Below, piece after piece: positions 1 to 64,000 of a DNA stretch of 64,000 nucleotides (positions are counted from its first letter, which is position 1; every line of letters starts with the position of its first letter). Both the position numbers and the translations under genes were made by a program. This DNA is from Gammaproteobacteria bacterium (GTDB lineage: Bacteria > Gemmatimonadota > Gemmatimonadetes > Longimicrobiales > Gaopeijiaceae). A model generated the notes under the pieces. That model searched no databases and was not told where the DNA came from. It worked only from the letters and a program-made list of their open reading frames with translations. The stretch is taken from positions 1-64,000 of the forward strand of contig JAPPHB010000080.1 of NCBI GenBank assembly GCA_028821195.1, written 5' to 3'.

Positions 1-1482
1 GGTTGCGGGGGAGCGGCCCGGGCCCGATCCGGCGGCCGACCCCTCGGAGCGCGGAGGCGGCTGCCCAGCGGACGGAGGCGGCGGTTCGCCGGGCGGAGTT
101 CGCGTCCGCGCCGCGGGCGGGGGAGCGGAACCGGCGGGGGGCGGTTCACCCCGCCGCTGCAGCACCGGTCGCTCGTCGCGGCCATCGGCGGCACGGACCG
201 CGGGAGATACCGCCGTACCCGGCCGCAAACGAGCGCCGCGAACGGCCGCGTCCGGGAGCGATCCGTCAGGCCGCGGGGAGGTGGCGGAGAACGGGGCCGC
301 AGACGGCGCACCCACGCGATCCCCCACTGTTTCCCGCGTAGCCGCGGGATTGGCGCCTTCCGCCAGCTCCTCCCCGACCGCAGCGGTGGGCTGCGGCTGC
401 CCCTCCGGCGCCAGATCCGCTCCGGCCGCGCGCGCCTCAGCCGGCACCTGCCCGCGGGCGTCCGCGCTCGACTCCGCATAGGCTGACGGCACCGTCATCG
501 TCGGCGGCCGCACAACCCTTCCCGGCAGCACCGACTCTAGCGCCGGGGATGCCGACCCGACCTGCGCCCCCGTCCCCGACCGCATCGGTTCGCGCAGGCC
601 GGGAACGCGCACGGTGGGCACCTCGCCCGGATCCTGCCCCAGGTCCATGCCGATACCACGTTCGGGCACGTCCCCCGACCTCGTTCGGATCAAGGGCGTC
701 GCGGCTTCGCCATCAACCCGCTCCTTGAACTCGAACATGGGACGCGATGGCTCGGGCGGGCGCGTGTACACCACCCGGTCGCCGCTGTACCGGTACACGG
801 GGTAGTAGTAGGGGTCGTCGTGGATCACGACCCGGAAGTCGGTGCACCAGCGGCCGTACGGGTTCCAGTCGAACATCGGCCTGAACCCGTGACACTGGTA
901 ACACAGGAAGCGCGGATAGTCGTGGGGCCGGTCGATGTCGTAGGCGACGAAGTCGAGCGCGTACTCCGCTGCCTCCTCCGGGATCAGCGCCGCGACCACA
1001 TCGTCCATCATCAGGAACGGATCGCGATATGCGGCCTGCGCCAACGCGGCCAGGTTCCACCCGCCCTCGTAGCGCGAGTACGCGAAACCCGAGAAGTCGA
1101 GCGGCGCCGGCGACGCGACCATGAAGAGGTAGCCCTTGCCCTCGTCCTCCTCAACCTGCCAATAGCGCGACTCCGGAAACAGCAGCCGGTAGTCGCGCCC
1201 GGCCAGCGCCAGGTGACCGTCGGTGGGAGAGCCGGGATGGAGCAGGCGCGTGAAGCCGTTGGTGTCGATGTGGAAGATGCTCACGTAGGCGTCGCGCGAG
1301 GCGCGGTAGAAAACGCGCACCAGATCGCCTCGCCGCAGCACGGGGCTGGTGCCGCGATCCAGCCATATGCGCGACTCCAGGGGCTCGTCCCGGGCTGCGA
1401 ACTGCTCCTGGGCAGCCATGGGCGCCGCACACAGAAGCGTCAGCCCGAACACCGGGCCGGTGGCCAACCTGGCGAACCGCAT
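1..1482 (-). CDS. DUF4384-domain secreted protein with a CxxCH motif, 3' end cut by the window edge
   Basis: The minus-strand frame is open from the ATG at 1482 to the window edge (494 codons, no stop), so the C-terminus is missing. Residues 1-23 form a signal peptide ending near AAPMAAQE. Residues about 30-110 match the DUF4384 pattern: a basic GDLVRVFYRAS stretch, then DAYVSIFHIDTNG and a LLHPG turn, a beta-rich fold found in envelope proteins and kinase-associated proteins. A CYQCH motif sits at residues 194-198, followed by aromatic and proline-rich sequence (DDPYYYP). From about residue 240 onward the sequence is low-complexity and rich in Pro, Ala and Arg, probably a disordered tail. 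An AGGA stretch lies just upstream of the start. The role is unknown. The gene is divergent from the DUF58 gene across 261 bp in which I see no clear promoter. Confidence 0.75.
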   Translation of the reverse strand, partial: MRFARLATGPVFGLTLLCAAPMAAQEQFAARDEPLESRIWLDRGTSPVLRRGDLVRVFYRASRDAYVSIFHIDTNGFTRLLHPGSPTDGHLALAGRDYRLLFPESRYWQVEEDEGKGYLFMVASPAPLDFSGFAYSRYEGGWNLAALAQAAYRDPFLMMDDVVAALIPEEAAEYALDFVAYDIDRPHDYPRFLCYQCHGFRPMFDWNPYGRWCTDFRVVIHDDPYYYPVYRYSGDRVVYTRPPEPSRPMFEFKERVDGEAATPLIRTRSGDVPERGIGMDLGQDPGEVPTVRVPGLREPMRSGTGAQVGSASPALESVLPGRVVRPPTMTVPSAYAESSADARGQVPAEARAAGADLAPEGQPQPTAAVGEELAEGANPAATRETVGDRVGAPSAAPFSATSPRPDGSLPDAAVRGARLRPGTAVSPAVRAADGRDERPVLQRRGEPPPAGSAPPPAARTRTPPGEPPPPSAGQPPPRSEGSAAGSGPGRSPAT

Positions 1483-1743
1483 CGTCCTGACTCTTCCCCC
1501 TGTCGGCGGGCGCGGCCCGCGAAAACGAAACCCTGGGCCCATTGTGCTGCACCATGCGTGCCAGCGCCCCGGCCCGTCGCCTTTCCTCTAACCTATCCGA
1601 CCATGCCGTCCTTCCCGCAAGTAGACGGGAGCCTGATACCTTCCATGCAAGGGCCTCCCGCGGCACATGCCCTCCGTTGGACCCAATGAGCGGAACCCGG
1701 GCGGCCATGGCATCCTCTCCCACGGTTTTCTAGACTACGCACC

Positions 1744-2697
1744 ATGAACGAACCCAACACGTCCGCACCCGACCCCCGCCTCGGGACCGCCCCGGGCCGT
1801 CGGCGCGCCGACCTGATGGACCCGGTGGCGCTGTCGGAGGTCGGCGGCCTCGAGTTCATCGCGCGCGAGGTCGTGGAGGGATTCTACATGGGGCTGCACC
1901 GTTCCCCGCACCGCGGGTTCTCCGCGGAGTTCGCGGAGCATCGGGCGTACCAGGCCGGCGATGACCTGCGCTACATCGACTGGCGCATGTACGGCCGCTC
2001 GGACCGATTCTACGTGAAGCAGTTCGAAGAGGAGACCAACCTTCGCGCATACCTTCTCCTCGACAACAGCCTCTCGATGGCGTGGACTTCGCAGCCCGGG
2101 ACGCTGGCCACCAAGTCGTGGTACGCGAAACACCTCCTGGCATGCATCGCGCTTCTCCTCCTGGGTCAGGGGGATCTGGTCGGCTTCGCGTCCTTCCACC
2201 ACGAGATCCAGGCGCGGCTCGGACCCAGCGGAGGACGCAAGCAGTGGCACGAGGTCATCCGGCGCGTCTCGCCGCTGGAGCCCACCGGCCTGACCTCCGC
2301 ACATTCTGCGTTGCGTGACATCGCCGGACGTCTGCGCCGCCGCGGCCTGATCGTGCTGTTGTCCGATCTGCTGATCGACCCCGAGGAGACCCGGCTGGCG
2401 CTCCGCTATCTCAAGCACTACGGGCACGAAGTGCTCGTCTTCCACATTCTGGATCCGGGCGAGCGCGAGCTGCCTCCCGCGGGCGACGTGCGCTTCTTCG
2501 ATCCCGAGAGCCGCGATGAGATCCAGATCAGCGTGCCGGACATGCGCCGCGAGTACCGGGAGGCGGTGGATAGCGCGATCGCCGAGTGGGAACGCGCCAC
2601 CCGGCCCTACGGGATCGACTACTGCATGATCGAGACGAGCCAGCCCTTCTCGCTCGCCCTGAGGACGTATCTGCGCAAGCGGCAGAGACTGGGATAG
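1744..2697 (+). CDS. DUF58 domain protein (MoxR/Bat-associated, vWA-like)
   Basis: This 317-residue cytoplasmic protein has the DUF58 core: a conserved stretch RAYQAGDDLRYIDWRMYGR near residues 70-88, followed by a vWA-type metal-site motif DNSLSM near residue 105 and a later IVLLSDLLID strand. DUF58 proteins usually accompany a MoxR AAA ATPase and membrane-bound Bat proteins in envelope-stress or metalloenzyme-maturation clusters. The next gene, starting 12 bases downstream, is a BatA-type protein, which supports that assignment; no MoxR ATPase is in the window and it may lie elsewhere. The ATG at 1744 is the first in frame. An alternative start is the in-frame ATG at 1816, closer to the family's usual N-terminus. 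Confidence 0.85.
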   Translation: MNEPNTSAPDPRLGTAPGRRRADLMDPVALSEVGGLEFIAREVVEGFYMGLHRSPHRGFSAEFAEHRAYQAGDDLRYIDWRMYGRSDRFYVKQFEEETNLRAYLLLDNSLSMAWTSQPGTLATKSWYAKHLLACIALLLLGQGDLVGFASFHHEIQARLGPSGGRKQWHEVIRRVSPLEPTGLTSAHSALRDIAGRLRRRGLIVLLSDLLIDPEETRLALRYLKHYGHEVLVFHILDPGERELPPAGDVRFFDPESRDEIQISVPDMRREYREAVDSAIAEWERATRPYGIDYCMIETSQPFSLALRTYLRKRQRLG

Positions 2698-2709
2698 GAG
2701 CCGGATGGC

Positions 2710-4668
2710 GTGGGCTTTCTGAACCCTCTTTTCCTGGCTGCCGCCGCGGTGGTCGCGGTCCCGCTGATTCTTCATCTCTTCCACCGCCACGAGCTCCGCC
2801 GCGTCCCGTTCCCCGCGCTGCGCTATCTGCTGCGCGCCACGCGCGATCATGCGCGCACCATTCGCATCCGCCAGCTGCTGCTGCTCCTCCTCCGGGTTGC
2901 CATCTGCCTTCTGCTCGTGCTGGCGGGGAGCCGGCTGTTCTGGAGGGGGGCCGGGGGCACGCACCAGCCCACCGCGCTGGTGCTCATCCTGGACAACTCG
3001 CTCAGCTCCGGGCTGGTTCAGGGAGAACAGCGCGTGCTCGATCGATTGAAGGCACTGGCCCTCGAGACCCTGGACGAAGCCGGGCCCGAGGACCGCATCT
3101 GGGTGATGAGGGCGGGAGAACCGTGGGATGTCGCGGTGCCGGGATCTCCCGTCCAGGCGCGCGCGCGCGTTCTTGAGACACAGGTGAGCGGCGGACGGGG
3201 GGATCTCGCCGCCGCGATCGAGAGAGCCGGCGCCCTGGTCTCGGCGGCGCCGCTCGACGAAACCGAAATACAACTGCTGTCCGACCTGCAGGCCACGGCG
3301 TTCCCCGGCGACGCCCCCGTTGCGCTCCCCGCCGAAACCCGTCTCCTGGTGTACCAGGCACCGTCCTCCGCGGAGGACAACCGTTACCTCAGGGAGGTAC
3401 TGGTGGGCGGAGGTCTCGCACCCATGACGAACGAGCGCTCCCAGGTGTCCATCGCGGTCGGGGGCAGAGAGGAAGGCGCGGATACCCTGGCGGTGCGGCT
3501 GGTCGTGGGAGGACGCACCGTCGGCGCGACCACCATCACGGCGGGATCGGAGGCGCTGCTCAACGTGGGCCCGTTCGCGGGAGGCGTCGTGAGCGGGTAC
3601 GCCGAGATCGACCCGGACGCGCTGCGCGGCGACGACCGCCGTTTTTTCTCGGTGTCGGTGCGGCCTCCGGTGGGGGTGTCGCTCCGAGGAGATGGCGGCT
3701 TCTTCCTCGAGCAGGCGATCGAGGTGCTGGCTCGGGCTGGGCGGGCGCAACGGACCGCGGACGCGGCTGCCCAGGTACTCCTGAGCGTCGGCGGCGAGGG
3801 GCTGGACGGCCGGCCCGGCAGTTCCGCCGCGGTCGTGGTTCCGCCCTCCGACGGAGCGATGCTGCCCGCCCTCAACCGCCAACTCCTGCTGGCGGAGATC
3901 CCCTGGCGTTACGAGAGCGAGCCCGGCGCCGGCGAGATCGGGGTGGCCGACAACCGCCTGCCGGTGGCCCTCGACGAGGTGCGCATCGTGCGCCGCTATC
4001 GCCTGGTCGCCAACGGCGAGGAAGCGGCGGGTGTGGTCCAGGCCACACTCGACTCGGGCGAGCCCTGGATCGTGACCGGCAGCGCGCCGGGCGGGCCCTA
4101 TCTGCTGCTCGGCTCCCCGGTGGACGCGGAGGCCACCAGCCTGGCCGTGTCCGCCCCCATGCTGCCCCTCGTCGAATGGATGGTGTCGCGCTGGCCCTTC
4201 CAGAGCGACGGCAGGTCGTTCACCGTCGGGGATGTGTTGCCGATTCCGGCCGGAGTCGACGCCGTCGCCGATGCCGCCGGCGCGCGGACGCCGGCCGGCC
4301 CGGGCGCGCGGGTTGTCGCGCGTGCTCCGGGACTCTATCGCCTTTTGGCCGGCGACTCCCTCGTGCAGCAGGTCGCGGTCAACCCGCCCGCGGCGGAGTC
4401 GATCCTGGAGCCGATCGCAGAGAGCGCCCTCGACGGTCTTCTGGGGGACGACTACGACCGGGCCGACGCCTCGTCCTGGCGGCGCCTGGTCTTCGCCAGC
4501 CGGCAGGGCACGGAGGTATGGCGCTGGCTCCTCGTCGCCGCGCTGGTGCTGCTGCTCCTGGAATCCCGGGTTGCCGCCACCGGCCGGCGCACCAGCTCCT
4601 CTGGCGGCGGCGCCATGTCGGGCTCCCGCGGCCCGTCCGCTTCCGGCCCCCTGCCGCGAGCCGGATGA
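2710..4668 (+). CDS. BatA-like membrane protein with vWA-type domain
   Basis: The 652-residue protein opens with the BatA N-terminal double-transmembrane domain: FLNPLFLAAAAVVAVPLILHL at the start, the FHRHELRRVPFPALR linker, and a second helix near residues 55-77. A vWA-like fold follows, with a DNSLSSG metal-site motif near residue 95 and IQLLSDLQAT. A final transmembrane helix (LLVAALVLLLLES) lies near residue 610. The start is GTG at 2710, because the nearby ATG at 2705 runs into a stop after five codons; the end of the DUF58 gene (GGATAGGAG) supplies the ribosome binding site. Its stop overlaps the mfd start (ATGA). It probably works with the DUF58 protein at the inner membrane; the substrate is unknown. 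Confidence 0.8.
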   Translation: MGFLNPLFLAAAAVVAVPLILHLFHRHELRRVPFPALRYLLRATRDHARTIRIRQLLLLLLRVAICLLLVLAGSRLFWRGAGGTHQPTALVLILDNSLSSGLVQGEQRVLDRLKALALETLDEAGPEDRIWVMRAGEPWDVAVPGSPVQARARVLETQVSGGRGDLAAAIERAGALVSAAPLDETEIQLLSDLQATAFPGDAPVALPAETRLLVYQAPSSAEDNRYLREVLVGGGLAPMTNERSQVSIAVGGREEGADTLAVRLVVGGRTVGATTITAGSEALLNVGPFAGGVVSGYAEIDPDALRGDDRRFFSVSVRPPVGVSLRGDGGFFLEQAIEVLARAGRAQRTADAAAQVLLSVGGEGLDGRPGSSAAVVVPPSDGAMLPALNRQLLLAEIPWRYESEPGAGEIGVADNRLPVALDEVRIVRRYRLVANGEEAAGVVQATLDSGEPWIVTGSAPGGPYLLLGSPVDAEATSLAVSAPMLPLVEWMVSRWPFQSDGRSFTVGDVLPIPAGVDAVADAAGARTPAGPGARVVARAPGLYRLLAGDSLVQQVAVNPPAAESILEPIAESALDGLLGDDYDRADASSWRRLVFASRQGTEVWRWLLVAALVLLLLESRVAATGRRTSSSGGGAMSGSRGPSASGPLPRAG

Positions 4669-7600
4669 ACGCGCGCGAGAACGCCATTCTCGACCTGATC
4701 GAGGCGACCGGGCCCTTCCGGTCCCTTCGAGCCCGCCTCCCGAACGCCGGCCAGGAGCTGTCCCTCGGAGGCGCGTGCGGATCACTGGGACATGCCGTGC
4801 TGGCCGCTCTCGCCCGCGCTACGCCGGATCGCGTCGCCGTGCTTCTCGCTCCGTCACCGGACAGGGCAGTCGCCGCCGAGGCGGACCTGGAGGCCCTCGT
4901 CGGCCCGGATGCCGTGGCCGCCTACCCCCAGCGCGAGTCCCTTCCCTACGAGAGCGACGACTTCCACATCGAGATCGAAGGGCGCCGGGTCGAGGCGGTG
5001 GAAGCAGTGTTCGGCAACCGCTGCCGCGTGCTGGTGACCACGCCGCGCGCCCTCCAGGAGCGAGCCTCCTTCCCCACCCGCCTCACCCACCTGCACCTCA
5101 CCCTGCGGACGGGCGCCGAGGTCGGGCTCACCGCTCTGGCGGAGCAACTCCGGGAGCGCGGTTTCCACAAGGCTCCGCTGGTGGAGGAAGTCGGTCAGTT
5201 CGCGGTGCGCGGGGGCATTGTGGACGTCTTCTCCTTCGGTTCCCCCGACCCGGTGCGCGTCGAGTTCATGGGTGACGAGATCGTTTCCATGCGCCGCTTC
5301 GACATCCTGGACCAGCGGTCCAGGGGGTCGGTCGCCGAGGTGCGCCTGCTCCCGGTCAGGCTGGGCGACGGCGGAGGGCCGGACGCTCCCGGCGCGCCCC
5401 GCTCCCTGCTCGACCTGCTGCCCGCGGACACCCTGGTGGCGCGCTGGGCGGGCCACGACCTGAAGGCCTCCGCGGAGCACACATGGACGGAGGTGGAGCG
5501 CCGCCACGCCGAAGCCGTCGCGGGCGGAGACGAGCCCCCGCCACCGGACACCGTCTGTCTTCGGCCCCGGGGCCTGCTGGAGCGGCTGGCCGCCCTCCCC
5601 CGGCTGGCCCTCTCCCCTGCCGCGGATGGAGAGATTCTCTTCGGCTCGGAGGCGCCGCCGGCCATCTCCCGTGACATGAAGCGGTTGAAGGAAGTGCTGC
5701 GGGACGGGGCCGCCCGCGGCGACCGAACCCTCATCCTCTGCGACAACGAGGGGCAGATTCAGCGCCTGGAGGAGATTCTGGGAGGGCAGACGCGCCTTCC
5801 GGCGGGCGCCCAGCTCGCCGTGGGGGCTCTGGACGGGGGATTCATCCTGAACGACTCGGCCCCGCGCCTGCGCGTCCTCACCGACCACGAGCTCTTCCTG
5901 CGCACGCGCCGCATCCGCCGGCGGCGCCGCTTCCGCGGCTCCGCTTCGCTCGAGAGCGTCGCGCAGCTAACCCCGGGAGACGCGGTCGTGCACATGGACC
6001 ACGGCATCGGCCGCTTTCGCGGGCTCGAGCATGTCACCATCGGTGGCGAGGAGATCGAGTCGATTCTGATCGAGTACGCGGGGGCGGAGTTCCTGCGCGT
6101 GCCCGTGTACCGGCTCGATCTGCTGGAGCGGTGGGTCGGCGGCACGGAGGGGGCGGAGCCTCCGCCGGTGCACCGCATCGGCGGAAAGCGCTGGAAGAAT
6201 CTGCGCGCCCGCACCGAGCAGGCCATCCGCAAGGTCGCCACCGAACTCCTCGAGCTCTACGCCCGCCGCGAGATGGCTAAGGGGCACGCCTTCGCGCCCG
6301 ACACCCGCTGGCAGAGGGAAATGGAATCGTCGTTCCTCTACGAGGACACGCGCGATCAGCGGCGCGTGGTGGAAGACATCAAGCGGGACATGGAGGCGGC
6401 CACGCCCATGGACCGGCTGGTCTGCGGAGACGTGGGATACGGCAAGACCGAGGTGGCGATTCGCGCCGCCTTCAAGGCGGTCCAGGACGGCAGGCAGGTC
6501 GCCGTGCTCGCGCCCACCACAGTGCTGGTCGAGCAGCACGCGCGCACCTTCGGAGAGCGTCTCGCCGACTACCCGGTGACCATCGGGGCGCTCAACCGGT
6601 TCCGGAGCGCGAAGGAGACCACCCGCCTGCTGGGGGAGATGCGCCGCGGGACCCTCGACATCGCCATCGGCACCCACCGCCTGCTCTCGAAGGACGTCGT
6701 GTTCCGCAACCTCGGCCTCCTCGTGGTTGACGAGGAGCAGCGCTTCGGAGTCCGCCACAAGGAGCGGCTCAAGCGGCTGCGAGCCTCGGTGGACGTGCTC
6801 ACCCTGACGGCCACGCCCATTCCGCGCACTCTTCAGCTCTCGCTCGCCGGCCTGCGCAACCTGTCGCTCATCCGGACTCCGCCCCGCGACCGGGTTCCCA
6901 TCACCACCCATGTCATTCCCTGGAACGACCACATCCTGTACGACGGCCTTTGGCGGGAGCTCGACCGGGGCGGCCAGGTCTTCTTCCTCCACAACCGCGT
7001 TCAGACCATCCACAGCACGGCCGAGAAGGTGCGAGCTCTGGCGCCCGGCGCGGCCGTCGCCGTCGCCCACGGCCAGATGGGCGGCCGGCAGCTCGACCAG
7101 GTGATGCTCGGTTTCGTCAACGGTGACGTGGACGTCTTGGTCTGCACAGCCATCATCGAGAACGGCCTGGACGTCCCCAACGCCAACACCCTGATCGTCG
7201 ACCGCGCCGACCGCTTCGGGCTCGCGCAGCTCTACCAGATCCGCGGCCGGGTCGGGCGCTCCGACCGGCACGCGCACTGCTACCTGGTCGTCCCGGACAG
7301 CGTTTCCAGGGACGCCATGCGGCGCGTGCGCGTGCTCGAGCGCCACACCGACCTGGGGAGCGGCTACGCCGTGGCGATGCGCGACCTGGAGATGCGCGGC
7401 GCCGGCAACCTGCTCGGCGAGGACCAGTCGGGGTACGCGCAGGCGGTCGGCGTCGACACCTACATGCGCCTTCTGCGCAAGACCGTGGAGCGCATGAAGC
7501 GGGGGCGGACCGACCAGCCCGCACCGCGCGATCCGGAGATCTCGCTCGCGGGATCGGCCTACCTGCCGGACAGCTACGTGCCCGATTCGGGACAGAAGCT

Positions 7601-7982
7601 CCACCTCTACCGCCGACTGTCGCGCATCACGACCAAGACCGGACTCGACGAGTTCGCCGCGGAGTTGCGCGACCGCTTCGGGGCGCTGCCTCCCCCGGCC
7701 GACCGCCTGCTCGACGGCCACGTGCTGCGCCTCCTCGGCCGCAAGATCGGCCTCCAGCGCATCATGGTGCGCGGACGCCGCGCGCGCCTCACTTTCCGGG
7801 ACGACATGGTGCCCCGGCTCGCCGCGCTGGAGGAGCCGCTTCGGGACCGATTGATCGCCGTGGAGGTACGCAGGATGTCACCCCTCTCGCTGGTGCTCCG
7901 CCAGGAGGGCGCGGACCCGCTGACCGCCACCCTGATCCGGGCGCTGGACCGGCTGTCGGCGAACCGCGCCCGAGCGGCCTGA
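4665..7982 (+). CDS. mfd: Transcription-repair coupling factor Mfd
   Basis: This 1105-residue protein removes RNA polymerase stalled at DNA lesions and recruits the UvrABC excision machinery. The N-terminal UvrB-like region carries YPQRESLPYES near residue 90. The RNA polymerase interaction (CarD-like) domain starts near residue 437 with HMDHGIGRFRGLE. Helicase motifs follow: Walker A GDVGYGKTE at about 588-596, DEEQRFGVRHKE near 688, TATPIPRTL near 715, and QIRGRVGRS near 860. The C-terminal regulatory domain is present, so the protein looks complete and of normal length. The start at 4665 overlaps the batA stop as ATGA; a longer upstream reading frame lies inside batA and is not used. Confidence 0.97.
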   Translation: MNARENAILDLIEATGPFRSLRARLPNAGQELSLGGACGSLGHAVLAALARATPDRVAVLLAPSPDRAVAAEADLEALVGPDAVAAYPQRESLPYESDDFHIEIEGRRVEAVEAVFGNRCRVLVTTPRALQERASFPTRLTHLHLTLRTGAEVGLTALAEQLRERGFHKAPLVEEVGQFAVRGGIVDVFSFGSPDPVRVEFMGDEIVSMRRFDILDQRSRGSVAEVRLLPVRLGDGGGPDAPGAPRSLLDLLPADTLVARWAGHDLKASAEHTWTEVERRHAEAVAGGDEPPPPDTVCLRPRGLLERLAALPRLALSPAADGEILFGSEAPPAISRDMKRLKEVLRDGAARGDRTLILCDNEGQIQRLEEILGGQTRLPAGAQLAVGALDGGFILNDSAPRLRVLTDHELFLRTRRIRRRRRFRGSASLESVAQLTPGDAVVHMDHGIGRFRGLEHVTIGGEEIESILIEYAGAEFLRVPVYRLDLLERWVGGTEGAEPPPVHRIGGKRWKNLRARTEQAIRKVATELLELYARREMAKGHAFAPDTRWQREMESSFLYEDTRDQRRVVEDIKRDMEAATPMDRLVCGDVGYGKTEVAIRAAFKAVQDGRQVAVLAPTTVLVEQHARTFGERLADYPVTIGALNRFRSAKETTRLLGEMRRGTLDIAIGTHRLLSKDVVFRNLGLLVVDEEQRFGVRHKERLKRLRASVDVLTLTATPIPRTLQLSLAGLRNLSLIRTPPRDRVPITTHVIPWNDHILYDGLWRELDRGGQVFFLHNRVQTIHSTAEKVRALAPGAAVAVAHGQMGGRQLDQVMLGFVNGDVDVLVCTAIIENGLDVPNANTLIVDRADRFGLAQLYQIRGRVGRSDRHAHCYLVVPDSVSRDAMRRVRVLERHTDLGSGYAVAMRDLEMRGAGNLLGEDQSGYAQAVGVDTYMRLLRKTVERMKRGRTDQPAPRDPEISLAGSAYLPDSYVPDSGQKLHLYRRLSRITTKTGLDEFAAELRDRFGALPPPADRLLDGHVLRLLGRKIGLQRIMVRGRRARLTFRDDMVPRLAALEEPLRDRLIAVEVRRMSPLSLVLRQEGADPLTATLIRALDRLSANRARAA

Positions 7983-8062
7983 CCCGACGCCGGGAATCTC
8001 AGCGAGCGAACGCCGGGGAATCGCGGTACTATGCACGCAGGCATGACCATCGGGAGTGAAAC

Positions 8063-9520
8063 ATGAAGGTTCCTGTACACGGCATCCCACGGATCCCCGG
8101 CATCGTCTGCCTCGCGGCGCTCGCCGCGCTCGGCGGGTGTGGCGATTCCGCGCCGGGCGACGAAGTCGTCGCGCGCGCCGCCGGTTACGAGCTGTCCGTG
8201 GACCAGACCGCCGATCTGCTCGCGCGCCAGGCGCAACTTCCCGACCAGGCCGACGTGGTGGAGGCGATCGCCGGCCTGTGGATCGACTACACCCTGTTCG
8301 CCGTCGCCGCCCTGGAGGACTCGACCTTCCAGCACATCGACCTGCTCCCGCTGGTCCGTCAGGAGATCGAACAGGAACTCGTGGCGCGCCTGCGCGAGCG
8401 CGTGATCCAGGTGGACACGGCATTCACCGAAGAGCAGTTGCGACAGATCTACGAGGAGCAGGCGGCGGGGGTGGAACTGCGTGCGCGCCATATCCTCCTT
8501 TCGCTCGACCCGGGGGCGGACGCCGCCACCGCCGACAGCGTAATGGAGTTTGCCGGCGGCCTGCGCGAGAGGATCCTCGCCGGAGAGGACTTCGCGGCCC
8601 TGGCCGGAGAGTTCAGCCAGGACCCGGGAACCGCGGTCCAGGGCGGAGACCTGGGATCCTTCCGGCGCGGCCAGATGGTTCCGGCGTTCGACTCCGCGGC
8701 ATTCGCCCTGGCGCCCGGTGAGGTGAGCGGTCCGGTGCGCACGGGCTTCGGTGTCCACGTCCTGCGGGTCGACGAGCGGACCCAGATCCCGTTCGAGGAA
8801 GCGCGCTCCCAGTTCGAGCCACAGCTCAAGCTCGGCCTGGTCAGCCAGGCCGAGGAAGCCTACCTGGGGCGCGTCTTGAGCCGCGCCGAAATGGAACCGG
8901 TGGAAGGGGGCGCCGAGATCGCCCGTCAGCTGGCCGCGCGTCCCAGCCAGCGCCTCAGCCGCCGGGCCGCGGGCCGTGAACTCTTCCGCTTCGAGGGGGG
9001 CGCGTATACGGCGTCGGACTTCCACCGTTTCCTGAGCGAGCAGGGACCTCCCTTCCGCGCTCAGGCGCGCAACGCGACCGATGACCAGCTGACCGGGCTG
9101 CTGGGAAACCTCGCCCAGAGCAAGGTCCTGGTGAACGAGGCGCAGCAGGCCGGCATCTCGCTCAGCGATGTCGAGCAGGATTCGCTGCTCATGGTCGCCC
9201 GCACCCGCTTCACGCGCGCGGCGCGCGACCTGGAACTGACCAGCCTGACGCCGGCCGAAGGAGAATCCACGCGGGACGCCGTCGAGGCCATCGTGCGTCG
9301 CGTCATGCAGCGCATCGTCGACGGAGACGAGAACATTCCGGCTCTCGGACATCTCTCGTTCGCGTTGCGGGAGGAATACCGGGCCGACGTGTTCGAGAAC
9401 AGCTTCACCGCGGTGACCCAGCGCACCAGCGAGTTCAGGGTGATCCGGGGCCGCTCCCAGCCGATCCAGCCCCCGGACTCGCCTGTTGTGGCTCCCAACG
9501 CGCCACCGCCCGGCGATTGA
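8063..9520 (+). CDS. PpiC-type peptidyl-prolyl isomerase lipoprotein
   Basis: The 485-residue protein starts with a lipoprotein signal whose lipobox LGGC places the modified cysteine at residue 26. An alpha-helical chaperone-like segment comes next, then one parvulin domain at about residues 145-245 with [25 protein letters not shown] and the [10 protein letters not shown] strand typical of PpiC. A long C-terminal region of unclear fold carries a second SurA-like helical part. Parvulin foldases of this type act in the periplasm on outer-membrane proteins. The neighbouring gene is a second, SurA-like parvulin, so the two probably share that job. The ATG at 8063 follows GGGAGTGAAAC. Confidence 0.88.
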
Positions 9521-9672
9521 AGGCGATGCCCGCGCAGGTGTCCCGGCGACCTCCCGATCCCGCTGCCGCGCGCTCCGGAACCCGGCGCGAGCACGGGGTT
9601 TACACGGGATCGAAGCCCGGATGCGCATTTCGTCTCCCGCTCGATCCCTCCTTATCCGCAGGTCCAAACGGC

Positions 9673-11007
9673 ATGGCGAAGTATCTTCTTGCGACCCCTG
9701 GCAGGCTTTCCTGGCGGCATCTCCTCCTCCTCGCTCTGCTCCTCTGCCCCGCCCCGGCGGACGCACAGGAGCCGGAAGTCGTCGACGGCGTGGTGGCGAT
9801 CGCCGGCGACTCGGTGATTCTGCGATCCGAGGTGCAGGAACGGATGCTGCAGATGCGTGCCAGCGGCGCGCCCATGCCGGAAGATCCGGCGGGCATCATG
9901 CAGCTCCAGGATGAAATCGTCGAATCCCTCATCAACGAGCAGCTTCTCCTGCAGGCAGCCGAGAGCGACACCACCATCTTCGTATCCGACGAGGAGCTGG
10001 AGGTCATCGTCCAGCAGGACCTGGACGAGCGCATGCGCAACGTGGGGGGAATGGGGCAGATGGTCGCCCTTCTCAGCGAGCAGGGCCTGAACCTGATCAG
10101 CTACCGCGAGATGCTGAAGGAGCAGGCGCGCCGGCAGCGCCTGCAGTCGCTCTGGGTGGGCAGGAGACGCGCCGACATCGGTCCCATCGTGGTGACCGAA
10201 GGAGAGGTGCGCGCGTTCATCGACGCGCAGCGCGACCAGCTGCCCAGACGCCCCGCCTCCATCATCTTCCGCCAGGTCCTCGTGCGCTCGGAGCCATCCG
10301 ATTCCACCCGCGAGGCGGCCCGGCTCGAGGCCGAGCGCCTGCTGGGGCTCATCAACGAGGGCGAAGACTTCGAGGAACTTGCGCGCCGGTATTCCCGGGA
10401 CCCGTCGAGCGCGGCGCAGGGCGGTGACCTGGGCTGGTTCCCCCGCGGACGCATGGTGCGTGAGTTCGAGGATGCCGCCTTCGGGATGTTCCAGGAGGGA
10501 CAGGTGAGCGGCGTGGTCGAGACCGACTTCGGCGCACACATCATCCGCGTCGACCGCATCAGCCTCGGGGAGCGGAGGGCACGGCACATCCTCATCACCG
10601 CGGAAACCAACGCGGCCGACGAGGAAGCCGCGAAGGCCCTGGCAGGCCAGCTTCTTGAGCGGGCGCGGGCCGGCGAGTCCATGAGGGCGCTTCACGAGGA
10701 GTACGGTTACAAGGCCCAGCCGCCGCTGGATTCGCTCCAGATCTTCACCCCCCAGCTCGGCTCGCTCCCCCCGGGATACGTGGCCGAGATCGGGTCCGCG
10801 GCGGACGGGGACGTGGTCGGTCCCATCGAGTTCGACGACCGTGGCAAGGTGTTCGCGGTGGTCAAGGTTCTCGAGACGCGGCCCGAGGGCGACTACACCT
10901 ACGACGATCTGCGGACCCGCGTGGAGGACCAGCTGCGCGAGACGAAGGTGCTCGACGAGATCATCGAAGAGCTGCGTGCCCGGGCGCATGTCGAGCTTCG
11001 CCCATGA
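9673..11007 (+). CDS. surA: SurA-like periplasmic chaperone / peptidyl-prolyl isomerase
   Basis: This 444-residue protein has a cleavable signal peptide ([16 protein letters not shown]). The SurA N-terminal helical domain follows ([21 protein letters not shown]), then a well-conserved parvulin domain at about residues 195-300 ([28 protein letters not shown]), and a second, more diverged parvulin domain to about residue 420. This order matches SurA, which escorts unfolded outer-membrane proteins across the periplasm. I chose the ATG at 9673 because it begins the signal peptide; the frame is open further upstream to 9517. pdxA follows directly, as it does surA in Escherichia coli, which supports the name. 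Confidence 0.85.
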
Positions 11008-11051
11008 GCGGCTCCGCCTGAGCTTCCGCTGCGTAGCGCAGCGCGACTGAC

Positions 11052-12053
11052 GTGACGTCGCTTGCCCCCGCCCCGCGCGCACGACTCGCCGTGACCCTCG
11101 GCGACCCGCGCGGCATCGGACCCGAGGTGATGTCGGTGGCTGCCCGCCGTTTCGTGGAGGAAGACCCGGGCACCGAGTTGCTGGTGCTGGGACCGGCGGG
11201 CGCCGATCCGGGCGTGGGCGAGTACCACTCCATGGGGAAGTGGGACGGCACCGAGCTGAGCGCGGGACAAGTGTCGCTTGCGGCGCTGGAGACGGGGGTC
11301 GAACTCGCGATGGAGGGTGCCGTGGCCGGGATCGTGACCGGACCGGTGCACAAACCCGCGCTGCAGGCGGCCGGGAGCCGCCACCCGGGCCAGACCGAGC
11401 TGCTGGAGGCGCTCGCCGGGGCGGACGAGTCCGGAATGCTCATGTGTGCCGAGCGGACGCGCCTGGGAGCTCCCTTGCGCGTCCTGCTGGCCACGCGGCA
11501 CATCGCGCTGGCGCAGGTCGCCGCGCACGTGACGGTAGACGTGCTGGTACGGCAGGCCCGCCTTCTGGTCGCGGGGCTGCGAACGGACTGGGCCATCGCC
11601 GAGCCGCGCGTCGCGCTGTGCGCCCTCAACCCCCACGCCTCCGATGGCGGCCTCTTCGGTGACGAGGAGGAGCGGGTGTACGCGCCCGCGCTCGACGCCC
11701 TGGCGGGGAAAGCCGGAAGGGTGGCTGGCCCCCTCCCCGCCGACACCGTGTTCGTGCGCGCCCTGCGGGGCGAGTTCGACGCGGTCGTCGCCCCCTATCA
11801 CGACGTGGCCATGGCAGCCCTCAAGACGGTCTCCTTTGGCACCGGGGTCAACGTCACCCTTGGGCTGCCCTTCGTGCGCACCTCCCCCGACCACGGCACC
11901 GCCTTCGACATCGCCGGCCGGGGAGTGGCGGACGCCACCTCCGCGCTGGAGGCGTTGCGGCTTGCAACGCGCGTCGCCGCCAACCGGGCGACCACCTCCC
12001 GCGGCGCCGGAGCGCCCGCAGACCCGACCGCGGCGCCCTCCGCGACCCTGTGA
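11052..12053 (+). CDS. pdxA: 4-hydroxythreonine-4-phosphate dehydrogenase PdxA
   Basis: The 333-residue enzyme oxidises 4-phosphohydroxy-L-threonine in the DXP-dependent pathway to pyridoxal phosphate. Family signatures are present: TLGDPRGIGPEV at the N-terminus, GIVTGPVHKPAL near residue 95, and the metal-binding histidines in VAAHVTVD, NPHASDGGLFG and APYHDVAMAALK, ending with TSPDHGTAFDIAG. The start is GTG at 11052, 44 bases after the surA-like gene. The stop overlaps the following holB start as GTGA, which suggests translational coupling. Confidence 0.95.
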   Translation: MTSLAPAPRARLAVTLGDPRGIGPEVMSVAARRFVEEDPGTELLVLGPAGADPGVGEYHSMGKWDGTELSAGQVSLAALETGVELAMEGAVAGIVTGPVHKPALQAAGSRHPGQTELLEALAGADESGMLMCAERTRLGAPLRVLLATRHIALAQVAAHVTVDVLVRQARLLVAGLRTDWAIAEPRVALCALNPHASDGGLFGDEEERVYAPALDALAGKAGRVAGPLPADTVFVRALRGEFDAVVAPYHDVAMAALKTVSFGTGVNVTLGLPFVRTSPDHGTAFDIAGRGVADATSALEALRLATRVAANRATTSRGAGAPADPTAAPSATL

Positions 12054-13192
12054 CGCTGCCGCCGGTCACGGGGCACGAGCCGGCGCGCTCGACTTTCGCC
12101 GGAGCGCACGCGAGAGACTCCCTCCCGGCCGCGCTCCTGATCCACGGCCTGGCGGGAACCGGCAAGCAACGTATCGCCCTCTGGCTCGGCCAGCTGCTCC
12201 ACTGCGAGATCCCGAACGCCCGGGGCCCGTGCGCCCGCTGCCGCGCCTGCCGGATGGCCGTCCGGGTGCAGCACCCCGACCTGCACTGGTTCTTCCCCCT
12301 GCCGCGCCCCAAGCGCGCCAGCGGAGCGGAGCGGATGGTGGCGGCCCTGGAGGAGGCCCGCGCAGCCGCCCTGGAAGCCATTCGGCGCACGCCTCTCCGC
12401 CCCACCCACAGCGACCAGCCACGGGGCATCTACCTGGGCGCGGTCACCACCATCCGCCGCATGGCGCTCAAGCGCCCGTCCCTGGGTGAGCGGCAGGTCT
12501 TCATCATCGGCAACGCGGAGGAACTCATCCCCCAGGAAGCGAGCGACCAGGCGGCCAACGCCCTGCTCAAGCTGCTGGAGGAGCCGCCCGCCGGCACGAC
12601 CTTCATCCTTACTTCGAGCGAGCCCGGCCGGCTGCTCCCCACCATCCGGTCGCGCACGGTCCCCTTTCACCTCGGCCCCCTGCCCGTCGAGCAGGTGGAA
12701 CGCTTCCTGGTGGAGGCCGCCGGAGCACCCGCCGCCGACGCCCACCTGGCCGCCGCGCTGTCGCGCGGGTCGATCGGGCGCGCCCTGGCCTACCTGCCGG
12801 CAGACGGCGAGCCGGGACCGCTCGAGCACGAGCGGGTCCGGGCGCGCCGTCTGCTGGAAGCCGCTCTGGACGGCGGCATCGGGGCCGCCGCCACGGCGGC
12901 GAGCAGGGTCGGGGTGTCGGGCGCGCGCGGACTGCTCGGTGTGTTCGGCGCGCTGGAGGACTGGCTGCGCGACCTGGCAGCGGTGGCGACCGGCGCACCC
13001 GCCCTCAACCAGGACGCCGGCCCGTTCCTCGAACGGGCGGTCGCGCGGCGGAGCATTCATCCCGAAGGAGTCGCGCGCGCCGTGGCGGAGGTGGAGCAGG
13101 CCAAGCACCTCGCGGCCAGCAACGTCAACCCCCAGCTCCTCGTCTACGGCATGGTGCGCGACGCTTCCGCGGCCCTGGAGACACGCACATGA
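12050..13192 (+). CDS. holB: DNA polymerase III subunit delta'
   Basis: This 380-residue clamp-loader subunit has a P-loop region GLAGTGKQ near residue 34, a cysteine cluster (CEIPN...CARCRAC) that forms the usual zinc module, and the segment EASDQAANALLKLLEEPPAG followed by TSSEPGRLLPTIRSR, which is diagnostic for the delta'/gamma family. A region around residues 85-125 is longer than in most homologues. The C-terminal helical domain is weakly conserved, as usual. It starts with GTG overlapping the pdxA stop, and its own stop overlaps the moaC start (ATGA). Confidence 0.9.
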   Translation: MTLPPVTGHEPARSTFAGAHARDSLPAALLIHGLAGTGKQRIALWLGQLLHCEIPNARGPCARCRACRMAVRVQHPDLHWFFPLPRPKRASGAERMVAALEEARAAALEAIRRTPLRPTHSDQPRGIYLGAVTTIRRMALKRPSLGERQVFIIGNAEELIPQEASDQAANALLKLLEEPPAGTTFILTSSEPGRLLPTIRSRTVPFHLGPLPVEQVERFLVEAAGAPAADAHLAAALSRGSIGRALAYLPADGEPGPLEHERVRARRLLEAALDGGIGAAATAASRVGVSGARGLLGVFGALEDWLRDLAAVATGAPALNQDAGPFLERAVARRSIHPEGVARAVAEVEQAKHLAASNVNPQLLVYGMVRDASAALETRT

Positions 13193-13677
13193 GCGATTCG
13201 CCGAAACTCACGCACCTTGACGCGCGCGGCCGGCCGCGCATGGTCGACGTCACCGGCAAGCCGGGCACCCGGCGCACCGCCGTGGCCGAGGGCCGCATCC
13301 GAATGGCGCCCGCCACCCTCGAGGCCATCGAGGAGGGCACCGTCGCCAAGGGCAACGTCCTGCGCGTGGCCGAGGTGGCCGGCGTGATGGCTGGCAAGCG
13401 GACCGGCGAACTCATCCCGCTGTGTCACATCCTGCCCGCCGCGTCCATCCGGGTGGAGGTGGCGCCCGACCCCGACCTGCCGGGAGTTCGCGCCCGCGCC
13501 GTCGCCCGCATCGAGGGCCGGACCGGGGTGGAGATGGAGGCGCTCACCGCAGTGTCGGTGGCGCTGCTCACGGTCTACGACATGGCCAAGGCGGTGGACC
13601 GCGGCATGGTCATCGAGGGAATGCGCCTGCTGCGCAAGGAAGGAGGCCGCTCCGGCGTCTGGACGGCCAGCGGCTGA
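13189..13677 (+). CDS. moaC: Cyclic pyranopterin monophosphate synthase MoaC
   Basis: At 162 residues this is the normal length for MoaC, which makes cyclic pyranopterin monophosphate in molybdenum cofactor synthesis. Diagnostic motifs are MVDVTGKPGTRRTAVAEG at the N-terminus, LIPLCHILP near residue 84, and GVEMEALTAVSVALLTVYDMAK with the catalytic Asp and Lys near residue 130. Its start overlaps the holB stop. No moaA, moaB or moaE is beside it; moeA sits alone about 32 kb downstream, so the cofactor genes are dispersed. Confidence 0.96.
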   Translation: MSDSPKLTHLDARGRPRMVDVTGKPGTRRTAVAEGRIRMAPATLEAIEEGTVAKGNVLRVAEVAGVMAGKRTGELIPLCHILPAASIRVEVAPDPDLPGVRARAVARIEGRTGVEMEALTAVSVALLTVYDMAKAVDRGMVIEGMRLLRKEGGRSGVWTASG

Positions 13678-13702
13678 GGGCGCCGCCAGCCCCGCACTCC
13701 GA

Positions 13703-13736
13703 CCTGGCCCCAGCCCCCTCCCGGCCAAGGGCCAGG
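13703..13736. terminator. Perfect 8-bp inverted repeat between convergent genes
   Basis: CCTGGCCC at 13703-13710 pairs with GGGCCAGG at 13729-13736 around an 18-base loop, exactly between the converging ends of moaC and the lytic transglycosylase gene. There is no T-run on either side, so if it terminates transcription it is not a classic intrinsic terminator. Confidence 0.35.
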
Positions 13737-15002
13737 CTAGCCGCTCCCCTCCCCCGCCAGCACCCGGCGCAACCGCGGCACCACCACTTTCTGCCCGATC
13801 TGCAGATAGCGCGGGCGCAGCCCCGGGTTGGTGTCCATCAGGTCGGAAAGCCGAACCCCGTAGATCTCGGCGATGTGCCCGAGCGTCTCGCCCGCGCTGA
13901 TGGTGTGCTCGACGATGGTGAGGCGCTCCTCGGTGGGGATCGCCGCGTAGTTGCGCTCGAAACGCGACACCGTGCCCACCGGCAGCCGCAGCACCGTCTC
14001 GATGTGGGTGGGCACGATCCGCGCCGGCAGGTGCGGGTTCAGGACCCGGATGTCGTCTTCGGACACGCCCGCCGCCTGCGCCACCACGTCCAGCGAGGTC
14101 GGGTCCGGCACCGTCGTTTCGTCGTACTCCAGGGCGGGCTCCAACTCGATGTCGGTAATGCCGTACGCGCCGGGATCATCCGCGATCGCGGCGACCGCCA
14201 GGAACTTGGGGATGAAGTGGCGCGTCTCCCTCGGCAACCGGTCGCGGATTCCCATGAACGCGCTGTCGCCGGGCGGTCCGGAATGGTGCCGGCGCAACAG
14301 GCGGGCGACGCGGTTGGGGCCCCCGTTGTAGGCGGCCAGCGCCAGGAACCAGGAATCGAAGCGCTCGCGCAACTCGGCGAGCATGTCCAGCGCGGCCTCC
14401 GTCGCCACCTCCGGGTCCCGCCGCTCGTCCACCAGCGAGTTCACCAGCAGCCCGCGCTCGCGGGCCGTGCCGGGCATGAACTGCCACATGCCCGCGGCTC
14501 CCACGCGGCTGTACGCGCGAGGGTTGTAGTAGCTCTCCGCGATCGGCAGATAGCGGAGGCTGCGCGGCATGCCCCGTTCCTCCAGCGCGGCATCCACCAT
14601 GTCCCCGTAGCGGCCCATGCGTTCGAGGGAAAGGCGAAGATTGGGACCGTAGTCGTCCAGCCAGTAGTCGAACCACTCGTCAAGGTCGCCCGCGAGTTCG
14701 TGGTGCGCGGCCGCGGGAGATCCGGTAACGGCGTCCACGGGGACGGGCTCCGGTTCGGGCTCCGCGGGCGCCTCTACCTCCGGCTCCCGCGTCGGCTCGA
14801 TCGCCGGTTCGGGAGCGGGCGATCGCTCTGCCAGGGCCCGGTCCTCGGCCAGCGCGACGGGCGCCGCCTCGGCCTCCGCTGGCGATCCGGACTCCGAGGG
14901 GGCCGCGGGCATCTCCACCGGCGCGCGGGTCGGCGCGAAGAAGCAGCCCGTCGAAGCCCACGCAGCCCCGGCGATGAGAACTAGATGCGCACCTCGAGTC
15001 AT
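13737..15002 (-). CDS. MltD-like membrane-bound lytic transglycosylase with LysM
   Basis: The 421-residue protein has a lipoprotein signal with lipobox STGC (Cys20), then a Pro/Glu/Ala-rich linker to about residue 100. A family 1 lytic transglycosylase domain follows: IAESYYNPRAYSRVGAAGMW around residue 155 contains the catalytic Glu, with FMPGTARERGL and ALAAYNGGPNRV after it. A degenerate LysM-like segment (about 298-340) and a clear LysM at about 359-405 (VEHTISAGETLGHIAEIYG) end the protein. It should cleave peptidoglycan glycan strands from the outer membrane's inner face. It is convergent with moaC and lies just downstream of guaB on the same strand. Confidence 0.9.
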   Translation of the reverse strand: MTRGAHLVLIAGAAWASTGCFFAPTRAPVEMPAAPSESGSPAEAEAAPVALAEDRALAERSPAPEPAIEPTREPEVEAPAEPEPEPVPVDAVTGSPAAAHHELAGDLDEWFDYWLDDYGPNLRLSLERMGRYGDMVDAALEERGMPRSLRYLPIAESYYNPRAYSRVGAAGMWQFMPGTARERGLLVNSLVDERRDPEVATEAALDMLAELRERFDSWFLALAAYNGGPNRVARLLRRHHSGPPGDSAFMGIRDRLPRETRHFIPKFLAVAAIADDPGAYGITDIELEPALEYDETTVPDPTSLDVVAQAAGVSEDDIRVLNPHLPARIVPTHIETVLRLPVGTVSRFERNYAAIPTEERLTIVEHTISAGETLGHIAEIYGVRLSDLMDTNPGLRPRYLQIGQKVVVPRLRRVLAGEGSG

Positions 15003-15056
15003 TTCAGTGTTCCGTGAATTCAGTACGGTCTCCGCGAGTCGGGACTTCCCGCGAAA

Positions 15057-16643
<1,587 letters not shown>

Positions 16644-16684
16644 TCAAGCGACGCGCCGGGAGGGCGGGACGCAGGCCGCGTGCC

Positions 16685-17095
16685 CTACTCGGAAGAGGCT
16701 TCGGCCGCGCGCCGGGAAGTCCCGGAGGAATCGTCCCTTTCGCCGCGCACCTCACCGCTATCCTCCTTCGGCTCGCCCGAACTCCCGCTGCGCTCGCCGG
16801 CCCCGTTCAGGTCCCGCAGGAACTTCTGTCCGGCCGCCGAGACATTGGAGAGGCCGCGGTCCGCGGCTGCGAGGAGCTGGAACGCTTCCCGGATGACGGC
16901 GGGCCTGACCGTTCGTTTTCGCAGGCTGTCCTCGAGTCTTTCGGCGAAGCGCTGAAATCCGGTGGGCTCCTGCTCGGTCTCCCCTTCGCCGTACTTCTCC
17001 TCAAGGAACTCGATGTAGTCCAGGACCTGGTAGATCTGCCGGTCGGGCAGGCTCTCGATCCTTCTCAGCAGCCGGTTGCGCAGGACATCATGCAT
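16685..17095 (-). CDS. Small hypothetical protein with helical N-terminus and charged tail
   Basis: The 136-residue protein is not assigned to a known family. Residues 1-35 are predicted helical and amphipathic (RIESLPDRQIYQVLDYIEFL), a pattern seen in small conserved proteins of similar bacteria. The last 45 residues are Ser/Gly/Glu/Arg-rich and probably disordered. AAAGGATG upstream of the ATG at 17095 is a good ribosome binding site. There is no signal peptide or membrane segment. Confidence 0.6.
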   Translation of the reverse strand: MHDVLRNRLLRRIESLPDRQIYQVLDYIEFLEEKYGEGETEQEPTGFQRFAERLEDSLRKRTVRPAVIREAFQLLAAADRGLSNVSAAGQKFLRDLNGAGERSGSSGEPKEDSGEVRGERDDSSGTSRRAAEASSE

Positions 17096-17165
17096 TGGCG
17101 TTCATCCTTTTCCGAATCCTGGGCGCCCTACGGAGGGCTCACGTGTTGAGTTCCCGGCGCTGACC

Positions 17166-17193
17166 TTGCTGCGGGTCCGGAACCGCGTATCCT
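17166..17193 (+). promoter_or_regulatory. Possible sigma70-like promoter
   Basis: TTGCTG at 17166-17171 and TATCCT at 17188-17193 are separated by 16 bases and lie about 95 bases upstream of the acyltransferase start, in the intergenic region divergent from the small hypothetical gene. The match is by eye only; high-GC phyla often tolerate weaker boxes. Confidence 0.25.
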
Positions 17194-17287
17194 TCTGGCA
17201 GGGTCGGATTGTTCCGGCGATCGTCCGCGACACCATCCCGTGATGTGCGCGGTTTCAACATACAACCGAATGCGGGAATCCGCGTAG

Positions 17288-18130
17288 ATGGCCTATCTGC
17301 CTCTGAGAAGCGTTCCCATCACCGGCGATGCGAGGGAAGTCTACCATCGCTGGCTGGAGGGCATCGACGACGAGCTTGCGGGCGCCGGCTGCAACCGGCG
17401 GGAGCTGTGCCGGCGGGTGCTGACCGACATTTATCGTCCGTGGGGAGCCGCCGCCTCAGGCCTGTCGGGTCTCTTCGGCGACGCTTTGCACGACACGGAG
17501 CGCGTCCAGCTCCTGCAGATGGATCCGGCCAACGTCACCGTTGAACCGGAGCATTACGCCGACATCGACACGGAGCGGTATGCCCGGGTCAAGCCGCTGC
17601 TCTGGATGTGGGAGATGTTCGACCGGAGCCCGCTGGGGGAGAACCTCTACCTGGGCGTGCTCTTCCGGCGCGTCCTGGCCCGGCGCATCTTCCGCCGCTG
17701 CGGCAGGGATTTCAAGGCCTTCCACCAGGTCAGGTTCTCCTTCGGCTACAACATGGAGGTGGGGGACGGTGTGGTCGTGCACCGGCACGTCCTGCTAGAC
17801 GACCGGGGCGGCATCCGGCTTGGGGACGGCGCCTCGGTTTCCGACTACTCGAACATCTACAGCCACAGCCACGATGTCGTGAACTCCCCCGAGATCACGA
17901 ACCGGATGACGGTGGTCGGGTCGGGCGTGCGCATCGCGTACCACGCCACCATCCTCACCGGCGTGACTCTCGCGGACGACAGCATGATCGGCGCGGGGGC
18001 GGTGGTGTCGCGGGACACCGAACCCAGCGCCGTGTACGCGGGGATTCCCGCCAAACTGGTGCGAAGGAAGCCCGATCTGCCGAGGAAATCCGCGCCGCCC
18101 GATCCGTTCGCGGGAATGTTCAACGGGTAG
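17288..18130 (+). CDS. Left-handed beta-helix acyltransferase (hexapeptide repeats)
   Basis: The 280-residue protein has a helical N-terminal half (about 1-130) and a C-terminal hexapeptide-repeat domain from about 150. Repeat-like turns include NMEVGDGVVVHRHVLLDD, IRLGDGASVSDYSNIYSHSH and IAYHATILTGVTLADDSMIG, ending with the AVYAGIPAKLVRRKP signature of the maltose/serine/NodL acetyltransferase group. The SHSHD region supplies the likely catalytic His. The acceptor substrate cannot be told from sequence. It could modify a sugar, an amino acid or a lipid headgroup. An aminotransferase gene follows. Confidence 0.8.
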   Translation: MAYLPLRSVPITGDAREVYHRWLEGIDDELAGAGCNRRELCRRVLTDIYRPWGAAASGLSGLFGDALHDTERVQLLQMDPANVTVEPEHYADIDTERYARVKPLLWMWEMFDRSPLGENLYLGVLFRRVLARRIFRRCGRDFKAFHQVRFSFGYNMEVGDGVVVHRHVLLDDRGGIRLGDGASVSDYSNIYSHSHDVVNSPEITNRMTVVGSGVRIAYHATILTGVTLADDSMIGAGAVVSRDTEPSAVYAGIPAKLVRRKPDLPRKSAPPDPFAGMFNG

Positions 18131-18221
18131 CTCCTTCACGGCCCCGGCGGGATTGGCTCGACCGGCGCTCGCAGGACACGCCTGCAGGAAGGCTGCCCCG
18201 AGCCCTCACACATCCCAACCC

Positions 18222-19163
18222 ATGCTCCAGCGCTTCGACGAACGCAACCGGGATCTGATCGTCAACATCAACGGCCGGCTCGTGCACCGGGACGAGGCGG
18301 GAGTGAGCCCCTTCGACTCGGTCGTGCAGGGCGGCGATGCGGTCTGGGAAGGACTGAGGCTCTATGGTGGGCGAATCTTCAAGCTGGAGGAGCACCTGGC
18401 ACGGCTCCGCGCCTCGGCGCTCGCGCTCGCCTTCGCGGAGATTCCCTCGAACGAGGAGATCGTCGAGGAGATCCGGCGCACACTGGCGGCGAACCGGATG
18501 CGCGACAACGTCCACGTCCGGCTGACGCTCACCCGGGGCGTGAAGCACACCAGCGGCATGGATCCGCGCCTCAACCGGTCCGGCCCCACGCTGATCGTGC
18601 TGGCCGAGCACAAGGCACCCGTCTACGACCGTTCGGGACTCCGGCTGGTGACCAGCGCCCTCCGGCGTTTCGACCCGGATGCGCTCGATCCGAAGATTCA
18701 CCACGCCAACCTCCTGCAGTCGATCCTGGCCAAGATCGAAGCCAACGCCGCGGGCGCCGACGACGCGCTCATGCTCGACAGGCGCGGGTTCATCGCCGAA
18801 ACCAACGCCACCAACTTCTTCGTCGTGACCGGCGGGGTCGTGATGACCGGCCGGGCCGTTGCATGCCCGGAGGGAATCACTCGCGCGACCGTCCTGGAGT
18901 TGTGCGATGTGAACGGAATCCCCTCGCGGGTGAAGGACCTCTCCCTCACGGAAGCGTACCGCGCCGACGAGGCCTTCTGCACGGGCACGATGGGCGAACT
19001 GGCCAGCGTCACCGAGATCGATGGACGCACGATCGGCGACGGCAAGCCGGGGCCGATGACGGCAAGGCTCAGCGATCTGTTCCGGGAGTTGACGGGCCTC
19101 GCGGGAACGGTCGTTGCGGGAGAGAGGCAACCTGTGGCAGGAGGCGGGCATGCCGCCGGCTGA
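18222..19163 (+). CDS. PLP-dependent class IV aminotransferase (branched-chain/D-amino acid type)
   Basis: This 313-residue enzyme belongs to fold type IV. It shows NGRLVHRDEAGVSPFDSVVQ near the N-terminus, EGLRLYGGRIFKLEEHLARL, the PLP-binding Lys near residue 158 in LDPKIHHANLL, and the IAETNATNFFVV stretch, whose Glu contacts the PLP nitrogen. The sequence matches IlvE-like branched-chain and D-alanine aminotransferases or 4-amino-4-deoxychorismate lyase; I cannot decide among them. The ATG at 18222 gives the normal length, although the frame is open to 18153. Its end overlaps the next gene by 14 bases. Confidence 0.85.
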   Translation: MLQRFDERNRDLIVNINGRLVHRDEAGVSPFDSVVQGGDAVWEGLRLYGGRIFKLEEHLARLRASALALAFAEIPSNEEIVEEIRRTLAANRMRDNVHVRLTLTRGVKHTSGMDPRLNRSGPTLIVLAEHKAPVYDRSGLRLVTSALRRFDPDALDPKIHHANLLQSILAKIEANAAGADDALMLDRRGFIAETNATNFFVVTGGVVMTGRAVACPEGITRATVLELCDVNGIPSRVKDLSLTEAYRADEAFCTGTMGELASVTEIDGRTIGDGKPGPMTARLSDLFRELTGLAGTVVAGERQPVAGGGHAAG

Positions 19164-20010
19164 CGGGCGCCGCGAGGAGTCGTCGCCCCGATCAGATCCT
19201 CCCGCGCAGGGGTCGAGCGGCTCAGTGACGGTCACGCGGGAGCAACTCGAGCGCGTAATCCTGCGCGCGTCGGACCTCCAGTTCCGCCGTTCCAGGCCGG
19301 CCAGCGGGGAGTTACGCGCGGGCGAGGTCGTTCAGATCGGCGCGGAGGTCGGGATCGAGGAGCGGTACGTCCGACAAGCCCTCGCCGAAGTCGAGGCCGC
19401 CTCCCTCGTCCCCGACGCGCCTCCGGACGAGGGACTCGCGCGGCGGATCGCAGGTTCCGCGATCGTGAGCACAAGCTGGGTGGTGCCTGGAAGCCCATCG
19501 GAAGTGGAAGCGAACCTCGAGTCGTATCTGCGACAGGAAGAGCTTCTCAGACAGGTGCGTTCACGATCCGGTGGATCGGTCTGGGAGCCGGGGAGCGGCC
19601 TCGTCCACCAGATGCGCCGCGCCTTTGATGTCGGCGGGCGCCGGTATACGCTCGCCAGGGTGCGCGACCTCCAGATCCGCGTGGCAGCCCTGGAGAGCGG
19701 CTGGTCACTCGTTACGCTGACAGCCGACATCGGCAACCTTCGAACGGAACGCCTGGCCAGCTGGTTCGCGGGAGTGGGGTTGGCCGGTGTCGGCCTGTTC
19801 ATGGCGACGGAAGCCGGTGTCCTGCCGCTTCTGGGCGGACTCGCGATCCTCTCGGGTTTCGCGGTCGTCGCGACGGCCTCCGCACGAGCCGGGCTGCGGA
19901 AGGCGGGGCAACGAACGAAACTCGCACTGGAGGGTCTTCTGGACCGACTGGAACGCGGCGAGAATCTCCGGAGCGAGGAGGAGCCATGGCACCGGAAGTT
20001 CCTGCGCTGA
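19150..20010 (+). CDS. HTH-like N-terminal domain protein with two transmembrane helices
   Basis: The 286-residue protein has a charged N-terminal part containing a helical unit (VTREQLERVILRASDLQ, then EVVQIGAEVGIEERYVRQAL), which resembles small helix-turn-helix-like modules found ahead of membrane domains in related bacteria. A beta-rich middle region follows. Two hydrophobic helices near residues 205-245 (GVGLAGVGLFMATEAGVLPL and ILSGFAVVATA) precede a charged tail. The function is unknown. The ATG at 19150 follows a strong GCAGGAGGC site inside the end of the aminotransferase gene, which supports this start and coupling. Confidence 0.6.
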   Translation: MPPADGRREESSPRSDPPAQGSSGSVTVTREQLERVILRASDLQFRRSRPASGELRAGEVVQIGAEVGIEERYVRQALAEVEAASLVPDAPPDEGLARRIAGSAIVSTSWVVPGSPSEVEANLESYLRQEELLRQVRSRSGGSVWEPGSGLVHQMRRAFDVGGRRYTLARVRDLQIRVAALESGWSLVTLTADIGNLRTERLASWFAGVGLAGVGLFMATEAGVLPLLGGLAILSGFAVVATASARAGLRKAGQRTKLALEGLLDRLERGENLRSEEEPWHRKFLR

Positions 20011-20024
20011 GCAAAGGAACCGAG

Positions 20025-21113
20025 ATGCCCAACACCCGCCTCTCACGCCGCCGTTTTCTTCAGACCACGACGCTCGCGATCGGTGGCCTGGGCGTGGGCG
20101 CCTGCCGCCTGGACGAACCGGCGCCCGCGCCCCTCCGCATTCTCATCCTGGGAGGCACCGGCTTCGTCGGCCCCAACCAGGTGCGAAGCGCCCTGGCGCG
20201 GGGGCACGAGGTCACCCTCTTCAACCGGGGCATCACCAACCCGGATCTGTTCCCCGACCTCGAAACCCTGATCGGCGACCGGGACGGCGATCTGGCGGCG
20301 CTGGAAGGGCGCACGTGGGACGTCGTCATCGACAATTCGGCCAATCTTCCGCGCTGGGTGCGCCTCTCCGCCGAGATGTTGCGCGGCTCCGTCGGGAAGT
20401 ACCTCTTCGTGTCCTCGACCGGCGTCTACATCCCCTACCTCACCACCGACATCCGCGAGGGGGCCGCGGTCGACAACATCGACGATCCGGAGACCGAGGT
20501 CGTCAACGGCCGCACCTTCGGCGCCTTGAAGGCGCTTGCGGAGGAGGAAGCCCGCACCACCTTCCCCGAAACCCACCTGGTCGTACGCCCGACCTACATC
20601 ATCGGACCCGGCGACCCGACCGACCGCTACACCTACTGGCCGGTGCGGCTTGCGCGCGGCGGTGAAGTCCTGGCGCCCGGAACCCCCGACGACCCCATGC
20701 AGCACGTCGACGTGCGCGACCTGGCCGCCTTCATGATCCGGGCCGTGGAGGACGACCTGACGGGCACCTACAACGTGACAGGTCCGCGGGAGCCGCTCAC
20801 GATGAGCGGCCTGCTCGAGCGGACGCGCGCGGCCGTGGGCTCGGACGCCACCCTGACCTGGGTAAACGCCGGCTTCCTGCAGGAGCACGGCCTTTCGGCT
20901 CTGACCTACTGGACCGAGCCGGCGGGTGACTACCTGGGCATGATGCAGGTCAACGGCGACAAGGCGTTCGACGCAGGCTTCGCGATGCGCCCGCTGGAGG
21001 AAACCGCGCGCGACACGCTGGAGTGGTTCAACGCGCAGGACACGGAGCGGCAGGAACTGCGCTCGGGGCTGACGCCGGAGCGGGAGGCGGAGCTGCTGGC
21101 GGCATACCGCTAG
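20025..21113 (+). CDS. Tat-exported NAD-dependent epimerase/dehydratase family protein
   Basis: The 362-residue protein starts with a twin-arginine signal (SRRRFLQTTTLAIGG) whose hydrophobic part ends in VGAC, a possible lipobox. It then has the Rossmann NAD site LILGGTGFVGPN near residue 45, SSTGVYIPY near 130, and VVRPTYIIGPGDPTDRY typical of the extended short-chain dehydrogenase/epimerase group. The usual YxxxK catalytic pair is not obvious: FGALKALAEEEA lies at the expected position with Phe in place of Tyr. A bound cofactor would have to be loaded before Tat export. Substrate unknown. AAAGGAACC precedes the start. Confidence 0.8.
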   Translation: MPNTRLSRRRFLQTTTLAIGGLGVGACRLDEPAPAPLRILILGGTGFVGPNQVRSALARGHEVTLFNRGITNPDLFPDLETLIGDRDGDLAALEGRTWDVVIDNSANLPRWVRLSAEMLRGSVGKYLFVSSTGVYIPYLTTDIREGAAVDNIDDPETEVVNGRTFGALKALAEEEARTTFPETHLVVRPTYIIGPGDPTDRYTYWPVRLARGGEVLAPGTPDDPMQHVDVRDLAAFMIRAVEDDLTGTYNVTGPREPLTMSGLLERTRAAVGSDATLTWVNAGFLQEHGLSALTYWTEPAGDYLGMMQVNGDKAFDAGFAMRPLEETARDTLEWFNAQDTERQELRSGLTPEREAELLAAYR

Positions 21114-21170
21114 AGAACGCGACTCGAGCGCAATCATGCAGGCCGCTCGGCTCCGCGACGGACCTCCCCC

Positions 21171-22400
21171 CTACCCCGGCATCCTCCGGAACAGTCTCAG
21201 CACCGACCAGAACGCCAGCGCATACATCACGGCGCCCAGCAGGAACGGCGCCCCGGGCAACTGGACCGGGGCGCTCGTCGAGGTGAAGTAGCTGAACAGC
21301 CCCGCCGTGAAGATCAGGGGCGCCACGATGCTGGTGAGGCTCATGAGGGACTGGATGCCGCCCTGGACCTTGCCCTGGTCCTCTGGAGGGACCGCGCCCG
21401 CCACCAGGCTCTGGATCGCGGGGCCGGCGACGCCGCTGATCGAGCCGACGACGATGACCACGAGCAGCATCCATCCGGCCGTAGCCAACCCGTAGCCAAG
21501 AAACGCGACCACTGCCCAGATGAGGCCGTAGAGGACCGCCCGGCGTTCGCCGATGCGCTTGATCACGGGCTGAACCAGGCCGCCCTGGACGATCGCCGAC
21601 ATGATGCCCACCAGGGCCAGCGACAGCCCGTTCGCCCGCTCGTCCCACCCGAATTTGTGTCCCGTGTAGAGAACCCAGACGGTCTCAAGCCCGCGCTGCG
21701 CGAGGATGACGAAGACGAAAGCGGCGGTCAACCCGGCGACGAGGGGATAGGTGCGCAGCACGTGGAGGCTGCCCACCGGGTTGGCCTTGCGCCATCGGAA
21801 GACGTCGCGCTTCTCCGCGGGCAGCGATTCCGGCAGGACGAAGAAGCCGTAGAGCCAGTTCAGAAGCGCGAGCCCTGCGGAGGCGAAGAAGGGCAGCCGC
21901 AGGTCGATGCTTCCGAGCAAGCCGCCTATGGCGGGACCGAAGATGAAGCCGAGCCCGAAGGCCACGCCGATCAGCCCGAAGTTCCTTGCCCGGTTCTCGG
22001 GCTTCGACACATCGGCGATGTAGGCGTTGGCGGTGGTGGCGTTGGCCCCCATCACGCCCGCGATCAGGCGGCCGGCGAAAAGCCAGCCGATCGTTGGCGC
22101 GAAGCCCATGATGAGGTAATCGATCCCGAGCCCGAAGAGAGAGATCAGGATGACGGGCCGGCGTCCCACCCGGTCCGACAGCGCCCCGAGAAGCGGCGCG
22201 AACACAAACTGGGTGACGGCGTAGGTGGCCGCCAGGACGCCGTACCAGCGCCCCGCGAGCGCGGAACTTCCTCCCACGAATTCCCGGATCAGCTCCGGCA
22301 GGATGGGGATGATGATCCCGATCCCCAGCATGTCGATGAAGACCGTGATGAGGATGAAGATCATCGCGGCCTTGCGGCGCTGTCCGGAGGACCTCACCAC
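21171..22400 (-). CDS. MFS transporter, TetA/MdtG-like drug-efflux type
   Basis: The 409-residue protein has 12 predicted transmembrane helices. The first, FILITVFIDMLGIGIIIPILP, and the loop PLLGALSDRVGRRPVIL, carrying the family motif A, match TetA-class proton antiporters. The second-half repeat (ALVGIMSAIVQGGLVQPVIK) is also present. It probably exports a small hydrophobic compound, but the specificity is unknown. A GTG at 22400 keeps a short basic N-terminus; an ATG at 22364 is an alternative start. Neither has a strong ribosome binding site. Confidence 0.85.
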   Translation of the reverse strand: MVRSSGQRRKAAMIFILITVFIDMLGIGIIIPILPELIREFVGGSSALAGRWYGVLAATYAVTQFVFAPLLGALSDRVGRRPVILISLFGLGIDYLIMGFAPTIGWLFAGRLIAGVMGANATTANAYIADVSKPENRARNFGLIGVAFGLGFIFGPAIGGLLGSIDLRLPFFASAGLALLNWLYGFFVLPESLPAEKRDVFRWRKANPVGSLHVLRTYPLVAGLTAAFVFVILAQRGLETVWVLYTGHKFGWDERANGLSLALVGIMSAIVQGGLVQPVIKRIGERRAVLYGLIWAVVAFLGYGLATAGWMLLVVIVVGSISGVAGPAIQSLVAGAVPPEDQGKVQGGIQSLMSLTSIVAPLIFTAGLFSYFTSTSAPVQLPGAPFLLGAVMYALAFWSVLRLFRRMPG

Positions 22401-22484
22401 GGGGTCGACGCCTGGAGCGGAGGGTCGGGAGGGCTGGTTCGAGACGTCCGGGAGCCGAGCTCGCCGAGACTCGGGATCAACCCC

Positions 22485-24764
22485 TCAGCAGGACACGCAG
22501 TTGTTGTTGTTCTTCGACCCCAGGCGCTCCAGTAGAGCGATGGTGGACGGGAACGGCTGCACGCGCTGCACCGGACCGTTGGCCATGTCGGCGGTGGTCT
22601 GGCCCCTGCGGCTCAGCACCGTGACGTCGGCGCCGTGCTCCACCAGATAGAGCACCAACTCGTCGTCGCCCCGGGAGGCGGCGTGATGGAGCGCGGTGTA
22701 GGCGTTGGCGTCGCGCACGTTGACATCCGCGTTGGCCTCCTCCACCAGGAACTTGACCGCCGCGAGCCAGTTGTCGGGCACGTAGCGGTGGGCGTTGCCC
22801 GCGAAGGACTGGCCGTAACCCACGCCGGAGGCAGCGTGGATCGGGTAGATGGCGGGCCCGCCGGTGGGGACCGGCGGCACCCCGGAGAGATCGTCGTCGT
22901 CACCCCATCCGTAGCCTTGCTGTGCGGGTTCTTCTTCCTCTTCGTCCGTCTCGCCCTCGGCGTTGGCAAGGCCGGGGCCCTGGGCCTCGGCTCCAGCCTC
23001 CTCGGCTTCTGCCTCGGTGGCGGGCTCGTCGCTGGCCGGCGGCGTCTCCTCACCTTCCACGGCCTCACCCTCTCCAGCCTCGGCGACCGCTTCCTCCGCC
23101 GGCACCGGCTCCGGGGGCGGCGGGGGACGGCGGCGACGGCGCTGGGGCGGCTTCATGGTCGGGATGTTCGGATCGGCGCCGTGCTCCTTCAGGAGCCGCA
23201 TCGCGTCGACATCGAGGGCGTAGGCCGCCCGCCAGAACGGCGTCGCGCCCTGCAGGTTGATGCCGCTGCCGCGCAGCACCCCGAAAGTGTACTCCATGAA
23301 CCAGAGATGGGCCTTCAGGCGCGCGTTGGGGTCGGCACCGGCTTCCAGCAGGGCCTCCAGCACCTCCAGGTGGGTCGCGTCCTGCTGCAGGTGCTCGGTA
23401 GGGTGCGCATAGGAAGCCCGCGGCGCCCATTGCCGCTCCAGCACGGCGAAGAGCGGGGTCGTGCCGGCGTGACTCGCCAGGTTGGGGTCGGCGCCGCTTT
23501 CGAGCAGGGTCAGGGCGAGGTCGAACTGACCGTTCACGGACGCCATGAGGAGCGGAGAAGTCTGATCGCCCTCGGAGACCTGGTTGATCTCCGCGCCAGC
23601 TTCGAGCAGCGTCAGGGTCGCCTCCACGTGACCCTGCCGGATCGCGTGCAGGAGAGGCGTCAATCCGCCCCAGGCGCCCACCATCTGCGCGTAGGACATG
23701 GGCCGTGGTTCTTCGTCCGGACGGGCGTCCCCGCCCTCGTCGTCCGCGGATTCGTCCTCGTCTCCCTCGTCGTCCGTGGATTCTTCCTCGTCCCCTTCGG
23801 CTTCCTCGGATGCCTCGTCGGCCTCCCCGCTTTCCGCGGGCTCGCCGGAGTCCTCCTCCGCCTCGGCGCCTTCGTCGCCCGCTTCGGAAGCCGCGTCAGC
23901 CTCGGTCCCCGATTCCTCGCCCTCGTCCTCTTCCTCCGCCTCGATCTGCCCTTCCTGGTTGGCCATGGTGCGCCCGTCGTTCGCGGGATCGGGCACGTCG
24001 GGCCACCTGCGCTGGATTTCGCGCGATGCCTCGATGGCCGCCTGCACCTGGCTGGGGGTGGGCTGCCACTCCGGGCCGCCGCCCTCCTTCTCCTTGAAGT
24101 CGGCCAGGAACTCGTTCAGGCGGCGGTCGGCCGCGGCGTCCGCCCGTTCCCGCTCCGCCACGTCCACCGACCAGGCCGCGAGCGACAGATCGGCGCCGGC
24201 TCCGAGCAGCACCTCCAGGGCCGCGACCCGGTTGCTGGCGGCGGCGAAGATGAGAGGGGTCTGGCCCCATGCGCCCTCGCGTCCGTTCACGTCCGCCCCG
24301 GCTTCGACCAGCACCTCAACCACCGCGGGATCGCCGGTGGCCGCCGCCAGGTGGAGCGGCGTCGCGCCCGAATTGGTCGTGCTTGAGTTGGGGTCGCTGC
24401 CCGCATCCAGAAGCACCTCGACCACGGTGGCGCCCGCGCGCCGGGATGCCAGATGGAGGGGCGTGTAGTGCCCGATGCGGGTGCCCGCGTCGACACGCGC
24501 GCCGGCATAGAGCAGCACGTCCGCGAGTTCGGCGTCGCCGCGCTCGGCGGCCCAGTGGAGCGCGGTCATGCCGTCGCCCTGGGGCGCGTTCACGTCCGCG
24601 CCTTCCCGCAACAGGCGACGCACGGCCTCCAGGTCGCCCTGCGCCGCCGCGTCCGCCACCGGAGCGTCGGACCAGCTTCCGCCCAGCAGCAGCAGGGGTA
24701 CGATCGCCATCCCCAGGAAGCGCGCCCGCCCGCGTGAGCTTCCCATCGGCCGCGCTGTCTTCAT
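22485..24764 (-). CDS. Secreted ankyrin-repeat protein with acidic linkers
   Basis: This 759-residue protein has a signal sequence (FLGMAIVPLLLLGGSWSDAPVADA). It has ankyrin repeats in three blocks: about residues 35-205 (five repeats such as GMTALHWAAERGDAELADVL), about 356-536, and about 635-745. The first two blocks are separated by an 89-residue Glu/Asp/Ser-rich stretch (267-355), and the second and third by a basic, proline-rich then acidic stretch (537-634). The protein ends NNNNCVSC. Ankyrin repeats bind proteins; in this setting the partner could be a neighbouring exported protein. The ATG at 24764 overlaps the DUF1552 stop (ATGA), so the two are probably translated together. Confidence 0.85.
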   Translation of the reverse strand: MKTARPMGSSRGRARFLGMAIVPLLLLGGSWSDAPVADAAAQGDLEAVRRLLREGADVNAPQGDGMTALHWAAERGDAELADVLLYAGARVDAGTRIGHYTPLHLASRRAGATVVEVLLDAGSDPNSSTTNSGATPLHLAAATGDPAVVEVLVEAGADVNGREGAWGQTPLIFAAASNRVAALEVLLGAGADLSLAAWSVDVAERERADAAADRRLNEFLADFKEKEGGGPEWQPTPSQVQAAIEASREIQRRWPDVPDPANDGRTMANQEGQIEAEEEDEGEESGTEADAASEAGDEGAEAEEDSGEPAESGEADEASEEAEGDEEESTDDEGDEDESADDEGGDARPDEEPRPMSYAQMVGAWGGLTPLLHAIRQGHVEATLTLLEAGAEINQVSEGDQTSPLLMASVNGQFDLALTLLESGADPNLASHAGTTPLFAVLERQWAPRASYAHPTEHLQQDATHLEVLEALLEAGADPNARLKAHLWFMEYTFGVLRGSGINLQGATPFWRAAYALDVDAMRLLKEHGADPNIPTMKPPQRRRRRPPPPPEPVPAEEAVAEAGEGEAVEGEETPPASDEPATEAEAEEAGAEAQGPGLANAEGETDEEEEEPAQQGYGWGDDDDLSGVPPVPTGGPAIYPIHAASGVGYGQSFAGNAHRYVPDNWLAAVKFLVEEANADVNVRDANAYTALHHAASRGDDELVLYLVEHGADVTVLSRRGQTTADMANGPVQRVQPFPSTIALLERLGSKNNNNCVSC

Positions 24765-26158
24765 GACGTCACCGGCACGGTCAGGGAGAACTCGCCGGTT
24801 GCATCCCCGAACGTGACCAGATCCTCGTGGCCGAGCTTGTGCAGCAGCGTGGTGAACACGTTGGCCATCGGCGTGCCGTCCGGGGCCTTCAGGTGCAGGT
24901 TGCCCTCCAGCTGGCCGTTGGCCCCACCCAGGATCACCAGCGGGCACCGCCGGTGGTTATGCAGGTTCGCATCCCCCATAGGGGAGCCCCAGATGACCAT
25001 GGACCGGTCCAGCAGGCTCATCTCCCCGTCCATCGTCTCCTGCAGCCGCTCCAGCAGGTACGCCAGCTGTCCCGTGCGCCACTGACAGATCGTGTTGAAC
25101 TCGAGGATGGCCTCCTCGTTACCGCCGTGGTGCGAGGCGGGATGGAACGCCCGGTCCGAACCGCTCTCCGGGAACCTGCGGTTGGAGGCGTCGCGGCCCA
25201 TCTTGAGCGAGGCGACCCGGGTCGCGTCCGTCTCGAAGGCCAGCACCTGCAGGTCGAAGAGGAGGCGCATGTGCTCCTCGAAGGAGTCGGGCACGCCCGG
25301 AGGAGCGCCGGGCAGCTCGCGCGGAGCCCCGCTGGTGTTGCGCTCCTCCACCCGCTCGATGCGCCGCTCGATCTCGCGCACACTGTCCAGATACCGGTCC
25401 ACCCGCTGCAGGTCGACCGCACCCAGTTGCCGCCGCAGGTCGGCCACCTCGCCCGCGACCCAGTCCAGAATGCTCCCGTGGGTGCGCCGCCGCCGTGCCC
25501 GCTCGTCGGCGCTCCCGCCCGCCCCGAAGAGCATGTCGAACGCGGCGCGCGGGCTGCGGATCATCGGCAGCGGCAAGTCGGGCGATGCCCAACTGATCGA
25601 GTCCATGTACGAGCACGAGTAGTTGTAGTCGCAACCGCCCCCCGAGTCCGTGGGCTCGATGGAGAGCTGGAGCGAAGGCAGCACCGTGTCCTGCCCGAAG
25701 CGCTGGGCGTGCAACTGATCCACCGAGGTTCCGCAGTAGATGTCGGACCCCTGGGTCTGCTTCGGATGGGACTGCGTCAGGAACACCGCGCTGGAGCGGA
25801 AGTGGTCGCCGCCCACCTCCGGCGGCGCGAAGGCCTCCGCCATGCGTACGTCGGTGTTGCTGATGATGGTCATGTAGTCACGCCACGGCTCGAGCCCCTT
25901 GAGCACGTTGATGTCGCTGAGCTCGAAGTCCCGCCCCTGGGTGACGGGCGCGAAGAGATGCTGCCTGGCGCCCCACTCGTTGCAGCCGGGAACGCCGTGC
26001 ACCTCCTCGATGCAGATCAGGCGTGTCGGCTCGCCGGCCGCGCGCCCGCGCGCAATACCGGCGGGAATCATCGCGTCCAGCAGCGGAAGCGCGAGGGTGG
26101 CGCCCGCCCCGCGCAGGAAGGTGCGCCGCGGAAGAGCCTTGCTGGTCAGAACATGCAT
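24761..26158 (-). CDS. DUF1552 domain protein, Tat-exported
   Basis: The 465-residue protein begins with a twin-arginine signal (LPRRTFLRGAGATLALPLLD) and continues through the full DUF1552 region, with HHGGNEEAILEFNTICQWRT near residue 350 and MVIWGSPMGDANLHNHRRCP near 400. This family is common in Planctomycetota, Acidobacteriota, Myxococcota and Gemmatimonadota, almost always beside DUF1592-type cytochrome proteins, and resembles the DUF1501 sulfatase-like exported proteins. The biochemical role is not established. The conserved His and Asp residues hint at a metal site. It lies 78 bases downstream of the DUF1592 gene and overlaps the ankyrin gene. Confidence 0.9.
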   Translation of the reverse strand: MHVLTSKALPRRTFLRGAGATLALPLLDAMIPAGIARGRAAGEPTRLICIEEVHGVPGCNEWGARQHLFAPVTQGRDFELSDINVLKGLEPWRDYMTIISNTDVRMAEAFAPPEVGGDHFRSSAVFLTQSHPKQTQGSDIYCGTSVDQLHAQRFGQDTVLPSLQLSIEPTDSGGGCDYNYSCSYMDSISWASPDLPLPMIRSPRAAFDMLFGAGGSADERARRRRTHGSILDWVAGEVADLRRQLGAVDLQRVDRYLDSVREIERRIERVEERNTSGAPRELPGAPPGVPDSFEEHMRLLFDLQVLAFETDATRVASLKMGRDASNRRFPESGSDRAFHPASHHGGNEEAILEFNTICQWRTGQLAYLLERLQETMDGEMSLLDRSMVIWGSPMGDANLHNHRRCPLVILGGANGQLEGNLHLKAPDGTPMANVFTTLLHKLGHEDLVTFGDATGEFSLTVPVTS

Positions 26159-26236
26159 GCCACGATCCAGGATGAAGGATGATGGACGCGGGCACGCCCG
26201 TACCGTCCACGGTCGAGCGCGCGGTTCGCGGTCATA

Positions 26237-28696
26237 TCAGTTGAATGTATCCCGAGCCCCGCTGTTCTCGCCATCGGCGAGCGCCAGCGCCTGCTTCATG
26301 CGGAACGCGTCGCTCATCACTACTCCGACGATGAAGGACGACATGCGATAGTCGTTCCGCTCGGCCTCGCGCGCGATGGCGCGAACGGCAGGCTGGTCCC
26401 GATGGTCGATTCCCCGCCCCAGCGCATAGGCCATCAGGCTCTCGGTGAACTGCCGCACCAGCGGAATGGGGCGCTTGAGCAGGACGCGAGAAAGATCCGC
26501 CGGGGTCTCGATCTCGGTGCCGTCGTAATAGGTGCTCCGGGTGTCGAGCGGCGTGCCCTCTTCGCGGATGCGCCACTGGCCGGTCACGTCGAAGTTGTCG
26601 AGCGCCAGCCCGATGGGGTCGATAAGCTCGTGACAGGACGCGCAGTCCGGATTGTCGCGATGGGCCTCCAGCCGCTCGCGCGTGGTCAGGACCTTGCCGT
26701 CACGCGCGCTCGCGGTCTCCTCCAGGTCGGGGATGCCGGGGGGAGGAGGTGGCGGCGGCGTACCCAGCAGCACCTCCATCACCCACAGGCCGCGCAGCAC
26801 AGGCGACGTGCGGTTTCCGAGCGAGGTCTGGACCAGCATGCTGCCGTGCCCCAGGATTCCGCGCCGGCGATCGTCGGGATAGCCCACGCGACGGAAGGCC
26901 TCGCCCTGCACGCCCTGGATGCCGTAATGACGCGCCAGCCGCTCGTTCACAAAGGTGTAGTCGGCGCTGTACAGCTCCAGCAGGCTCCGGTCCTCGCGGA
27001 TCAGGTTGTGGAAGAAGAGCTCGCTCTCGCGCCGCATCGCATCGGCGAACTGGCGGCTGTAGTTGGGGAAGCGGAACGCGTCCGGGCTGACCAGTTCCAC
27101 GTCCTGCAGGCGCAGCCAGAGTGACGCGAAGCGGGTGGCCAGCGCCTCCGAACGCGGATCGGCCAGCAGCCGGCGCGCCTGGGCCTCGAGCCGGACCGGA
27201 TCTGAGAGCGCTCCGTCGCGCGCCGCGGCCACCAGCTCGGCGTCCGGGCCGGCGCCCCACAGGAAGAAGGACAGGCGCGCCGCAAGGTCTTCGCCTGCGA
27301 GCGGATAGGTCTCTCCGGGCGCGACATCCTCGGGCTCCCGCTCCATGCGGAAGAGGAAGTGCGGACTCGAGAGGATCGCCTCGAGCGCCGTCCGCACGCC
27401 GGCTTCGAAGCCCCCGTCCTCCGAACCCATCTCGTAGAAGACCAGGAGATCGTTCACCTCGCTGTCGTTCACGTCGCGGCCGTAGGCTTCCGCGGCGAGC
27501 CGGGAGACGATCTCGTGGGCGCAGGGCCGCTCCTCGGCGGCGGACGTGGGCCTGCAGGAGAAGACCCGCCGCCGGGCGTCGAAATCAGACACGCCCGTGG
27601 TGTTGTGCGGCCCTTCCACCGTCAGGCTCATCATGTGCGGGAGCGAAGTGGTCCCGTAGCTGGTCTCGGTGCCGGTCAGCGACCAGTCGTTGGGGCGGAT
27701 CAGGTCCTCGTACGGACCGTCCATCCGGCGGATGAAGGCGGCCGTAAGGCGGTGCTCCCCCGCGCGCAGGGGGATGGGGTCGGTGCGCACCGGGAAGCCC
27801 TTGCGCCCCTGGAAGTCGATGTCGCCGCCGTAGCGCAGCAGCGCCACCCGCTCCCCGTTGACGGAGATGTCTATGTCGTGGTCGCGCTCGCCCCAGCCGG
27901 ACATGAAGCTCATCGAGAAGATGTACTCCCCGTCCGCCGGGAAGGAGTGCAGGACGCTCACGCCTCCGCGGGTGCCGAAAGGCGCCCCTTCGACCCGCTC
28001 CCATTCGTGCTGGGACACGGAGGGCGGGTTGCCGTACGTGACCGACGTGGTGGCCGCGTCGCGGTCGCCGATGGCGCGGCGCGCGATATCGCTGGCGGCG
28101 GCCAGGTAGGCGTCCATCAGGGTGGGGGTGAGGGTCTGCGCCTCGGCGTTGTTGTCGAAGCTATCGCTGATGCGGTCGGGCGGCAGCCAGTCCTCCGGGT
28201 CGACCGTGAGGCCCAGCAGGTCGTGGATGACGCGGGCGTACTCGGCCCGGTTGAGGCGCTGGAACGGGCGGGTGCCCGCATACGGGCGGGCGGCGGCCGC
28301 CTCGTCCACCACGTCCTCCAGGTACTGCGCCAGCGCGGTGAGGGTGTCCTCGGTGGGGCGGCGCGAGCCGGGTGGCGGCATCATGCCCGCGCGCAGCTTG
28401 CGGATCATGCGCTCGGCAACTTCGGCGTTCTCGTCCGCGCGGGTGACGTCGAACCCCTCAAGTGACAGGTTGCCGCGCATGCGGCGCTCGCTGTGACAGC
28501 GGGTGCAGTAGCGCTCGATGACGTCTTCGACCGGGGTGGAGCCCATATCGGCGGGGAGAACCGGATGGGCGTCTTCGTATGCGGGATATGCATCGGGGGC
28601 AGGCTCATATGTCACGTCGGAGGAGCCGGCGTCGCGCGCCCCCTCCGCGACCAGCACCACACCCCCCAGCGCCACCGCGGCGGCCAGAACCTTCAT
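26237..28696 (-). CDS. DUF1592/DUF1588-type cytochrome c-domain protein
   Basis: This 819-residue exported protein has an N-terminal signal and a cytochrome c motif CTRCH near residues 65-69 (RYCTRCHSERRMRGNLSLEG), then the planctomycete-type module series: a DUF1587 region with RPFQRLNRAEYARVIHDLLG, a carbohydrate-binding-like beta domain, DUF1595 and DUF1592 regions, DUF1588 with ILGHGSMLVQTSLGNRTSPV, and DUF1585. A second heme motif CASCH lies near residue 684 (DNPDCASCHELIDPIGLALD). These proteins are thought to act outside the cytoplasm in electron transfer, but no reaction is known. The ATG at 28696 follows AAGGAGACGTC. The gene is first in an operon with the DUF1552 and ankyrin genes. 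Confidence 0.92.
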   Translation of the reverse strand: MKVLAAAVALGGVVLVAEGARDAGSSDVTYEPAPDAYPAYEDAHPVLPADMGSTPVEDVIERYCTRCHSERRMRGNLSLEGFDVTRADENAEVAERMIRKLRAGMMPPPGSRRPTEDTLTALAQYLEDVVDEAAAARPYAGTRPFQRLNRAEYARVIHDLLGLTVDPEDWLPPDRISDSFDNNAEAQTLTPTLMDAYLAAASDIARRAIGDRDAATTSVTYGNPPSVSQHEWERVEGAPFGTRGGVSVLHSFPADGEYIFSMSFMSGWGERDHDIDISVNGERVALLRYGGDIDFQGRKGFPVRTDPIPLRAGEHRLTAAFIRRMDGPYEDLIRPNDWSLTGTETSYGTTSLPHMMSLTVEGPHNTTGVSDFDARRRVFSCRPTSAAEERPCAHEIVSRLAAEAYGRDVNDSEVNDLLVFYEMGSEDGGFEAGVRTALEAILSSPHFLFRMEREPEDVAPGETYPLAGEDLAARLSFFLWGAGPDAELVAAARDGALSDPVRLEAQARRLLADPRSEALATRFASLWLRLQDVELVSPDAFRFPNYSRQFADAMRRESELFFHNLIREDRSLLELYSADYTFVNERLARHYGIQGVQGEAFRRVGYPDDRRRGILGHGSMLVQTSLGNRTSPVLRGLWVMEVLLGTPPPPPPPGIPDLEETASARDGKVLTTRERLEAHRDNPDCASCHELIDPIGLALDNFDVTGQWRIREEGTPLDTRSTYYDGTEIETPADLSRVLLKRPIPLVRQFTESLMAYALGRGIDHRDQPAVRAIAREAERNDYRMSSFIVGVVMSDAFRMKQALALADGENSGARDTFN

Positions 28697-28937
28697 GACG
28701 TCTCCTTGCCGAGCGGGCCGCGGTCCGGCAGCCCCTCCACCCAGGGTCCCCGCCAGGCATTCGCAACCGGACGAGGACATCCCTTTAAAATAACGAAGTG
28801 CCGCATGCGGAACAGCCCGCCTGGAACCGACCTTGCCGTAGCGGCCGCGCCAGTTCGTCAGGCCGCTTGCCGGGGTCTCCGGCAGCCTGTCTTATCCTAC
28901 GATGGTCCTGACGTTGCGGCTAAAGGGGAGGCGGCCG
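28697..28937. other. Divergent intergenic region with a CCGCATGCGG palindrome
   Basis: The 241 bases between the DUF1592 operon and the TonB-receptor gene contain a perfect 10-base palindrome at 28801-28810, an AT-rich patch (TTTAAAATAA) at about 28785-28795, and a short hairpin TGCCGG/CCGGCA near 28868-28884. I find no convincing paired promoter boxes. Confidence 0.3.
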
Positions 28938-31616
28938 ATGGGCGCCTTGCAAGGGCTCCAGGTGAGTTCCCTGTTCGCGCTCGTTCTCACGGCGGTTCAA
29001 CTGGAAGCCCAGGAGGGCGCCATCGCCGGCCGGGTGACGGACATGGAGACCGGCGCGCCGCTGGCATCCGCCGCCGTGGAAGTCCTGGGTCAGACGGCCA
29101 CCTCTTCGGTGACAGACGCGGCCGGCGAGTTCCGCGTCTCCGTGCCGGCCGGCACCCATTCGCTCCTGGTCACGCTGATCGGCCATGAGTCCTCGCGCAC
29201 GGACGGTGTAACCGTGGACGCCGGAGAAACGGCATCGGTCGCCATCCAGCTTCGTTCGCGCGCGCTCGTCCTCAACCAGTTGGTGGTGACCGTATCGCGC
29301 CGGGAGGAGAAGGAGCTCGACGCACCGGCCTCCGTCTCCACCCTGACCAACCAGCAGATCTCCCGCATCATCGCGCGAACCCCTGCGGACCACGTCAGGA
29401 CGCTCCCCGGCGTCGACCTTGCCAGCACCGGTCTCACCCAGAGCTACGCGGTCGTGCGCGGCTTCAACAACGTGGCGTCCGGACGTCTTCTCAGCATCGT
29501 CGACAACCGGTATGCGCGTATCCCGGCGCTCAGGATCAACGCCATCAACATGATCCCGACCACCGACATGGACATCGAGCGCATCGAGCTGGCGCGCGGC
29601 CCGGGCGCGGCGCTCTACGGGCCGAATGCGGCCGAGGGCGTGATGCACATCATCACCTGGTCGCCGATCGACCGGCCGGGGACGACGGTTTCTCTCGGCG
29701 GCGGCGAGAGGTCGGTCGTGCAATTCCTGCTGCGCAGCGCCCACGCGGTCTCCGACCGGTTCGGGTTCAAGGTGTCGGGCCAGTACCTCCGCGGTAAGGA
29801 CTGGGAGTACGAGGACCCCTGGGAGGTGCAGGCGCGCGCGGAGGAGCCCGACCATCCGCGCATCGGCATCCGCAACCCGCTCAACGAGCGCTTCTTCGGC
29901 GACGTGCGAGCGGACTATCGCTTCGCGGATGACGGTGAGCTCATCGTCTCCGGCGGGCTCAACAACTCGCTCAGCAGCATCAACCTCACCGCCATCGGCT
30001 CCTCCCAGACTCACGACTGGCAGTACCGCTACGCCCAGGCGCGGCTGCTGAAGGGCCGCTTCTTCGGGCAGTTCTTCTTCAACCAGACGCATTCGGGCGA
30101 CAACAGCTACCTGCTGCGCAGCGGGGATCTCATCGTCGACCGCTCCCGCACCATGGCTGCCCAGCTTCAGCACGGCCTCGATCTCGGCACCCGGCAGAGC
30201 TTCACCTACGGGATCGACTGGCAGCGCATCGAGCCTCGCTCCCAGGGCACCATCTACGGACACAACGAAGACGACGACGTCCTCGTGGAGGCGGGCGCCT
30301 ACCTGCACTCCGAGACGCGGCTAGGAGACCGATTCGACCTGGTGACCGCGTTTCGGGTCGACGAACACAACCGCCTGACCGGCTTGAACTTCTCGCCGCG
30401 GGCCGCGTTCGTCTTCCGTCCCGCCGAAGGCCACAACCTGCGCCTGACCTACAACCGCGCCTTCGCGAATCCTTCCACGTCGGCGCTCTTTCTCGATATC
30501 GCTTCGGGCAGGCTTCCGATCGTCCCGGGCATCGGCTACACCCTGCGCGCCTTCGGCGTCCCCGGCGACGGCATGAGCTTTTCGGACCGCTGCTCCGGCG
30601 GATTGATGGACTACTGCATGCGATCGCCTTTCATGCCGGGCCAGCTCCCCGCGAACGCCGCGCCGTTCTGGGACGCGCTGGTGACGCAGTTCGCGCCGCA
30701 GATGCTTCACCCGCTCCTGATGGGGCCAGGGAATCGCCCCGGCGATCCGGCGCTGGGCACGGTCTTGCGGCGCTTCGACCCGAACGCGCTCGGCGTCGAG
30801 GGCGGCGACATCTTCCCCCTCGATCCGGGACCAAGAGCGGTTCCTCCCCTCGTCGCGACCACCTTCAATACGATCGAGGCCGGGTACAAGGGGCTGATTC
30901 AGGACCGTGTGCGGCTGGCCGCCGACGTGTATTACGCCAACGTCGAGAACTTCGTCGGCGCGCTGAAGGTGGAGTCGCCCAACGTCTTCCTGGATCCGGC
31001 CTCGACCGGCGCGTTTCTGCAGAGCCGGCTCGGCCCGCTGGTTCAGGCGGGGCTGGTCACGCCCGAGCAGATGAGCGAGCTGGCCGCGGGGCTGGTGTCC
31101 GTGCCCCTGGGAGTGGTCACGCCGGACGGGTTCGACGTGCACGACATGGTCTTCACCAGCCGCAACTTCGGATCGGCGAGCTACTGGGGAGCCGACTTCT
31201 CCGCGCAGTACCTCGTCTCCGACCGGGTGAGCCTGACCGCGGGGTATTCGTTCCAGAACACGGATTGCTTCGATTTCGACGACGACGGCCACTGCCCCGG
31301 CCCGGACGACCTCGCCCTCAACGCTCCCAGCCACAAGGGCTCCCTCGGCCTCGCCTACACCGACCGCGCCGCGGGATTCACTTTCGACGGGCGCTGGCGC
31401 CTTTCCGACACCTTCGAGATGAGTTCGGGCGTCTTCAGCGGGCGCGTGGATGCCTACCAGGTCGTGGACGTCACAGCCGGTTATCTGCTTCCATTTCAAA
31501 CAAATACGCGCCTTGAGTTCACCGTCTACAACGCCCTGAACAACCTGCACCAGGAATTCGTGGGCGCTCCGGAGCTGGGCAGGCTGGCGCTCGTGAGGGT
31601 GCGTTACGACTTCTGA
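28938..31616 (+). CDS. TonB-dependent receptor with CarboxypepD_reg N-terminal domain
   Basis: The 892-residue outer-membrane protein has a signal peptide ending near VQLEAQ. A carboxypeptidase-regulatory-like beta domain covers about residues 25-105 (AIAGRVTDMETGAPLASAAV), the plug domain follows from about 120 (TLPGVDLASTGLTQSYAVVRG), and a 22-strand barrel ends in the expected terminal aromatic residue (VRVRYDF). A short Cys-containing loop near 555 (CSGGLMDYC) may form a disulfide. Receptors of this kind import siderophores, cobalamin, peptides or sugars; the ligand is unknown. The ATG at 28938 was chosen because AGGGGAGG lies eight bases upstream; the frame is open to 28902. Confidence 0.92.
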   Translation: MGALQGLQVSSLFALVLTAVQLEAQEGAIAGRVTDMETGAPLASAAVEVLGQTATSSVTDAAGEFRVSVPAGTHSLLVTLIGHESSRTDGVTVDAGETASVAIQLRSRALVLNQLVVTVSRREEKELDAPASVSTLTNQQISRIIARTPADHVRTLPGVDLASTGLTQSYAVVRGFNNVASGRLLSIVDNRYARIPALRINAINMIPTTDMDIERIELARGPGAALYGPNAAEGVMHIITWSPIDRPGTTVSLGGGERSVVQFLLRSAHAVSDRFGFKVSGQYLRGKDWEYEDPWEVQARAEEPDHPRIGIRNPLNERFFGDVRADYRFADDGELIVSGGLNNSLSSINLTAIGSSQTHDWQYRYAQARLLKGRFFGQFFFNQTHSGDNSYLLRSGDLIVDRSRTMAAQLQHGLDLGTRQSFTYGIDWQRIEPRSQGTIYGHNEDDDVLVEAGAYLHSETRLGDRFDLVTAFRVDEHNRLTGLNFSPRAAFVFRPAEGHNLRLTYNRAFANPSTSALFLDIASGRLPIVPGIGYTLRAFGVPGDGMSFSDRCSGGLMDYCMRSPFMPGQLPANAAPFWDALVTQFAPQMLHPLLMGPGNRPGDPALGTVLRRFDPNALGVEGGDIFPLDPGPRAVPPLVATTFNTIEAGYKGLIQDRVRLAADVYYANVENFVGALKVESPNVFLDPASTGAFLQSRLGPLVQAGLVTPEQMSELAAGLVSVPLGVVTPDGFDVHDMVFTSRNFGSASYWGADFSAQYLVSDRVSLTAGYSFQNTDCFDFDDDGHCPGPDDLALNAPSHKGSLGLAYTDRAAGFTFDGRWRLSDTFEMSSGVFSGRVDAYQVVDVTAGYLLPFQTNTRLEFTVYNALNNLHQEFVGAPELGRLALVRVRYDF

Positions 31617-31635
31617 GGGAAGCGGGTCAGGTCGC

Positions 31636-31750
31636 GCCGTTTCGCCCGCTGGCGTCTCGCCGAACAGCCCGTTGGATTCCTGCCGTTTCACCCGCTGAGA
31701 TCGTGCCATTTCACCCGTTGAAATCCGGCCGAATCACCCGTTAGGTTGAC
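31636..31750. repeat. Five tandem degenerate 23-bp repeats
   Basis: Units start at 31636, 31659, 31682, 31705 and 31728, each exactly 23 bases. The shared core is GCCGTTTCACCCGYTG, with substitutions such as GAATCACCCG in unit 5 and GAACAGCCCG in unit 2; the last six or seven bases of each unit vary. The block sits between the TonB-receptor gene and the DUF4143 gene, and the DNA turns AT-rich immediately after it. The layout is like the multiple terminal repeats of IS21-family elements, but no transposase is present, so a regulatory array or other origin is equally open. Confidence 0.8.
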
Positions 31751-31819
31751 TTCCCACCATATTTATCATCAATTATTGCAATTGTTTAAGCGAGTTGTAC
31801 CTGATTTCGGATCAGATTG

Positions 31820-33070
31820 GTGCAATACCTGCCCAGAATTGTCGACAAGGAACTCGTGGAACGACTCGCGGCTACGGGTGCAGTGGTGGTCGAGGGCCCC
31901 AAGACCTGCGGGAAGACCGCAACCGCCCGCAACGTGGCTGCGAGTGAAGTACTGATCGACGTCGACGACAACGCCAGGCGAATGGTGGCCGTCGATCCCC
32001 CGTCGGTCCTCCGGGGCGAGACTCCGCGTCTCATCGACGAGTGGCAGACCGAGCCCGCCATCTGGAATCACATTCGGCGCGCCGTGGACGATCGAGCCGC
32101 TCCGGGACAGTTCATTCTGACCGGCTCGGCCGTGCCCGCGGACGACATAACGCGTCACACCGGCGCCGGACGCCTTACCCGTCTGCGCATGCGTCCGATG
32201 TCGCTATTCGAATCGAAGCACTCGTCGGGAGAAGTCTCGCTGCGGCGACTGCTCTCCGGGGACCTGCAGCGCTCGGAACGGTCTGGTCTCACAGTCGGGA
32301 AACTGGCCGAGATCGTGTGCGCAGGGGGCTGGCCCGGGCACCTGGGTCGTCCCCTGCCGCAGCGCATGCGGATGAACCGCGACTACCTCAACGAGATCCG
32401 GCGGGTCGATGTGTCCCGAGTCAGCGGAGCCAGGCGGGATCCCGTCAAGGTGGGACGCCTTCTGCGGTCCCTCGCACGGAATGTGGCCACGCCCGCCGCG
32501 ATCTCGACACTGGTAAAGGATGTTCGAGGAGGTGGTACGGCGATGAAAACGGACACCGCGGCCGAGTACCTCGAAGCCCTGGAACGGCTCATGATTGTTG
32601 AAGATCTCCCGGCATGGCAGCCGCACCTGCGTTCCAGAACGACGTTGAGGACGGCTCCAGTGCGCCACTTCGCGGATCCGTCTCTCGCGGTCGCTGCGTT
32701 GCGAGCTACGCCGAGGCGGCTCATGGAGGATCTCGAATTCCTTGGGCTGCTGTTCGAATCCATGGTCGTTCGGGATTTGCGCGTATACGCGCAGACGTTG
32801 GAGGCCCAGGTCTTCCACTATCGCGAAAAGGGGGGCCTGGAGGCGGACATCGTCGTCGAAACGGACGACGGACGCTGGGCCGCGTTCGAAGTCAAGCTCG
32901 GCGACCGATGGGTGGAGGAAGGCGCGGCGACGCTGCGCAGAGTGGCCGACCGCATGAAGCGCGGTGGCCGCGGCGAGCCCTCGGCGCTGGCCGTGATCCT
33001 GCCCAACGGCTACGGTCATGTGCGCCCCGGGGAGGTGGGTGTCATCCCGATCGGAGCGCTGGGTCCATAG
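31820..33070 (+). CDS. AAA_14/DUF4143 P-loop ATPase
   Basis: The 416-residue protein has Walker A EGPKTCGKTATARN near residue 26, a Walker B-like region RLIDEWQTEP near 73, and an ILTGSAVP sensor-type strand. The DUF4143 C-terminal half includes YLEALERLMIVEDLPAW and GLLFESMVVRDLRVYAQ, then FHYREKGGLEADIVVETDDG, which resembles a restriction-endonuclease-like (PD-(D/E)xK) strand pattern with Glu-Lys in FEVKLGDRW. The family is abundant in bacteria and often linked to horizontal transfer; the function is unknown. The start is GTG at 31820, preceded by TTG at 31817. An AT-rich upstream stretch with TTGACT at 31746 may hold a promoter. Confidence 0.85.
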   Translation: MQYLPRIVDKELVERLAATGAVVVEGPKTCGKTATARNVAASEVLIDVDDNARRMVAVDPPSVLRGETPRLIDEWQTEPAIWNHIRRAVDDRAAPGQFILTGSAVPADDITRHTGAGRLTRLRMRPMSLFESKHSSGEVSLRRLLSGDLQRSERSGLTVGKLAEIVCAGGWPGHLGRPLPQRMRMNRDYLNEIRRVDVSRVSGARRDPVKVGRLLRSLARNVATPAAISTLVKDVRGGGTAMKTDTAAEYLEALERLMIVEDLPAWQPHLRSRTTLRTAPVRHFADPSLAVAALRATPRRLMEDLEFLGLLFESMVVRDLRVYAQTLEAQVFHYREKGGLEADIVVETDDGRWAAFEVKLGDRWVEEGAATLRRVADRMKRGGRGEPSALAVILPNGYGHVRPGEVGVIPIGALGP

Positions 33071-33079
33071 CTCCCGGGT

Positions 33080-33095
33080 GGGCCGGCGACGGCCC
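33080..33095 (+). other. Short hairpin with GCGA tetraloop
   Basis: GGGCCG (33080-33085) and CGGCCC (33090-33095) can pair around a GCGA loop, a stable GNRA-type tetraloop, ten bases after the DUF4143 stop. There is no T-run, so termination is only a possibility. Confidence 0.3.
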
Positions 33096-33167
33096 GAGGG
33101 TGGGTGGCCTTCAACTGCAGGCGCGGATCTCATGACGAGTCTCTTCCAGTCGCAGGAGCGGAGTCGC

Positions 33168-34457
33168 ATGCTGAGCTATTTCCGGGTGCAGGAACGCGGA
33201 TCGTCCGTCAGGACCGAGGTGCTGGCCGGATGCACGACCTTCCTGACCCTCGCCTACATCATCTTCGTGAACCCGCTGGTCCTCGGCGGCGCGGGGATGG
33301 ACACCGGGGCCGTGCTGGTGGCCACCTGCCTCGCCTCGGCGTTCGGCTGCCTGGTGATGGGGCTGTGGGCCAACTACCCCATCGCGCTGGCGCCGGGGAT
33401 GGGACTGAACGCCTACTTCGTCGCGATCGCCGTGGGCACGATGGGGCTGGCGTGGCAGGTCGCGCTGGGCGCGGTGTTCCTGTCGGGCGTGCTGATGTTC
33501 ATCCTTTCCGTGCTCCCGGTGCGCAAGTGGGTGGTGGACAGCATCCCGCGCTCGCAGAAGATGGCCATCGCGGCGGGCATCGGGTTCTTCCTGGCGATCA
33601 TCGCACTGCAGAACGCCGGGGTGGTGGTCGACAGCGAAGCCACCCTGATCACGCTGGGCGACCTCGGCCAGTGGACGGTGCTGCTGGCGGTGCTGGGCTT
33701 CCTTGCCATGGTGGCCCTGGAGCACCGCGGGGTGCCGGGCGCGGTGCTGCTGTGCATCCTGGCGGTGGCGGTTGTGGGATGGCTGTCCGGCCTGTCGCCG
33801 GCGCCCGAATCGGTGGTGTCCGCCCCGCCCTCGCTGGCGCCGACGGCCTTCCAGCTGGACGTAACGGCGGCGATCGAGGTGGGGCTGGTGGCGATCGTCT
33901 TCTCGTTCCTGATGGTCGACCTGTTCGACACCAGCGGCACCCTGGTCGCGGTGCTGAACGAGGCCGGGCTCGCCGACGAGGACGGGCGGATTCCGGGGCT
34001 GAGGCGGGCGCTGGTCGCCGACAGCTCGGCCACCATGGTCGGCGCGCTCCTCGGCACCTCGACCACGACTTCCTACATCGAGAGCGCGGCGGGGGTGCGG
34101 GCCGGCGGGCGCACCGGCCTCACCGCGGTGGTGGTGGCGGGCCTCTTCCTGGCGGCGCTGGTGCTCGCGCCGGTGGCGACCGCCATCCCCGCCTTCGCGA
34201 CCGCTCCAGCCATTCTGTTCGTGGGCTGCATCATGGCGCGGGCGCTGCGCAACGTGCCCTGGGACGACCTCACCGAGTGCGTGCCGGCGATCGTCACCGC
34301 GCTCGCGATGCCCTTCACCTACTCGATCGCCACCGGCATCGGCATGGGCTTCATCGCCTACGCGCTCATCAAGCTGTTCTCGGGGCGCGCCTCCGAGCTG
34401 AACGCCGCCGTGGTGATCGTGGCGGTGCTGTTCGGAATTCGCTTTGCGATCACGTAG
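33168..34457 (+). CDS. AzgA-family adenine/guanine/hypoxanthine permease
   Basis: This 429-residue inner-membrane permease of the NCS2 superfamily has about 12-14 membrane helices. Conserved segments include TEVLAGCTTFLTLAYIIFVNP, ALAPGMGLNAYFV, MAIAAGIGFFLAIIALQNAG, LMVDLFDTSGTLVAVLNEAG and GTSTTTSYIESAAGV, which match AzgA purine permeases rather than UraA/UapA. It probably imports purine bases by proton symport. I chose the ATG at 33168 because AGGAG lies nine bases upstream; an ATG at 33132 would add 12 residues. Confidence 0.88.
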   Translation: MLSYFRVQERGSSVRTEVLAGCTTFLTLAYIIFVNPLVLGGAGMDTGAVLVATCLASAFGCLVMGLWANYPIALAPGMGLNAYFVAIAVGTMGLAWQVALGAVFLSGVLMFILSVLPVRKWVVDSIPRSQKMAIAAGIGFFLAIIALQNAGVVVDSEATLITLGDLGQWTVLLAVLGFLAMVALEHRGVPGAVLLCILAVAVVGWLSGLSPAPESVVSAPPSLAPTAFQLDVTAAIEVGLVAIVFSFLMVDLFDTSGTLVAVLNEAGLADEDGRIPGLRRALVADSSATMVGALLGTSTTTSYIESAAGVRAGGRTGLTAVVVAGLFLAALVLAPVATAIPAFATAPAILFVGCIMARALRNVPWDDLTECVPAIVTALAMPFTYSIATGIGMGFIAYALIKLFSGRASELNAAVVIVAVLFGIRFAIT

Positions 34458-34581
34458 GAGGTCTGCGCCGCAGTCACTGAGAACCACAACAGGTGGTGGG
34501 TGAGACGTCCGAGACCACAACCTATGGTGTGCGGACGCACCGGCACCAAGCTGGCGGGGGCGCACCTGCGTGCCCACGTCA

Positions 34582-34614
34582 CATACAGGTTTCATACATG
34601 ATTCATACAGGTTG
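34582..34614. repeat. Three tandem 11-bp repeats upstream of an M24 peptidase gene
   Basis: CATACAGGTTT (34582), CATACATGATT (34593) and CATACAGGTTG (34604) are spaced exactly 11 bases apart and end seven bases before the ATG at 34622. The last unit contains the only AGG likely to serve as ribosome binding site. The block is less GC-rich than its surroundings. It could be an operator or a translational control element. Confidence 0.75.
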
Positions 34615-34621
34615 GTTGCCG

Positions 34622-36073
34622 ATGCAAACGACTTCCGCTCCTCTGAGAACTGGATCACTGGCTGCAATCGCGGCCCTGATCGCCTCCTGCGCTCCATCTG
34701 AAGAGTCCGCCGACGCTCGCCCGGTTGGCCAACGTCCATCCGTGTCCTCCCAGCCCGTCGAACTCTTCGACGGCCGCGTCATCCCGGGGATGCCCGAGCT
34801 GCTGGGCATGCGCGCCCAGTACGAAGTGCGCCTCGACTGGCTCGCCCGGAAGCGTCTCCTGCTGCTCGAGCAGATGCGAGAGCACGGAATCGAGATGTGG
34901 ATCGTGGTGAGCGAGGAGTTCCACCCCGACCCCGTCACCCAGTACGTCGCCCCTCCCCTGCGCTACACGCGCCGGCGCGATGTCATGGTGTTCGTGGACG
35001 CCGGCGAGGAAGGGCTCGCGGCCTACTCCGACTACTGGCGCCCGACGGAGGACTACCGCCGCTTCTTCCAGCCGCTCCCGGCCGCACGCAACGCCCGCGG
35101 CATCCAGGACACTCGTGCCGGGCTGGGAGCGCTGATGGAGCGATACGCCCCCGCCACCATCGGGCTCAACATCGGCGGATCCCGCGGACACGACAGCGGC
35201 CTCACCCACGACAGCTATCTGTTCCTGGCCGACGCGCTGGGCCCCGACGCGGAATCCCGCTTCGTCTCCGCCGCCGACCTCATCGAGGACGTGTTCGATA
35301 CCCGGCTGCCCGAGGAGCTGGAGCACTATCGCCAGCTCGTGCTCGCCACCGACGTCATCGCCCAGACTGCGTTCTCGAACGTGGTCATCACCCCGGGCGA
35401 GACCCGCGCGGGCGACATCAAGTGGTTCTTCGAGGAGACCATTGCCGAGCTCGGCGTCGGCGGCGTGCCCTGGTTCGAGATCCACGTGGCCGTGCAGCGC
35501 TACGATCCCGACTACGGCGAGATGATCCCCTACGTGCATCCCGCGCCCGACGACCTGGTCTTCCAGCGGGGCGACATCATCCACCTCGACTGCGGCTTCG
35601 ACTACATCGGTTTCGCCAGTGACTGGCAGAAGGTCGCCTACATCCTGCGGGAAGGCGAAGACGATGTCCCCGAAGGACTCAAGGCCGCGCTCAGGAACGC
35701 CAATCTCGTGCACGAGGCGTTCGCATCCGAACCCCGTCCCGGGATGACCGGCTGGGAGGCCACGCTCGCCATCGCCGCAAGGCTCGATGACGTCGACTTC
35801 CTCCCCAGCCTGTACTCACACCCCATCGGCTACCACGGACATGCGCTTGGCCCGAACATCAACGCGCGCGACATGGACCTGTCCTCGCCCCCGGAACGGG
35901 ACTCCCGTCTCAGGAACGGCGCCTATCGCTCCATCGAGTTCAGCGCCACGTCGGCGGTCCCGGAATACGGCGGCGGCAGGGTCACGATTCCGATGGAGGA
36001 CGACGGGTATCTCACGCCCGACGGCTACGAGTACTTCCGGCCCTACCAGACGGAGTGGTACGTGATCCGATAG
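34622..36073 (+). CDS. M24-family (Xaa-Pro peptidase/creatinase fold) lipoprotein
   Basis: The 483-residue protein has a lipoprotein signal with lipobox LIASCAPS. The creatinase-like N-terminal domain follows (IEMWIVVSEEFHPDPVTQYV), then the pita-bread metallopeptidase domain with the five metal ligands visible: Asp in IIHLDCGFDYIGFASDW (two), His in SHPIGYHGHALGP, and Glu residues in YRSIEFSAT and TIPMEDDG. It should be active outside the cytoplasm, but whether it cuts Xaa-Pro peptides or another C-N bond is unclear. A paralogue (43415-44842) lies 7 kb away. I chose the ATG at 34622 because it begins the signal; the frame opens earlier. Confidence 0.85.
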   Translation: MQTTSAPLRTGSLAAIAALIASCAPSEESADARPVGQRPSVSSQPVELFDGRVIPGMPELLGMRAQYEVRLDWLARKRLLLLEQMREHGIEMWIVVSEEFHPDPVTQYVAPPLRYTRRRDVMVFVDAGEEGLAAYSDYWRPTEDYRRFFQPLPAARNARGIQDTRAGLGALMERYAPATIGLNIGGSRGHDSGLTHDSYLFLADALGPDAESRFVSAADLIEDVFDTRLPEELEHYRQLVLATDVIAQTAFSNVVITPGETRAGDIKWFFEETIAELGVGGVPWFEIHVAVQRYDPDYGEMIPYVHPAPDDLVFQRGDIIHLDCGFDYIGFASDWQKVAYILREGEDDVPEGLKAALRNANLVHEAFASEPRPGMTGWEATLAIAARLDDVDFLPSLYSHPIGYHGHALGPNINARDMDLSSPPERDSRLRNGAYRSIEFSATSAVPEYGGGRVTIPMEDDGYLTPDGYEYFRPYQTEWYVIR

Positions 36074-36140
36074 GAATGGACCACGAAGGTGGACAACTCG
36101 GCAGGACGCGCCGGGCTGCCCACGGGCGAATCCCCTTCCC

Positions 36141-38099
36141 TTACCCCTCCGTGTCCGCGTACGCCTCGGTCAGTTGCTGCACAACTGACGGGTCCGCCAG
36201 CGTCGTGGTGTCCCCCAGGGCACGCCCCTCCGCGATATCCCGCAGCAGGCGGCGCATGATCTTCCCGGAGCGCGTCTTGGGCAGCTCCGCCGTGAACAGG
36301 ATGGCGTCCGGGCGCGCGATGGGGCCGATCTTGGTGCGCACATGCTGTCCCAGCTCGACCATCAGTTCGTCGGAGGCCTGGAACCCCTGGCGCAGACTGA
36401 CGAACGCCACGATTCCCTCTCCCTTCACCTCGTGGGGCCGCCCCACCACCGCCGCCTCCGCCACCGCCTCGTGCTCCACCAGCGCACTCTCGACCTCGGA
36501 GGTGCCGATGCGGTGCCCCGCGACGTTGAGCACGTCGTCCACCCGGCCGAGCACCCAGATGTAGCCGTGGGCGTCCTCCTTGGCGCCGTCCCCGGCGAAA
36601 TAGATGCCGTCCCACTTCGACCAGTAGACCTCGCGGTAGCGGTCGTCGTCGCCGTAGATGGTGCGGAGCATCGCGGGCCAGGGCCGGTCGATGGCCAGGT
36701 ACCCGGCCTTCACCCGCCTGCCGTCGTCGTCGCGGAGCGACACCGAGATGCCCGGGAAGGGCCGCGTCGCGCTCCCCGGCGTGGTCGCGGTGACCCCCGG
36801 CAGCGGCGTGATCATCATCCCCCCGGTCTCCGTCTGCCACCAGGTGTCGATGACGGGACAGCGCCCGGCGCCGATGGTCTCGTGGTACCAGATCCACGCC
36901 TCGGGGTTGATCGGCTCGCCCACCGTGCCCAGCAGGCGGAGCTGCGACAGGTCGTGCCCGGCCGGCCACTCGTCGCCCCACTTCATGAATGCCCGGATGG
37001 CCGTGGGCGCCGTGTAGAAGATGGTCACGCCGTACTTGGCGCAGAGGGCCCAGAAGCGGTCCTTGCGGGGCCAGTCCGGAGCCCCCTCGTACATCACCAC
37101 GGTGGCCCCGGCGGCGAGCGGACCGTAGACGATGTAGCTGTGCCCGGTGACCCAGCCCACGTCGGCGGTGCACCAGAAGACGTCGTCCTCCTTCAGGTCG
37201 AAGACGCATTTCGCGGTCGCGTGCACCTGGGTGAGGTAGCCGCCGGTCGTGTGCACCACGCCCTTGGGCTTCCCCGTCGTGCCGGAGGTGTAGAGGATGA
37301 AGAGCAGGTCCTCGGCGTCCATCGCCTCCGGCGCGCAGTCGGCGCTCGCCGTTTCCATGAGTTCGTGGTACCAATGGTCGCGCCCTGCCTGCATCTCCAC
37401 CGGGGTGTCGGTGCTCAGCCGCCCGCCCCGCCGCACCACCACCACGTTCTCCACCGAAGGGCACTCCGCGACCGCGACGTCGGTGTTGGCCTTGAGCGCG
37501 ACGTACCCGCCCCGCCGCCAGCCGCCGTCCGCGGTGATCACGGTGGATGCCTGCGCGTCGTTGATGCGTCCCGACAGCGACTCCGGGCTGAACCCCCCGA
37601 ACACCACCGAGTGCGCGGCGCCGATGCGGGTGCAGGCCAGCATGGCGATGGCCGCCTCGGGAATCATGGGCAGGTAGATCGCCACCCGGTCCCCACGGCG
37701 CACGCCCAGGCCGCGCAGCACGTTGGCGAACTTGCACACCTCGCGGTGCAGGTCCCAGTACGTGTAGGTGCGCGTATCCCCGGGCTCCCCCTCCCAGATG
37801 AGCGCCGCCTTGTTGCGGCGGAAGCCGGCCAGGTGCCGGTCGAGGCAGTTGTGCGAGACGTTGAGCTTGCCGCCCAGGAACCAGCGTGCGTGCGGCGGAT
37901 TCCATTCCAGCACCGTGTGCCACTTCTCGAACCAGTCGAGTTCCCCGGCCCATCCGGCCCAGAACCCCTCCGGATCGGCGGCGGCACGTTCGTAGACCTC
38001 CGGGTCCGAGAGATTGGCCTGCGCGCGGAATTCGTCGCTGGGCGGGAAGAGCCGGGTCTCCCGCAACAGGTCGTCGAGCACTCCGGGTTTGCCGGTCAT
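36141..38099 (-). CDS. acs: Acetyl-coenzyme A synthetase
   Basis: The 652-residue enzyme makes acetyl-CoA from acetate, ATP and CoA through acetyl-AMP. It has the P-loop-like [16 protein letters not shown] near residue 270, [32 protein letters not shown] with the acetate-pocket Trp, [20 protein letters not shown], and the C-terminal [12 protein letters not shown] with the catalytic and regulatory Lys near 611. The length and all motifs match Acs rather than other acyl-CoA ligases. GGAGACGTGAG precedes the start. Confidence 0.96.
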
Positions 38100-38179
38100 C
38101 TCACGTCTCCGCTGCCTGGTGACATGTCGTTTTGTCTACTGTCATCTACTGGAAATCATCGGTTCCGGGCGTCCGCCGC

Positions 38180-38746
38180 TCATGAATCTTCGGCCCCGAG
38201 AAAGTCGGCCACAACCCGGCTCGCCAGCAGCGCCTCGAACGACTTTACCGTGGCCGTGCTCAACGTGCGTACAACGCGCGCCCCCGCATCGATCGCCACA
38301 TTGGGGATTACGAGCCTGAAGCGGCACTCTGTGCGGGCGTCCCCGGCGCGCGCGTTCCGGTGCGGCACGGTCGCGCGCAGCGTCACCGGCGTGCTGTGTC
38401 CCCGGGTCAGCTCGCGATTCGCCACTCGCGTCAACTCCTCGAGAGTCTCCGTGAAGTCCCCCAGTTTTCCCAGGGACGACCCTGGGACGGCGAGCGTCAG
38501 GTTGCCGCCGAGCCCCTGCGAAGTCTCGTCGAGGAAGACGTCCACGCTCACCGGATCATGTCCACCCGGTTGGTGGAAGAAGAGATAGGCGCTACGCGTG
38601 GATTCCCCCGCCCAGCGGCCCTCGAACTGGTGACTGGTCGTCTTCTGCATCCCGGAGAGCGTCCAGCCGGCCTTCTCGATCCCCTCCCGAACGGCATCGA
38701 TCAGCGGCTCCAGCGTGAGCAGCGGGCCTTCGTCGGGATCCATCAT
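38180..38746 (-). CDS. Hypothetical protein, 188 residues
   Basis: I do not recognise the family. The protein is predicted soluble and cytoplasmic, with no signal or membrane segment. It alternates helices and strands; EGIEKAGWTLSGMQKTTSHQ near the N-terminus and YLFFHQPGGHDPVSVDVFLD in the middle read as one alpha/beta domain. GAAAGAGGG before the ATG at 38746 is a good ribosome binding site; a second ATG follows immediately. The gene is divergent from the Fur-family regulator, so the two may share regulatory DNA. Confidence 0.6.
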   Translation of the reverse strand: MMDPDEGPLLTLEPLIDAVREGIEKAGWTLSGMQKTTSHQFEGRWAGESTRSAYLFFHQPGGHDPVSVDVFLDETSQGLGGNLTLAVPGSSLGKLGDFTETLEELTRVANRELTRGHSTPVTLRATVPHRNARAGDARTECRFRLVIPNVAIDAGARVVRTLSTATVKSFEALLASRVVADFLGAEDS

Positions 38747-38772
38747 CCCTCTTTCGGGCGGCTCGGCTCCGG

Positions 38773-38802
38773 TTGACACATTTTTGCTCCGCTCATTACG
38801 TT
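38773..38802 (+). promoter_or_regulatory. Possible promoter of the Fur-family gene
   Basis: A perfect TTGACA at 38773-38778 is followed after 18 bases by TACGTT at 38797-38802. It lies about 80 bases upstream of the regulator start, in the 133-bp divergent region. No classic inverted Fur box is visible there. Confidence 0.35.
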
Positions 38803-38879
38803 GGCTGGTCAGGGGAATAATGTGTTGAAGGCCCGGTTTCTGTTGGCTGTCAGCCACGGCGGGCCGAAGATCACTTGCG

Positions 38880-39320
38880 ATGTTGACCCAGTCCGAGCAG
38901 AGCGACGCCATCCTGCGAGAGGCGATGGAGCGGAGCGGTCAGCGCTTCACGGCCCAGCGCGCGGCTGTCTTCCGTTTTCTGCACGTCACCGACACCCATC
39001 CCACCGCCGACGACGTGTACCGCAACGTGCGCGCCGACCTGCCGGGCATCTCCCTGGGGACCGTCTACAAGAGCCTGGAGACGCTCGTGGGATGCGGGCT
39101 CGCGCGCAAGCTCGCCAGCGGGAACAGCTCCGCCAGATACGACGGGCGCATGGACCCGCACTACCACGCGCGCTGCCTCGAGTGTGGGCGGCTGCGTGAC
39201 GTGCCCGCGCCGGTCAAGCCGGAGTCGGTTGTGGACGTTCCGGTCGTGATGGACGGCTTTGCGGTCACCGAGTTGCGGCTGGAAGTGGTGGGCTACTGCG
39301 ACGGCTGCCGGCCCGACTAG
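38880..39320 (+). CDS. Fur-family transcriptional regulator (Fur/PerR-like)
   Basis: The 146-residue regulator has the Fur winged-helix domain (FTAQRAAVFRFLHVTDTHPT and ISLGTVYKSLETLVGCGLARKL). The dimerisation domain has HYHARCLECGRL and a C-terminal CDGC, two CxxC pairs that would hold the structural zinc. The HYHARC segment is usual for PerR and Fur alike, so I cannot choose between iron and peroxide sensing. No target site is evident nearby. Confidence 0.9.
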   Translation: MLTQSEQSDAILREAMERSGQRFTAQRAAVFRFLHVTDTHPTADDVYRNVRADLPGISLGTVYKSLETLVGCGLARKLASGNSSARYDGRMDPHYHARCLECGRLRDVPAPVKPESVVDVPVVMDGFAVTELRLEVVGYCDGCRPD

Positions 39321-39329
39321 ACGCCCCGT

Positions 39330-39587
39330 CTACGGGAACGCCCGCGAAGAAGCCCGGCCCCGGGCAGAGCGCAGACGCCGGCGCAACTCCACGCCGGAGG
39401 TGGTTGCGAGCGTCCGCTGCGCCGTCTTCAGTGAATTCCAGCGTACATCGGCGAGTTCGATCGGCTCGCCGCCCTCCTGGCCTTCGGGCGTGAACACGAA
39501 CGAATAGCGGCCCTTGTAGTCGTGTCCCGGCCGCTCCCGCACGGTCGCAATCCACGTTCGCCCGCTTTCGTCCTGGAACGTCCTCAT
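39330..39587 (-). CDS. Small hypothetical protein, 85 residues
   Basis: The short protein begins with RTFQDESGRTWIATVRERPG and continues with an acidic and aromatic middle and an Arg-rich tail. The N-terminal part reads as a small beta domain. I do not know the family. GGAG lies about ten bases upstream of the ATG. It is convergent with the Fur-family gene and lies 20 bases downstream of the zinc-ribbon gene, possibly in the same transcript. Confidence 0.6.
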   Translation of the reverse strand: MRTFQDESGRTWIATVRERPGHDYKGRYSFVFTPEGQEGGEPIELADVRWNSLKTAQRTLATTSGVELRRRLRSARGRASSRAFP

Positions 39588-39607
39588 GTCTCGCCGCTCC
39601 CCGTTTT

Positions 39608-40465
39608 CTATATCCCTTCGAATCGATCCCCCGGCCTTCGGCGCAACTCCGGGAACTCGTACACGATAACCCCTTCATCCGTCACATCCGAGCACACCCG
39701 CTGGCTGTCCTCCAGCTCCATGCCGTCGAGGAGCTTCTTGGCGGCGTCCGGCGAGAGATCCATGTACGCCGCGACCTCGCTCGCGGTCAGGCGTCCCCCG
39801 TGCTGACTGGCCAGCCGGAGGATGCCGCGCTGGAGCTGCCGGGGGGATCCCTTGCGCCAGCGCAGTCTCTTGATTCCCGACCAGATCAGCGCGGCTCCGC
39901 CGGCGACTGCGGTGGCTCCGCCGGCGAGCATCACCAGCGTCATGATAGCCAGGCCGGGGGCACCCATGCCGAGGACCGTGGCGCCCCCCGACAGCCAGCC
40001 TGCGCCGATGAAGCCCAGCAGGGCGCCGCCTCCGATCCGGATCCAGCCCTGCGCCGAACGATCTTCAGGGGGCGCGTAGATGGCTGGAGCCGATGGATCC
40101 GCATAGTGGGCGAGGGCTTCGTCACCGGGCTGGATCCCCGGGGCTGCATCCGGACTCGAGATCGCGCGGTACGAAGCATGTCTCCAGTTCAGGCCACAGC
40201 GCGGACAAAGGCGGTGCTGGAACCGCATCAGCCAGTAGATCAGAGCCCCGATGCCGGAGGTGGCCAGGCCAAGGACGACCAGCAAGGCGATGTGCTGCGG
40301 CTTCGAGAAATAGTGGTCCCCGTACCCCTGGTGCCGGCACCGGGGACAGGTCTTCACCCAGGTCAGGGGGCGGCCGGCGGGATTCTCCGCGCCACACGTA
40401 GTACATCGTCGCGCCGGGGTCTCCAGGGCGGCGCCGCAGGTCGTACAGCGGAGGGGTTTTGCCAT
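39608..40465 (-). CDS. Zinc-ribbon membrane protein with C-terminal helix-turn-helix-like domain
   Basis: The 285-residue protein has two N-terminal CxxC pairs (CTTCG at about 8-12 and CTTCG near 21), another pair in CPRCRHQGYG near 40, a membrane segment (ALLVVLGLATSGIGALIYWL), a further CPRCG pair near 89, and a two-helix hydrophobic hairpin near residues 145-200. The C-terminus (LRLASQHGGRLTASEVAAYM and LSPDAAKKLLDGMELE) reads as a winged-helix or helix-turn-helix module followed by a strand. This order suggests a membrane-anchored sensor, but no function is known. Confidence 0.7.
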   Translation of the reverse strand: MAKPLRCTTCGAALETPARRCTTCGAENPAGRPLTWVKTCPRCRHQGYGDHYFSKPQHIALLVVLGLATSGIGALIYWLMRFQHRLCPRCGLNWRHASYRAISSPDAAPGIQPGDEALAHYADPSAPAIYAPPEDRSAQGWIRIGGGALLGFIGAGWLSGGATVLGMGAPGLAIMTLVMLAGGATAVAGGAALIWSGIKRLRWRKGSPRQLQRGILRLASQHGGRLTASEVAAYMDLSPDAAKKLLDGMELEDSQRVCSDVTDEGVIVYEFPELRRRPGDRFEGI

Positions 40466-40692
40466 GCGTCCTCGGACTGTTGAATCCGGCAGTGCCGTAC
40501 GACGATTCGGCTGGAACGGATTCGCGCAGTCCGACCGGTAACCCGCGCCCGCGCGGCGCGGAAGCTCGACAGCGACGGCTGCGCACTCGAATATAACACG
40601 CTCCCCCGGAGCCTCGAACGCCGCCCGGATCCGGTCGATTCACACAGTCAAGCCACCCGGACGGGCGGCCCCTCCTGCGCAAGGCACATGCC

Positions 40693-42063
40693 ATGTTCCT
40701 GGATTTCGCCCTGATTTCCGGCCTGCTGGTGGTCGCCCACCTGCTGCGCTCCCGGATCCGGCTTTTCCAGGCGATCCTCCTGCCCACGCCCATCCTCGCG
40801 GGGCTGATCGGGCTGGCGGCCGGCCCCGAGGGACTGGACCTCATCCCCTTCGCGCGCGACGAGGGCGGGAGCCCGGTGATGCGGCGCTACCCGGGCGAGC
40901 TCGTGATCCTCCTGTTCGCCACCCTGTTCATGGGCTCGCGGGCGGACGAACCGGGCCTCGCGACGATGATCCGCAGCGCCGGAGACACCTTCTTCTACAA
41001 CCTGTCGGCCTGGATCGGCCAGTTCGGCCTCGCGCTCCTGTTCGCCGGCGCCGTGCTGATTCCTCTCTTCCCGCAGGTGGGCGGACCCTTCGCGCTGATG
41101 CTCCCCTCGGGCTTCGCAGGGGGACACGGAACCGCCACCGCCGTAGGGTCCATTCTCGCCGGCCAGGGCCACGAGAACGCCATGGCCATCGGGTACACTT
41201 TCGCCACTATCGGCCTGCTCGCAGCCGTGCTGGGTGGCGTCGCGGCGATCAACCTCGCCACGCGGTCGGGCTGGACGCGTCTCGTCGCCACCCCGCGCGA
41301 GCTTCCCGCCGACCTGCGCCGCGGGCTGATCGATCCGGCCGGTGCCAGGCACGTCGCCAGGGAGACGGTCAGCCCTCTGGCCCTCGAAACCCTCTCGTGG
41401 CATCTGGGTCTCGTGCTTCTCGCTTACGGGGCCGCGCACGCCGTCAGTTGGACGCTCCAGTCGGCGGGAGGCCACTTCACCGCCCTCCCCATGTTCGCGC
41501 TGGCGGTGATCTGCGGCGCGGTGCTCCAGAAGGTGCTGGACGGCGTCGGCGTCGGCCGGCACGTGGACCGGCAGACGATGGGACGCCTCGGATCGTCGAT
41601 CTCCGACTTTCTCGTCGCCTTCGGGGTGGCGTCGATCCCTCTCACCATCGTGGCCGACTACGCCGCACCCATCCTGGTGATGTCGGCGTTCGGCTTCGCC
41701 CACGCCGCACTCATCACGTGGTGGATCGCCCGCCGGACCTTTCACAACTACTGGTTCGAGCGGGGGATCTTCACCTTCGGCTGGACCACCGGGGTGGTGG
41801 CCATGGGGATCGCGCTGCTGCGCGTGGTGGACCCCGAACTCAAGTCGAAGACACTGGACGACTACGGGCTCGCATACCTGCCGATCGCGATCGTCGAAAT
41901 CGTCGTGCTTTCGACCCTGCCGCTGTGGGTTGCCGGCGGGGCGGTCTGGCAGCCGGGATTGCTGCTCACGGGCGTGGCCGCGGGCCTCCTGCTGGTTTCG
42001 TGGAAGACGATCGGGTTCTTCCCTGCCGACCCGGTGGTCCGGCGGGCGGGAGAGTCCCGGTGA
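40693..42063 (+). CDS. GltS-like sodium:glutamate symporter family protein
   Basis: The 456-residue membrane protein has about 12 helices in two inverted halves. The first half has LPTPILAGLIG and SGFAGGHGTATAVG near residue 145, a motif characteristic of the GltS family; the second half has LGSSISDFLVAFGVASIPL and GWTTGVVAMGIALLRVVDP. It probably imports glutamate or a related amino acid with sodium. GltS proteins are often about 400 residues, so this one is slightly longer. It is convergent with the FAD oxidoreductase gene. Confidence 0.82.
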   Translation: MFLDFALISGLLVVAHLLRSRIRLFQAILLPTPILAGLIGLAAGPEGLDLIPFARDEGGSPVMRRYPGELVILLFATLFMGSRADEPGLATMIRSAGDTFFYNLSAWIGQFGLALLFAGAVLIPLFPQVGGPFALMLPSGFAGGHGTATAVGSILAGQGHENAMAIGYTFATIGLLAAVLGGVAAINLATRSGWTRLVATPRELPADLRRGLIDPAGARHVARETVSPLALETLSWHLGLVLLAYGAAHAVSWTLQSAGGHFTALPMFALAVICGAVLQKVLDGVGVGRHVDRQTMGRLGSSISDFLVAFGVASIPLTIVADYAAPILVMSAFGFAHAALITWWIARRTFHNYWFERGIFTFGWTTGVVAMGIALLRVVDPELKSKTLDDYGLAYLPIAIVEIVVLSTLPLWVAGGAVWQPGLLLTGVAAGLLLVSWKTIGFFPADPVVRRAGESR

Positions 42064-42079
42064 CCCGAGCCGCCGCCTC

Positions 42080-43399
42080 TCAACTCCAGGGGAAGGGCGA
42101 GTTGCTGACCGGGTGGAGCCGGCCTTCTGCGTAGCGGCTGTAGCGGAAGGGCTCGAGCAGCTCCTGCGGCCGTCCCGTCAACTCCTTCGCCACCAGCGCG
42201 CCCACGCCGATCATCTTGTAGCCGTGGTTCGAGTCGGCGATGAAATAGACGTTGTCGGCGAAGGTGTCGAACACGGGGAAGCTGTCCGGCGTAAAGCTCC
42301 CGATACCCCCGGAGGGCTGCCGGTCGATCAGGTGGCGCCTCCCCTCGAATCGCTTCTGGCAGAAGGCCAGCGCCGCGGTCCAGGCGCGGTGGAAGTCCTC
42401 GCCGACGACGAAGTCGGGGGATTCGGGCCCGTAGGGATCGATTGCGACTTCGCACTCGGGCCTGGCGACTCTGCGCGGCATGGTTCCGCCCTGCACCCCC
42501 CCGAAGTGGAAGTCCGGCTTGTAGTAGATGCCCCAGGGACCCTCGGTCACCGCTCCCTCTTCGTCGTAGAGGGGTTCGTCGGTGTCGACGTGCACGACCG
42601 GCGGCATTTTGCCGCGGTTGTCCACCAGGAAGCCGGGATCGACCTTGAGCGTGCCTTCCTGAAGCGCCCAGTACGTCCAGGTGGGCACCTGATGGAGCGT
42701 GCCGCTCAAGTCCCGGACCGCAGTTGCGTCCGGGAGATCGAGCATCGCCCACTGGCTCCGAACCCAGGGACCGGTGGCCACCACCACCTGCTCGCAGCGG
42801 ATGTCTCCCCGATCCGTGATCACCGCCGTGACCGCGCTCGACGCATCGCGCGCGAAGCCCTCGTTCCGGACCCCGAAGACGAGCCGGACATCCTCGGCCT
42901 CCACACGCGCCCGCAGACCCTGCAGGGAGGCCATGTTGTTGGCGTAGCCGCCCCGGTGCTCGTGCAGCACACTGGTGATGCCCCCGGCCTGCCAGTCGTC
43001 GAAGAAGGCCCGCATGTAGGTGCGGGATGCTCCGGCGCCCTCCACGAAGGTCGATTCGTACCCGATGGCCCGCTGCTGCTCGTGGATCGAGGCCACGTCG
43101 TCGCGCATGGCTTCGTGGCTGATCTGCAGATAGCCCACCGGGTGGTAGGAGAAGCCCTCCGGATCACTCTCCCAGACGGCCACCGAATGCGCCATCAACT
43201 CGCGCATGGCGGGCTGGAAGTAGTTGTTGCGTATCACCCCGCAGGCGATGCCGGATGCTCCCGCGCCGACGCCGGTCTTGTCGATGACGACGATGTCGCG
43301 CCCGTCGCCGCGCCCGGACGCCCGGAGTTCCCGGGCCAGGTGCCAGGCGGTGGAGAGGCCGTGGATGCCGGCCCCGATGATGACGTATTTCGCGGTCAT
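42080..43399 (-). CDS. FAD-dependent oxidoreductase of the sarcosine oxidase/DAO group
   Basis: The 439-residue flavoprotein opens with the dinucleotide-binding motif VIIGAGIHGLSTAWHLARE. It has SGIACGVIRNNYFQPAM, IRCEQVVVATGPWVRSQWAM, and the C-terminal FAD-binding part IGSFTPDSFPVFDTFADNVY and SNHGYKMIGVGALVAKEL typical of sarcosine oxidase subunit beta and dimethylglycine dehydrogenase-like enzymes. It should oxidise a secondary or tertiary amine or amino acid; the substrate is unknown. It follows the M24 gene by 15 bases in one operon. Confidence 0.85.
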   Translation of the reverse strand: MTAKYVIIGAGIHGLSTAWHLARELRASGRGDGRDIVVIDKTGVGAGASGIACGVIRNNYFQPAMRELMAHSVAVWESDPEGFSYHPVGYLQISHEAMRDDVASIHEQQRAIGYESTFVEGAGASRTYMRAFFDDWQAGGITSVLHEHRGGYANNMASLQGLRARVEAEDVRLVFGVRNEGFARDASSAVTAVITDRGDIRCEQVVVATGPWVRSQWAMLDLPDATAVRDLSGTLHQVPTWTYWALQEGTLKVDPGFLVDNRGKMPPVVHVDTDEPLYDEEGAVTEGPWGIYYKPDFHFGGVQGGTMPRRVARPECEVAIDPYGPESPDFVVGEDFHRAWTAALAFCQKRFEGRRHLIDRQPSGGIGSFTPDSFPVFDTFADNVYFIADSNHGYKMIGVGALVAKELTGRPQELLEPFRYSRYAEGRLHPVSNSPFPWS

Positions 43400-43414
43400 G
43401 GCCCGTCGCAGGGC

Positions 43415-44842
43415 CTATCTCACGAGCAGAATCCGGTTGTTGACGGGATAGAGCCACTCCACCCCGCGCTCGGTCACCACGGCATCGTCCTCCAGCGGGA
43501 TGCGCACCTTGGCGTTGTCCCACTCCGGGTTGGCGGTATAGGCGAACAGCTCGACGGAGATGAGGGTGCCCGGGCGCAGCTCGTAGGTGAGCTGGGTCGG
43601 GTTGAAGAAGGCCAGCGAGGGGCCGATGCCGTGGCCCCAGTTCCCAACCGAGTGCGGACCGATGACGACATCGGTGACCGCCGGATCGGCGGTGGGCTGG
43701 TTGAACTCGATGCGGTTGAAGCCGGCGGCCTCGATGGCGGCCCAGGTGGCGTCCAACGCCTCCCGGGCGGTGGCTGCGGGCTTGATGGAGGCCTTCATCA
43801 CGTCGCGCACCTCCACCGCCCGGTCGAAGGCGAGCTGGAGTCCGGGCGGGGCCCGGGTCTCGCCCTCCCGCAACACGTACGCGACGCGCTTCATGTCGGT
43901 GTAGAAGTCGAGGTAGCCCACGCCCCAGTCGATCATGAGCAGGTCGCCCCGCTGGATGATGCGCGCCGAGGAGGTGGACTCGATCCCCAGCGGACCGGTG
44001 ATGTAGATGGAGGGCATGTCGAAGGACGAATTGAGCCCCCGCTCGAGCAGCCGGTCCCAGATCCACCAGGCCACGTCCTCGAGCGCGGTCACGCCCGGCT
44101 CGATGACCTCGTTGGAGAATGCCCGCTCGGCGATCTCGCGGCTGATCTCGCCGGCCTCGGCGAAGGTGGCGATCTCCATGGCCGTGCGCGTGGCGCGGAA
44201 GTCGGACACGAAGCGCTCGGCGGAAACCAGGCGTTCGCCGTAGACGGGACCCAGCGTCTCCTTCAGGTGCAGGTAGGAGGTGTGCGAGAGGCCGTCGGCG
44301 CCGCCGATGGCGGGGGCCATGTTGACGCCGATGCGGTCCGGGTCGCGTTCGGCGACGAATCCGGCGAGCGCGGCCGCCGGGACGAAGCGGTCGTAGACGC
44401 CGCACTGCTGGAGCATGTAGCCGCCCACGCCCAGCGCCGCGCGCTCGACGCGCCCGCCGTCACCCGGGTTGGTGAACACGTAGTAGGCCCAGTCGCCCAC
44501 GTAGCCCCGGCCCAGCGCCTCCCACAGCGGATCCAGCAATCCCTCGCGCATCACCACGATCCACATGTCGAGATCATTGTCCTGCATGGCCTTGGGGAGG
44601 ACCAGGTCGAACTTCTCGGCACGAATCTGGCACATGCGCTCCCAGCGGCGGCGCGACTCCTGCCCTTCCGCGGGGGGCGCCGCGGTGATGCCGGCTGCCA
44701 GCAGTGTGGCGGCGAGCAGCAGCCCGCGGGTCGAGGGCCGCGCGGCAGGCCGTCGGGCAGATACAGAACGGCGTCCGCCCGGCGCCGGAGGCGGGGAGTG
44801 TAGAGACGGACGGGCCGATTGGGTATCTTCGGTCACGCTCAT
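43415..44842 (-). CDS. M24-family metallopeptidase/creatinase-fold enzyme, exported
   Basis: The 475-residue protein has a long basic N-region followed by a signal (GLLLAATLLAAGITAAPPAEG), a creatinase-like N-terminal domain (LDMWIVVMREGLLDPLWEAL) and the M24 catalytic domain. Metal ligands are visible: LLMIDWGVGYLDFYTDMKR (two Asp), NWGHGIGPSLAFFNPT (His), TLISVELFAY (Glu) and IPLEDDAVVTERG (Glu). It is related to the lipoprotein M24 at 34622. Together with the downstream amine-oxidising flavoprotein it could form an N-methylglycine or Xaa-Pro breakdown pair. The start region is only 35 bases from the divergent barrel gene. Confidence 0.85.
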   Translation of the reverse strand: MSVTEDTQSARPSLHSPPPAPGGRRSVSARRPAARPSTRGLLLAATLLAAGITAAPPAEGQESRRRWERMCQIRAEKFDLVLPKAMQDNDLDMWIVVMREGLLDPLWEALGRGYVGDWAYYVFTNPGDGGRVERAALGVGGYMLQQCGVYDRFVPAAALAGFVAERDPDRIGVNMAPAIGGADGLSHTSYLHLKETLGPVYGERLVSAERFVSDFRATRTAMEIATFAEAGEISREIAERAFSNEVIEPGVTALEDVAWWIWDRLLERGLNSSFDMPSIYITGPLGIESTSSARIIQRGDLLMIDWGVGYLDFYTDMKRVAYVLREGETRAPPGLQLAFDRAVEVRDVMKASIKPAATAREALDATWAAIEAAGFNRIEFNQPTADPAVTDVVIGPHSVGNWGHGIGPSLAFFNPTQLTYELRPGTLISVELFAYTANPEWDNAKVRIPLEDDAVVTERGVEWLYPVNNRILLVR

Positions 44843-44877
44843 GGCAACGTTCCTGAAGGGGGCGAAGTCTCAAGGAC

Positions 44878-45660
44878 ATGTTTCGGATGCTCACACGCGG
44901 GGAATCTCGGGGATCGCCTGCCGTCTGGCAAAGCCGGCGATTCCTCCTCCCGACGCTCGTCCTCGCGGGCAGCCTGGCCCTCGGGACTGGTCCGGCGCAC
45001 CTGTCCGCACAGCGGATTCCCTCCGCCTACCGCTTCATCGAGACGGCGCAGGAGGCGGGCGCGGCCATGTTCACGGTCGAGCCCCGGGCGGGGATCTTCG
45101 GCTTCGGACCCAAGGGCGGGCGGATCATGGGCTCGTACTATCAGATACGCGTCGGCGGACCGTTCTCCCTGCAGGGGAACCTCGGGTACCTGCCGACGAC
45201 CCGGGACGTCATCGACCCGCGCCGGGACGAAGGGGACCGCAAGATCGGGGAAGCGGACGTGACCATGGGAACGGCGGACGTGCGCCTCCAGTTCACCCTC
45301 ACGGGCCCACGGACGTGGTATCGGCTGGCGCCCCACCTGTTCGCGGGTGGGGGCATCGCCATGGACCTGGCGCCGGAGCAGGACATCGACATGGTTCTGG
45401 AGGAGGACGACCGCTTCTCGTTCGGTCCCTCCTTCCTGGGGAGCTTCGGCGCGGGGATCAAGTTGTTCCCCGTCGATCGCATATCGGTGCGCGCGGAGGG
45501 CATCGTGACCTACTGGAAGGTCAACACGCCCCGCGGCTTCCTGCGCACCGACCGCCCGCTCCTGCCGCCACCCGAGGGGTCCGACGAGCCCGCCATCCCC
45601 GAGGACGGTTTCTGGGCGGTGGGGAGGGGGCTCTCCGTCGGGATCGCCTGGCGGTTCTAG
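44878..45660 (+). CDS. Outer-membrane beta-barrel-like protein
   Basis: The 260-residue protein has a signal peptide (FLLPTLVLAGSLALGTGPAHLSA), then alternating beta strands with conserved glycines (FTVEPRAGIFGFGPKGGRIM, FSLQGNLGYLPTTRDVIDPR, LFAGGGIAMDLAP) and ends in IAWRF, a terminal Phe as expected for barrel insertion. It is probably an 8-10-stranded barrel. Ligand and role are unknown. AAGGAC precedes the start. MoeA follows 13 bases later. Confidence 0.65.
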   Translation: MFRMLTRGESRGSPAVWQSRRFLLPTLVLAGSLALGTGPAHLSAQRIPSAYRFIETAQEAGAAMFTVEPRAGIFGFGPKGGRIMGSYYQIRVGGPFSLQGNLGYLPTTRDVIDPRRDEGDRKIGEADVTMGTADVRLQFTLTGPRTWYRLAPHLFAGGGIAMDLAPEQDIDMVLEEDDRFSFGPSFLGSFGAGIKLFPVDRISVRAEGIVTYWKVNTPRGFLRTDRPLLPPPEGSDEPAIPEDGFWAVGRGLSVGIAWRF

Positions 45661-45673
45661 CGGTGGACGACTG

Positions 45674-47026
45674 ATGGGTGAGAGGCCGGAAGCCCGGAGG
45701 GATCGGACTCCGGCGACGCGATTCGAGTCCCGCTCCGCCGACTGGCTCTCCTGCGCCGAGGCGCTGGCGCGGGTGATGGAGCACGCGCGGGCGCTTCCCG
45801 TGCTCCGGCTTCCGGTCGAGGCGGCGAGGGGCATGGCGCTGGCGCAGCCGGTAGAGAGCCCGGTCACCCTGCCCCCCTGGGACAACTCGGCCATGGACGG
45901 CTACGCGGTGCGGGGCGACTCCATCGAGGGGGCCTCTCCGGAAGCCCCCCGCACCCTGCGCGTGACTGCAGCCCTCCACGCGGGCGAGGTGGGCGGGGTA
46001 GCGGTGGGGGCGGGCGAGGCCGTGCGCATCATGACCGGCACTCCGGTCCCGGAGGGGGCCGACTGCGTGGTCCGGGTCGAGGACACCGACGCCGAGCGGA
46101 AACCGGGGCGGGTGGCGGTCTTCTCGGAGCGGGACCGGGGCCGCAACGTGCGCCCGGCCGGGCAGGACATGCGGGCGGGCGAGACCGTGCTCGCGCCCGG
46201 CACCACCCTGGGGGCGGCCCAGCTCGGCGTGCTGGCCGCGTGCGGGCTCACTTCGGTGGAGGTGCACCGGCGGCCGGTGGCGGCGGTGCTCGCCAGCGGC
46301 GACGAGATCGCGCCGGCAGAGCGGTTCGCCGAGGTGGCCGCCGGGCGCGCCATCCCCGACACCAACGGTCCGATGCTGGCCGCCGCGGTGGCGGAGGCGG
46401 GGGGGGAGGGGGTGCGGCCGGGGATCGCGCGCGACACCGAAGAGAGCGTGCGCGAACACCTGTTGCGGGGCGCCGCGCAGGCGGATCTGCTGATCACTAT
46501 CGGGGGCGCGTCGATGGGCGAGGGCGACCTCTTCAAGCGGGTGCTCGACGAGCTCGGGTACCAGCCCGACTTCTGGCGCGCGCGCATCCGACCGGGCAGC
46601 CCGGTCGGCTTCGGGCAACTGCCCGTGGAGGGGCGGGCACCGGTTCCGGTGTTCGGGCTGCCGGGCAATCCGGCGTCGGCCTTTGTCACCTTCCACCTCT
46701 TCGCGCGTCCCTTCATAAGCGCGCTTGCGGGGCATCGCCACCCATCCCCTCCCGTCGTGCGGGCGCGCGCAGGAGTGGCCATGGGCGGCCCCAGGGGGCT
46801 CGCGGTCTACCCGCGCGTGCGCCTGCTGCCGGCCTCGAAGGATGGATGGACAGCGGTGCTTTCCGGCCATCAGAGTTCCGCGCTGGTCGCGCCCACGGGA
46901 CGCGCCGACGGGCTGGCCGTCATTCCCGAGGGGGTGCAGCGCATCGCCGAGGGGGAGGAGGTCGACGTGCTGCTGTTGGGCGGCCCGGGCCTGCTTCCCG
47001 GGGCGGAGGCCGCCGACCCGGGTTGA
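45674..47026 (+). CDS. moeA: Molybdopterin molybdenumtransferase MoeA
   Basis: The 450-residue enzyme inserts molybdenum into molybdopterin. Motifs are TLPPWDNSAMDGYAVRG near residue 73, MTGTPVPEGADCVVRVED, GQDMRAGETVLAPGT, DTNGPMLAAA, the ITIGGASMGEGDLFKRVLD site, and FGLPGNPASAFVTFHLF near 325. A long G-run occurs in the coding strand near 46398-46410 without disturbing the frame. It is the second molybdenum-cofactor gene in the window after moaC. Confidence 0.96.
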   Translation: MGERPEARRDRTPATRFESRSADWLSCAEALARVMEHARALPVLRLPVEAARGMALAQPVESPVTLPPWDNSAMDGYAVRGDSIEGASPEAPRTLRVTAALHAGEVGGVAVGAGEAVRIMTGTPVPEGADCVVRVEDTDAERKPGRVAVFSERDRGRNVRPAGQDMRAGETVLAPGTTLGAAQLGVLAACGLTSVEVHRRPVAAVLASGDEIAPAERFAEVAAGRAIPDTNGPMLAAAVAEAGGEGVRPGIARDTEESVREHLLRGAAQADLLITIGGASMGEGDLFKRVLDELGYQPDFWRARIRPGSPVGFGQLPVEGRAPVPVFGLPGNPASAFVTFHLFARPFISALAGHRHPSPPVVRARAGVAMGGPRGLAVYPRVRLLPASKDGWTAVLSGHQSSALVAPTGRADGLAVIPEGVQRIAEGEEVDVLLLGGPGLLPGAEAADPG

Positions 47027-47083
47027 CGTGACCATGAAGACCCTCATCGGGTGGAACGCGGCGGAAGCCGATCCCACGGGCCC

Positions 47084-48094
47084 ATGACGTCCCCGAAGCC
47101 GGAAGCCCGGCGCCGGCTTCCGCTCGCGCGCACTCCGGTCGGCGAGCTGGACCTTCTCGCGCTGGTCGTCATCTGGGGGGTGAACTTCTCGGTGGTGAAG
47201 GTGGTGCTGCAGGAGGTCGAGCCGCTGGCCTTCAACGCGCTTCGCTTCCCCTTTGCGGCACTGACGGTGTGGGTTTTCCTGCGCGCGCAGGGGCGGCGCA
47301 TGTTGCCGCGCCCCCGGGACTGGCCCAGAGTCGCGTGGCTCTCGCTCTTCGGACACGCCGCATACCAGGTCTTTTTCATCTTCGGCCTCTCGCTCACCCT
47401 GGCCGGCAACGCCTCGCTCATGCTGGCGACGGTCCCGATGTGGATCGCAGTCCTCTCCCCGGCGCTGGGCCACGAGCGCTTCAGCTGGGTGATTCTGGGC
47501 GGAGTCGGCATCACGATGTCGGGATTGACGCTCGTCATTCTTGGAGGATCCGCGGGGATGGCCCTCGGAGGCGTGACACTGCGGGGAGACTTGTTCATGC
47601 TGGCCTCCGCGGTGGTCTGGGCACTCTACACGGTGCTGGGACGCCGGGCGGTGCGGCGCAACGGAGCGCTCGAGATGACCGCCTGGACCCTCTGGCTGGG
47701 GACCCCCGCGATCGTTCTGATGGGTTTGCCGGGCCTGATGCGCACCGATCTGGGGTCGCTCTCGGCGGGCGCGTGGCTGGGCATCGCCTACGCCGGGGTG
47801 CTGGCGATCGGGCTTGCATACTTCATCTGGTACAGGGGCGTGCGGCGGCTCGGCAGCAGCCGGACCGCCGTATACTCCAACCTGGTGCCGGTGGCCGCGC
47901 TGCTCACGGCCTGGCTGTGGATCGGCGAGACGCCGCGCGCGTTGCAGGTGCTCGGGGCGGGCGTCATCTTGGCGGGCATCGCCGTCGTGCGCCTGGCCCC
48001 GCCAACCAGGGCGGGCGACCGGGCTCGGCGCCGCGCCAGGCGGGCACGCCGGCGAACCGAAAGGGCGGCACGATCCAGGAGGACGCCATCATGA
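47084..48094 (+). CDS. EamA-type DMT superfamily transporter
   Basis: The 336-residue inner-membrane protein has ten predicted helices in two EamA repeats. LALVVIWGVNFSVVKVVLQE starts the first, and DLFMLASAVVWALYTVLGRR starts the second, with the closing VLGAGVILAGIAVVRLAPP. A very basic tail of about 25 residues follows. It probably exports a metabolite such as an amino acid or related compound. The ATG at 47084 gives a normal length; a GTG at 47051 is an alternative. Its stop overlaps the next start (ATGA). Confidence 0.85.
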   Translation: MTSPKPEARRRLPLARTPVGELDLLALVVIWGVNFSVVKVVLQEVEPLAFNALRFPFAALTVWVFLRAQGRRMLPRPRDWPRVAWLSLFGHAAYQVFFIFGLSLTLAGNASLMLATVPMWIAVLSPALGHERFSWVILGGVGITMSGLTLVILGGSAGMALGGVTLRGDLFMLASAVVWALYTVLGRRAVRRNGALEMTAWTLWLGTPAIVLMGLPGLMRTDLGSLSAGAWLGIAYAGVLAIGLAYFIWYRGVRRLGSSRTAVYSNLVPVAALLTAWLWIGETPRALQVLGAGVILAGIAVVRLAPPTRAGDRARRRARRARRRTERAARSRRTPS

Positions 48095-49275
48095 ATCCCG
48101 GCAAGGTCCCTCTCGCCTTCCTTGCGACGCTGTTGACCGCGGCCCCCCTCGCCGCACAGGACTCCGCCGCAGACTACATCGCCCTCATCGAGGGCGTTCA
48201 GAGCCCCAGCCGACAGGGGCTGGATGTCCTTACGCTGCCGGAGGTGATGGAGCGCTTCGGTGTCCCCGGAATGAGCGTCGCCGTCATCCGAGACTTCGAG
48301 GTGCACTGGGCGAAGGCGTATGGAGTCGCGGATGTGGTGACGGGCGCCCGGGTGGACACCGAAACCCTCTTCCAGGCCGCCTCCATCTCGAAGCCGGTGA
48401 CCGCCATGGCGGCGCTGAGCGCCGTCCAGGAGGGCCTGTTTTCGCTGGACGACGACATCAACTCGATCCTGCGTTCGTGGTCCCTCCCGGGCAGGGGCTT
48501 CACGGACGAGCAGCCCGTTACGCCGCGGCTGCTCTTCAGTCACACCGCCGGGCTGGGCGACGGGCACGGGTTCCCCGGCTACGCGCCGGACGCGCCCCGC
48601 CCCACCCCGGTGCAGATCTTCGAGGGACAGGCGCCCTCCAATGTGGGACCCGTCGAGCTGGTGCGGCCGCCCCTCACCGCCATGCACTACTCCGGCGGCG
48701 GCACCACCATCATGCAACTGGCCCTCGCCGATGCCCGCGGCGAACCCTTCCCCGACCTCATGCGCCGGACCGTCCTGGAACCGGCGGGCATGACGCGGAG
48801 CACGTTCGAGCATCCCCTTCCCGCAGCGCTCGACGCGAACGCCGCGCGCGGCCACCGGGGCGACGGGCTGCCCATGGGAGTCGAGAAGTGGCACGCGTAC
48901 GCCGCGCTGGCCGCGGCCGGGCTGTGGACCACGGCCACGGACCTTGCGCGCTTCGCGATCGAGGTGCAGGAGGCGGCCCGCGGCGACCCGGACCGGGCGC
49001 TGTCACGCGCGGGCGCGCAGGAAATGCTCAGCCCGGTGGGCGTGGGTTCGTATGCCGTCGGCTTCCACATCGAACAGCGCGGCCAGGGCTGGTACTTCAG
49101 CCACTCCGGAGGCAACTGGGGCTTCGTGTGCTACCTGACGGCCCACAAGGCCAAGGGGTACGGGGTAGTGGTCATGACCAACTCCTCCGGCGGAGGCGGC
49201 CTCTACCGCGAGGTGCTGGAGCGGGTCGAGCGGGCCTACGGCTGGGATTCCCTGGACAAGCCGGTGCTGCGGTAG
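48091..49275 (+). CDS. Class C beta-lactamase-fold serine hydrolase, secreted
   Basis: The 394-residue protein has a signal peptide (FLATLLTAAPLAAQ). The active-site SISK tetrad lies near residue 99 (QAASISKPVTAMAAL), the Tyr motif is in MHYSGGGTTIM near 199, and HSGGNWGFVCY near residue 338 is the equivalent of KTG. This is the fold of penicillin-binding protein-like esterases, D-aminopeptidases and carboxypeptidases; resistance is not implied. The ATG overlaps the EamA stop, after a strong AGGAGG site, so the two are likely coupled. Confidence 0.85.
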   Translation: MNPGKVPLAFLATLLTAAPLAAQDSAADYIALIEGVQSPSRQGLDVLTLPEVMERFGVPGMSVAVIRDFEVHWAKAYGVADVVTGARVDTETLFQAASISKPVTAMAALSAVQEGLFSLDDDINSILRSWSLPGRGFTDEQPVTPRLLFSHTAGLGDGHGFPGYAPDAPRPTPVQIFEGQAPSNVGPVELVRPPLTAMHYSGGGTTIMQLALADARGEPFPDLMRRTVLEPAGMTRSTFEHPLPAALDANAARGHRGDGLPMGVEKWHAYAALAAAGLWTTATDLARFAIEVQEAARGDPDRALSRAGAQEMLSPVGVGSYAVGFHIEQRGQGWYFSHSGGNWGFVCYLTAHKAKGYGVVVMTNSSGGGGLYREVLERVERAYGWDSLDKPVLR

Positions 49276-49292
49276 CGTATCCGGTCGGATCC

Positions 49293-50357
49293 CTACCCGC
49301 CCGCGCTCTTCAGCCGCCGGATCTCCGCGGCCAACACCGGGGCCACCTCGAACACATCCCCGACAATGCCGTAGTCGGCGACGTTGAAGATGGGCGCGTC
49401 CGCGTCCTTGTTCACCGCGACGATGGTGCGCGCCGTGCGCATCCCGGCCAGGTGCTGGATCGCCCCGGAGATGGCGAGCGCGAAGTAGAGCTTGGGTGCG
49501 ATGGTCTTGCCCGTCTGGCCCACCTGTTCGCCGTGCGGCCGCCACCCGGCGTCCACGACCGCGCGCGAGGCGCCCAGGGCGGCGGTCGGCCCCAGCGCGT
49601 CGCGCACATCCTCGATCACACCCCAGTTCTCCGGTCCGCGCAGGCCGCGGCCGCCCGACACCACGATCTCCGCCTCCGCCACATCGACGCTTCCACCCGA
49701 GGCGGCCCGGAAGTCCACCGTCCTCCCTCCCGCCGGCGCTCCTCCGGCCGGGGTGAAGACCTCCACCCGGCCGGCTGCGGCGCGGGTGCCCGGGGGGAAT
49801 ACGTGAGGGCGGAGCGACACCACCGCCGGGCTGGCGTCGAAGGCGACGCGCGCGAACGCCTTCCCCCCGTATACGGGACGGGTCGCGACCAGCCCGCCGT
49901 CCACCACCTCCAGGCCGGTGGCATCCGAAGCCAGCGGGACGTCGAGAAGCGCTGCTACCCTGGGCGCCAGGTCGGCCCCCAGCGCGCTGGCGGAAAAGAG
50001 CACCGCCTGGTATCCGCCCCCGGCGACCATGCCGGCGACGATGTGTGCGTAGCGCTCCGCTTGGTACTGCGCCAGCCCGGCGCCCTCGGCCACCCGGATC
50101 ATCCCCGCCCCGCGCGCGCCCAGCTGCCCGCACTCCGCGCCCAGGCCGGGCCCGCCCACGGCGAGCGCGTGCACTTCTCCACCCAGGCCGCGCGCCAGTT
50201 CGGCCGCCGCCCCCACGACCTCGTGTGCCGTGGCGCGGATGCTCCCGTCGCGCTGCTCCACGAACGCAGCCACCACTCCTGCACCGGACTCCATCTTCGC
50301 CTCCGACCCGTCCTCGGGCATCGTCATCGGTTCGGCCAACACGGCAGCGGCGCTCAC
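49293..50357 (-). CDS. etfA: Electron transfer flavoprotein subunit alpha
   Basis: The 354-residue subunit has an N-terminal alpha/beta domain and the C-terminal FAD domain with [20 protein letters not shown] near 225, [20 protein letters not shown] and [20 protein letters not shown]. The last two contact FAD. ETF passes electrons from acyl-CoA or amine dehydrogenases to ETF-ubiquinone oxidoreductase. Its start overlaps the etfB stop by four bases. The N-terminus carries about 25 extra residues compared with typical family members. Confidence 0.95.
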
Positions 50358-51103
50358 AGGGCTCCCGCCTCCTCGCGCAGCAGCCGGACCAGCTCGGGCA
50401 CCGCCCCCACGCCCTCTCCCACGATCCGTCCCGGTGGTCGGGGCGCCGGGGGTTCCAGCACCAGCACGCGCAGGCGCGCGGGGGGCATCTGGGCCGGTCG
50501 TCGCTCGAGCGGCTTGCGGCGCGCAGCCATGATGCCCTTCAGGGTGGCGTACCGGGGCTCGTAGGTGCCCTTGGTGATGGTGACCACGCTCGGCAGGGGC
50601 AAATCCACCACCTCCGTTCCGCCCTCCACCTCGCGGTGGCAGCGGACATGTCCGTCCCTAACCTCCAGCCGGGTTACCGCGGTCGCGCAGGGCCGTCCCA
50701 GCAACGTGGCGAGCATCGGACCCACCTGCTGCTGGTCGTCGTCCGCGGCCTTCACTCCGAGCAGGATGAGCGGGGCATCGGTTTCGGCGAGTTCCTCGGC
50801 CAACGCTCTGGCGGTCGCGAGCCCGTCCATCGTGACTTCGCCTTCGAGCAGCAGCGCCCTGTGGGCACCCATCGCCAGGCTGTTCTTGAGGCTCTCCGTG
50901 GCCCCCGCGTCTCCCACGGTCACCACCGTCACCTGGCCCGTCCCCAGGCTTTCCGTCACCTGCAGCCCCGCTTCCAGGGCGAACTCGTCGTAGGGGCTCA
51001 CGATGTACTTCACGCCGCTGGTGTCGATGGAGACACCGTCTTCGCCGACGCGAATCCGCGTCTCGGTGTCGGGCACCCTGCGGATGCAGACGGTCACGTT
51101 CAC
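50354..51103 (-). CDS. etfB: Electron transfer flavoprotein subunit beta
   Basis: From the GTG at 51103 this is 249 residues, the normal length; the frame opens further upstream without family similarity. It shows NVTVCIRRVPDTE at the N-terminus, GVKYIVSPYDEFALEAGLQV, and VTITKGTYEPRYATLKGIMA, the conserved AMP/partner-binding region. The C-terminal recognition segment is Arg/Pro-rich. CCCGGAA precedes the start. It is transcribed with etfA. Confidence 0.93.
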   Translation of the reverse strand: MNVTVCIRRVPDTETRIRVGEDGVSIDTSGVKYIVSPYDEFALEAGLQVTESLGTGQVTVVTVGDAGATESLKNSLAMGAHRALLLEGEVTMDGLATARALAEELAETDAPLILLGVKAADDDQQQVGPMLATLLGRPCATAVTRLEVRDGHVRCHREVEGGTEVVDLPLPSVVTITKGTYEPRYATLKGIMAARRKPLERRPAQMPPARLRVLVLEPPAPRPPGRIVGEGVGAVPELVRLLREEAGAL

Positions 51104-51283
51104 TTCCGGGTCGCTCCGGTTCGAGGATCGGGACGGGCAAACGACCGGCGCGCGCACACGCTCACGCCCGCCTGCCGGCCGCAGCCCAAGGAAGGTACAC
51201 CGGATCCCGTTCAGGGGAATGGCGGGTTGGCTCGAGGGTGATGGCACCGGGTCCTGATGCGCCCATATCGAGATCCGACGGCA

Positions 51284-52696
51284 TCAGAGCGTCGCCCCCA
51301 GCACCGCGAAGCAGACGGCCGCCGCCCCCCCGGCCAGCAGCGCGTAGGGCAGCTGCGTGCGCACGTGGTCGATGTGATCGGTGGCGGCCGCCATGGACGA
51401 GATGATGGTGGTGTCGCTGATGGGCGAGGAGTGGTCGCCGAAGATGCCGCCGGAGAGGGCCGCCGCCACGAACGGGGCGAGCGGCATGCCCAGCGTCTCT
51501 GCCACCGGCACCGCGATGGGCAGCATGATGGCGAAGGTTCCCCAGCTCGAGCCGATCGAGAAGGCGATCCCGCCCGCGACCACGAAGACCAGGGGCAGGA
51601 AGAGCATCGGCGCGAGCACGCCCTCGGTGACCTGCGCCACGTACTCGCCGGCGCCCAGGGTGCGCGCCACCGACCCCAGCGCCAGCGCCAGGAGGAGGAT
51701 GAGCGCCAGCGGCATCAGCCCTCCGGCGCCCTTGAGCCCGGTGCGTGTGAGCTCGTCGAGGCTCGCGCCCCGCTGGCCGAGCAGCAGCAGCCACGCGGCA
51801 CCCAGGCCGGCCAGCACCGCCCACAGCACGCTTGTCGACCCTGAACCCTCGAGCATCGATCCGCCGCCGGTCACGTACAGGCCGAGCGGCATGGTCACCA
51901 CCATCACCGCGATCGGCACCAGCATGTTGCGCGCGCGCGGCGCGATGCGGCCCACGGGCGTGGGCGAGAGCACGGTCTCGTCCACCATCGGCTGGGCGTT
52001 GGGCCACAGCACCTGCCCCTCCGCCGCCCGCTTCTCGGCCCGCTTCATGGGACCGAGGTCGATCTTCCACAGGATCGACGCACCCGCGAGCAGGAAGGCG
52101 ATGAGGGCGTAGAAGTTCACCGGAATCGCGGCGATGAACACTCCGAGCGCATCCTCCACGCCCAGTTCGTTCAGGATCCCCAGGTTGAGGGCCCCCCAGG
52201 CGTTCAGTGGGATGAGAATGCAGATGGGCGCCGAGGTGGAGTCGACGATGTAGGCAAGCCGCTCGCGCGAGATGCGGAAGCGGTCGAAGAGGGGACGCGA
52301 CACCGCCCCCGCCACGAGCACGGTGATGTTCGACTCGATGAAGATCACGATGCCGATGATCCACGCCAGAAACTGGGCGCGGCGTCCATTGGTGACCCAG
52401 CGGTTGCCCTCGATCCAGCGCACGAACCCGCGCACGCCGCCCGCGGCTTCCAGCGTCGCGATCATCGCCCCGATCACCAGGGTGAACAGGATTACCTTTG
52501 CATTCCCGGGGTCGCCCAGCACCGCTACGGTCTGCTCGATGGCCGTGGCGAGGCCGGTGAGCGGGTTCCAGCCCTCGAGGATGGTCCAGCCGATCCAGAT
52601 GCCCGCGGCGAGCGACACGTAGACCTGGCGGCTCCAGATGGCCAGCACGATCGCGAGGACGGTGGGAAGGAGCGAAATCCAGGAGGGTTCGTTCAT
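51284..52696 (-). CDS. NhaC-like Na+/H+ antiporter family protein
   Basis: The 470-residue membrane protein has about 11-12 helices. Features of the NhaC family are LPTVLAIVLAIWSRQVYVSL at the N-terminus, VFIESNITVLVAGAVSRPLF near residue 115, STSAPICILIPLNAWG, and FSIGSSWGTFAIMLPIAVPV with SGGIFGDHSSPISDTTIISS near the C-terminus. It likely exchanges sodium for protons; malate/lactate or amino-acid exchange is a known variant. Its ATG overlaps the glycosylase stop. Confidence 0.85.
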   Translation of the reverse strand: MNEPSWISLLPTVLAIVLAIWSRQVYVSLAAGIWIGWTILEGWNPLTGLATAIEQTVAVLGDPGNAKVILFTLVIGAMIATLEAAGGVRGFVRWIEGNRWVTNGRRAQFLAWIIGIVIFIESNITVLVAGAVSRPLFDRFRISRERLAYIVDSTSAPICILIPLNAWGALNLGILNELGVEDALGVFIAAIPVNFYALIAFLLAGASILWKIDLGPMKRAEKRAAEGQVLWPNAQPMVDETVLSPTPVGRIAPRARNMLVPIAVMVVTMPLGLYVTGGGSMLEGSGSTSVLWAVLAGLGAAWLLLLGQRGASLDELTRTGLKGAGGLMPLALILLLALALGSVARTLGAGEYVAQVTEGVLAPMLFLPLVFVVAGGIAFSIGSSWGTFAIMLPIAVPVAETLGMPLAPFVAAALSGGIFGDHSSPISDTTIISSMAAATDHIDHVRTQLPYALLAGGAAAVCFAVLGATL

Positions 52697-53307
52697 CGGG
52701 TTCCGCCTGTGCGCCTGGAGACGTGAGGATTGCCGTGGAGGAAGAAACGCAGTTCGCGCTCGCGCGCCCGCGTCACGCCGATGCGCGGCGACCGCGCGAT
52801 GCTCTCTGCCGGAACCGGCTTCCGGGGAACGAGGCGGAGCGGCGCCCGGTCGAGCGTGTGCCCGTCGAGTTCGCCGGTGACGCCCAGCGCCTGGCAGAGG
52901 CGCGCCGGTCCGGAACACAGATCGCGGTGCCGGCCCCGCCGCGCCGCCATCGTGGCCTCACCCGTCACCGGCTCGAGCGCGCGCACCAGCACCGCGGCCG
53001 GAAAGTCCTCCCGGCCGGTCACGACGTTCAGGCACCAGTGCATGCCGTAGATGAGATAGACGTAGGCGATGCCGGGGGGACCGAACATGGAGGCGTTGCG
53101 GCGGGTGCGGCCGATGCGCTCGGCGGCGTGGGAGGCCGGGTCGTCCGGTCCGGTATAGGCCTCCACCTCCACGATGCGGCCCGATGTCGTCAGGCCGCCG
53201 ACGGTCGACTCCACCTCCCAGCCGAGCAGGCCGGGCGCCACCGCGCGCGCGCCACCGGAAAGGAGGCCGGCTAGCGCCCCGTTGACGGCAGTACCGGATG
53301 ACACCAC
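52693..53307 (-). CDS. 3-methyladenine DNA glycosylase (AAG/MPG family)
   Basis: The 204-residue enzyme removes alkylated purines from DNA to start base-excision repair. Family features are GRIVEVEAYTGPDDPASHAA near residue 43, with the catalytic Glu, NASMFGPPGIAYVYLIYGMH, LNVVTGREDFPAAVLVRALEP, and the CSGPARLCQALGVTGE turn. It is of normal length. It lies 22 bases downstream of the NYN-LOTUS gene and overlaps the antiporter start. Confidence 0.92.
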   Translation of the reverse strand: MVSSGTAVNGALAGLLSGGARAVAPGLLGWEVESTVGGLTTSGRIVEVEAYTGPDDPASHAAERIGRTRRNASMFGPPGIAYVYLIYGMHWCLNVVTGREDFPAAVLVRALEPVTGEATMAARRGRHRDLCSGPARLCQALGVTGELDGHTLDRAPLRLVPRKPVPAESIARSPRIGVTRARERELRFFLHGNPHVSRRTGGTR

Positions 53308-53329
53308 CCGCTCGACGGGGCGTGCCCGG

Positions 53330-55174
53330 TCAGGAAGACCCGCGCCGCCGTCCCAGACGGGTCCGGCGCGCCGTGGCGGTTGCCTGCCTGTCGGCCTTCG
53401 ATTCCGCCCTGGACCGGCGGGAGAAGTCGTCCTGCCAGGCTTCGGCGAGCTTGGCCACCCGATTGCGCGGCAGAACCCCGTTTACCTTGTCCGGGGAGTC
53501 GTGCAGCACATGGAACACCCGGTCGCCGAAGGCCTCGATGAGGCGTTCCGCGGTTTTCTCGCCCACGCCCCGGTAGCGGTTGGCCAGGTAGCGCTGCACC
53601 GCGCTCGCATCGGTGGGCAATCCGAGCCGGCCGGGATCAAACGCGGGTTTCGTGTCCGCACGCCCGTCCTCGCCGGGGCGCTCATCCCTGTCGCGCTCGC
53701 GGGCCCGCTGGCTCTGGCGCCACATGCGCTGACGGGGCGAACGCGGTGTGCGGCGCCCTCCCTTCTTCGCCGAGGGCGATGCCGTCGGCTCCGCCGACTC
53801 TGCAGAGGCGGCCTCATCCACCGCCGCAGACGCGGCATCCCCTTCCCCCCCTTCGGGGGCCGCGCGCGGCGTACCGGCCGCAGCCGTTGGCGACGCGCCG
53901 GATGCCGCTCCATCTGCGCCGGCGGGCGTTCCGCCCTCCTCCCGCGATCCCGCGGAGGCAGCGTCGCCCTTGCCCGCCCGGTGCGACCGCGGAAGCCGCA
54001 CGACGAAGTTGCCCGCTTCGTTCCGGCGGATGCGCACGACGTCGTGCTCGTGGGCCTGCGTGAGGAACTTGCTGAACTTGCTGAACCCGAGCCCGGTCTC
54101 ATCGAAGTTCCGGTCGAGATCCAGCATGCGGCGCTTCACGTCCGAATCCCGCGTCCAGCTGTTGTCGGGGCTGATTTCCGCCAGCCCCCGGCGCAGGAGT
54201 TCGTACGCGTCGGCCAGCGGGTCCGCGCCCGTTGTCCCGTTCTCGGACGCGCCCTCCCGGCGGGGCTCCCTCTTCGGGGATTCCGCTTCGCCGGGGGCTG
54301 CAGCCGCCCGCCCGCGTTCCGAACCACCGGGCCCGCCCGCCCGGCTGCGCCCGCCCGGTTGTTGAGGGGTGCGGCTGGCTGCGGCATCTCGCTGACGCCC
54401 CCCCGCGGCAAGTATCTCGTGCTGTCCGTTCTCCAGCTTGCGCAGGCGCACGAGGCCGCGGGCGGCAGCTTCGGCAAGGAATCTGCTGAACTTGCTGAAC
54501 CCGTGCCTGGATTCCTCGAAGCCCGGGCTCATCTCCAGCATCACCTGCTTGAGCCTGTCCGAGCGCATCACGTCCCCGCGCTCGATCATCTTCTTCGATG
54601 CCTCACTGACGAGATGCCAGGGGTCCACCGACTTGCCCTTGTCCCCCACGGAGGCCTTCTGGAGACCGGCGATGGACGAGTACGAGTAGTATTCGTCGCA
54701 GTTCTGGACCAGGATGTCGGAACTCGATTCCTGGATCCCGACCCCGATCACATACTTCCCGTACTCCTTGAGCTTCAGGACCAGACTGGAAAAGTCGCTG
54801 TCGCCCGTGAGGAGAATGTAGGTTCCGATTTCCGGACGAATGAAGACCAGCTCCATGCCGTCAATGGCCATGCGGATATCGGTGGCGTTCTTCTTCGAAC
54901 TGCCGTAGGCGGGAGCGAAGATCAGGTCGACCGACGCCTCCGAGAGCGGCACGATGTACTGGGGATACCGCCGCCAGTCGGCATACGCCCGCTGGACGGT
55001 GACCTTGCCCTTGATGATGTCGGAGTTGAGGAGCGTCTTGATCTCTTTGGAAAGATCGCTCCGGATGCCCATCGTCACGTTGTCGAAGTCGATGAGCAGC
55101 GCCGCGTTGGGCGCCGAGGACAGGATCGGGCCCGCCCCTTCGACATGCGGGGCGCGCGTGAAGTGGTTGATCAT
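53330..55174 (-). CDS. NYN nuclease-fold protein with two OST-HTH/LOTUS domains and C-terminal HhH
   Basis: The 614-residue protein has a NYN (PIN-like) domain at about residues 22-170, with acidic residues typical of the active site: Asp29 and Asp31 in LIDFDNV, Asp99 in ATDIRM, and Asp125/Asp127 in LTGDSDFSSL. Two OST-HTH (LOTUS) domains follow at about 184-256 and 319-395, each with the same GFSKFSRFL or GFSKFSKFL block. Long, low-complexity linkers separate them. Residues about 525-580 form a helix-hairpin-helix pair (YRGVGEKTAERLIEAFGDRV). NYN domains are predicted or shown RNases, LOTUS domains bind RNA or G-quadruplexes, and HhH binds DNA non-specifically. The order is like animal MARF1. 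The role is unknown. Confidence 0.85.
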   Translation of the reverse strand: MINHFTRAPHVEGAGPILSSAPNAALLIDFDNVTMGIRSDLSKEIKTLLNSDIIKGKVTVQRAYADWRRYPQYIVPLSEASVDLIFAPAYGSSKKNATDIRMAIDGMELVFIRPEIGTYILLTGDSDFSSLVLKLKEYGKYVIGVGIQESSSDILVQNCDEYYSYSSIAGLQKASVGDKGKSVDPWHLVSEASKKMIERGDVMRSDRLKQVMLEMSPGFEESRHGFSKFSRFLAEAAARGLVRLRKLENGQHEILAAGGRQRDAAASRTPQQPGGRSRAGGPGGSERGRAAAAPGEAESPKREPRREGASENGTTGADPLADAYELLRRGLAEISPDNSWTRDSDVKRRMLDLDRNFDETGLGFSKFSKFLTQAHEHDVVRIRRNEAGNFVVRLPRSHRAGKGDAASAGSREEGGTPAGADGAASGASPTAAAGTPRAAPEGGEGDAASAAVDEAASAESAEPTASPSAKKGGRRTPRSPRQRMWRQSQRARERDRDERPGEDGRADTKPAFDPGRLGLPTDASAVQRYLANRYRGVGEKTAERLIEAFGDRVFHVLHDSPDKVNGVLPRNRVAKLAEAWQDDFSRRSRAESKADRQATATARRTRLGRRRGSS

Positions 55175-55288
55175 TTGATGTTCTCTCGCAACCGAAGTTC
55201 CGGCCGCCGAGCTTCCCTCTCCGGTCCACCCTCTCTCCGGCGGCGCACGCCGCGATCGGTCGTGGAGCGGGGCTGGGAAGCCAGGGAC

Positions 55289-56884
55289 CTAGCCGTGCCG
55301 GCGCAGGACCTCGGCCCGCAACACGCGAGCCAGTTCTCCGCGTCCGACCTTCCCGGCTGCCGTCGCCGGGAACTCGTCAAAAAAGTGGATCCGATCGGGC
55401 ACCTTGTAGGTGGCCAGCGAGGGGCGGCACCACGCTCTCAACTCCTCCGCCGAGACCATGGCCCCTTCGATCATGTGCACGCAGGCGCACACGGCCTCGC
55501 CCAGGAGTTCGTCGGGCAGACCCACCACTACTACATCCCGTACCGCCGGGTGGGTCGCGATTCTGCTTTCGACTTCCCGGGGATACACATCGAACCCAGC
55601 CTTAATGATAACATCGCCCTGGCGACCTACCAAATGCAGGTAGCCGTCCTCGTCCACGATGCCCATGTCGCCGGTGTGAAGGAACCGGTCGGCGTCGAAG
55701 TGCCGCCGGGTATTGTCGGGCTGCCGGTGGTAGCCGCGCATCACGCCGGGGCCGCGAACCCGGATCTCCCCCAGGCTCTCGACCGGGAGCACGGACCCGT
55801 CGCCGTCGCACACGCGCACCGAGGCATCGGGCAGCGGCCGTCCCACCGTGAAGCGCTGCTTCTCGGGAGGATCTTCGGCGCGAGTCATGGACAGGGTGGA
55901 CCCTGCCTCGGTGAGTGAATAGGCCACCTGCAGGTTGGGGCAAAGCTCCTCGCGCACATGGCGCAGCGCGGGATCCGCGATGGGGCCCCCGGTGACGATG
56001 CCGCAGCGCAGGCTGGAGAGGTCGCGCGGCATGCGCCGCTGCTCGTACAGCTCCGTCAGAAAGTGCGTGGGCACCCCGTAGTGCACCGTGACGCCGTGCC
56101 GTTCGATCAGATCCAGCGCCTCATGGCCGTCGAAGCTCTCCTGCAGCACGATCGACGCACCCGTGCTCGCGGTGCCGAGGATGGCGGGACCCAGCGCAAA
56201 GGCGTGAAAGATGTCGCTGGGCCCGATGACGCGGTCCGTGGAGGTCACCCCCAGCTCCGCCACGGTCTGGCGCGCAGGCACCACCAGGTTGCCATGGGTC
56301 AGCTCCACGCCTTTCGGCTTCCCGGTGGTTCCGGCGGTGTAGAGAATCGCGAAGAGGTCGTCGGAGGCGACGTCCGGGCGCGGACATTCCTTTCCCCGTC
56401 CCGCCGAGACCAGGTCTTCAAACTGGTAGATCTGGTCGTCGTACCAGAGGTCCTCTTCGCCGACGGTGATCACGTAGCCCAGTTCCGGCAGATCCTCCAG
56501 CACGTCCTCGGCGAACTGCAGGTAGTCGATCCCCTCGAACATCTCGGGCGTCACCGCGGCCGCGGCCTGCGAGTGGCGGAGGCGGTAGCGCAGCTCCAGC
56601 GGCGGGAGGCGGGGATTCAGGGGCACCACGACGATCCCCAGCCTGGCCGCCGCGAAAACCGCCACGATGAACTCGGCGCAGCCGGGCAGCAGGATCGCGA
56701 GACGCTCGCCCCGCTCGATGCCCAGGTGGTGCAGGGATGCCGCGAGGTCGCGGGCCTGGCTCTCCACCTGTCCGTAGGTCATCATGCCGTCCCCGGAAAG
56801 CAGAAACGGCCGGCCCGGAGCGGCGGCGGCCGCTGCCAGCACATCGGCGGCGGTGGAGGGCGACGGACCTTGCGCAGAACTCAT
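55289..56884 (-). CDS. AMP-dependent acyl-CoA ligase/synthetase
   Basis: The 531-residue enzyme of the ANL superfamily has [20 protein letters not shown] near residue 180, SYSVLTEAG-like ligand site AYSLTEAGSTLSM near 325, FLHTGDMGIVDEDGYLHLVG, GFDVYPREVESRIATHPAVR, and the catalytic Lys in TAAGKVGRGELAR near the end. The pattern is of fatty- or aromatic-acid CoA ligases, but the acid is not predictable. Its ATG overlaps the aroB stop. Confidence 0.85.
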   Translation of the reverse strand: MSSAQGPSPSTAADVLAAAAAAPGRPFLLSGDGMMTYGQVESQARDLAASLHHLGIERGERLAILLPGCAEFIVAVFAAARLGIVVVPLNPRLPPLELRYRLRHSQAAAAVTPEMFEGIDYLQFAEDVLEDLPELGYVITVGEEDLWYDDQIYQFEDLVSAGRGKECPRPDVASDDLFAILYTAGTTGKPKGVELTHGNLVVPARQTVAELGVTSTDRVIGPSDIFHAFALGPAILGTASTGASIVLQESFDGHEALDLIERHGVTVHYGVPTHFLTELYEQRRMPRDLSSLRCGIVTGGPIADPALRHVREELCPNLQVAYSLTEAGSTLSMTRAEDPPEKQRFTVGRPLPDASVRVCDGDGSVLPVESLGEIRVRGPGVMRGYHRQPDNTRRHFDADRFLHTGDMGIVDEDGYLHLVGRQGDVIIKAGFDVYPREVESRIATHPAVRDVVVVGLPDELLGEAVCACVHMIEGAMVSAEELRAWCRPSLATYKVPDRIHFFDEFPATAAGKVGRGELARVLRAEVLRRHG

Positions 56885-57999
56885 CCCGCCTCGCCAAGTA
56901 CGGCCAGCACGACTTCGTCGGGCACGGCGTGCGTCCATCCGCCCGTCCCGTCCACTCGTCCGATGCGGTCCAGGAGGACGTAGGCGACGGACCCGGCGCG
57001 CATCTTCTTGTCGGTGCGCGTGCGCGCCAGCACGACGGCGGCATCGGTGCCCTGGGGAAGAACCGTGGGGAGGCCGCAGGCGTCGAGCGCCGCGCGCAGC
57101 CGGTCGGCGGTACCCGGCGCGGTCTGCCCGATGCGCCCGCCCGCGCGCGCCTCCAGAATCATGCCGAGCGAGACGGCGGAACCGTGCGGGAGGGTGTAGC
57201 TCGATTCCGCCTCGAGCGCGTGCCCGAGGGTGTGCCCGAAGTTGAGCAGCTGCCTGAGCCCCCCTTCCCGTTCGTCGGCGCTGACGACACGGGCCTTCAG
57301 TTCCACCGACCGGCGCACCACCGCTTCCATGGCGGCGCCGTCTCCCGCCAGCACCCCCGCGGCGGAGCGCGCGACCTCCTCAAAGTAGTCCTCGTCGAGG
57401 ATCGCCCCGTGCTTGACCGCCTCGGCGAGCCCCTGGGCGCGCTCCGCCGCAGGCAGCGTGCCCAAGTAGTCGGGATCGGCGACCACCACGCGCGGCGGGT
57501 GAAAGGCGCCGATCAGGTTCTTGCCGGCTCGCGTGTCCACCCCTGTCTTCCCTCCCACCGAGGCGTCCACCATGGCGACCAGGCTGGTCGGCACCTGCAC
57601 CACCGGGATGCCTCGCAGCAGGGTTGCGGCCACGAAGCCGGCGAGGTCGCCGGTCACCCCGCCGCCGAGCGCGACCACGCACCCGTCGCGACCGAATCCG
57701 GCGGCCAGCAACTCGTCGGAGAGGCGCGACCAGCTCCGGCGGATCTTGTTCTCCTCCCCCGCGGGAAAGGTGAACAGTTCCGCCCGCGCCCCGCCCGCGG
57801 CCAATCCGCCCAGCAGTGCGTCGCCGTGCAGACGGGCGACGTGGGAGTCGGCGATGACGGCGTAGCGGTGGGCGGGCGCGTACTCGGCGAGCAGCTCCGC
57901 CATCGCATGGCGCAGGCCGCGGGACACGAGCACGGGATAACCGCGCCCCCCCTTCGTGCTCACATGCACGGCGTGCGCCGCGGACGCGCGCGAACTCAT
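56881..57999 (-). CDS. aroB: 3-dehydroquinate synthase
   Basis: The 372-residue enzyme converts DAHP to 3-dehydroquinate in the shikimate pathway. Motifs are VVALGGGVTGDLAGFVAATL for NAD binding near residue 105, PTSLVAMVDASVGGKTGVD, KNLIGAFHPPRVVVADPDYL, EAVKHGAILDEDYFE, and LLNFGHTLGHALEAE with zinc-binding His residues. The start at 57999 overlaps the stop of the upstream metalloprotease gene; the frame opens further up inside that gene but is not used. Confidence 0.96.
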   Translation of the reverse strand: MSSRASAAHAVHVSTKGGRGYPVLVSRGLRHAMAELLAEYAPAHRYAVIADSHVARLHGDALLGGLAAGGARAELFTFPAGEENKIRRSWSRLSDELLAAGFGRDGCVVALGGGVTGDLAGFVAATLLRGIPVVQVPTSLVAMVDASVGGKTGVDTRAGKNLIGAFHPPRVVVADPDYLGTLPAAERAQGLAEAVKHGAILDEDYFEEVARSAAGVLAGDGAAMEAVVRRSVELKARVVSADEREGGLRQLLNFGHTLGHALEAESSYTLPHGSAVSLGMILEARAGGRIGQTAPGTADRLRAALDACGLPTVLPQGTDAAVVLARTRTDKKMRAGSVAYVLLDRIGRVDGTGGWTHAVPDEVVLAVLGEAG

Positions 58000-59249
58000 G
58001 CGCCCCCCACGATCCTGGCCAACGGCGGAGCGGGTACCGCGCCAACCGTCAGGACCGCCGCGGGCCGGCCGTCCAGCGTGTCGAGCTCGAGGGTCGCATC
58101 GGTCAGCGCCGCGGCCACCGCCTGGCCGCGGGACACGAACGCGTCGCGCGCCGCTTCGTCCTCCCAGACCGACCACCACACCAGCCCCCGGCTGCCGTCG
58201 CTGCCTTCCACCAAGGCGAACTGGTCGCCCTCCCAGCCGCGTATCGGCCGCCCATCCCCCGCGACCTCCTCGAAGAGAATCCCGATCTCCGCCACGCCGA
58301 GCGAGTTCGCGTAGGTCACGGAAGCACCGCCGCCGGAGAACTCGATGTTGAGCGGGGCATCCGGTTCGGGTCCGAATGCCCGTTCCGGTTCGAGCACCTG
58401 CTCGGTGGAGTGAGGAAGGAGCTCTCCGAAGGGAGGCGGCCGATCCGGGCGCCGCTGCCACAACACGCGGACGTATTCGGTTCCCTGGACGTAGGGAAAG
58501 ATGAGCGACTCGCGCACTATTCCCGGAGCGGTGCTCAGGACCGGTGAAGAACTCGCGGCGGCCGCCAGCGACGGGCCCATCAGGTCGATGAAGTTGGGGA
58601 TCGCCACCAGGTCGACCTCCGACCCCTGCTGCTTCGCGAGCGCGTACTCGAGCATCACCAGGGTGGCGTGGCCCTCGGCCGCCGCCTGGGCGGCGATCTG
58701 GCGGTCGTTGCCGCGCCCGCGCGCGGTCAGCGCGTCGAGGTCGACGGACTGGTCCTGGGCGGCGTGGACGAGCTCGTGGACCAGCACGCTTTCCAGCGTC
58801 TCCTCGGCCTGGCCGGATCTCACGTAGAGCGCCACAGAGTCGGGATCGTAGAAGCCGGCGACCTGCTCGGTATAAAGCGCCAGGAACAGCGCCTCCAGAT
58901 CGAGTGTTTCGGGCACGAGCCCCAGAAGTGCGTAGGTGTCGCGGATGCGCTCCACCTCGCCCTCCCGAAACTCCTCATCGAGCTTGAAGGTCAGATACCG
59001 GACCAGTTCCTCCTCGCTACGCCACTCGACACGCACCGGCCTGGTAAAGCTGAACCCCGAGCGCTCGCTGATGTCCTCGAGCAGCGCGTTGGCCGTCTCC
59101 TGCAGGGCGACATCCGACGAAACGACCAGCCCGCTGGTGGGCGATTCCTGGCTGCACGCAACGCTGGGCAGGAGGACGACCAGCAGGAGCGCCCACCACC
59201 CGGCAGGCGACGCGGCAGCGTCGAGCAGTCCGCGGATGGCCGGCCTCAT
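57996..59249 (-). CDS. HExxH zinc metallopeptidase-like lipoprotein
   Basis: The 417-residue protein has a lipoprotein signal with lipobox SVAC (Cys32). HELVH at residues 158-162 is a zinc-peptidase motif, and AAEGHATLVMLEY 30 residues later has Glu192 as the likely third ligand, a gluzincin-like arrangement. GFYDPDSVALYVRSG sits just before. The C-terminal half is beta-rich. It is probably periplasmic. I do not know the family name or substrate. It overlaps both the cupin gene upstream and aroB downstream by four bases. Confidence 0.75.
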   Translation of the reverse strand: MRPAIRGLLDAAASPAGWWALLLVVLLPSVACSQESPTSGLVVSSDVALQETANALLEDISERSGFSFTRPVRVEWRSEEELVRYLTFKLDEEFREGEVERIRDTYALLGLVPETLDLEALFLALYTEQVAGFYDPDSVALYVRSGQAEETLESVLVHELVHAAQDQSVDLDALTARGRGNDRQIAAQAAAEGHATLVMLEYALAKQQGSEVDLVAIPNFIDLMGPSLAAAASSSPVLSTAPGIVRESLIFPYVQGTEYVRVLWQRRPDRPPPFGELLPHSTEQVLEPERAFGPEPDAPLNIEFSGGGASVTYANSLGVAEIGILFEEVAGDGRPIRGWEGDQFALVEGSDGSRGLVWWSVWEDEAARDAFVSRGQAVAAALTDATLELDTLDGRPAAVLTVGAVPAPPLARIVGGA

Positions 59250-59620
59250 CCCCGTCGCCCGGAACTCCCCGCGCGCCCGTAACGATCCTCGAGCCGGACC
59301 ACGTCGTCCAGTTCGGGTGTCGACGCCTCCAGGATGTCCACGTCCGTCACCGCCTCCATGCGGTGCACGGTTCCGGGAAGGATGCGCACCGCATCCCCCT
59401 CCCTCATCATCCGCTCCTCCAGTTCATCCCGCGCGGGACCCAGCCACAGCCGCATCGATCCGGCCAGCATGTACAGGGTCTCATCCTTCTCACGATGGTA
59501 CTGCAGCGAAAGCGCTTCGCCCGCGTTCACATGCAGGATCTTGCCCACGTAGCGTCCGGTGTGCGCCCAGATGAGTTCGTAGCCCCAGGGTTTTTCCACG
59601 CGGACGGAAAGTGTTTTCAT
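59246..59620 (-). CDS. Cupin-fold protein similar to the mannose-6-phosphate isomerase type II domain
   Basis: The 124-residue single-domain cupin has KPWGYELIWAHTGRYVGKIL, SLQYHREKDETLYMLAG with His and Glu metal ligands, and RILPGTVHRMEAVTDVDILE, which match the isomerase domain of bifunctional GMP/PMI enzymes. It could act as a sugar-phosphate isomerase or only bind a metal. It is the first gene of a four-gene overlapping operon. Confidence 0.85.
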   Translation of the reverse strand: MKTLSVRVEKPWGYELIWAHTGRYVGKILHVNAGEALSLQYHREKDETLYMLAGSMRLWLGPARDELEERMMREGDAVRILPGTVHRMEAVTDVDILEASTPELDDVVRLEDRYGRAGSSGRRG

Positions 59621-59710
59621 CTCCAGGACTCCGCCAGTTGCCGCATCGCAGGGAATCTATCACCCGGGGCAAGTGCCGGGGCACCGGCTCCCGCCCCGGG
59701 AAACCCGCTG

Positions 59711-59750
59711 CAACAAACGCGCCCGCCACCCCTGCAGGCGGCGGGCGCGG
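59711..59750 (-). terminator. Intrinsic terminator of the envelope operon
   Basis: A perfect 10-bp stem CGCGCCCGCC (59718-59727) with GGCGGGCGCG (59740-59749), loop 12 bases, is followed on the minus strand by TTTGTTG. It lies about 30 bases after the lipoprotein stop at 59777 and upstream of the cupin gene, separating the two operons. Confidence 0.8.
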
Positions 59751-59776
59751 ATTGTCGCGGCATGCCGGCGCCGGCG

Positions 59777-61552
59777 TCAGCCTCCGAAGAACTCCTTGAA
59801 CTTGTTCTTGTAGTCGTCGCTCTGCTGCACCCACATCTCGGTAATGGAGGTGATGCCGTCCGGCTCCAGCACCACCAGATAGTGGGTGAACGACGCGAAA
59901 TCGCCGACTTGCGCCGCCTCCAGCCGATCCATTCCGTTTCCGCGGGCATCCAGCGTGATCGTGTTGCCACGGGACGAAGTGCCGACGCCCGTGGGCGAGA
60001 CGGCGGCGAGGTAGCTCTGGTAGTGCATTCCCGGAGGTGGCGCCGGCAGCCGGTTGAGTTCCACCAGCAGCGAGCTCTCGTAGAAGGACCCGGAGCCCGA
60101 GCCTCCACCGAAGAAGGGCTCGATTTCCCCATCCGAACCCAGGTGGCCGAAGGTCATGGCCCCCTGCTGCATGAGGTTGGCGGGGTTCAGGTATTCCTGG
60201 AAGAGGAACGGCCCCCCGGTCGGCGAACTCGCCTGTCCGGCCTCGGCGCTCACCGCCACGTGTGTAAACTCGCCGAAGTTCTGATCCATCGACACTTCCA
60301 GCTTCGCGTGGTACACGTCCTCCGAGGACGACGGCGAGAAGGTCGAGCCCATCATCATCATGTCCATGTCCATCGCGGGGTAGATCGTGGCGTCCGCGGC
60401 GGAGTAGGAAGCTGAGCCCGCGTCGTACAGCCAAAGCTGGTACGAACCGCCGGAGAGGGGCGAAAAGCCCGCCAGCGTGACGTCGATCTGGCCCGGTGCG
60501 GCAAAGGAGTTGTCGCCCCCGGAGAGCTCGGGTGCGTTGGGCACTACACCGGCCGGGAAGGGCGCCATGGCGTTGTTGATGACGTTTCCGCCGGCGTCGA
60601 TGTCGGGGCCCAGCTGCATGCGCACGGTGGGGCTTCCGGTCGGAAGGGCGCCTCCGCTCGGAGCTCCCTCGTACAGGAGCAGGTAGTTGAACTGGCCCGG
60701 GCCAACCATGGCGCCGGTCTCGTTGGAACCGAAAGGCGTATTCGCCGCCGTGAAATCGTCCGCCGTGGACAGGTTGGCCCCCTCCGCTCGTCCGGGCCAC
60801 ATGTCACCGGGAACGGCCCTCAGCACGCAGTCGAAAACGCCGGTGCCCGCCCCGTTCGTCTCGACAACACCAAGGCCAACCGGGTTCATCTCGGCCCTGA
60901 TCGGGGTGATGCCAGCCTGCAGGTCGAAATCGCAGGCGACGTCTCCGTAGATGACGGTTTCGCCGGATGCGAAGGACAACTCGTCCGGCTCGTCGACCGG
61001 GTTCCCGGTCAGAACCTGATGCTGGTCCAACTCGCCGTTCACCTGCAGCGTCATGCGGGCCAGCACGACCGTATAGGCTGTAGAGGGCTCGAGCCCCTGC
61101 ACCTCGCCAAAGAGGTCCCAGTAACCTACCGGAGCTCCGTTCTGAAGAAAGAGGGTCAGTTCGAACAGGCCGAAGTGGGTACCCACCGCCGCAGAACCCT
61201 CTCGCAGGGCCGGCAACCGGGGATCCTGGGCGGAATTACGCACCGAGCCCCCCAGGTCCACCGCTGGAGCGGTACCTATGGGGGTGGCGACGGGTACGAA
61301 GAACCCCCCCGCCCCCGTCCCCCGGTCGAACCCGTCCGGAACCGAGAAATCGAACCCGGAGACGACCGCCTTCGAGAGCGCGACCGAGCCGGAGGGGAAC
61401 ACCGCATCCCCCGGCGCGATCGTCATCTTGAGCACCGGCCGGTCGTCGGTCAGGTCGGTAACGTTGTCGGTCTCGCAGGCGGCCACGAGGAGCGCGCCGC
61501 ACAGAGCGACACCCACCGCGTGCAGCCGGATTCGCTTGCGTGCTGCTTTCAT
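59777..61552 (-). CDS. Large hypothetical lipoprotein
   Basis: The 591-residue protein has a lipoprotein signal with lipobox VAAC (Cys26). The rest is Gly/Ser/Asp-rich and beta-strand-like, without a known family; two repeated-looking segments include SYQLWLYDAGSASYSA and YTVVLARMTLQVNGEL, and a Met-rich run DMDMMMM lies near residue 398. It is probably on the outer membrane or cell surface. An AGGAGG site precedes the ATG. It is the last gene of the envelope operon, just before the terminator. Confidence 0.7.
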   Translation of the reverse strand: MKAARKRIRLHAVGVALCGALLVAACETDNVTDLTDDRPVLKMTIAPGDAVFPSGSVALSKAVVSGFDFSVPDGFDRGTGAGGFFVPVATPIGTAPAVDLGGSVRNSAQDPRLPALREGSAAVGTHFGLFELTLFLQNGAPVGYWDLFGEVQGLEPSTAYTVVLARMTLQVNGELDQHQVLTGNPVDEPDELSFASGETVIYGDVACDFDLQAGITPIRAEMNPVGLGVVETNGAGTGVFDCVLRAVPGDMWPGRAEGANLSTADDFTAANTPFGSNETGAMVGPGQFNYLLLYEGAPSGGALPTGSPTVRMQLGPDIDAGGNVINNAMAPFPAGVVPNAPELSGGDNSFAAPGQIDVTLAGFSPLSGGSYQLWLYDAGSASYSAADATIYPAMDMDMMMMGSTFSPSSSEDVYHAKLEVSMDQNFGEFTHVAVSAEAGQASSPTGGPFLFQEYLNPANLMQQGAMTFGHLGSDGEIEPFFGGGSGSGSFYESSLLVELNRLPAPPPGMHYQSYLAAVSPTGVGTSSRGNTITLDARGNGMDRLEAAQVGDFASFTHYLVVLEPDGITSITEMWVQQSDDYKNKFKEFFGG

Positions 61553-61570
61553 TTGATCGCCTCCTGCCCG

Positions 61571-62278
61571 CTAGCGGTTGAGTCCGGGGACGTACGTCAA
61601 CCCGATCGACAGGCGGATGTTGTGGATCATGTCCTGTTTGTCCGGGAGGTCGGTGCGTTCCGCATCAGGGAAGCGACAGGTCCCGTCGCTCTTGCAGTTG
61701 CGGAGTCGCTCCTCGACCGGGTTGAGAACATCGCGGTCGAAGTCCCGGTAGATGACGTCGCGCACGTCCACCTGGATTCCGGCGGCCTCCGTCACCGCGT
61801 AGCGCACCCCCGCGCCCCCCAGCACCATCTGGTGGGTCACGCGCCGGAAGTCGTCGTTGGCCTGCGTATCCAGGTAAAGCGTGGCTCCGCCTCCGCCGAC
61901 GACGACATATGGATCCAGCGAGCTTCCCGGCATGACGCTGATGTGCGCGTTCAAGCCGTAGTGGAGCGCGCTCAGCGTCTGGCCTACCTCGTAGATGCGG
62001 GTGCTGTCCGCACCGAAGTCGATGGCAGCCAGGTAGAAGCTGCCGTCGGTGTCGGCGCGGTGGAACTGAATCGCAGGCCCCAGCGCAATGCGCGGGGTGA
62101 GCTGATACAACGCCTCCAGCGCGAGCATGGGGCTGTTCATGAGCGAACTCGACGGGGCGTACATCTGGGTTCCCGCGGATACCTCGACGCTCCAGGCGCC
62201 CTGTTCGGACTGGGCGTGTACGGCCGAGGGCAGCGCCATCACCAGCCCGGCCAGCGCCAACCGGTTCAGTACTCTCAT
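61571..62278 (-). CDS. Outer-membrane beta-barrel protein, OmpA/OprF-like
   Basis: The 235-residue protein has a signal peptide ending near AVHAQ, then strands such as SVEVSAGTQMYAPSS, PRIALGPAIQFHRAD, LDPYVVVGGGGATLYLD and AGIQVDVRDVIYRD, typical of eight-stranded barrels. Two Cys lie near residues 196-203 (NCKSDGTC) and may form a disulfide. The C-terminus does not carry a peptidoglycan-binding domain. GGAGG precedes the start. Confidence 0.75.
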   Translation of the reverse strand: MRVLNRLALAGLVMALPSAVHAQSEQGAWSVEVSAGTQMYAPSSSLMNSPMLALEALYQLTPRIALGPAIQFHRADTDGSFYLAAIDFGADSTRIYEVGQTLSALHYGLNAHISVMPGSSLDPYVVVGGGGATLYLDTQANDDFRRVTHQMVLGGAGVRYAVTEAAGIQVDVRDVIYRDFDRDVLNPVEERLRNCKSDGTCRFPDAERTDLPDKQDMIHNIRLSIGLTYVPGLNR

Positions 62279-62295
62279 CAGTCTATTTCCTCCCG

Positions 62296-63411
62296 TCAGA
62301 ACTGCAGCTGGAAGCTGAAGACCTGGATGTTCTCCAGCTGCTCCATCGACGTGTAGGCGTAGTCCACGCTCAGCGTGCCCAGTTCCCCGACCGGGAGCCG
62401 CAGGCCTCCACCCGCGGCGGCCGCGTGCATGAGCCCGTGGTCGATCTGGTCTTCGTTCGCGAAGCGCTTGCCGGCCCGCACGAAGGCCAGTCCCATGAAG
62501 CCGTACTCGAGCCCGAGCGCGGTTTCCTGGGGCGCGTCGACGGGATCGTTGATGTCGGCCATCAGCCGGAGCGACTGGTCCGCGTCCGGAGAAACGATCG
62601 CGTCCGCGCCCCCAATCAGGTCCAGCATCACGCTGAAGCGGAACGATGTGGGGAGTTCGAGACGGTCGGTGGCCGCGGACAGCTCGATGACCCGGATGAA
62701 ATCGTCGATCTGATTCTCGGCGAACTCCGTGTTCACCCGGCTATTAAGCAGGTTTCCCTCGAATCGACCCGAAGTCCCCAGATTGGTGAGCGACGCTCCG
62801 AAGGTGACGCCGTAGAGCCCGGTGCGGAACACGGTGCTCATGTCGACGCCGACGTAGCTCGCCGTCGCGTTGGTGATCCCCTCCTCGACCACCTTGCCCG
62901 CCACGCCTACCGTGAGGCGGTCGGTGATGGGCTGCGCGAAATGCAGTCCGATCGCTGTCCCCGTCCAGCTGAAGGACGCGGCGGTCGGATCCTGCTCGCC
63001 TCCATACCCGGCGTTGGGCCAGTTCTCACTCTGCCAGGGCATTTCCCCGGAGTCGAGGGTGTTCACGCTTACGCCGATGCGGGTAAACCCGAACGGCATC
63101 ACCACGCCCACGAAGGTGTGCTGGATATCGAGATCGTCGAAGAGCCGCGCCGTCGTCATTCCGGCGGAAAAGCCGTCGATCCGAGACATGGCCGCGGTGT
63201 TCCAGTAGAGCGACGTGACGTCGTCCGCCGCCGCTCCGAAGGCGCCTCCCAGCGCCTGGCCGCGCGCGCCGACGCCCACCGCGAGAAATGCGGCGCCCCG
63301 GGTTCCGACGCGGGTCACGATTTGTTCCGGCGTCGAGGTCAGCGTTTCCTGAGCCTCAAGCATCTCCGCCGTCGCCACGAGCGTGAGCGCTAGCAGCAGT
63401 GCACGGTTCAT
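62296..63411 (-). CDS. PorV/PorQ family outer-membrane barrel protein
   Basis: The 371-residue protein has a signal peptide (LLLALTLVATAEMLEAQ) and the pattern of PorV/PorQ proteins: GVGARGQALGGAFGAAADDV near residue 47, SLYWNTAAMSRIDGFSAGM, then repeated strands to a terminal Phe (FSFQLQF). In Bacteroidota such proteins serve the type IX secretion system by handing cargo to the cell surface. Here it sits next to a protein with a type IX-like C-terminal domain. AAGGAG precedes the ATG. It is a family match, not a proof of type IX function. Confidence 0.82.
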   Translation of the reverse strand: MNRALLLALTLVATAEMLEAQETLTSTPEQIVTRVGTRGAAFLAVGVGARGQALGGAFGAAADDVTSLYWNTAAMSRIDGFSAGMTTARLFDDLDIQHTFVGVVMPFGFTRIGVSVNTLDSGEMPWQSENWPNAGYGGEQDPTAASFSWTGTAIGLHFAQPITDRLTVGVAGKVVEEGITNATASYVGVDMSTVFRTGLYGVTFGASLTNLGTSGRFEGNLLNSRVNTEFAENQIDDFIRVIELSAATDRLELPTSFRFSVMLDLIGGADAIVSPDADQSLRLMADINDPVDAPQETALGLEYGFMGLAFVRAGKRFANEDQIDHGLMHAAAAGGGLRLPVGELGTLSVDYAYTSMEQLENIQVFSFQLQF

Positions 63412-63435
63412 TGATCTATCTCCTTGGCCTCAGGC

Positions 63436-64000
63436 TCAGCGAATGACGACGAACTTGCCCATCTTTTTCTGGCCGCCGGATTCGAGAACGAAAATGTAGA
63501 GTCCCGCTCCCAGGTTGGTGCGCTCGCGGGTCTGCATGTCCCAGTTGAGGTCACCCCCGCAGTCTCCGGCGCCGCAGTAGGCATCAATCCCCTGGAGATC
63601 CTCGGGACCATAAACGATCTCCTGGATGAATCGCCCCGCCACGTCGAAGATGCGGATGGTTCCTTCCTGGGGAAGGTTCGTGAACTTCAGAACCCGTGCG
63701 TCGGTCGCGCGCTCGAACGCGCTTGCGTGCAAGTACGGGTTGGGAACCACGTGCACGTCGTCGAGGGAGACCGCCCCCGTCGCGGCGGCCTCCGCCGCCG
63801 TGATCGCCCTCTGCACGTCCACCACCACCTCGTCGCCCGACTGAAGCGGGACCAGCCAGGGGACCGTCAGCGTGACCTGCTCGGTCACCGGGATGTAGCC
63901 GGATTCGGTCGACCCTCCGGTGGTCGGATCGCATGAGGGACGCGGGGCGTCGCAGCCGAGGGTCACGTCGAAGGTCACGACCGTGGCCGTCTCCGTCGCG
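63436..64000 (-). CDS. Secreted protein with type IX-like C-terminal sorting domain, 5' end cut by the window
   Basis: The frame is open to the window edge, so only the C-terminal 187 residues are visible. A conserved VHVVPNPYLHASAFERATDA, LPQEGTIRIFDVAGRFIQEI, LNWDMQTRERTNLGAGLYIF, and the final KKMGKFVVIR strand match the type A sorting/FlgD-like immunoglobulin domain used at the C-terminus of type IX-secreted proteins. Two Cys pairs near the visible start and middle (DPTTG region, YCGAGDCGG) may form disulfides. The N-terminal function is not in the window. Confidence 0.82.
   Translation of the reverse strand, partial: ATETATVVTFDVTLGCDAPRPSCDPTTGGSTESGYIPVTEQVTLTVPWLVPLQSGDEVVVDVQRAITAAEAAATGAVSLDDVHVVPNPYLHASAFERATDARVLKFTNLPQEGTIRIFDVAGRFIQEIVYGPEDLQGIDAYCGAGDCGGDLNWDMQTRERTNLGAGLYIFVLESGGQKKMGKFVVIR

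Follow-up and report, generated by a model that had tools for sequence, protein, structure and literature searches.

A gene for a bacterial NYN (LK-nuclease)/OST-HTH protein is a core gene of one class of Gemmatimonadota, near-universal in the sampled genomes, and its linkage to a gene for a methylpurine (3-methyladenine) DNA glycosylase (MPG) is well supported. This class is large, and its members live in soil and water. On the minus strand of the window, i.e., the whole 64,000-nucleotide stretch of DNA that was analyzed, the NYN gene is followed by MPG and then by a gene for a NhaC-type antiporter (Table 1). The GTG start of MPG lies 22 bases past the NYN stop, and the stop of MPG and the ATG of the antiporter gene overlap in an ATGA; a preliminary description of this DNA had reported the same arrangement. 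The likely antiporter start is that listed in Table 1, versus 52918 in the mechanical ORF list.

Table 1. Features of the NYN-MPG locus in the window
Feature	Position	Strand	Basis
NYN-OST-OST-HhH protein, 614 aa	53330..55174	-	ORF, Pfam
NYN (LK-nuclease) domain	54683..55105	-	Pfam; nearest solved relative 2qip (sequence and fold)
OST-HTH/LOTUS 1 (about residues 182-256)	54407..54631	-	Self-alignment with OST2 and relatives' profiles
OST-HTH/LOTUS 2 (about residues 318-396)	53987..54223	-	Pfam, relatives' profiles; LOTUS among the model's fold matches
RecD2-like helix-hairpin-helix (about residues 513-590)	53405..53638	-	TIGR01448 part match, E = 3.1e-7
Methylpurine (3-methyladenine) DNA glycosylase (MPG), GTG start	52693..53307	-	PF02245
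NhaC-type Na+/H+ antiporter (likely start)	51284..52696	-	PF03553; ATGA overlap with MPG
AMP-forming acyl-CoA ligase-like gene, upstream of NYN gene	55289..56938	-	Neighbor comparison

By its sequence, the window protein belongs to the bacterial NYN/OST-HTH family and has its acidic residues intact. The NYN domain (PF01936) spans residues 24 to 164 (E = 6.5e-24), and six Asp residues in it (D29, D31, D99, D125, D127, and D153) are invariant in all 37 aligned sequences, drawn from seven families, in agreement with the earlier view that the likely catalytic Asp residues are all present. Conserved acidic residues are typical of the PIN-like fold, and some of those seen here are probably catalytic. 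The best solved match to the domain is VPA0982 of Vibrio parahaemolyticus (2qip), a 165-residue chain that aligns in the NYN part alone (sequence E = 0.0015; fold E = 3.3e-5 and TM 0.58 by target, both structure models, of the whole protein and of NYN plus OST1, being weak in the NYN part). A fold search with the whole-protein model gave nothing at an E value of ≤0.001, and its top row was the CRISPR protein Csa3.

Pfam places PF12872 (OST-HTH) on two stretches of the protein, the better at residues 324 to 391 (E = 6.6e-9). The first copy is weak to Pfam, with one OST match at an E value of ≤0.001 in the window's own genome; however, OST1 and OST2 align with each other at 41% identity over 49 residues (E = 9e-12), and profiles built from relatives detect both copies in a 97%-identical locus (E = 2e-41 and 9e-36). 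OST2 is weak as well in one f1 locus (families are numbered f1, f2, and so on). Among the fold matches of the model is the LOTUS structure 3rco, with a probability of 1.00 but an E value of 0.035. Extra matches that suggested three OST copies in some f3 genomes proved to be OST1 and OST2, each detected by the other's profile.

Residues 519 to 583 match the helix-hairpin-helix (HhH) part of the RecD2 model TIGR01448 (profile positions 68 to 135 of 713), far below the whole-protein cutoff of that model, and the same segment as PF14520 also falls below the cutoff (E = 0.14). Only this part of the RecD2 profile matches, and the protein has no Pfam helicase domain; unlike RecD2, it lacks an SF1B helicase motor. 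The HhH segment is present in all 35 f1 relatives of our alignment (40 loci were fetched and 5 truncated ones left out) and occurs in families f1, f2, f3, f7, and f9, whereas some other families have a basic Lys/Ala-rich tail. It is absent from all 26 f4/f5 loci read, and 19 of these loci do have MPG; we therefore rejected the HhH as the tie between the NYN gene and MPG. The layout of NYN, two LOTUS domains, and HhH given in the preliminary description is borne out, and the added HhH is real but lineage specific.

NYN joined to LOTUS domains is found in animal MARF1 and in plant DNE1 and MNU1/2, as in the window protein; the MNU proteins are described as carrying two LOTUS domains (PMC9181182), and the NYN domain of human MARF1 is reported to be an endoribonuclease acting on single-stranded RNA (PMC6294520). 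The preliminary description had drawn the comparison with MARF1. In domain layout the comparison stands, but a MARF1-like silencing role, taken literally, does not: the window protein is bacterial, has no RRM (no Pfam match at an E value of ≤1), has two LOTUS domains versus the eight given for MARF1 (PMC6294520), adjoins a glycosylase gene, and belongs to a bacterial family with a simple layout of its own. That family, in which an LK-nuclease (DUF88/NYN) domain is joined to one or two OST-HTH domains, was described in 2010 (Anantharaman, Zhang, and Aravind, PMC2848206), when its members were predicted RNases with partners not known. The combination of NYN with one or two OST-HTH domains in bacteria is thus already known, and what is new is the genomic context: relative to the 2010 family, we find an added RecD2-like HhH in the five families named above and a conserved MPG partner gene. 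None of the terms "helix-hairpin-helix," "RecD," and "glycosylase" occurs in the main text of PMC2848206, nor does that text report a conserved neighborhood with known RNA-processing systems.

A single scan of genome contigs gave 391 loci, of which we took the best 80; 76 of these are titled Gemmatimonadota or a subgroup of it. In the neighbor comparison, 1 of 79 loci dropped out for want of a NYN part. Across the phylum, a NYN-plus-OST1 profile has matches in 232 of 249 sampled genomes, all within the class (232 of 243, versus 0 of 6 outside it). MPG is present in 199 of the 249, with a single match each; 195 genomes have both genes, and 37 have NYN alone. Residues 1 to 253 of the NYN protein are 66 to 78% identical to the window protein across seven families, and MPG copies outside the genus are 42 to 66% identical (local tblastn; one partial copy, 80%). 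The downstream enzyme is a bacterial member of its family (PF02245, E = 2.3e-61) and aligns with human AAG/MPG over residues 35 to 197 (E = 4.9e-30). It keeps the counterparts of the catalytic residues of human AAG (E125, Y127, H136, Y159, and N169): E49, Y51, H60, Y82, and N94 of MPG, aligned to human AAG, are each shared by at least 95% of 62 aligned rows.

The preliminary description had named a glycosylase not co-located in relatives as the result that would count against it. This was not the outcome: MPG lies directly downstream of the NYN gene, on the same strand, in 175 of the 195 genomes with both genes; these genomes share ancestry, and the adjacent cases are not independent events. 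Of the other 20 genomes, 19 look like assembly breaks. The two genes are on different contigs in 19 cases, with both matches at facing contig ends in 18. In all 11 facing-end cases looked at, the NYN frame continues past the contig end. On the MPG side, 13 contigs were inspected, and 9 of them have an OST2 or HhH piece of the NYN gene upstream of MPG; the other 4 are too short (2 to 463 bases). In a further genome (G157), a run of N interrupts the NYN gene, and OST1-OST2-HhH adjoins MPG. Genome G013 seems to have both genes unlinked and may be a true exception. Four MPG-positive genomes without a NYN match fall outside the 195. In one of them (G244), a contig begins with the HhH end of a NYN gene, adjoining MPG; in another (G142), MPG is 519 bases from the contig start, with no OST2 or HhH piece there; the remaining two (G133 and G206) are f8 genomes with MPG and no NYN. 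When spacing is taken from the possible start nearest the NYN stop, which favors small gaps, the nearest start gives a 4-base stop/start overlap in 19 of the 31 loci that are not from f1 (the sole option in 11 of the 19) and in 0 of 30 f1 loci, where the nearest starts lie between -88 and +128. That MPG, where both genes are present, almost always directly follows the NYN gene suggests that their products cooperate or that the two genes are turned on jointly.

As a control neighbor we used aroB, which is two genes away in the window. In all 33 f4/f5 genomes with a NYN place, aroB is far off (57 to 135 kb in 15) or on another contig (18). Of the same 33 genomes, 30 keep MPG next to the NYN gene (as a remnant in one of them), 1 has it on a different contig, and 2 lack it. 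Three f4/f5 genomes and the six outside the class, with no NYN place, were set aside. The control gene thus moves away while MPG stays, in support of co-location. In two f6 genomes, aroB and MPG are both on contigs other than that of NYN. Gene order around the locus is also conserved within f4/f5. Most loci read of f1, f2, f3, f7, and f9 have the acyl-CoA ligase-like gene as a neighbor, as do 7 of the 26 from f4/f5. The antiporter (PF03553, E = 8.3e-53) adjoins the locus only in f1 and f7 among the loci read, and we rejected it as part of the NYN-MPG unit. A linker motif (PPPxLxxGQ; PPxLLxVGVV in f5) also occurs in loci lacking MPG, leaving its candidacy as an MPG-docking site unsupported.

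The explanation that we favor, tentatively, is that the NYN protein is a core RNase whose gene is expressed together with MPG, and that it perhaps removes RNA with damaged bases, DNA repair being left to MPG; substrate and mechanism are here inferred. The protein would act as an endoribonuclease, with structured or damaged RNA bound by its LOTUS domains; a connection of LOTUS domains with G-quadruplex RNA (Ding 2020) is cited in PMC9181182. Through co-expression, base damage by alkylation or deamination would be met on both nucleic acids, with MPG taking damaged bases out of DNA and the NYN-LOTUS enzyme cutting damaged transcripts. The HhH, or the basic tail in some other families, may add a general grip on nucleic acid. 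The 37 genomes with NYN and no MPG, the two f8 genomes with MPG only, and G013 are points against this explanation, as are three of the 175 adjacent MPG copies (G098, G193, and G252), which are incomplete or broken although the NYN frame next to them is intact. The missing 4-base overlap in f1, the shared ancestry of the genomes, and the conserved gene order within f4/f5 also weigh against it.

The persistence of NYN in those 37 genomes indicates that it has a role of its own, and its retention beside the three defective copies as well argues that it is independent of MPG. A slightly less probable alternative is a housekeeping RNase for general RNA processing or decay, with MPG a passenger in the operon and co-expression the sole link. 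It fits the wider distribution and stronger conservation of NYN relative to MPG, and the 2010 survey, which reported no conserved RNA-processing neighborhoods, proposed a standalone RNA-degradation enzyme (PMC2848206). However, aroB, NhaC, and ETF are all absent from the 26 f4/f5 loci read, whereas MPG stays in all genomes that have both genes, assembly breaks apart and G013 perhaps excepted.

The link to MPG would also suit a DNA or R-loop repair nuclease, in which NYN cuts DNA or RNA-DNA hybrids at abasic sites made by MPG and the HhH serves as a DNA grip. The NYN domain is of the same superfamily as flap nucleases, and the HhH resembles that of RecD2 and, weakly, XPF and topoisomerase V. 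We nevertheless consider this rather unlikely, given the absence of the HhH from f4/f5 and the f8 genomes with MPG alone; the literature, moreover, treats LOTUS domains as binders of RNA. It is more doubtful still that MPG acts on RNA, whether free or within R-loops, by excising alkylated or deaminated bases, and that LOTUS-guided NYN cuts and clears the abasic RNA. If true, such an RNA base-excision/incision pair would correspond in bacteria to the way in which, as a review reports, MPG and APE1 deal with abasic RNA in human R-loops.

Mobile DNA does carry relatives of the NYN part, in some cases together with OST1 (165 plasmid and 8 phage records, each with less than 60% identity and with coverage of the query short of 80%), and the protein matches PHROG family 37744 (E = 1.4e-12). 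A role as an anti-phage defense or toxin-like nuclease is even so very improbable: PADLOC gave no match (0 families at an E value of ≤1), one scan of viral contigs gave no relative, and the near-universal presence and fixed context within the class are unlike those of patchy defense genes. The two plasmid relatives inspected, of the 165 records, have no annotated MPG beside them.

Our literature search found no paper on a glycosylase together with a NYN domain and, among the matches listed, no study of NYN-LOTUS function in bacteria. That a gene near-universal in the class has kept its place beside a DNA-base glycosylase gene while the class diverged gives a concrete pathway lead. The link to MPG makes the function of a bacterial LOTUS nuclease testable by damage assays, and RNA turnover and base-damage repair may be linked through the NYN-MPG pair.

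Domain matches bore out the minus-strand gene layout proposed in the preliminary description, namely, NYN, OST-HTH (LOTUS), and HhH domains in one protein, followed by a methylpurine-DNA glycosylase (MPG) and an antiporter. The window belongs to a genome of 4.2 Mb and lies within a contig of 145 kb. Pfam identified the NYN domain (PF01936; E=6.5e-24) and OST-HTH (PF12872 matches; E=6.6e-9), and the two OST-HTH copies (OST1 and OST2) resemble one another (E=9e-12). The C-terminal HhH fell below the Pfam cut-off and was caught by part of the RecD2 model (E=3.1e-7). MPG (PF02245; E=2.3e-61) begins 3′ of the NYN gene after a 22-base gap and shares an ATGA overlap with the NhaC-type antiporter gene.

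Features of the NYN gene neighborhood and two further genes observed in the same genome
Feature	Position	Strand	Basis or remark
NYN-OST-OST-HhH protein, 614 aa	53330-55174	-	Pfam, part of RecD2 model
Upstream of NYN gene: acyl-CoA ligase-like gene, 3-dehydroquinate synthase (aroB), metallopeptidase-like gene			
Downstream: ETF beta, ETF alpha			
Serine hydrolase, beta-lactamase/PBP-like kind, beyond ETF genes	48130-49275	+	By eye; matched in 3 of 40 f1 loci
Second, stand-alone NYN protein (locus L002, contig C133)	1408-2103	+	Adjoining ORF resembles DNA N6-methylase (NPPY motif, by eye)

OST-HTH was matched in 40 of 48 same-family genomes, including the window's own. We took 40 loci from 39 same-family genomes other than its own, and their neighbors formed a conserved block. 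Of 249 Gemmatimonadota genomes across the phylum, 232 were positive for a profile of NYN plus OST1 (23 rows). The six genomes outside the class were all negative, and hence the count within the class is 232 of 243; both genomes of family f8 lacked a match. The first 253 residues are 66 to 78% identical to those of the window across seven families, and Asp 29, 31, 99, 125, 127, and 153 are unvarying in 37 sequences. Based on this prevalence, the level of identity, and the invariant Asp residues, we conclude that the predicted NYN protein is a core gene product of the class. Among the best 80 of 391 loci, three from metagenome-assembled genomes titled Gammaproteobacteria (L133, L134, and L144) had NYN-OST regions 100%, 100%, and 78% identical to that of the window; these are probably mislabeled Gemmatimonadota.

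The preliminary description had staked its reading on the glycosylase being co-located in relatives, and this expectation held. MPG was matched in 199 of 249 genomes (a single match each; 197 above the cut-off), and linkage was counted in the 195 genomes with both NYN and MPG. In 175 of these, MPG was adjacent, on the same strand and 653 to 2,496 bases 3′ of the OST1 match, a spacing that, where loci were read, places it directly after the remainder of the NYN gene. Three of the 175 copies are partial or interrupted (G098 [locus L125], G193, and G252); in each, the NYN frame is intact beside the damaged MPG, i.e., the glycosylase decays first. In 19 genomes NYN and MPG were on different contigs, with matches at facing contig ends in 18. 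The NYN frame ran off the contig in all 11 facing-end cases looked at. Of 13 MPG-side contigs examined, 9 carried an OST2 or HhH piece of the NYN gene upstream of MPG, and 4 had only 2 to 463 bases there. The sole same-contig exception, G157, has an N run interrupting the NYN gene, and OST1-OST2-HhH adjoins MPG. Genome G013 is possibly a true exception: no MPG occurs in the 3.3 kb after its complete NYN gene, and neither OST2 nor HhH occurs in the 3.8 kb upstream of its MPG, which is on a separate contig.

Outside family f1, the NYN stop codon overlapped the nearest possible MPG start by 4 bases at 19 of 31 loci, this being the only possible start in 11 of the 19. Such overlaps are a sign that translation of NYN may be coupled with that of MPG. 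None of 30 f1 loci had the overlap; the nearest MPG starts there lay between -88 and +128.

Other neighbors of NYN are conserved within f4 and f5 too, and therefore the test of linkage against general conservation of gene order is the split between f1, f2, f3, f7, and f9 and f4 and f5. No match to aroB, NhaC, or ETF was found in the 26 f4/f5 loci read, and the acyl-CoA ligase gene adjoined in 7 (a fragment is present in L121 besides). MPG was in place in 19 of the 26; six others came from genomes without any MPG match (among them L124, a locus that stops 224 bases past NYN), and the last, L125, has an MPG remnant in place. A control search for aroB was positive in 61 of 61 genomes. This gene was close to NYN in 16 of 17 f1, f2, f3, and f7 genomes; in the 33 f4/f5 genomes where NYN was placed, aroB was 57 to 135 kb off (15 genomes) or on another contig (18 genomes). 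In 30 of these 33 genomes MPG adjoined NYN; it was on a different contig in one and missing from two. Neither gene was on the NYN contig in two f6 genomes.

OST2 was present in all families read, being weak in f4/f5 and at one f1 locus (L030). HhH was present at every complete f1, f2, f3, f7, and f9 locus read and at none of the 26 f4/f5 loci, whose proteins carry different, often basic, tails in its place. Because OST2 is so widespread and HhH is missing from f4/f5, the class-wide unit is NYN-OST-OST plus MPG, with HhH and the antiporter as additions. NYN occurred without MPG in 37 genomes, whereas MPG without NYN was clear-cut in just the two f8 genomes; the dependence is thus one-sided. At many loci, the disordered and otherwise variable linker after OST2 contains a short recurring motif, PPPxLxxGQ (PPxLLxVGVV in f5), which is perhaps a docking site for some partner. 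The motif also occurs at loci without MPG, and its pattern had no match in the window's own protein.

Predicted structure models were weak in the NYN part. For NYN plus OST1, the sole PDB match at E<=0.001 was 2qip, an LK-nuclease relative (E=3.3e-5). The full-protein model had no PDB match at that threshold; its first row was Csa3, and its tenth was the TDRD7 LOTUS domain (3rco; E=0.035, probability 1.00, TM 0.82 by target).

Bacterial NYN proteins with single or duplicated OST-HTH have been described (PMC2848206). Relative to these, the HhH fusion, near-universality in the class, and MPG linkage appear new, none having been found among the papers listed from a literature collection without most subscription journals. 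Relatives of the NYN part are also found on mobile DNA (165 plasmid and 8 phage records). Plasmid p2 of Caballeronia sp. Lep1P3 (L213) carries copies of rplI, rpsR, and rpsF, with an NYN-domain gene close by.

The genomes thus hold a nuclease-like gene that is conserved, co-directional with MPG, and, judging from the overlaps, often translationally coupled to it. MPG takes out alkylated and deaminated purines. The NYN domain of MARF1, an NYN-LOTUS protein, is described as an endoribonuclease (PMC6294520), and a DNE1 LOTUS domain is cited as a binder of G-quadruplex RNA (PMC9181182). A bolder reading, which we consider quite improbable, is that MPG and the NYN-LOTUS enzyme would both work on RNA; according to a review, human MPG produces abasic sites in the RNA of RNA-DNA hybrids, which are then cut by APE1 (PMC10281472). 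In the mechanism we propose, both gene products would meet base damage, with MPG acting on DNA and the NYN-LOTUS enzyme acting on RNA.
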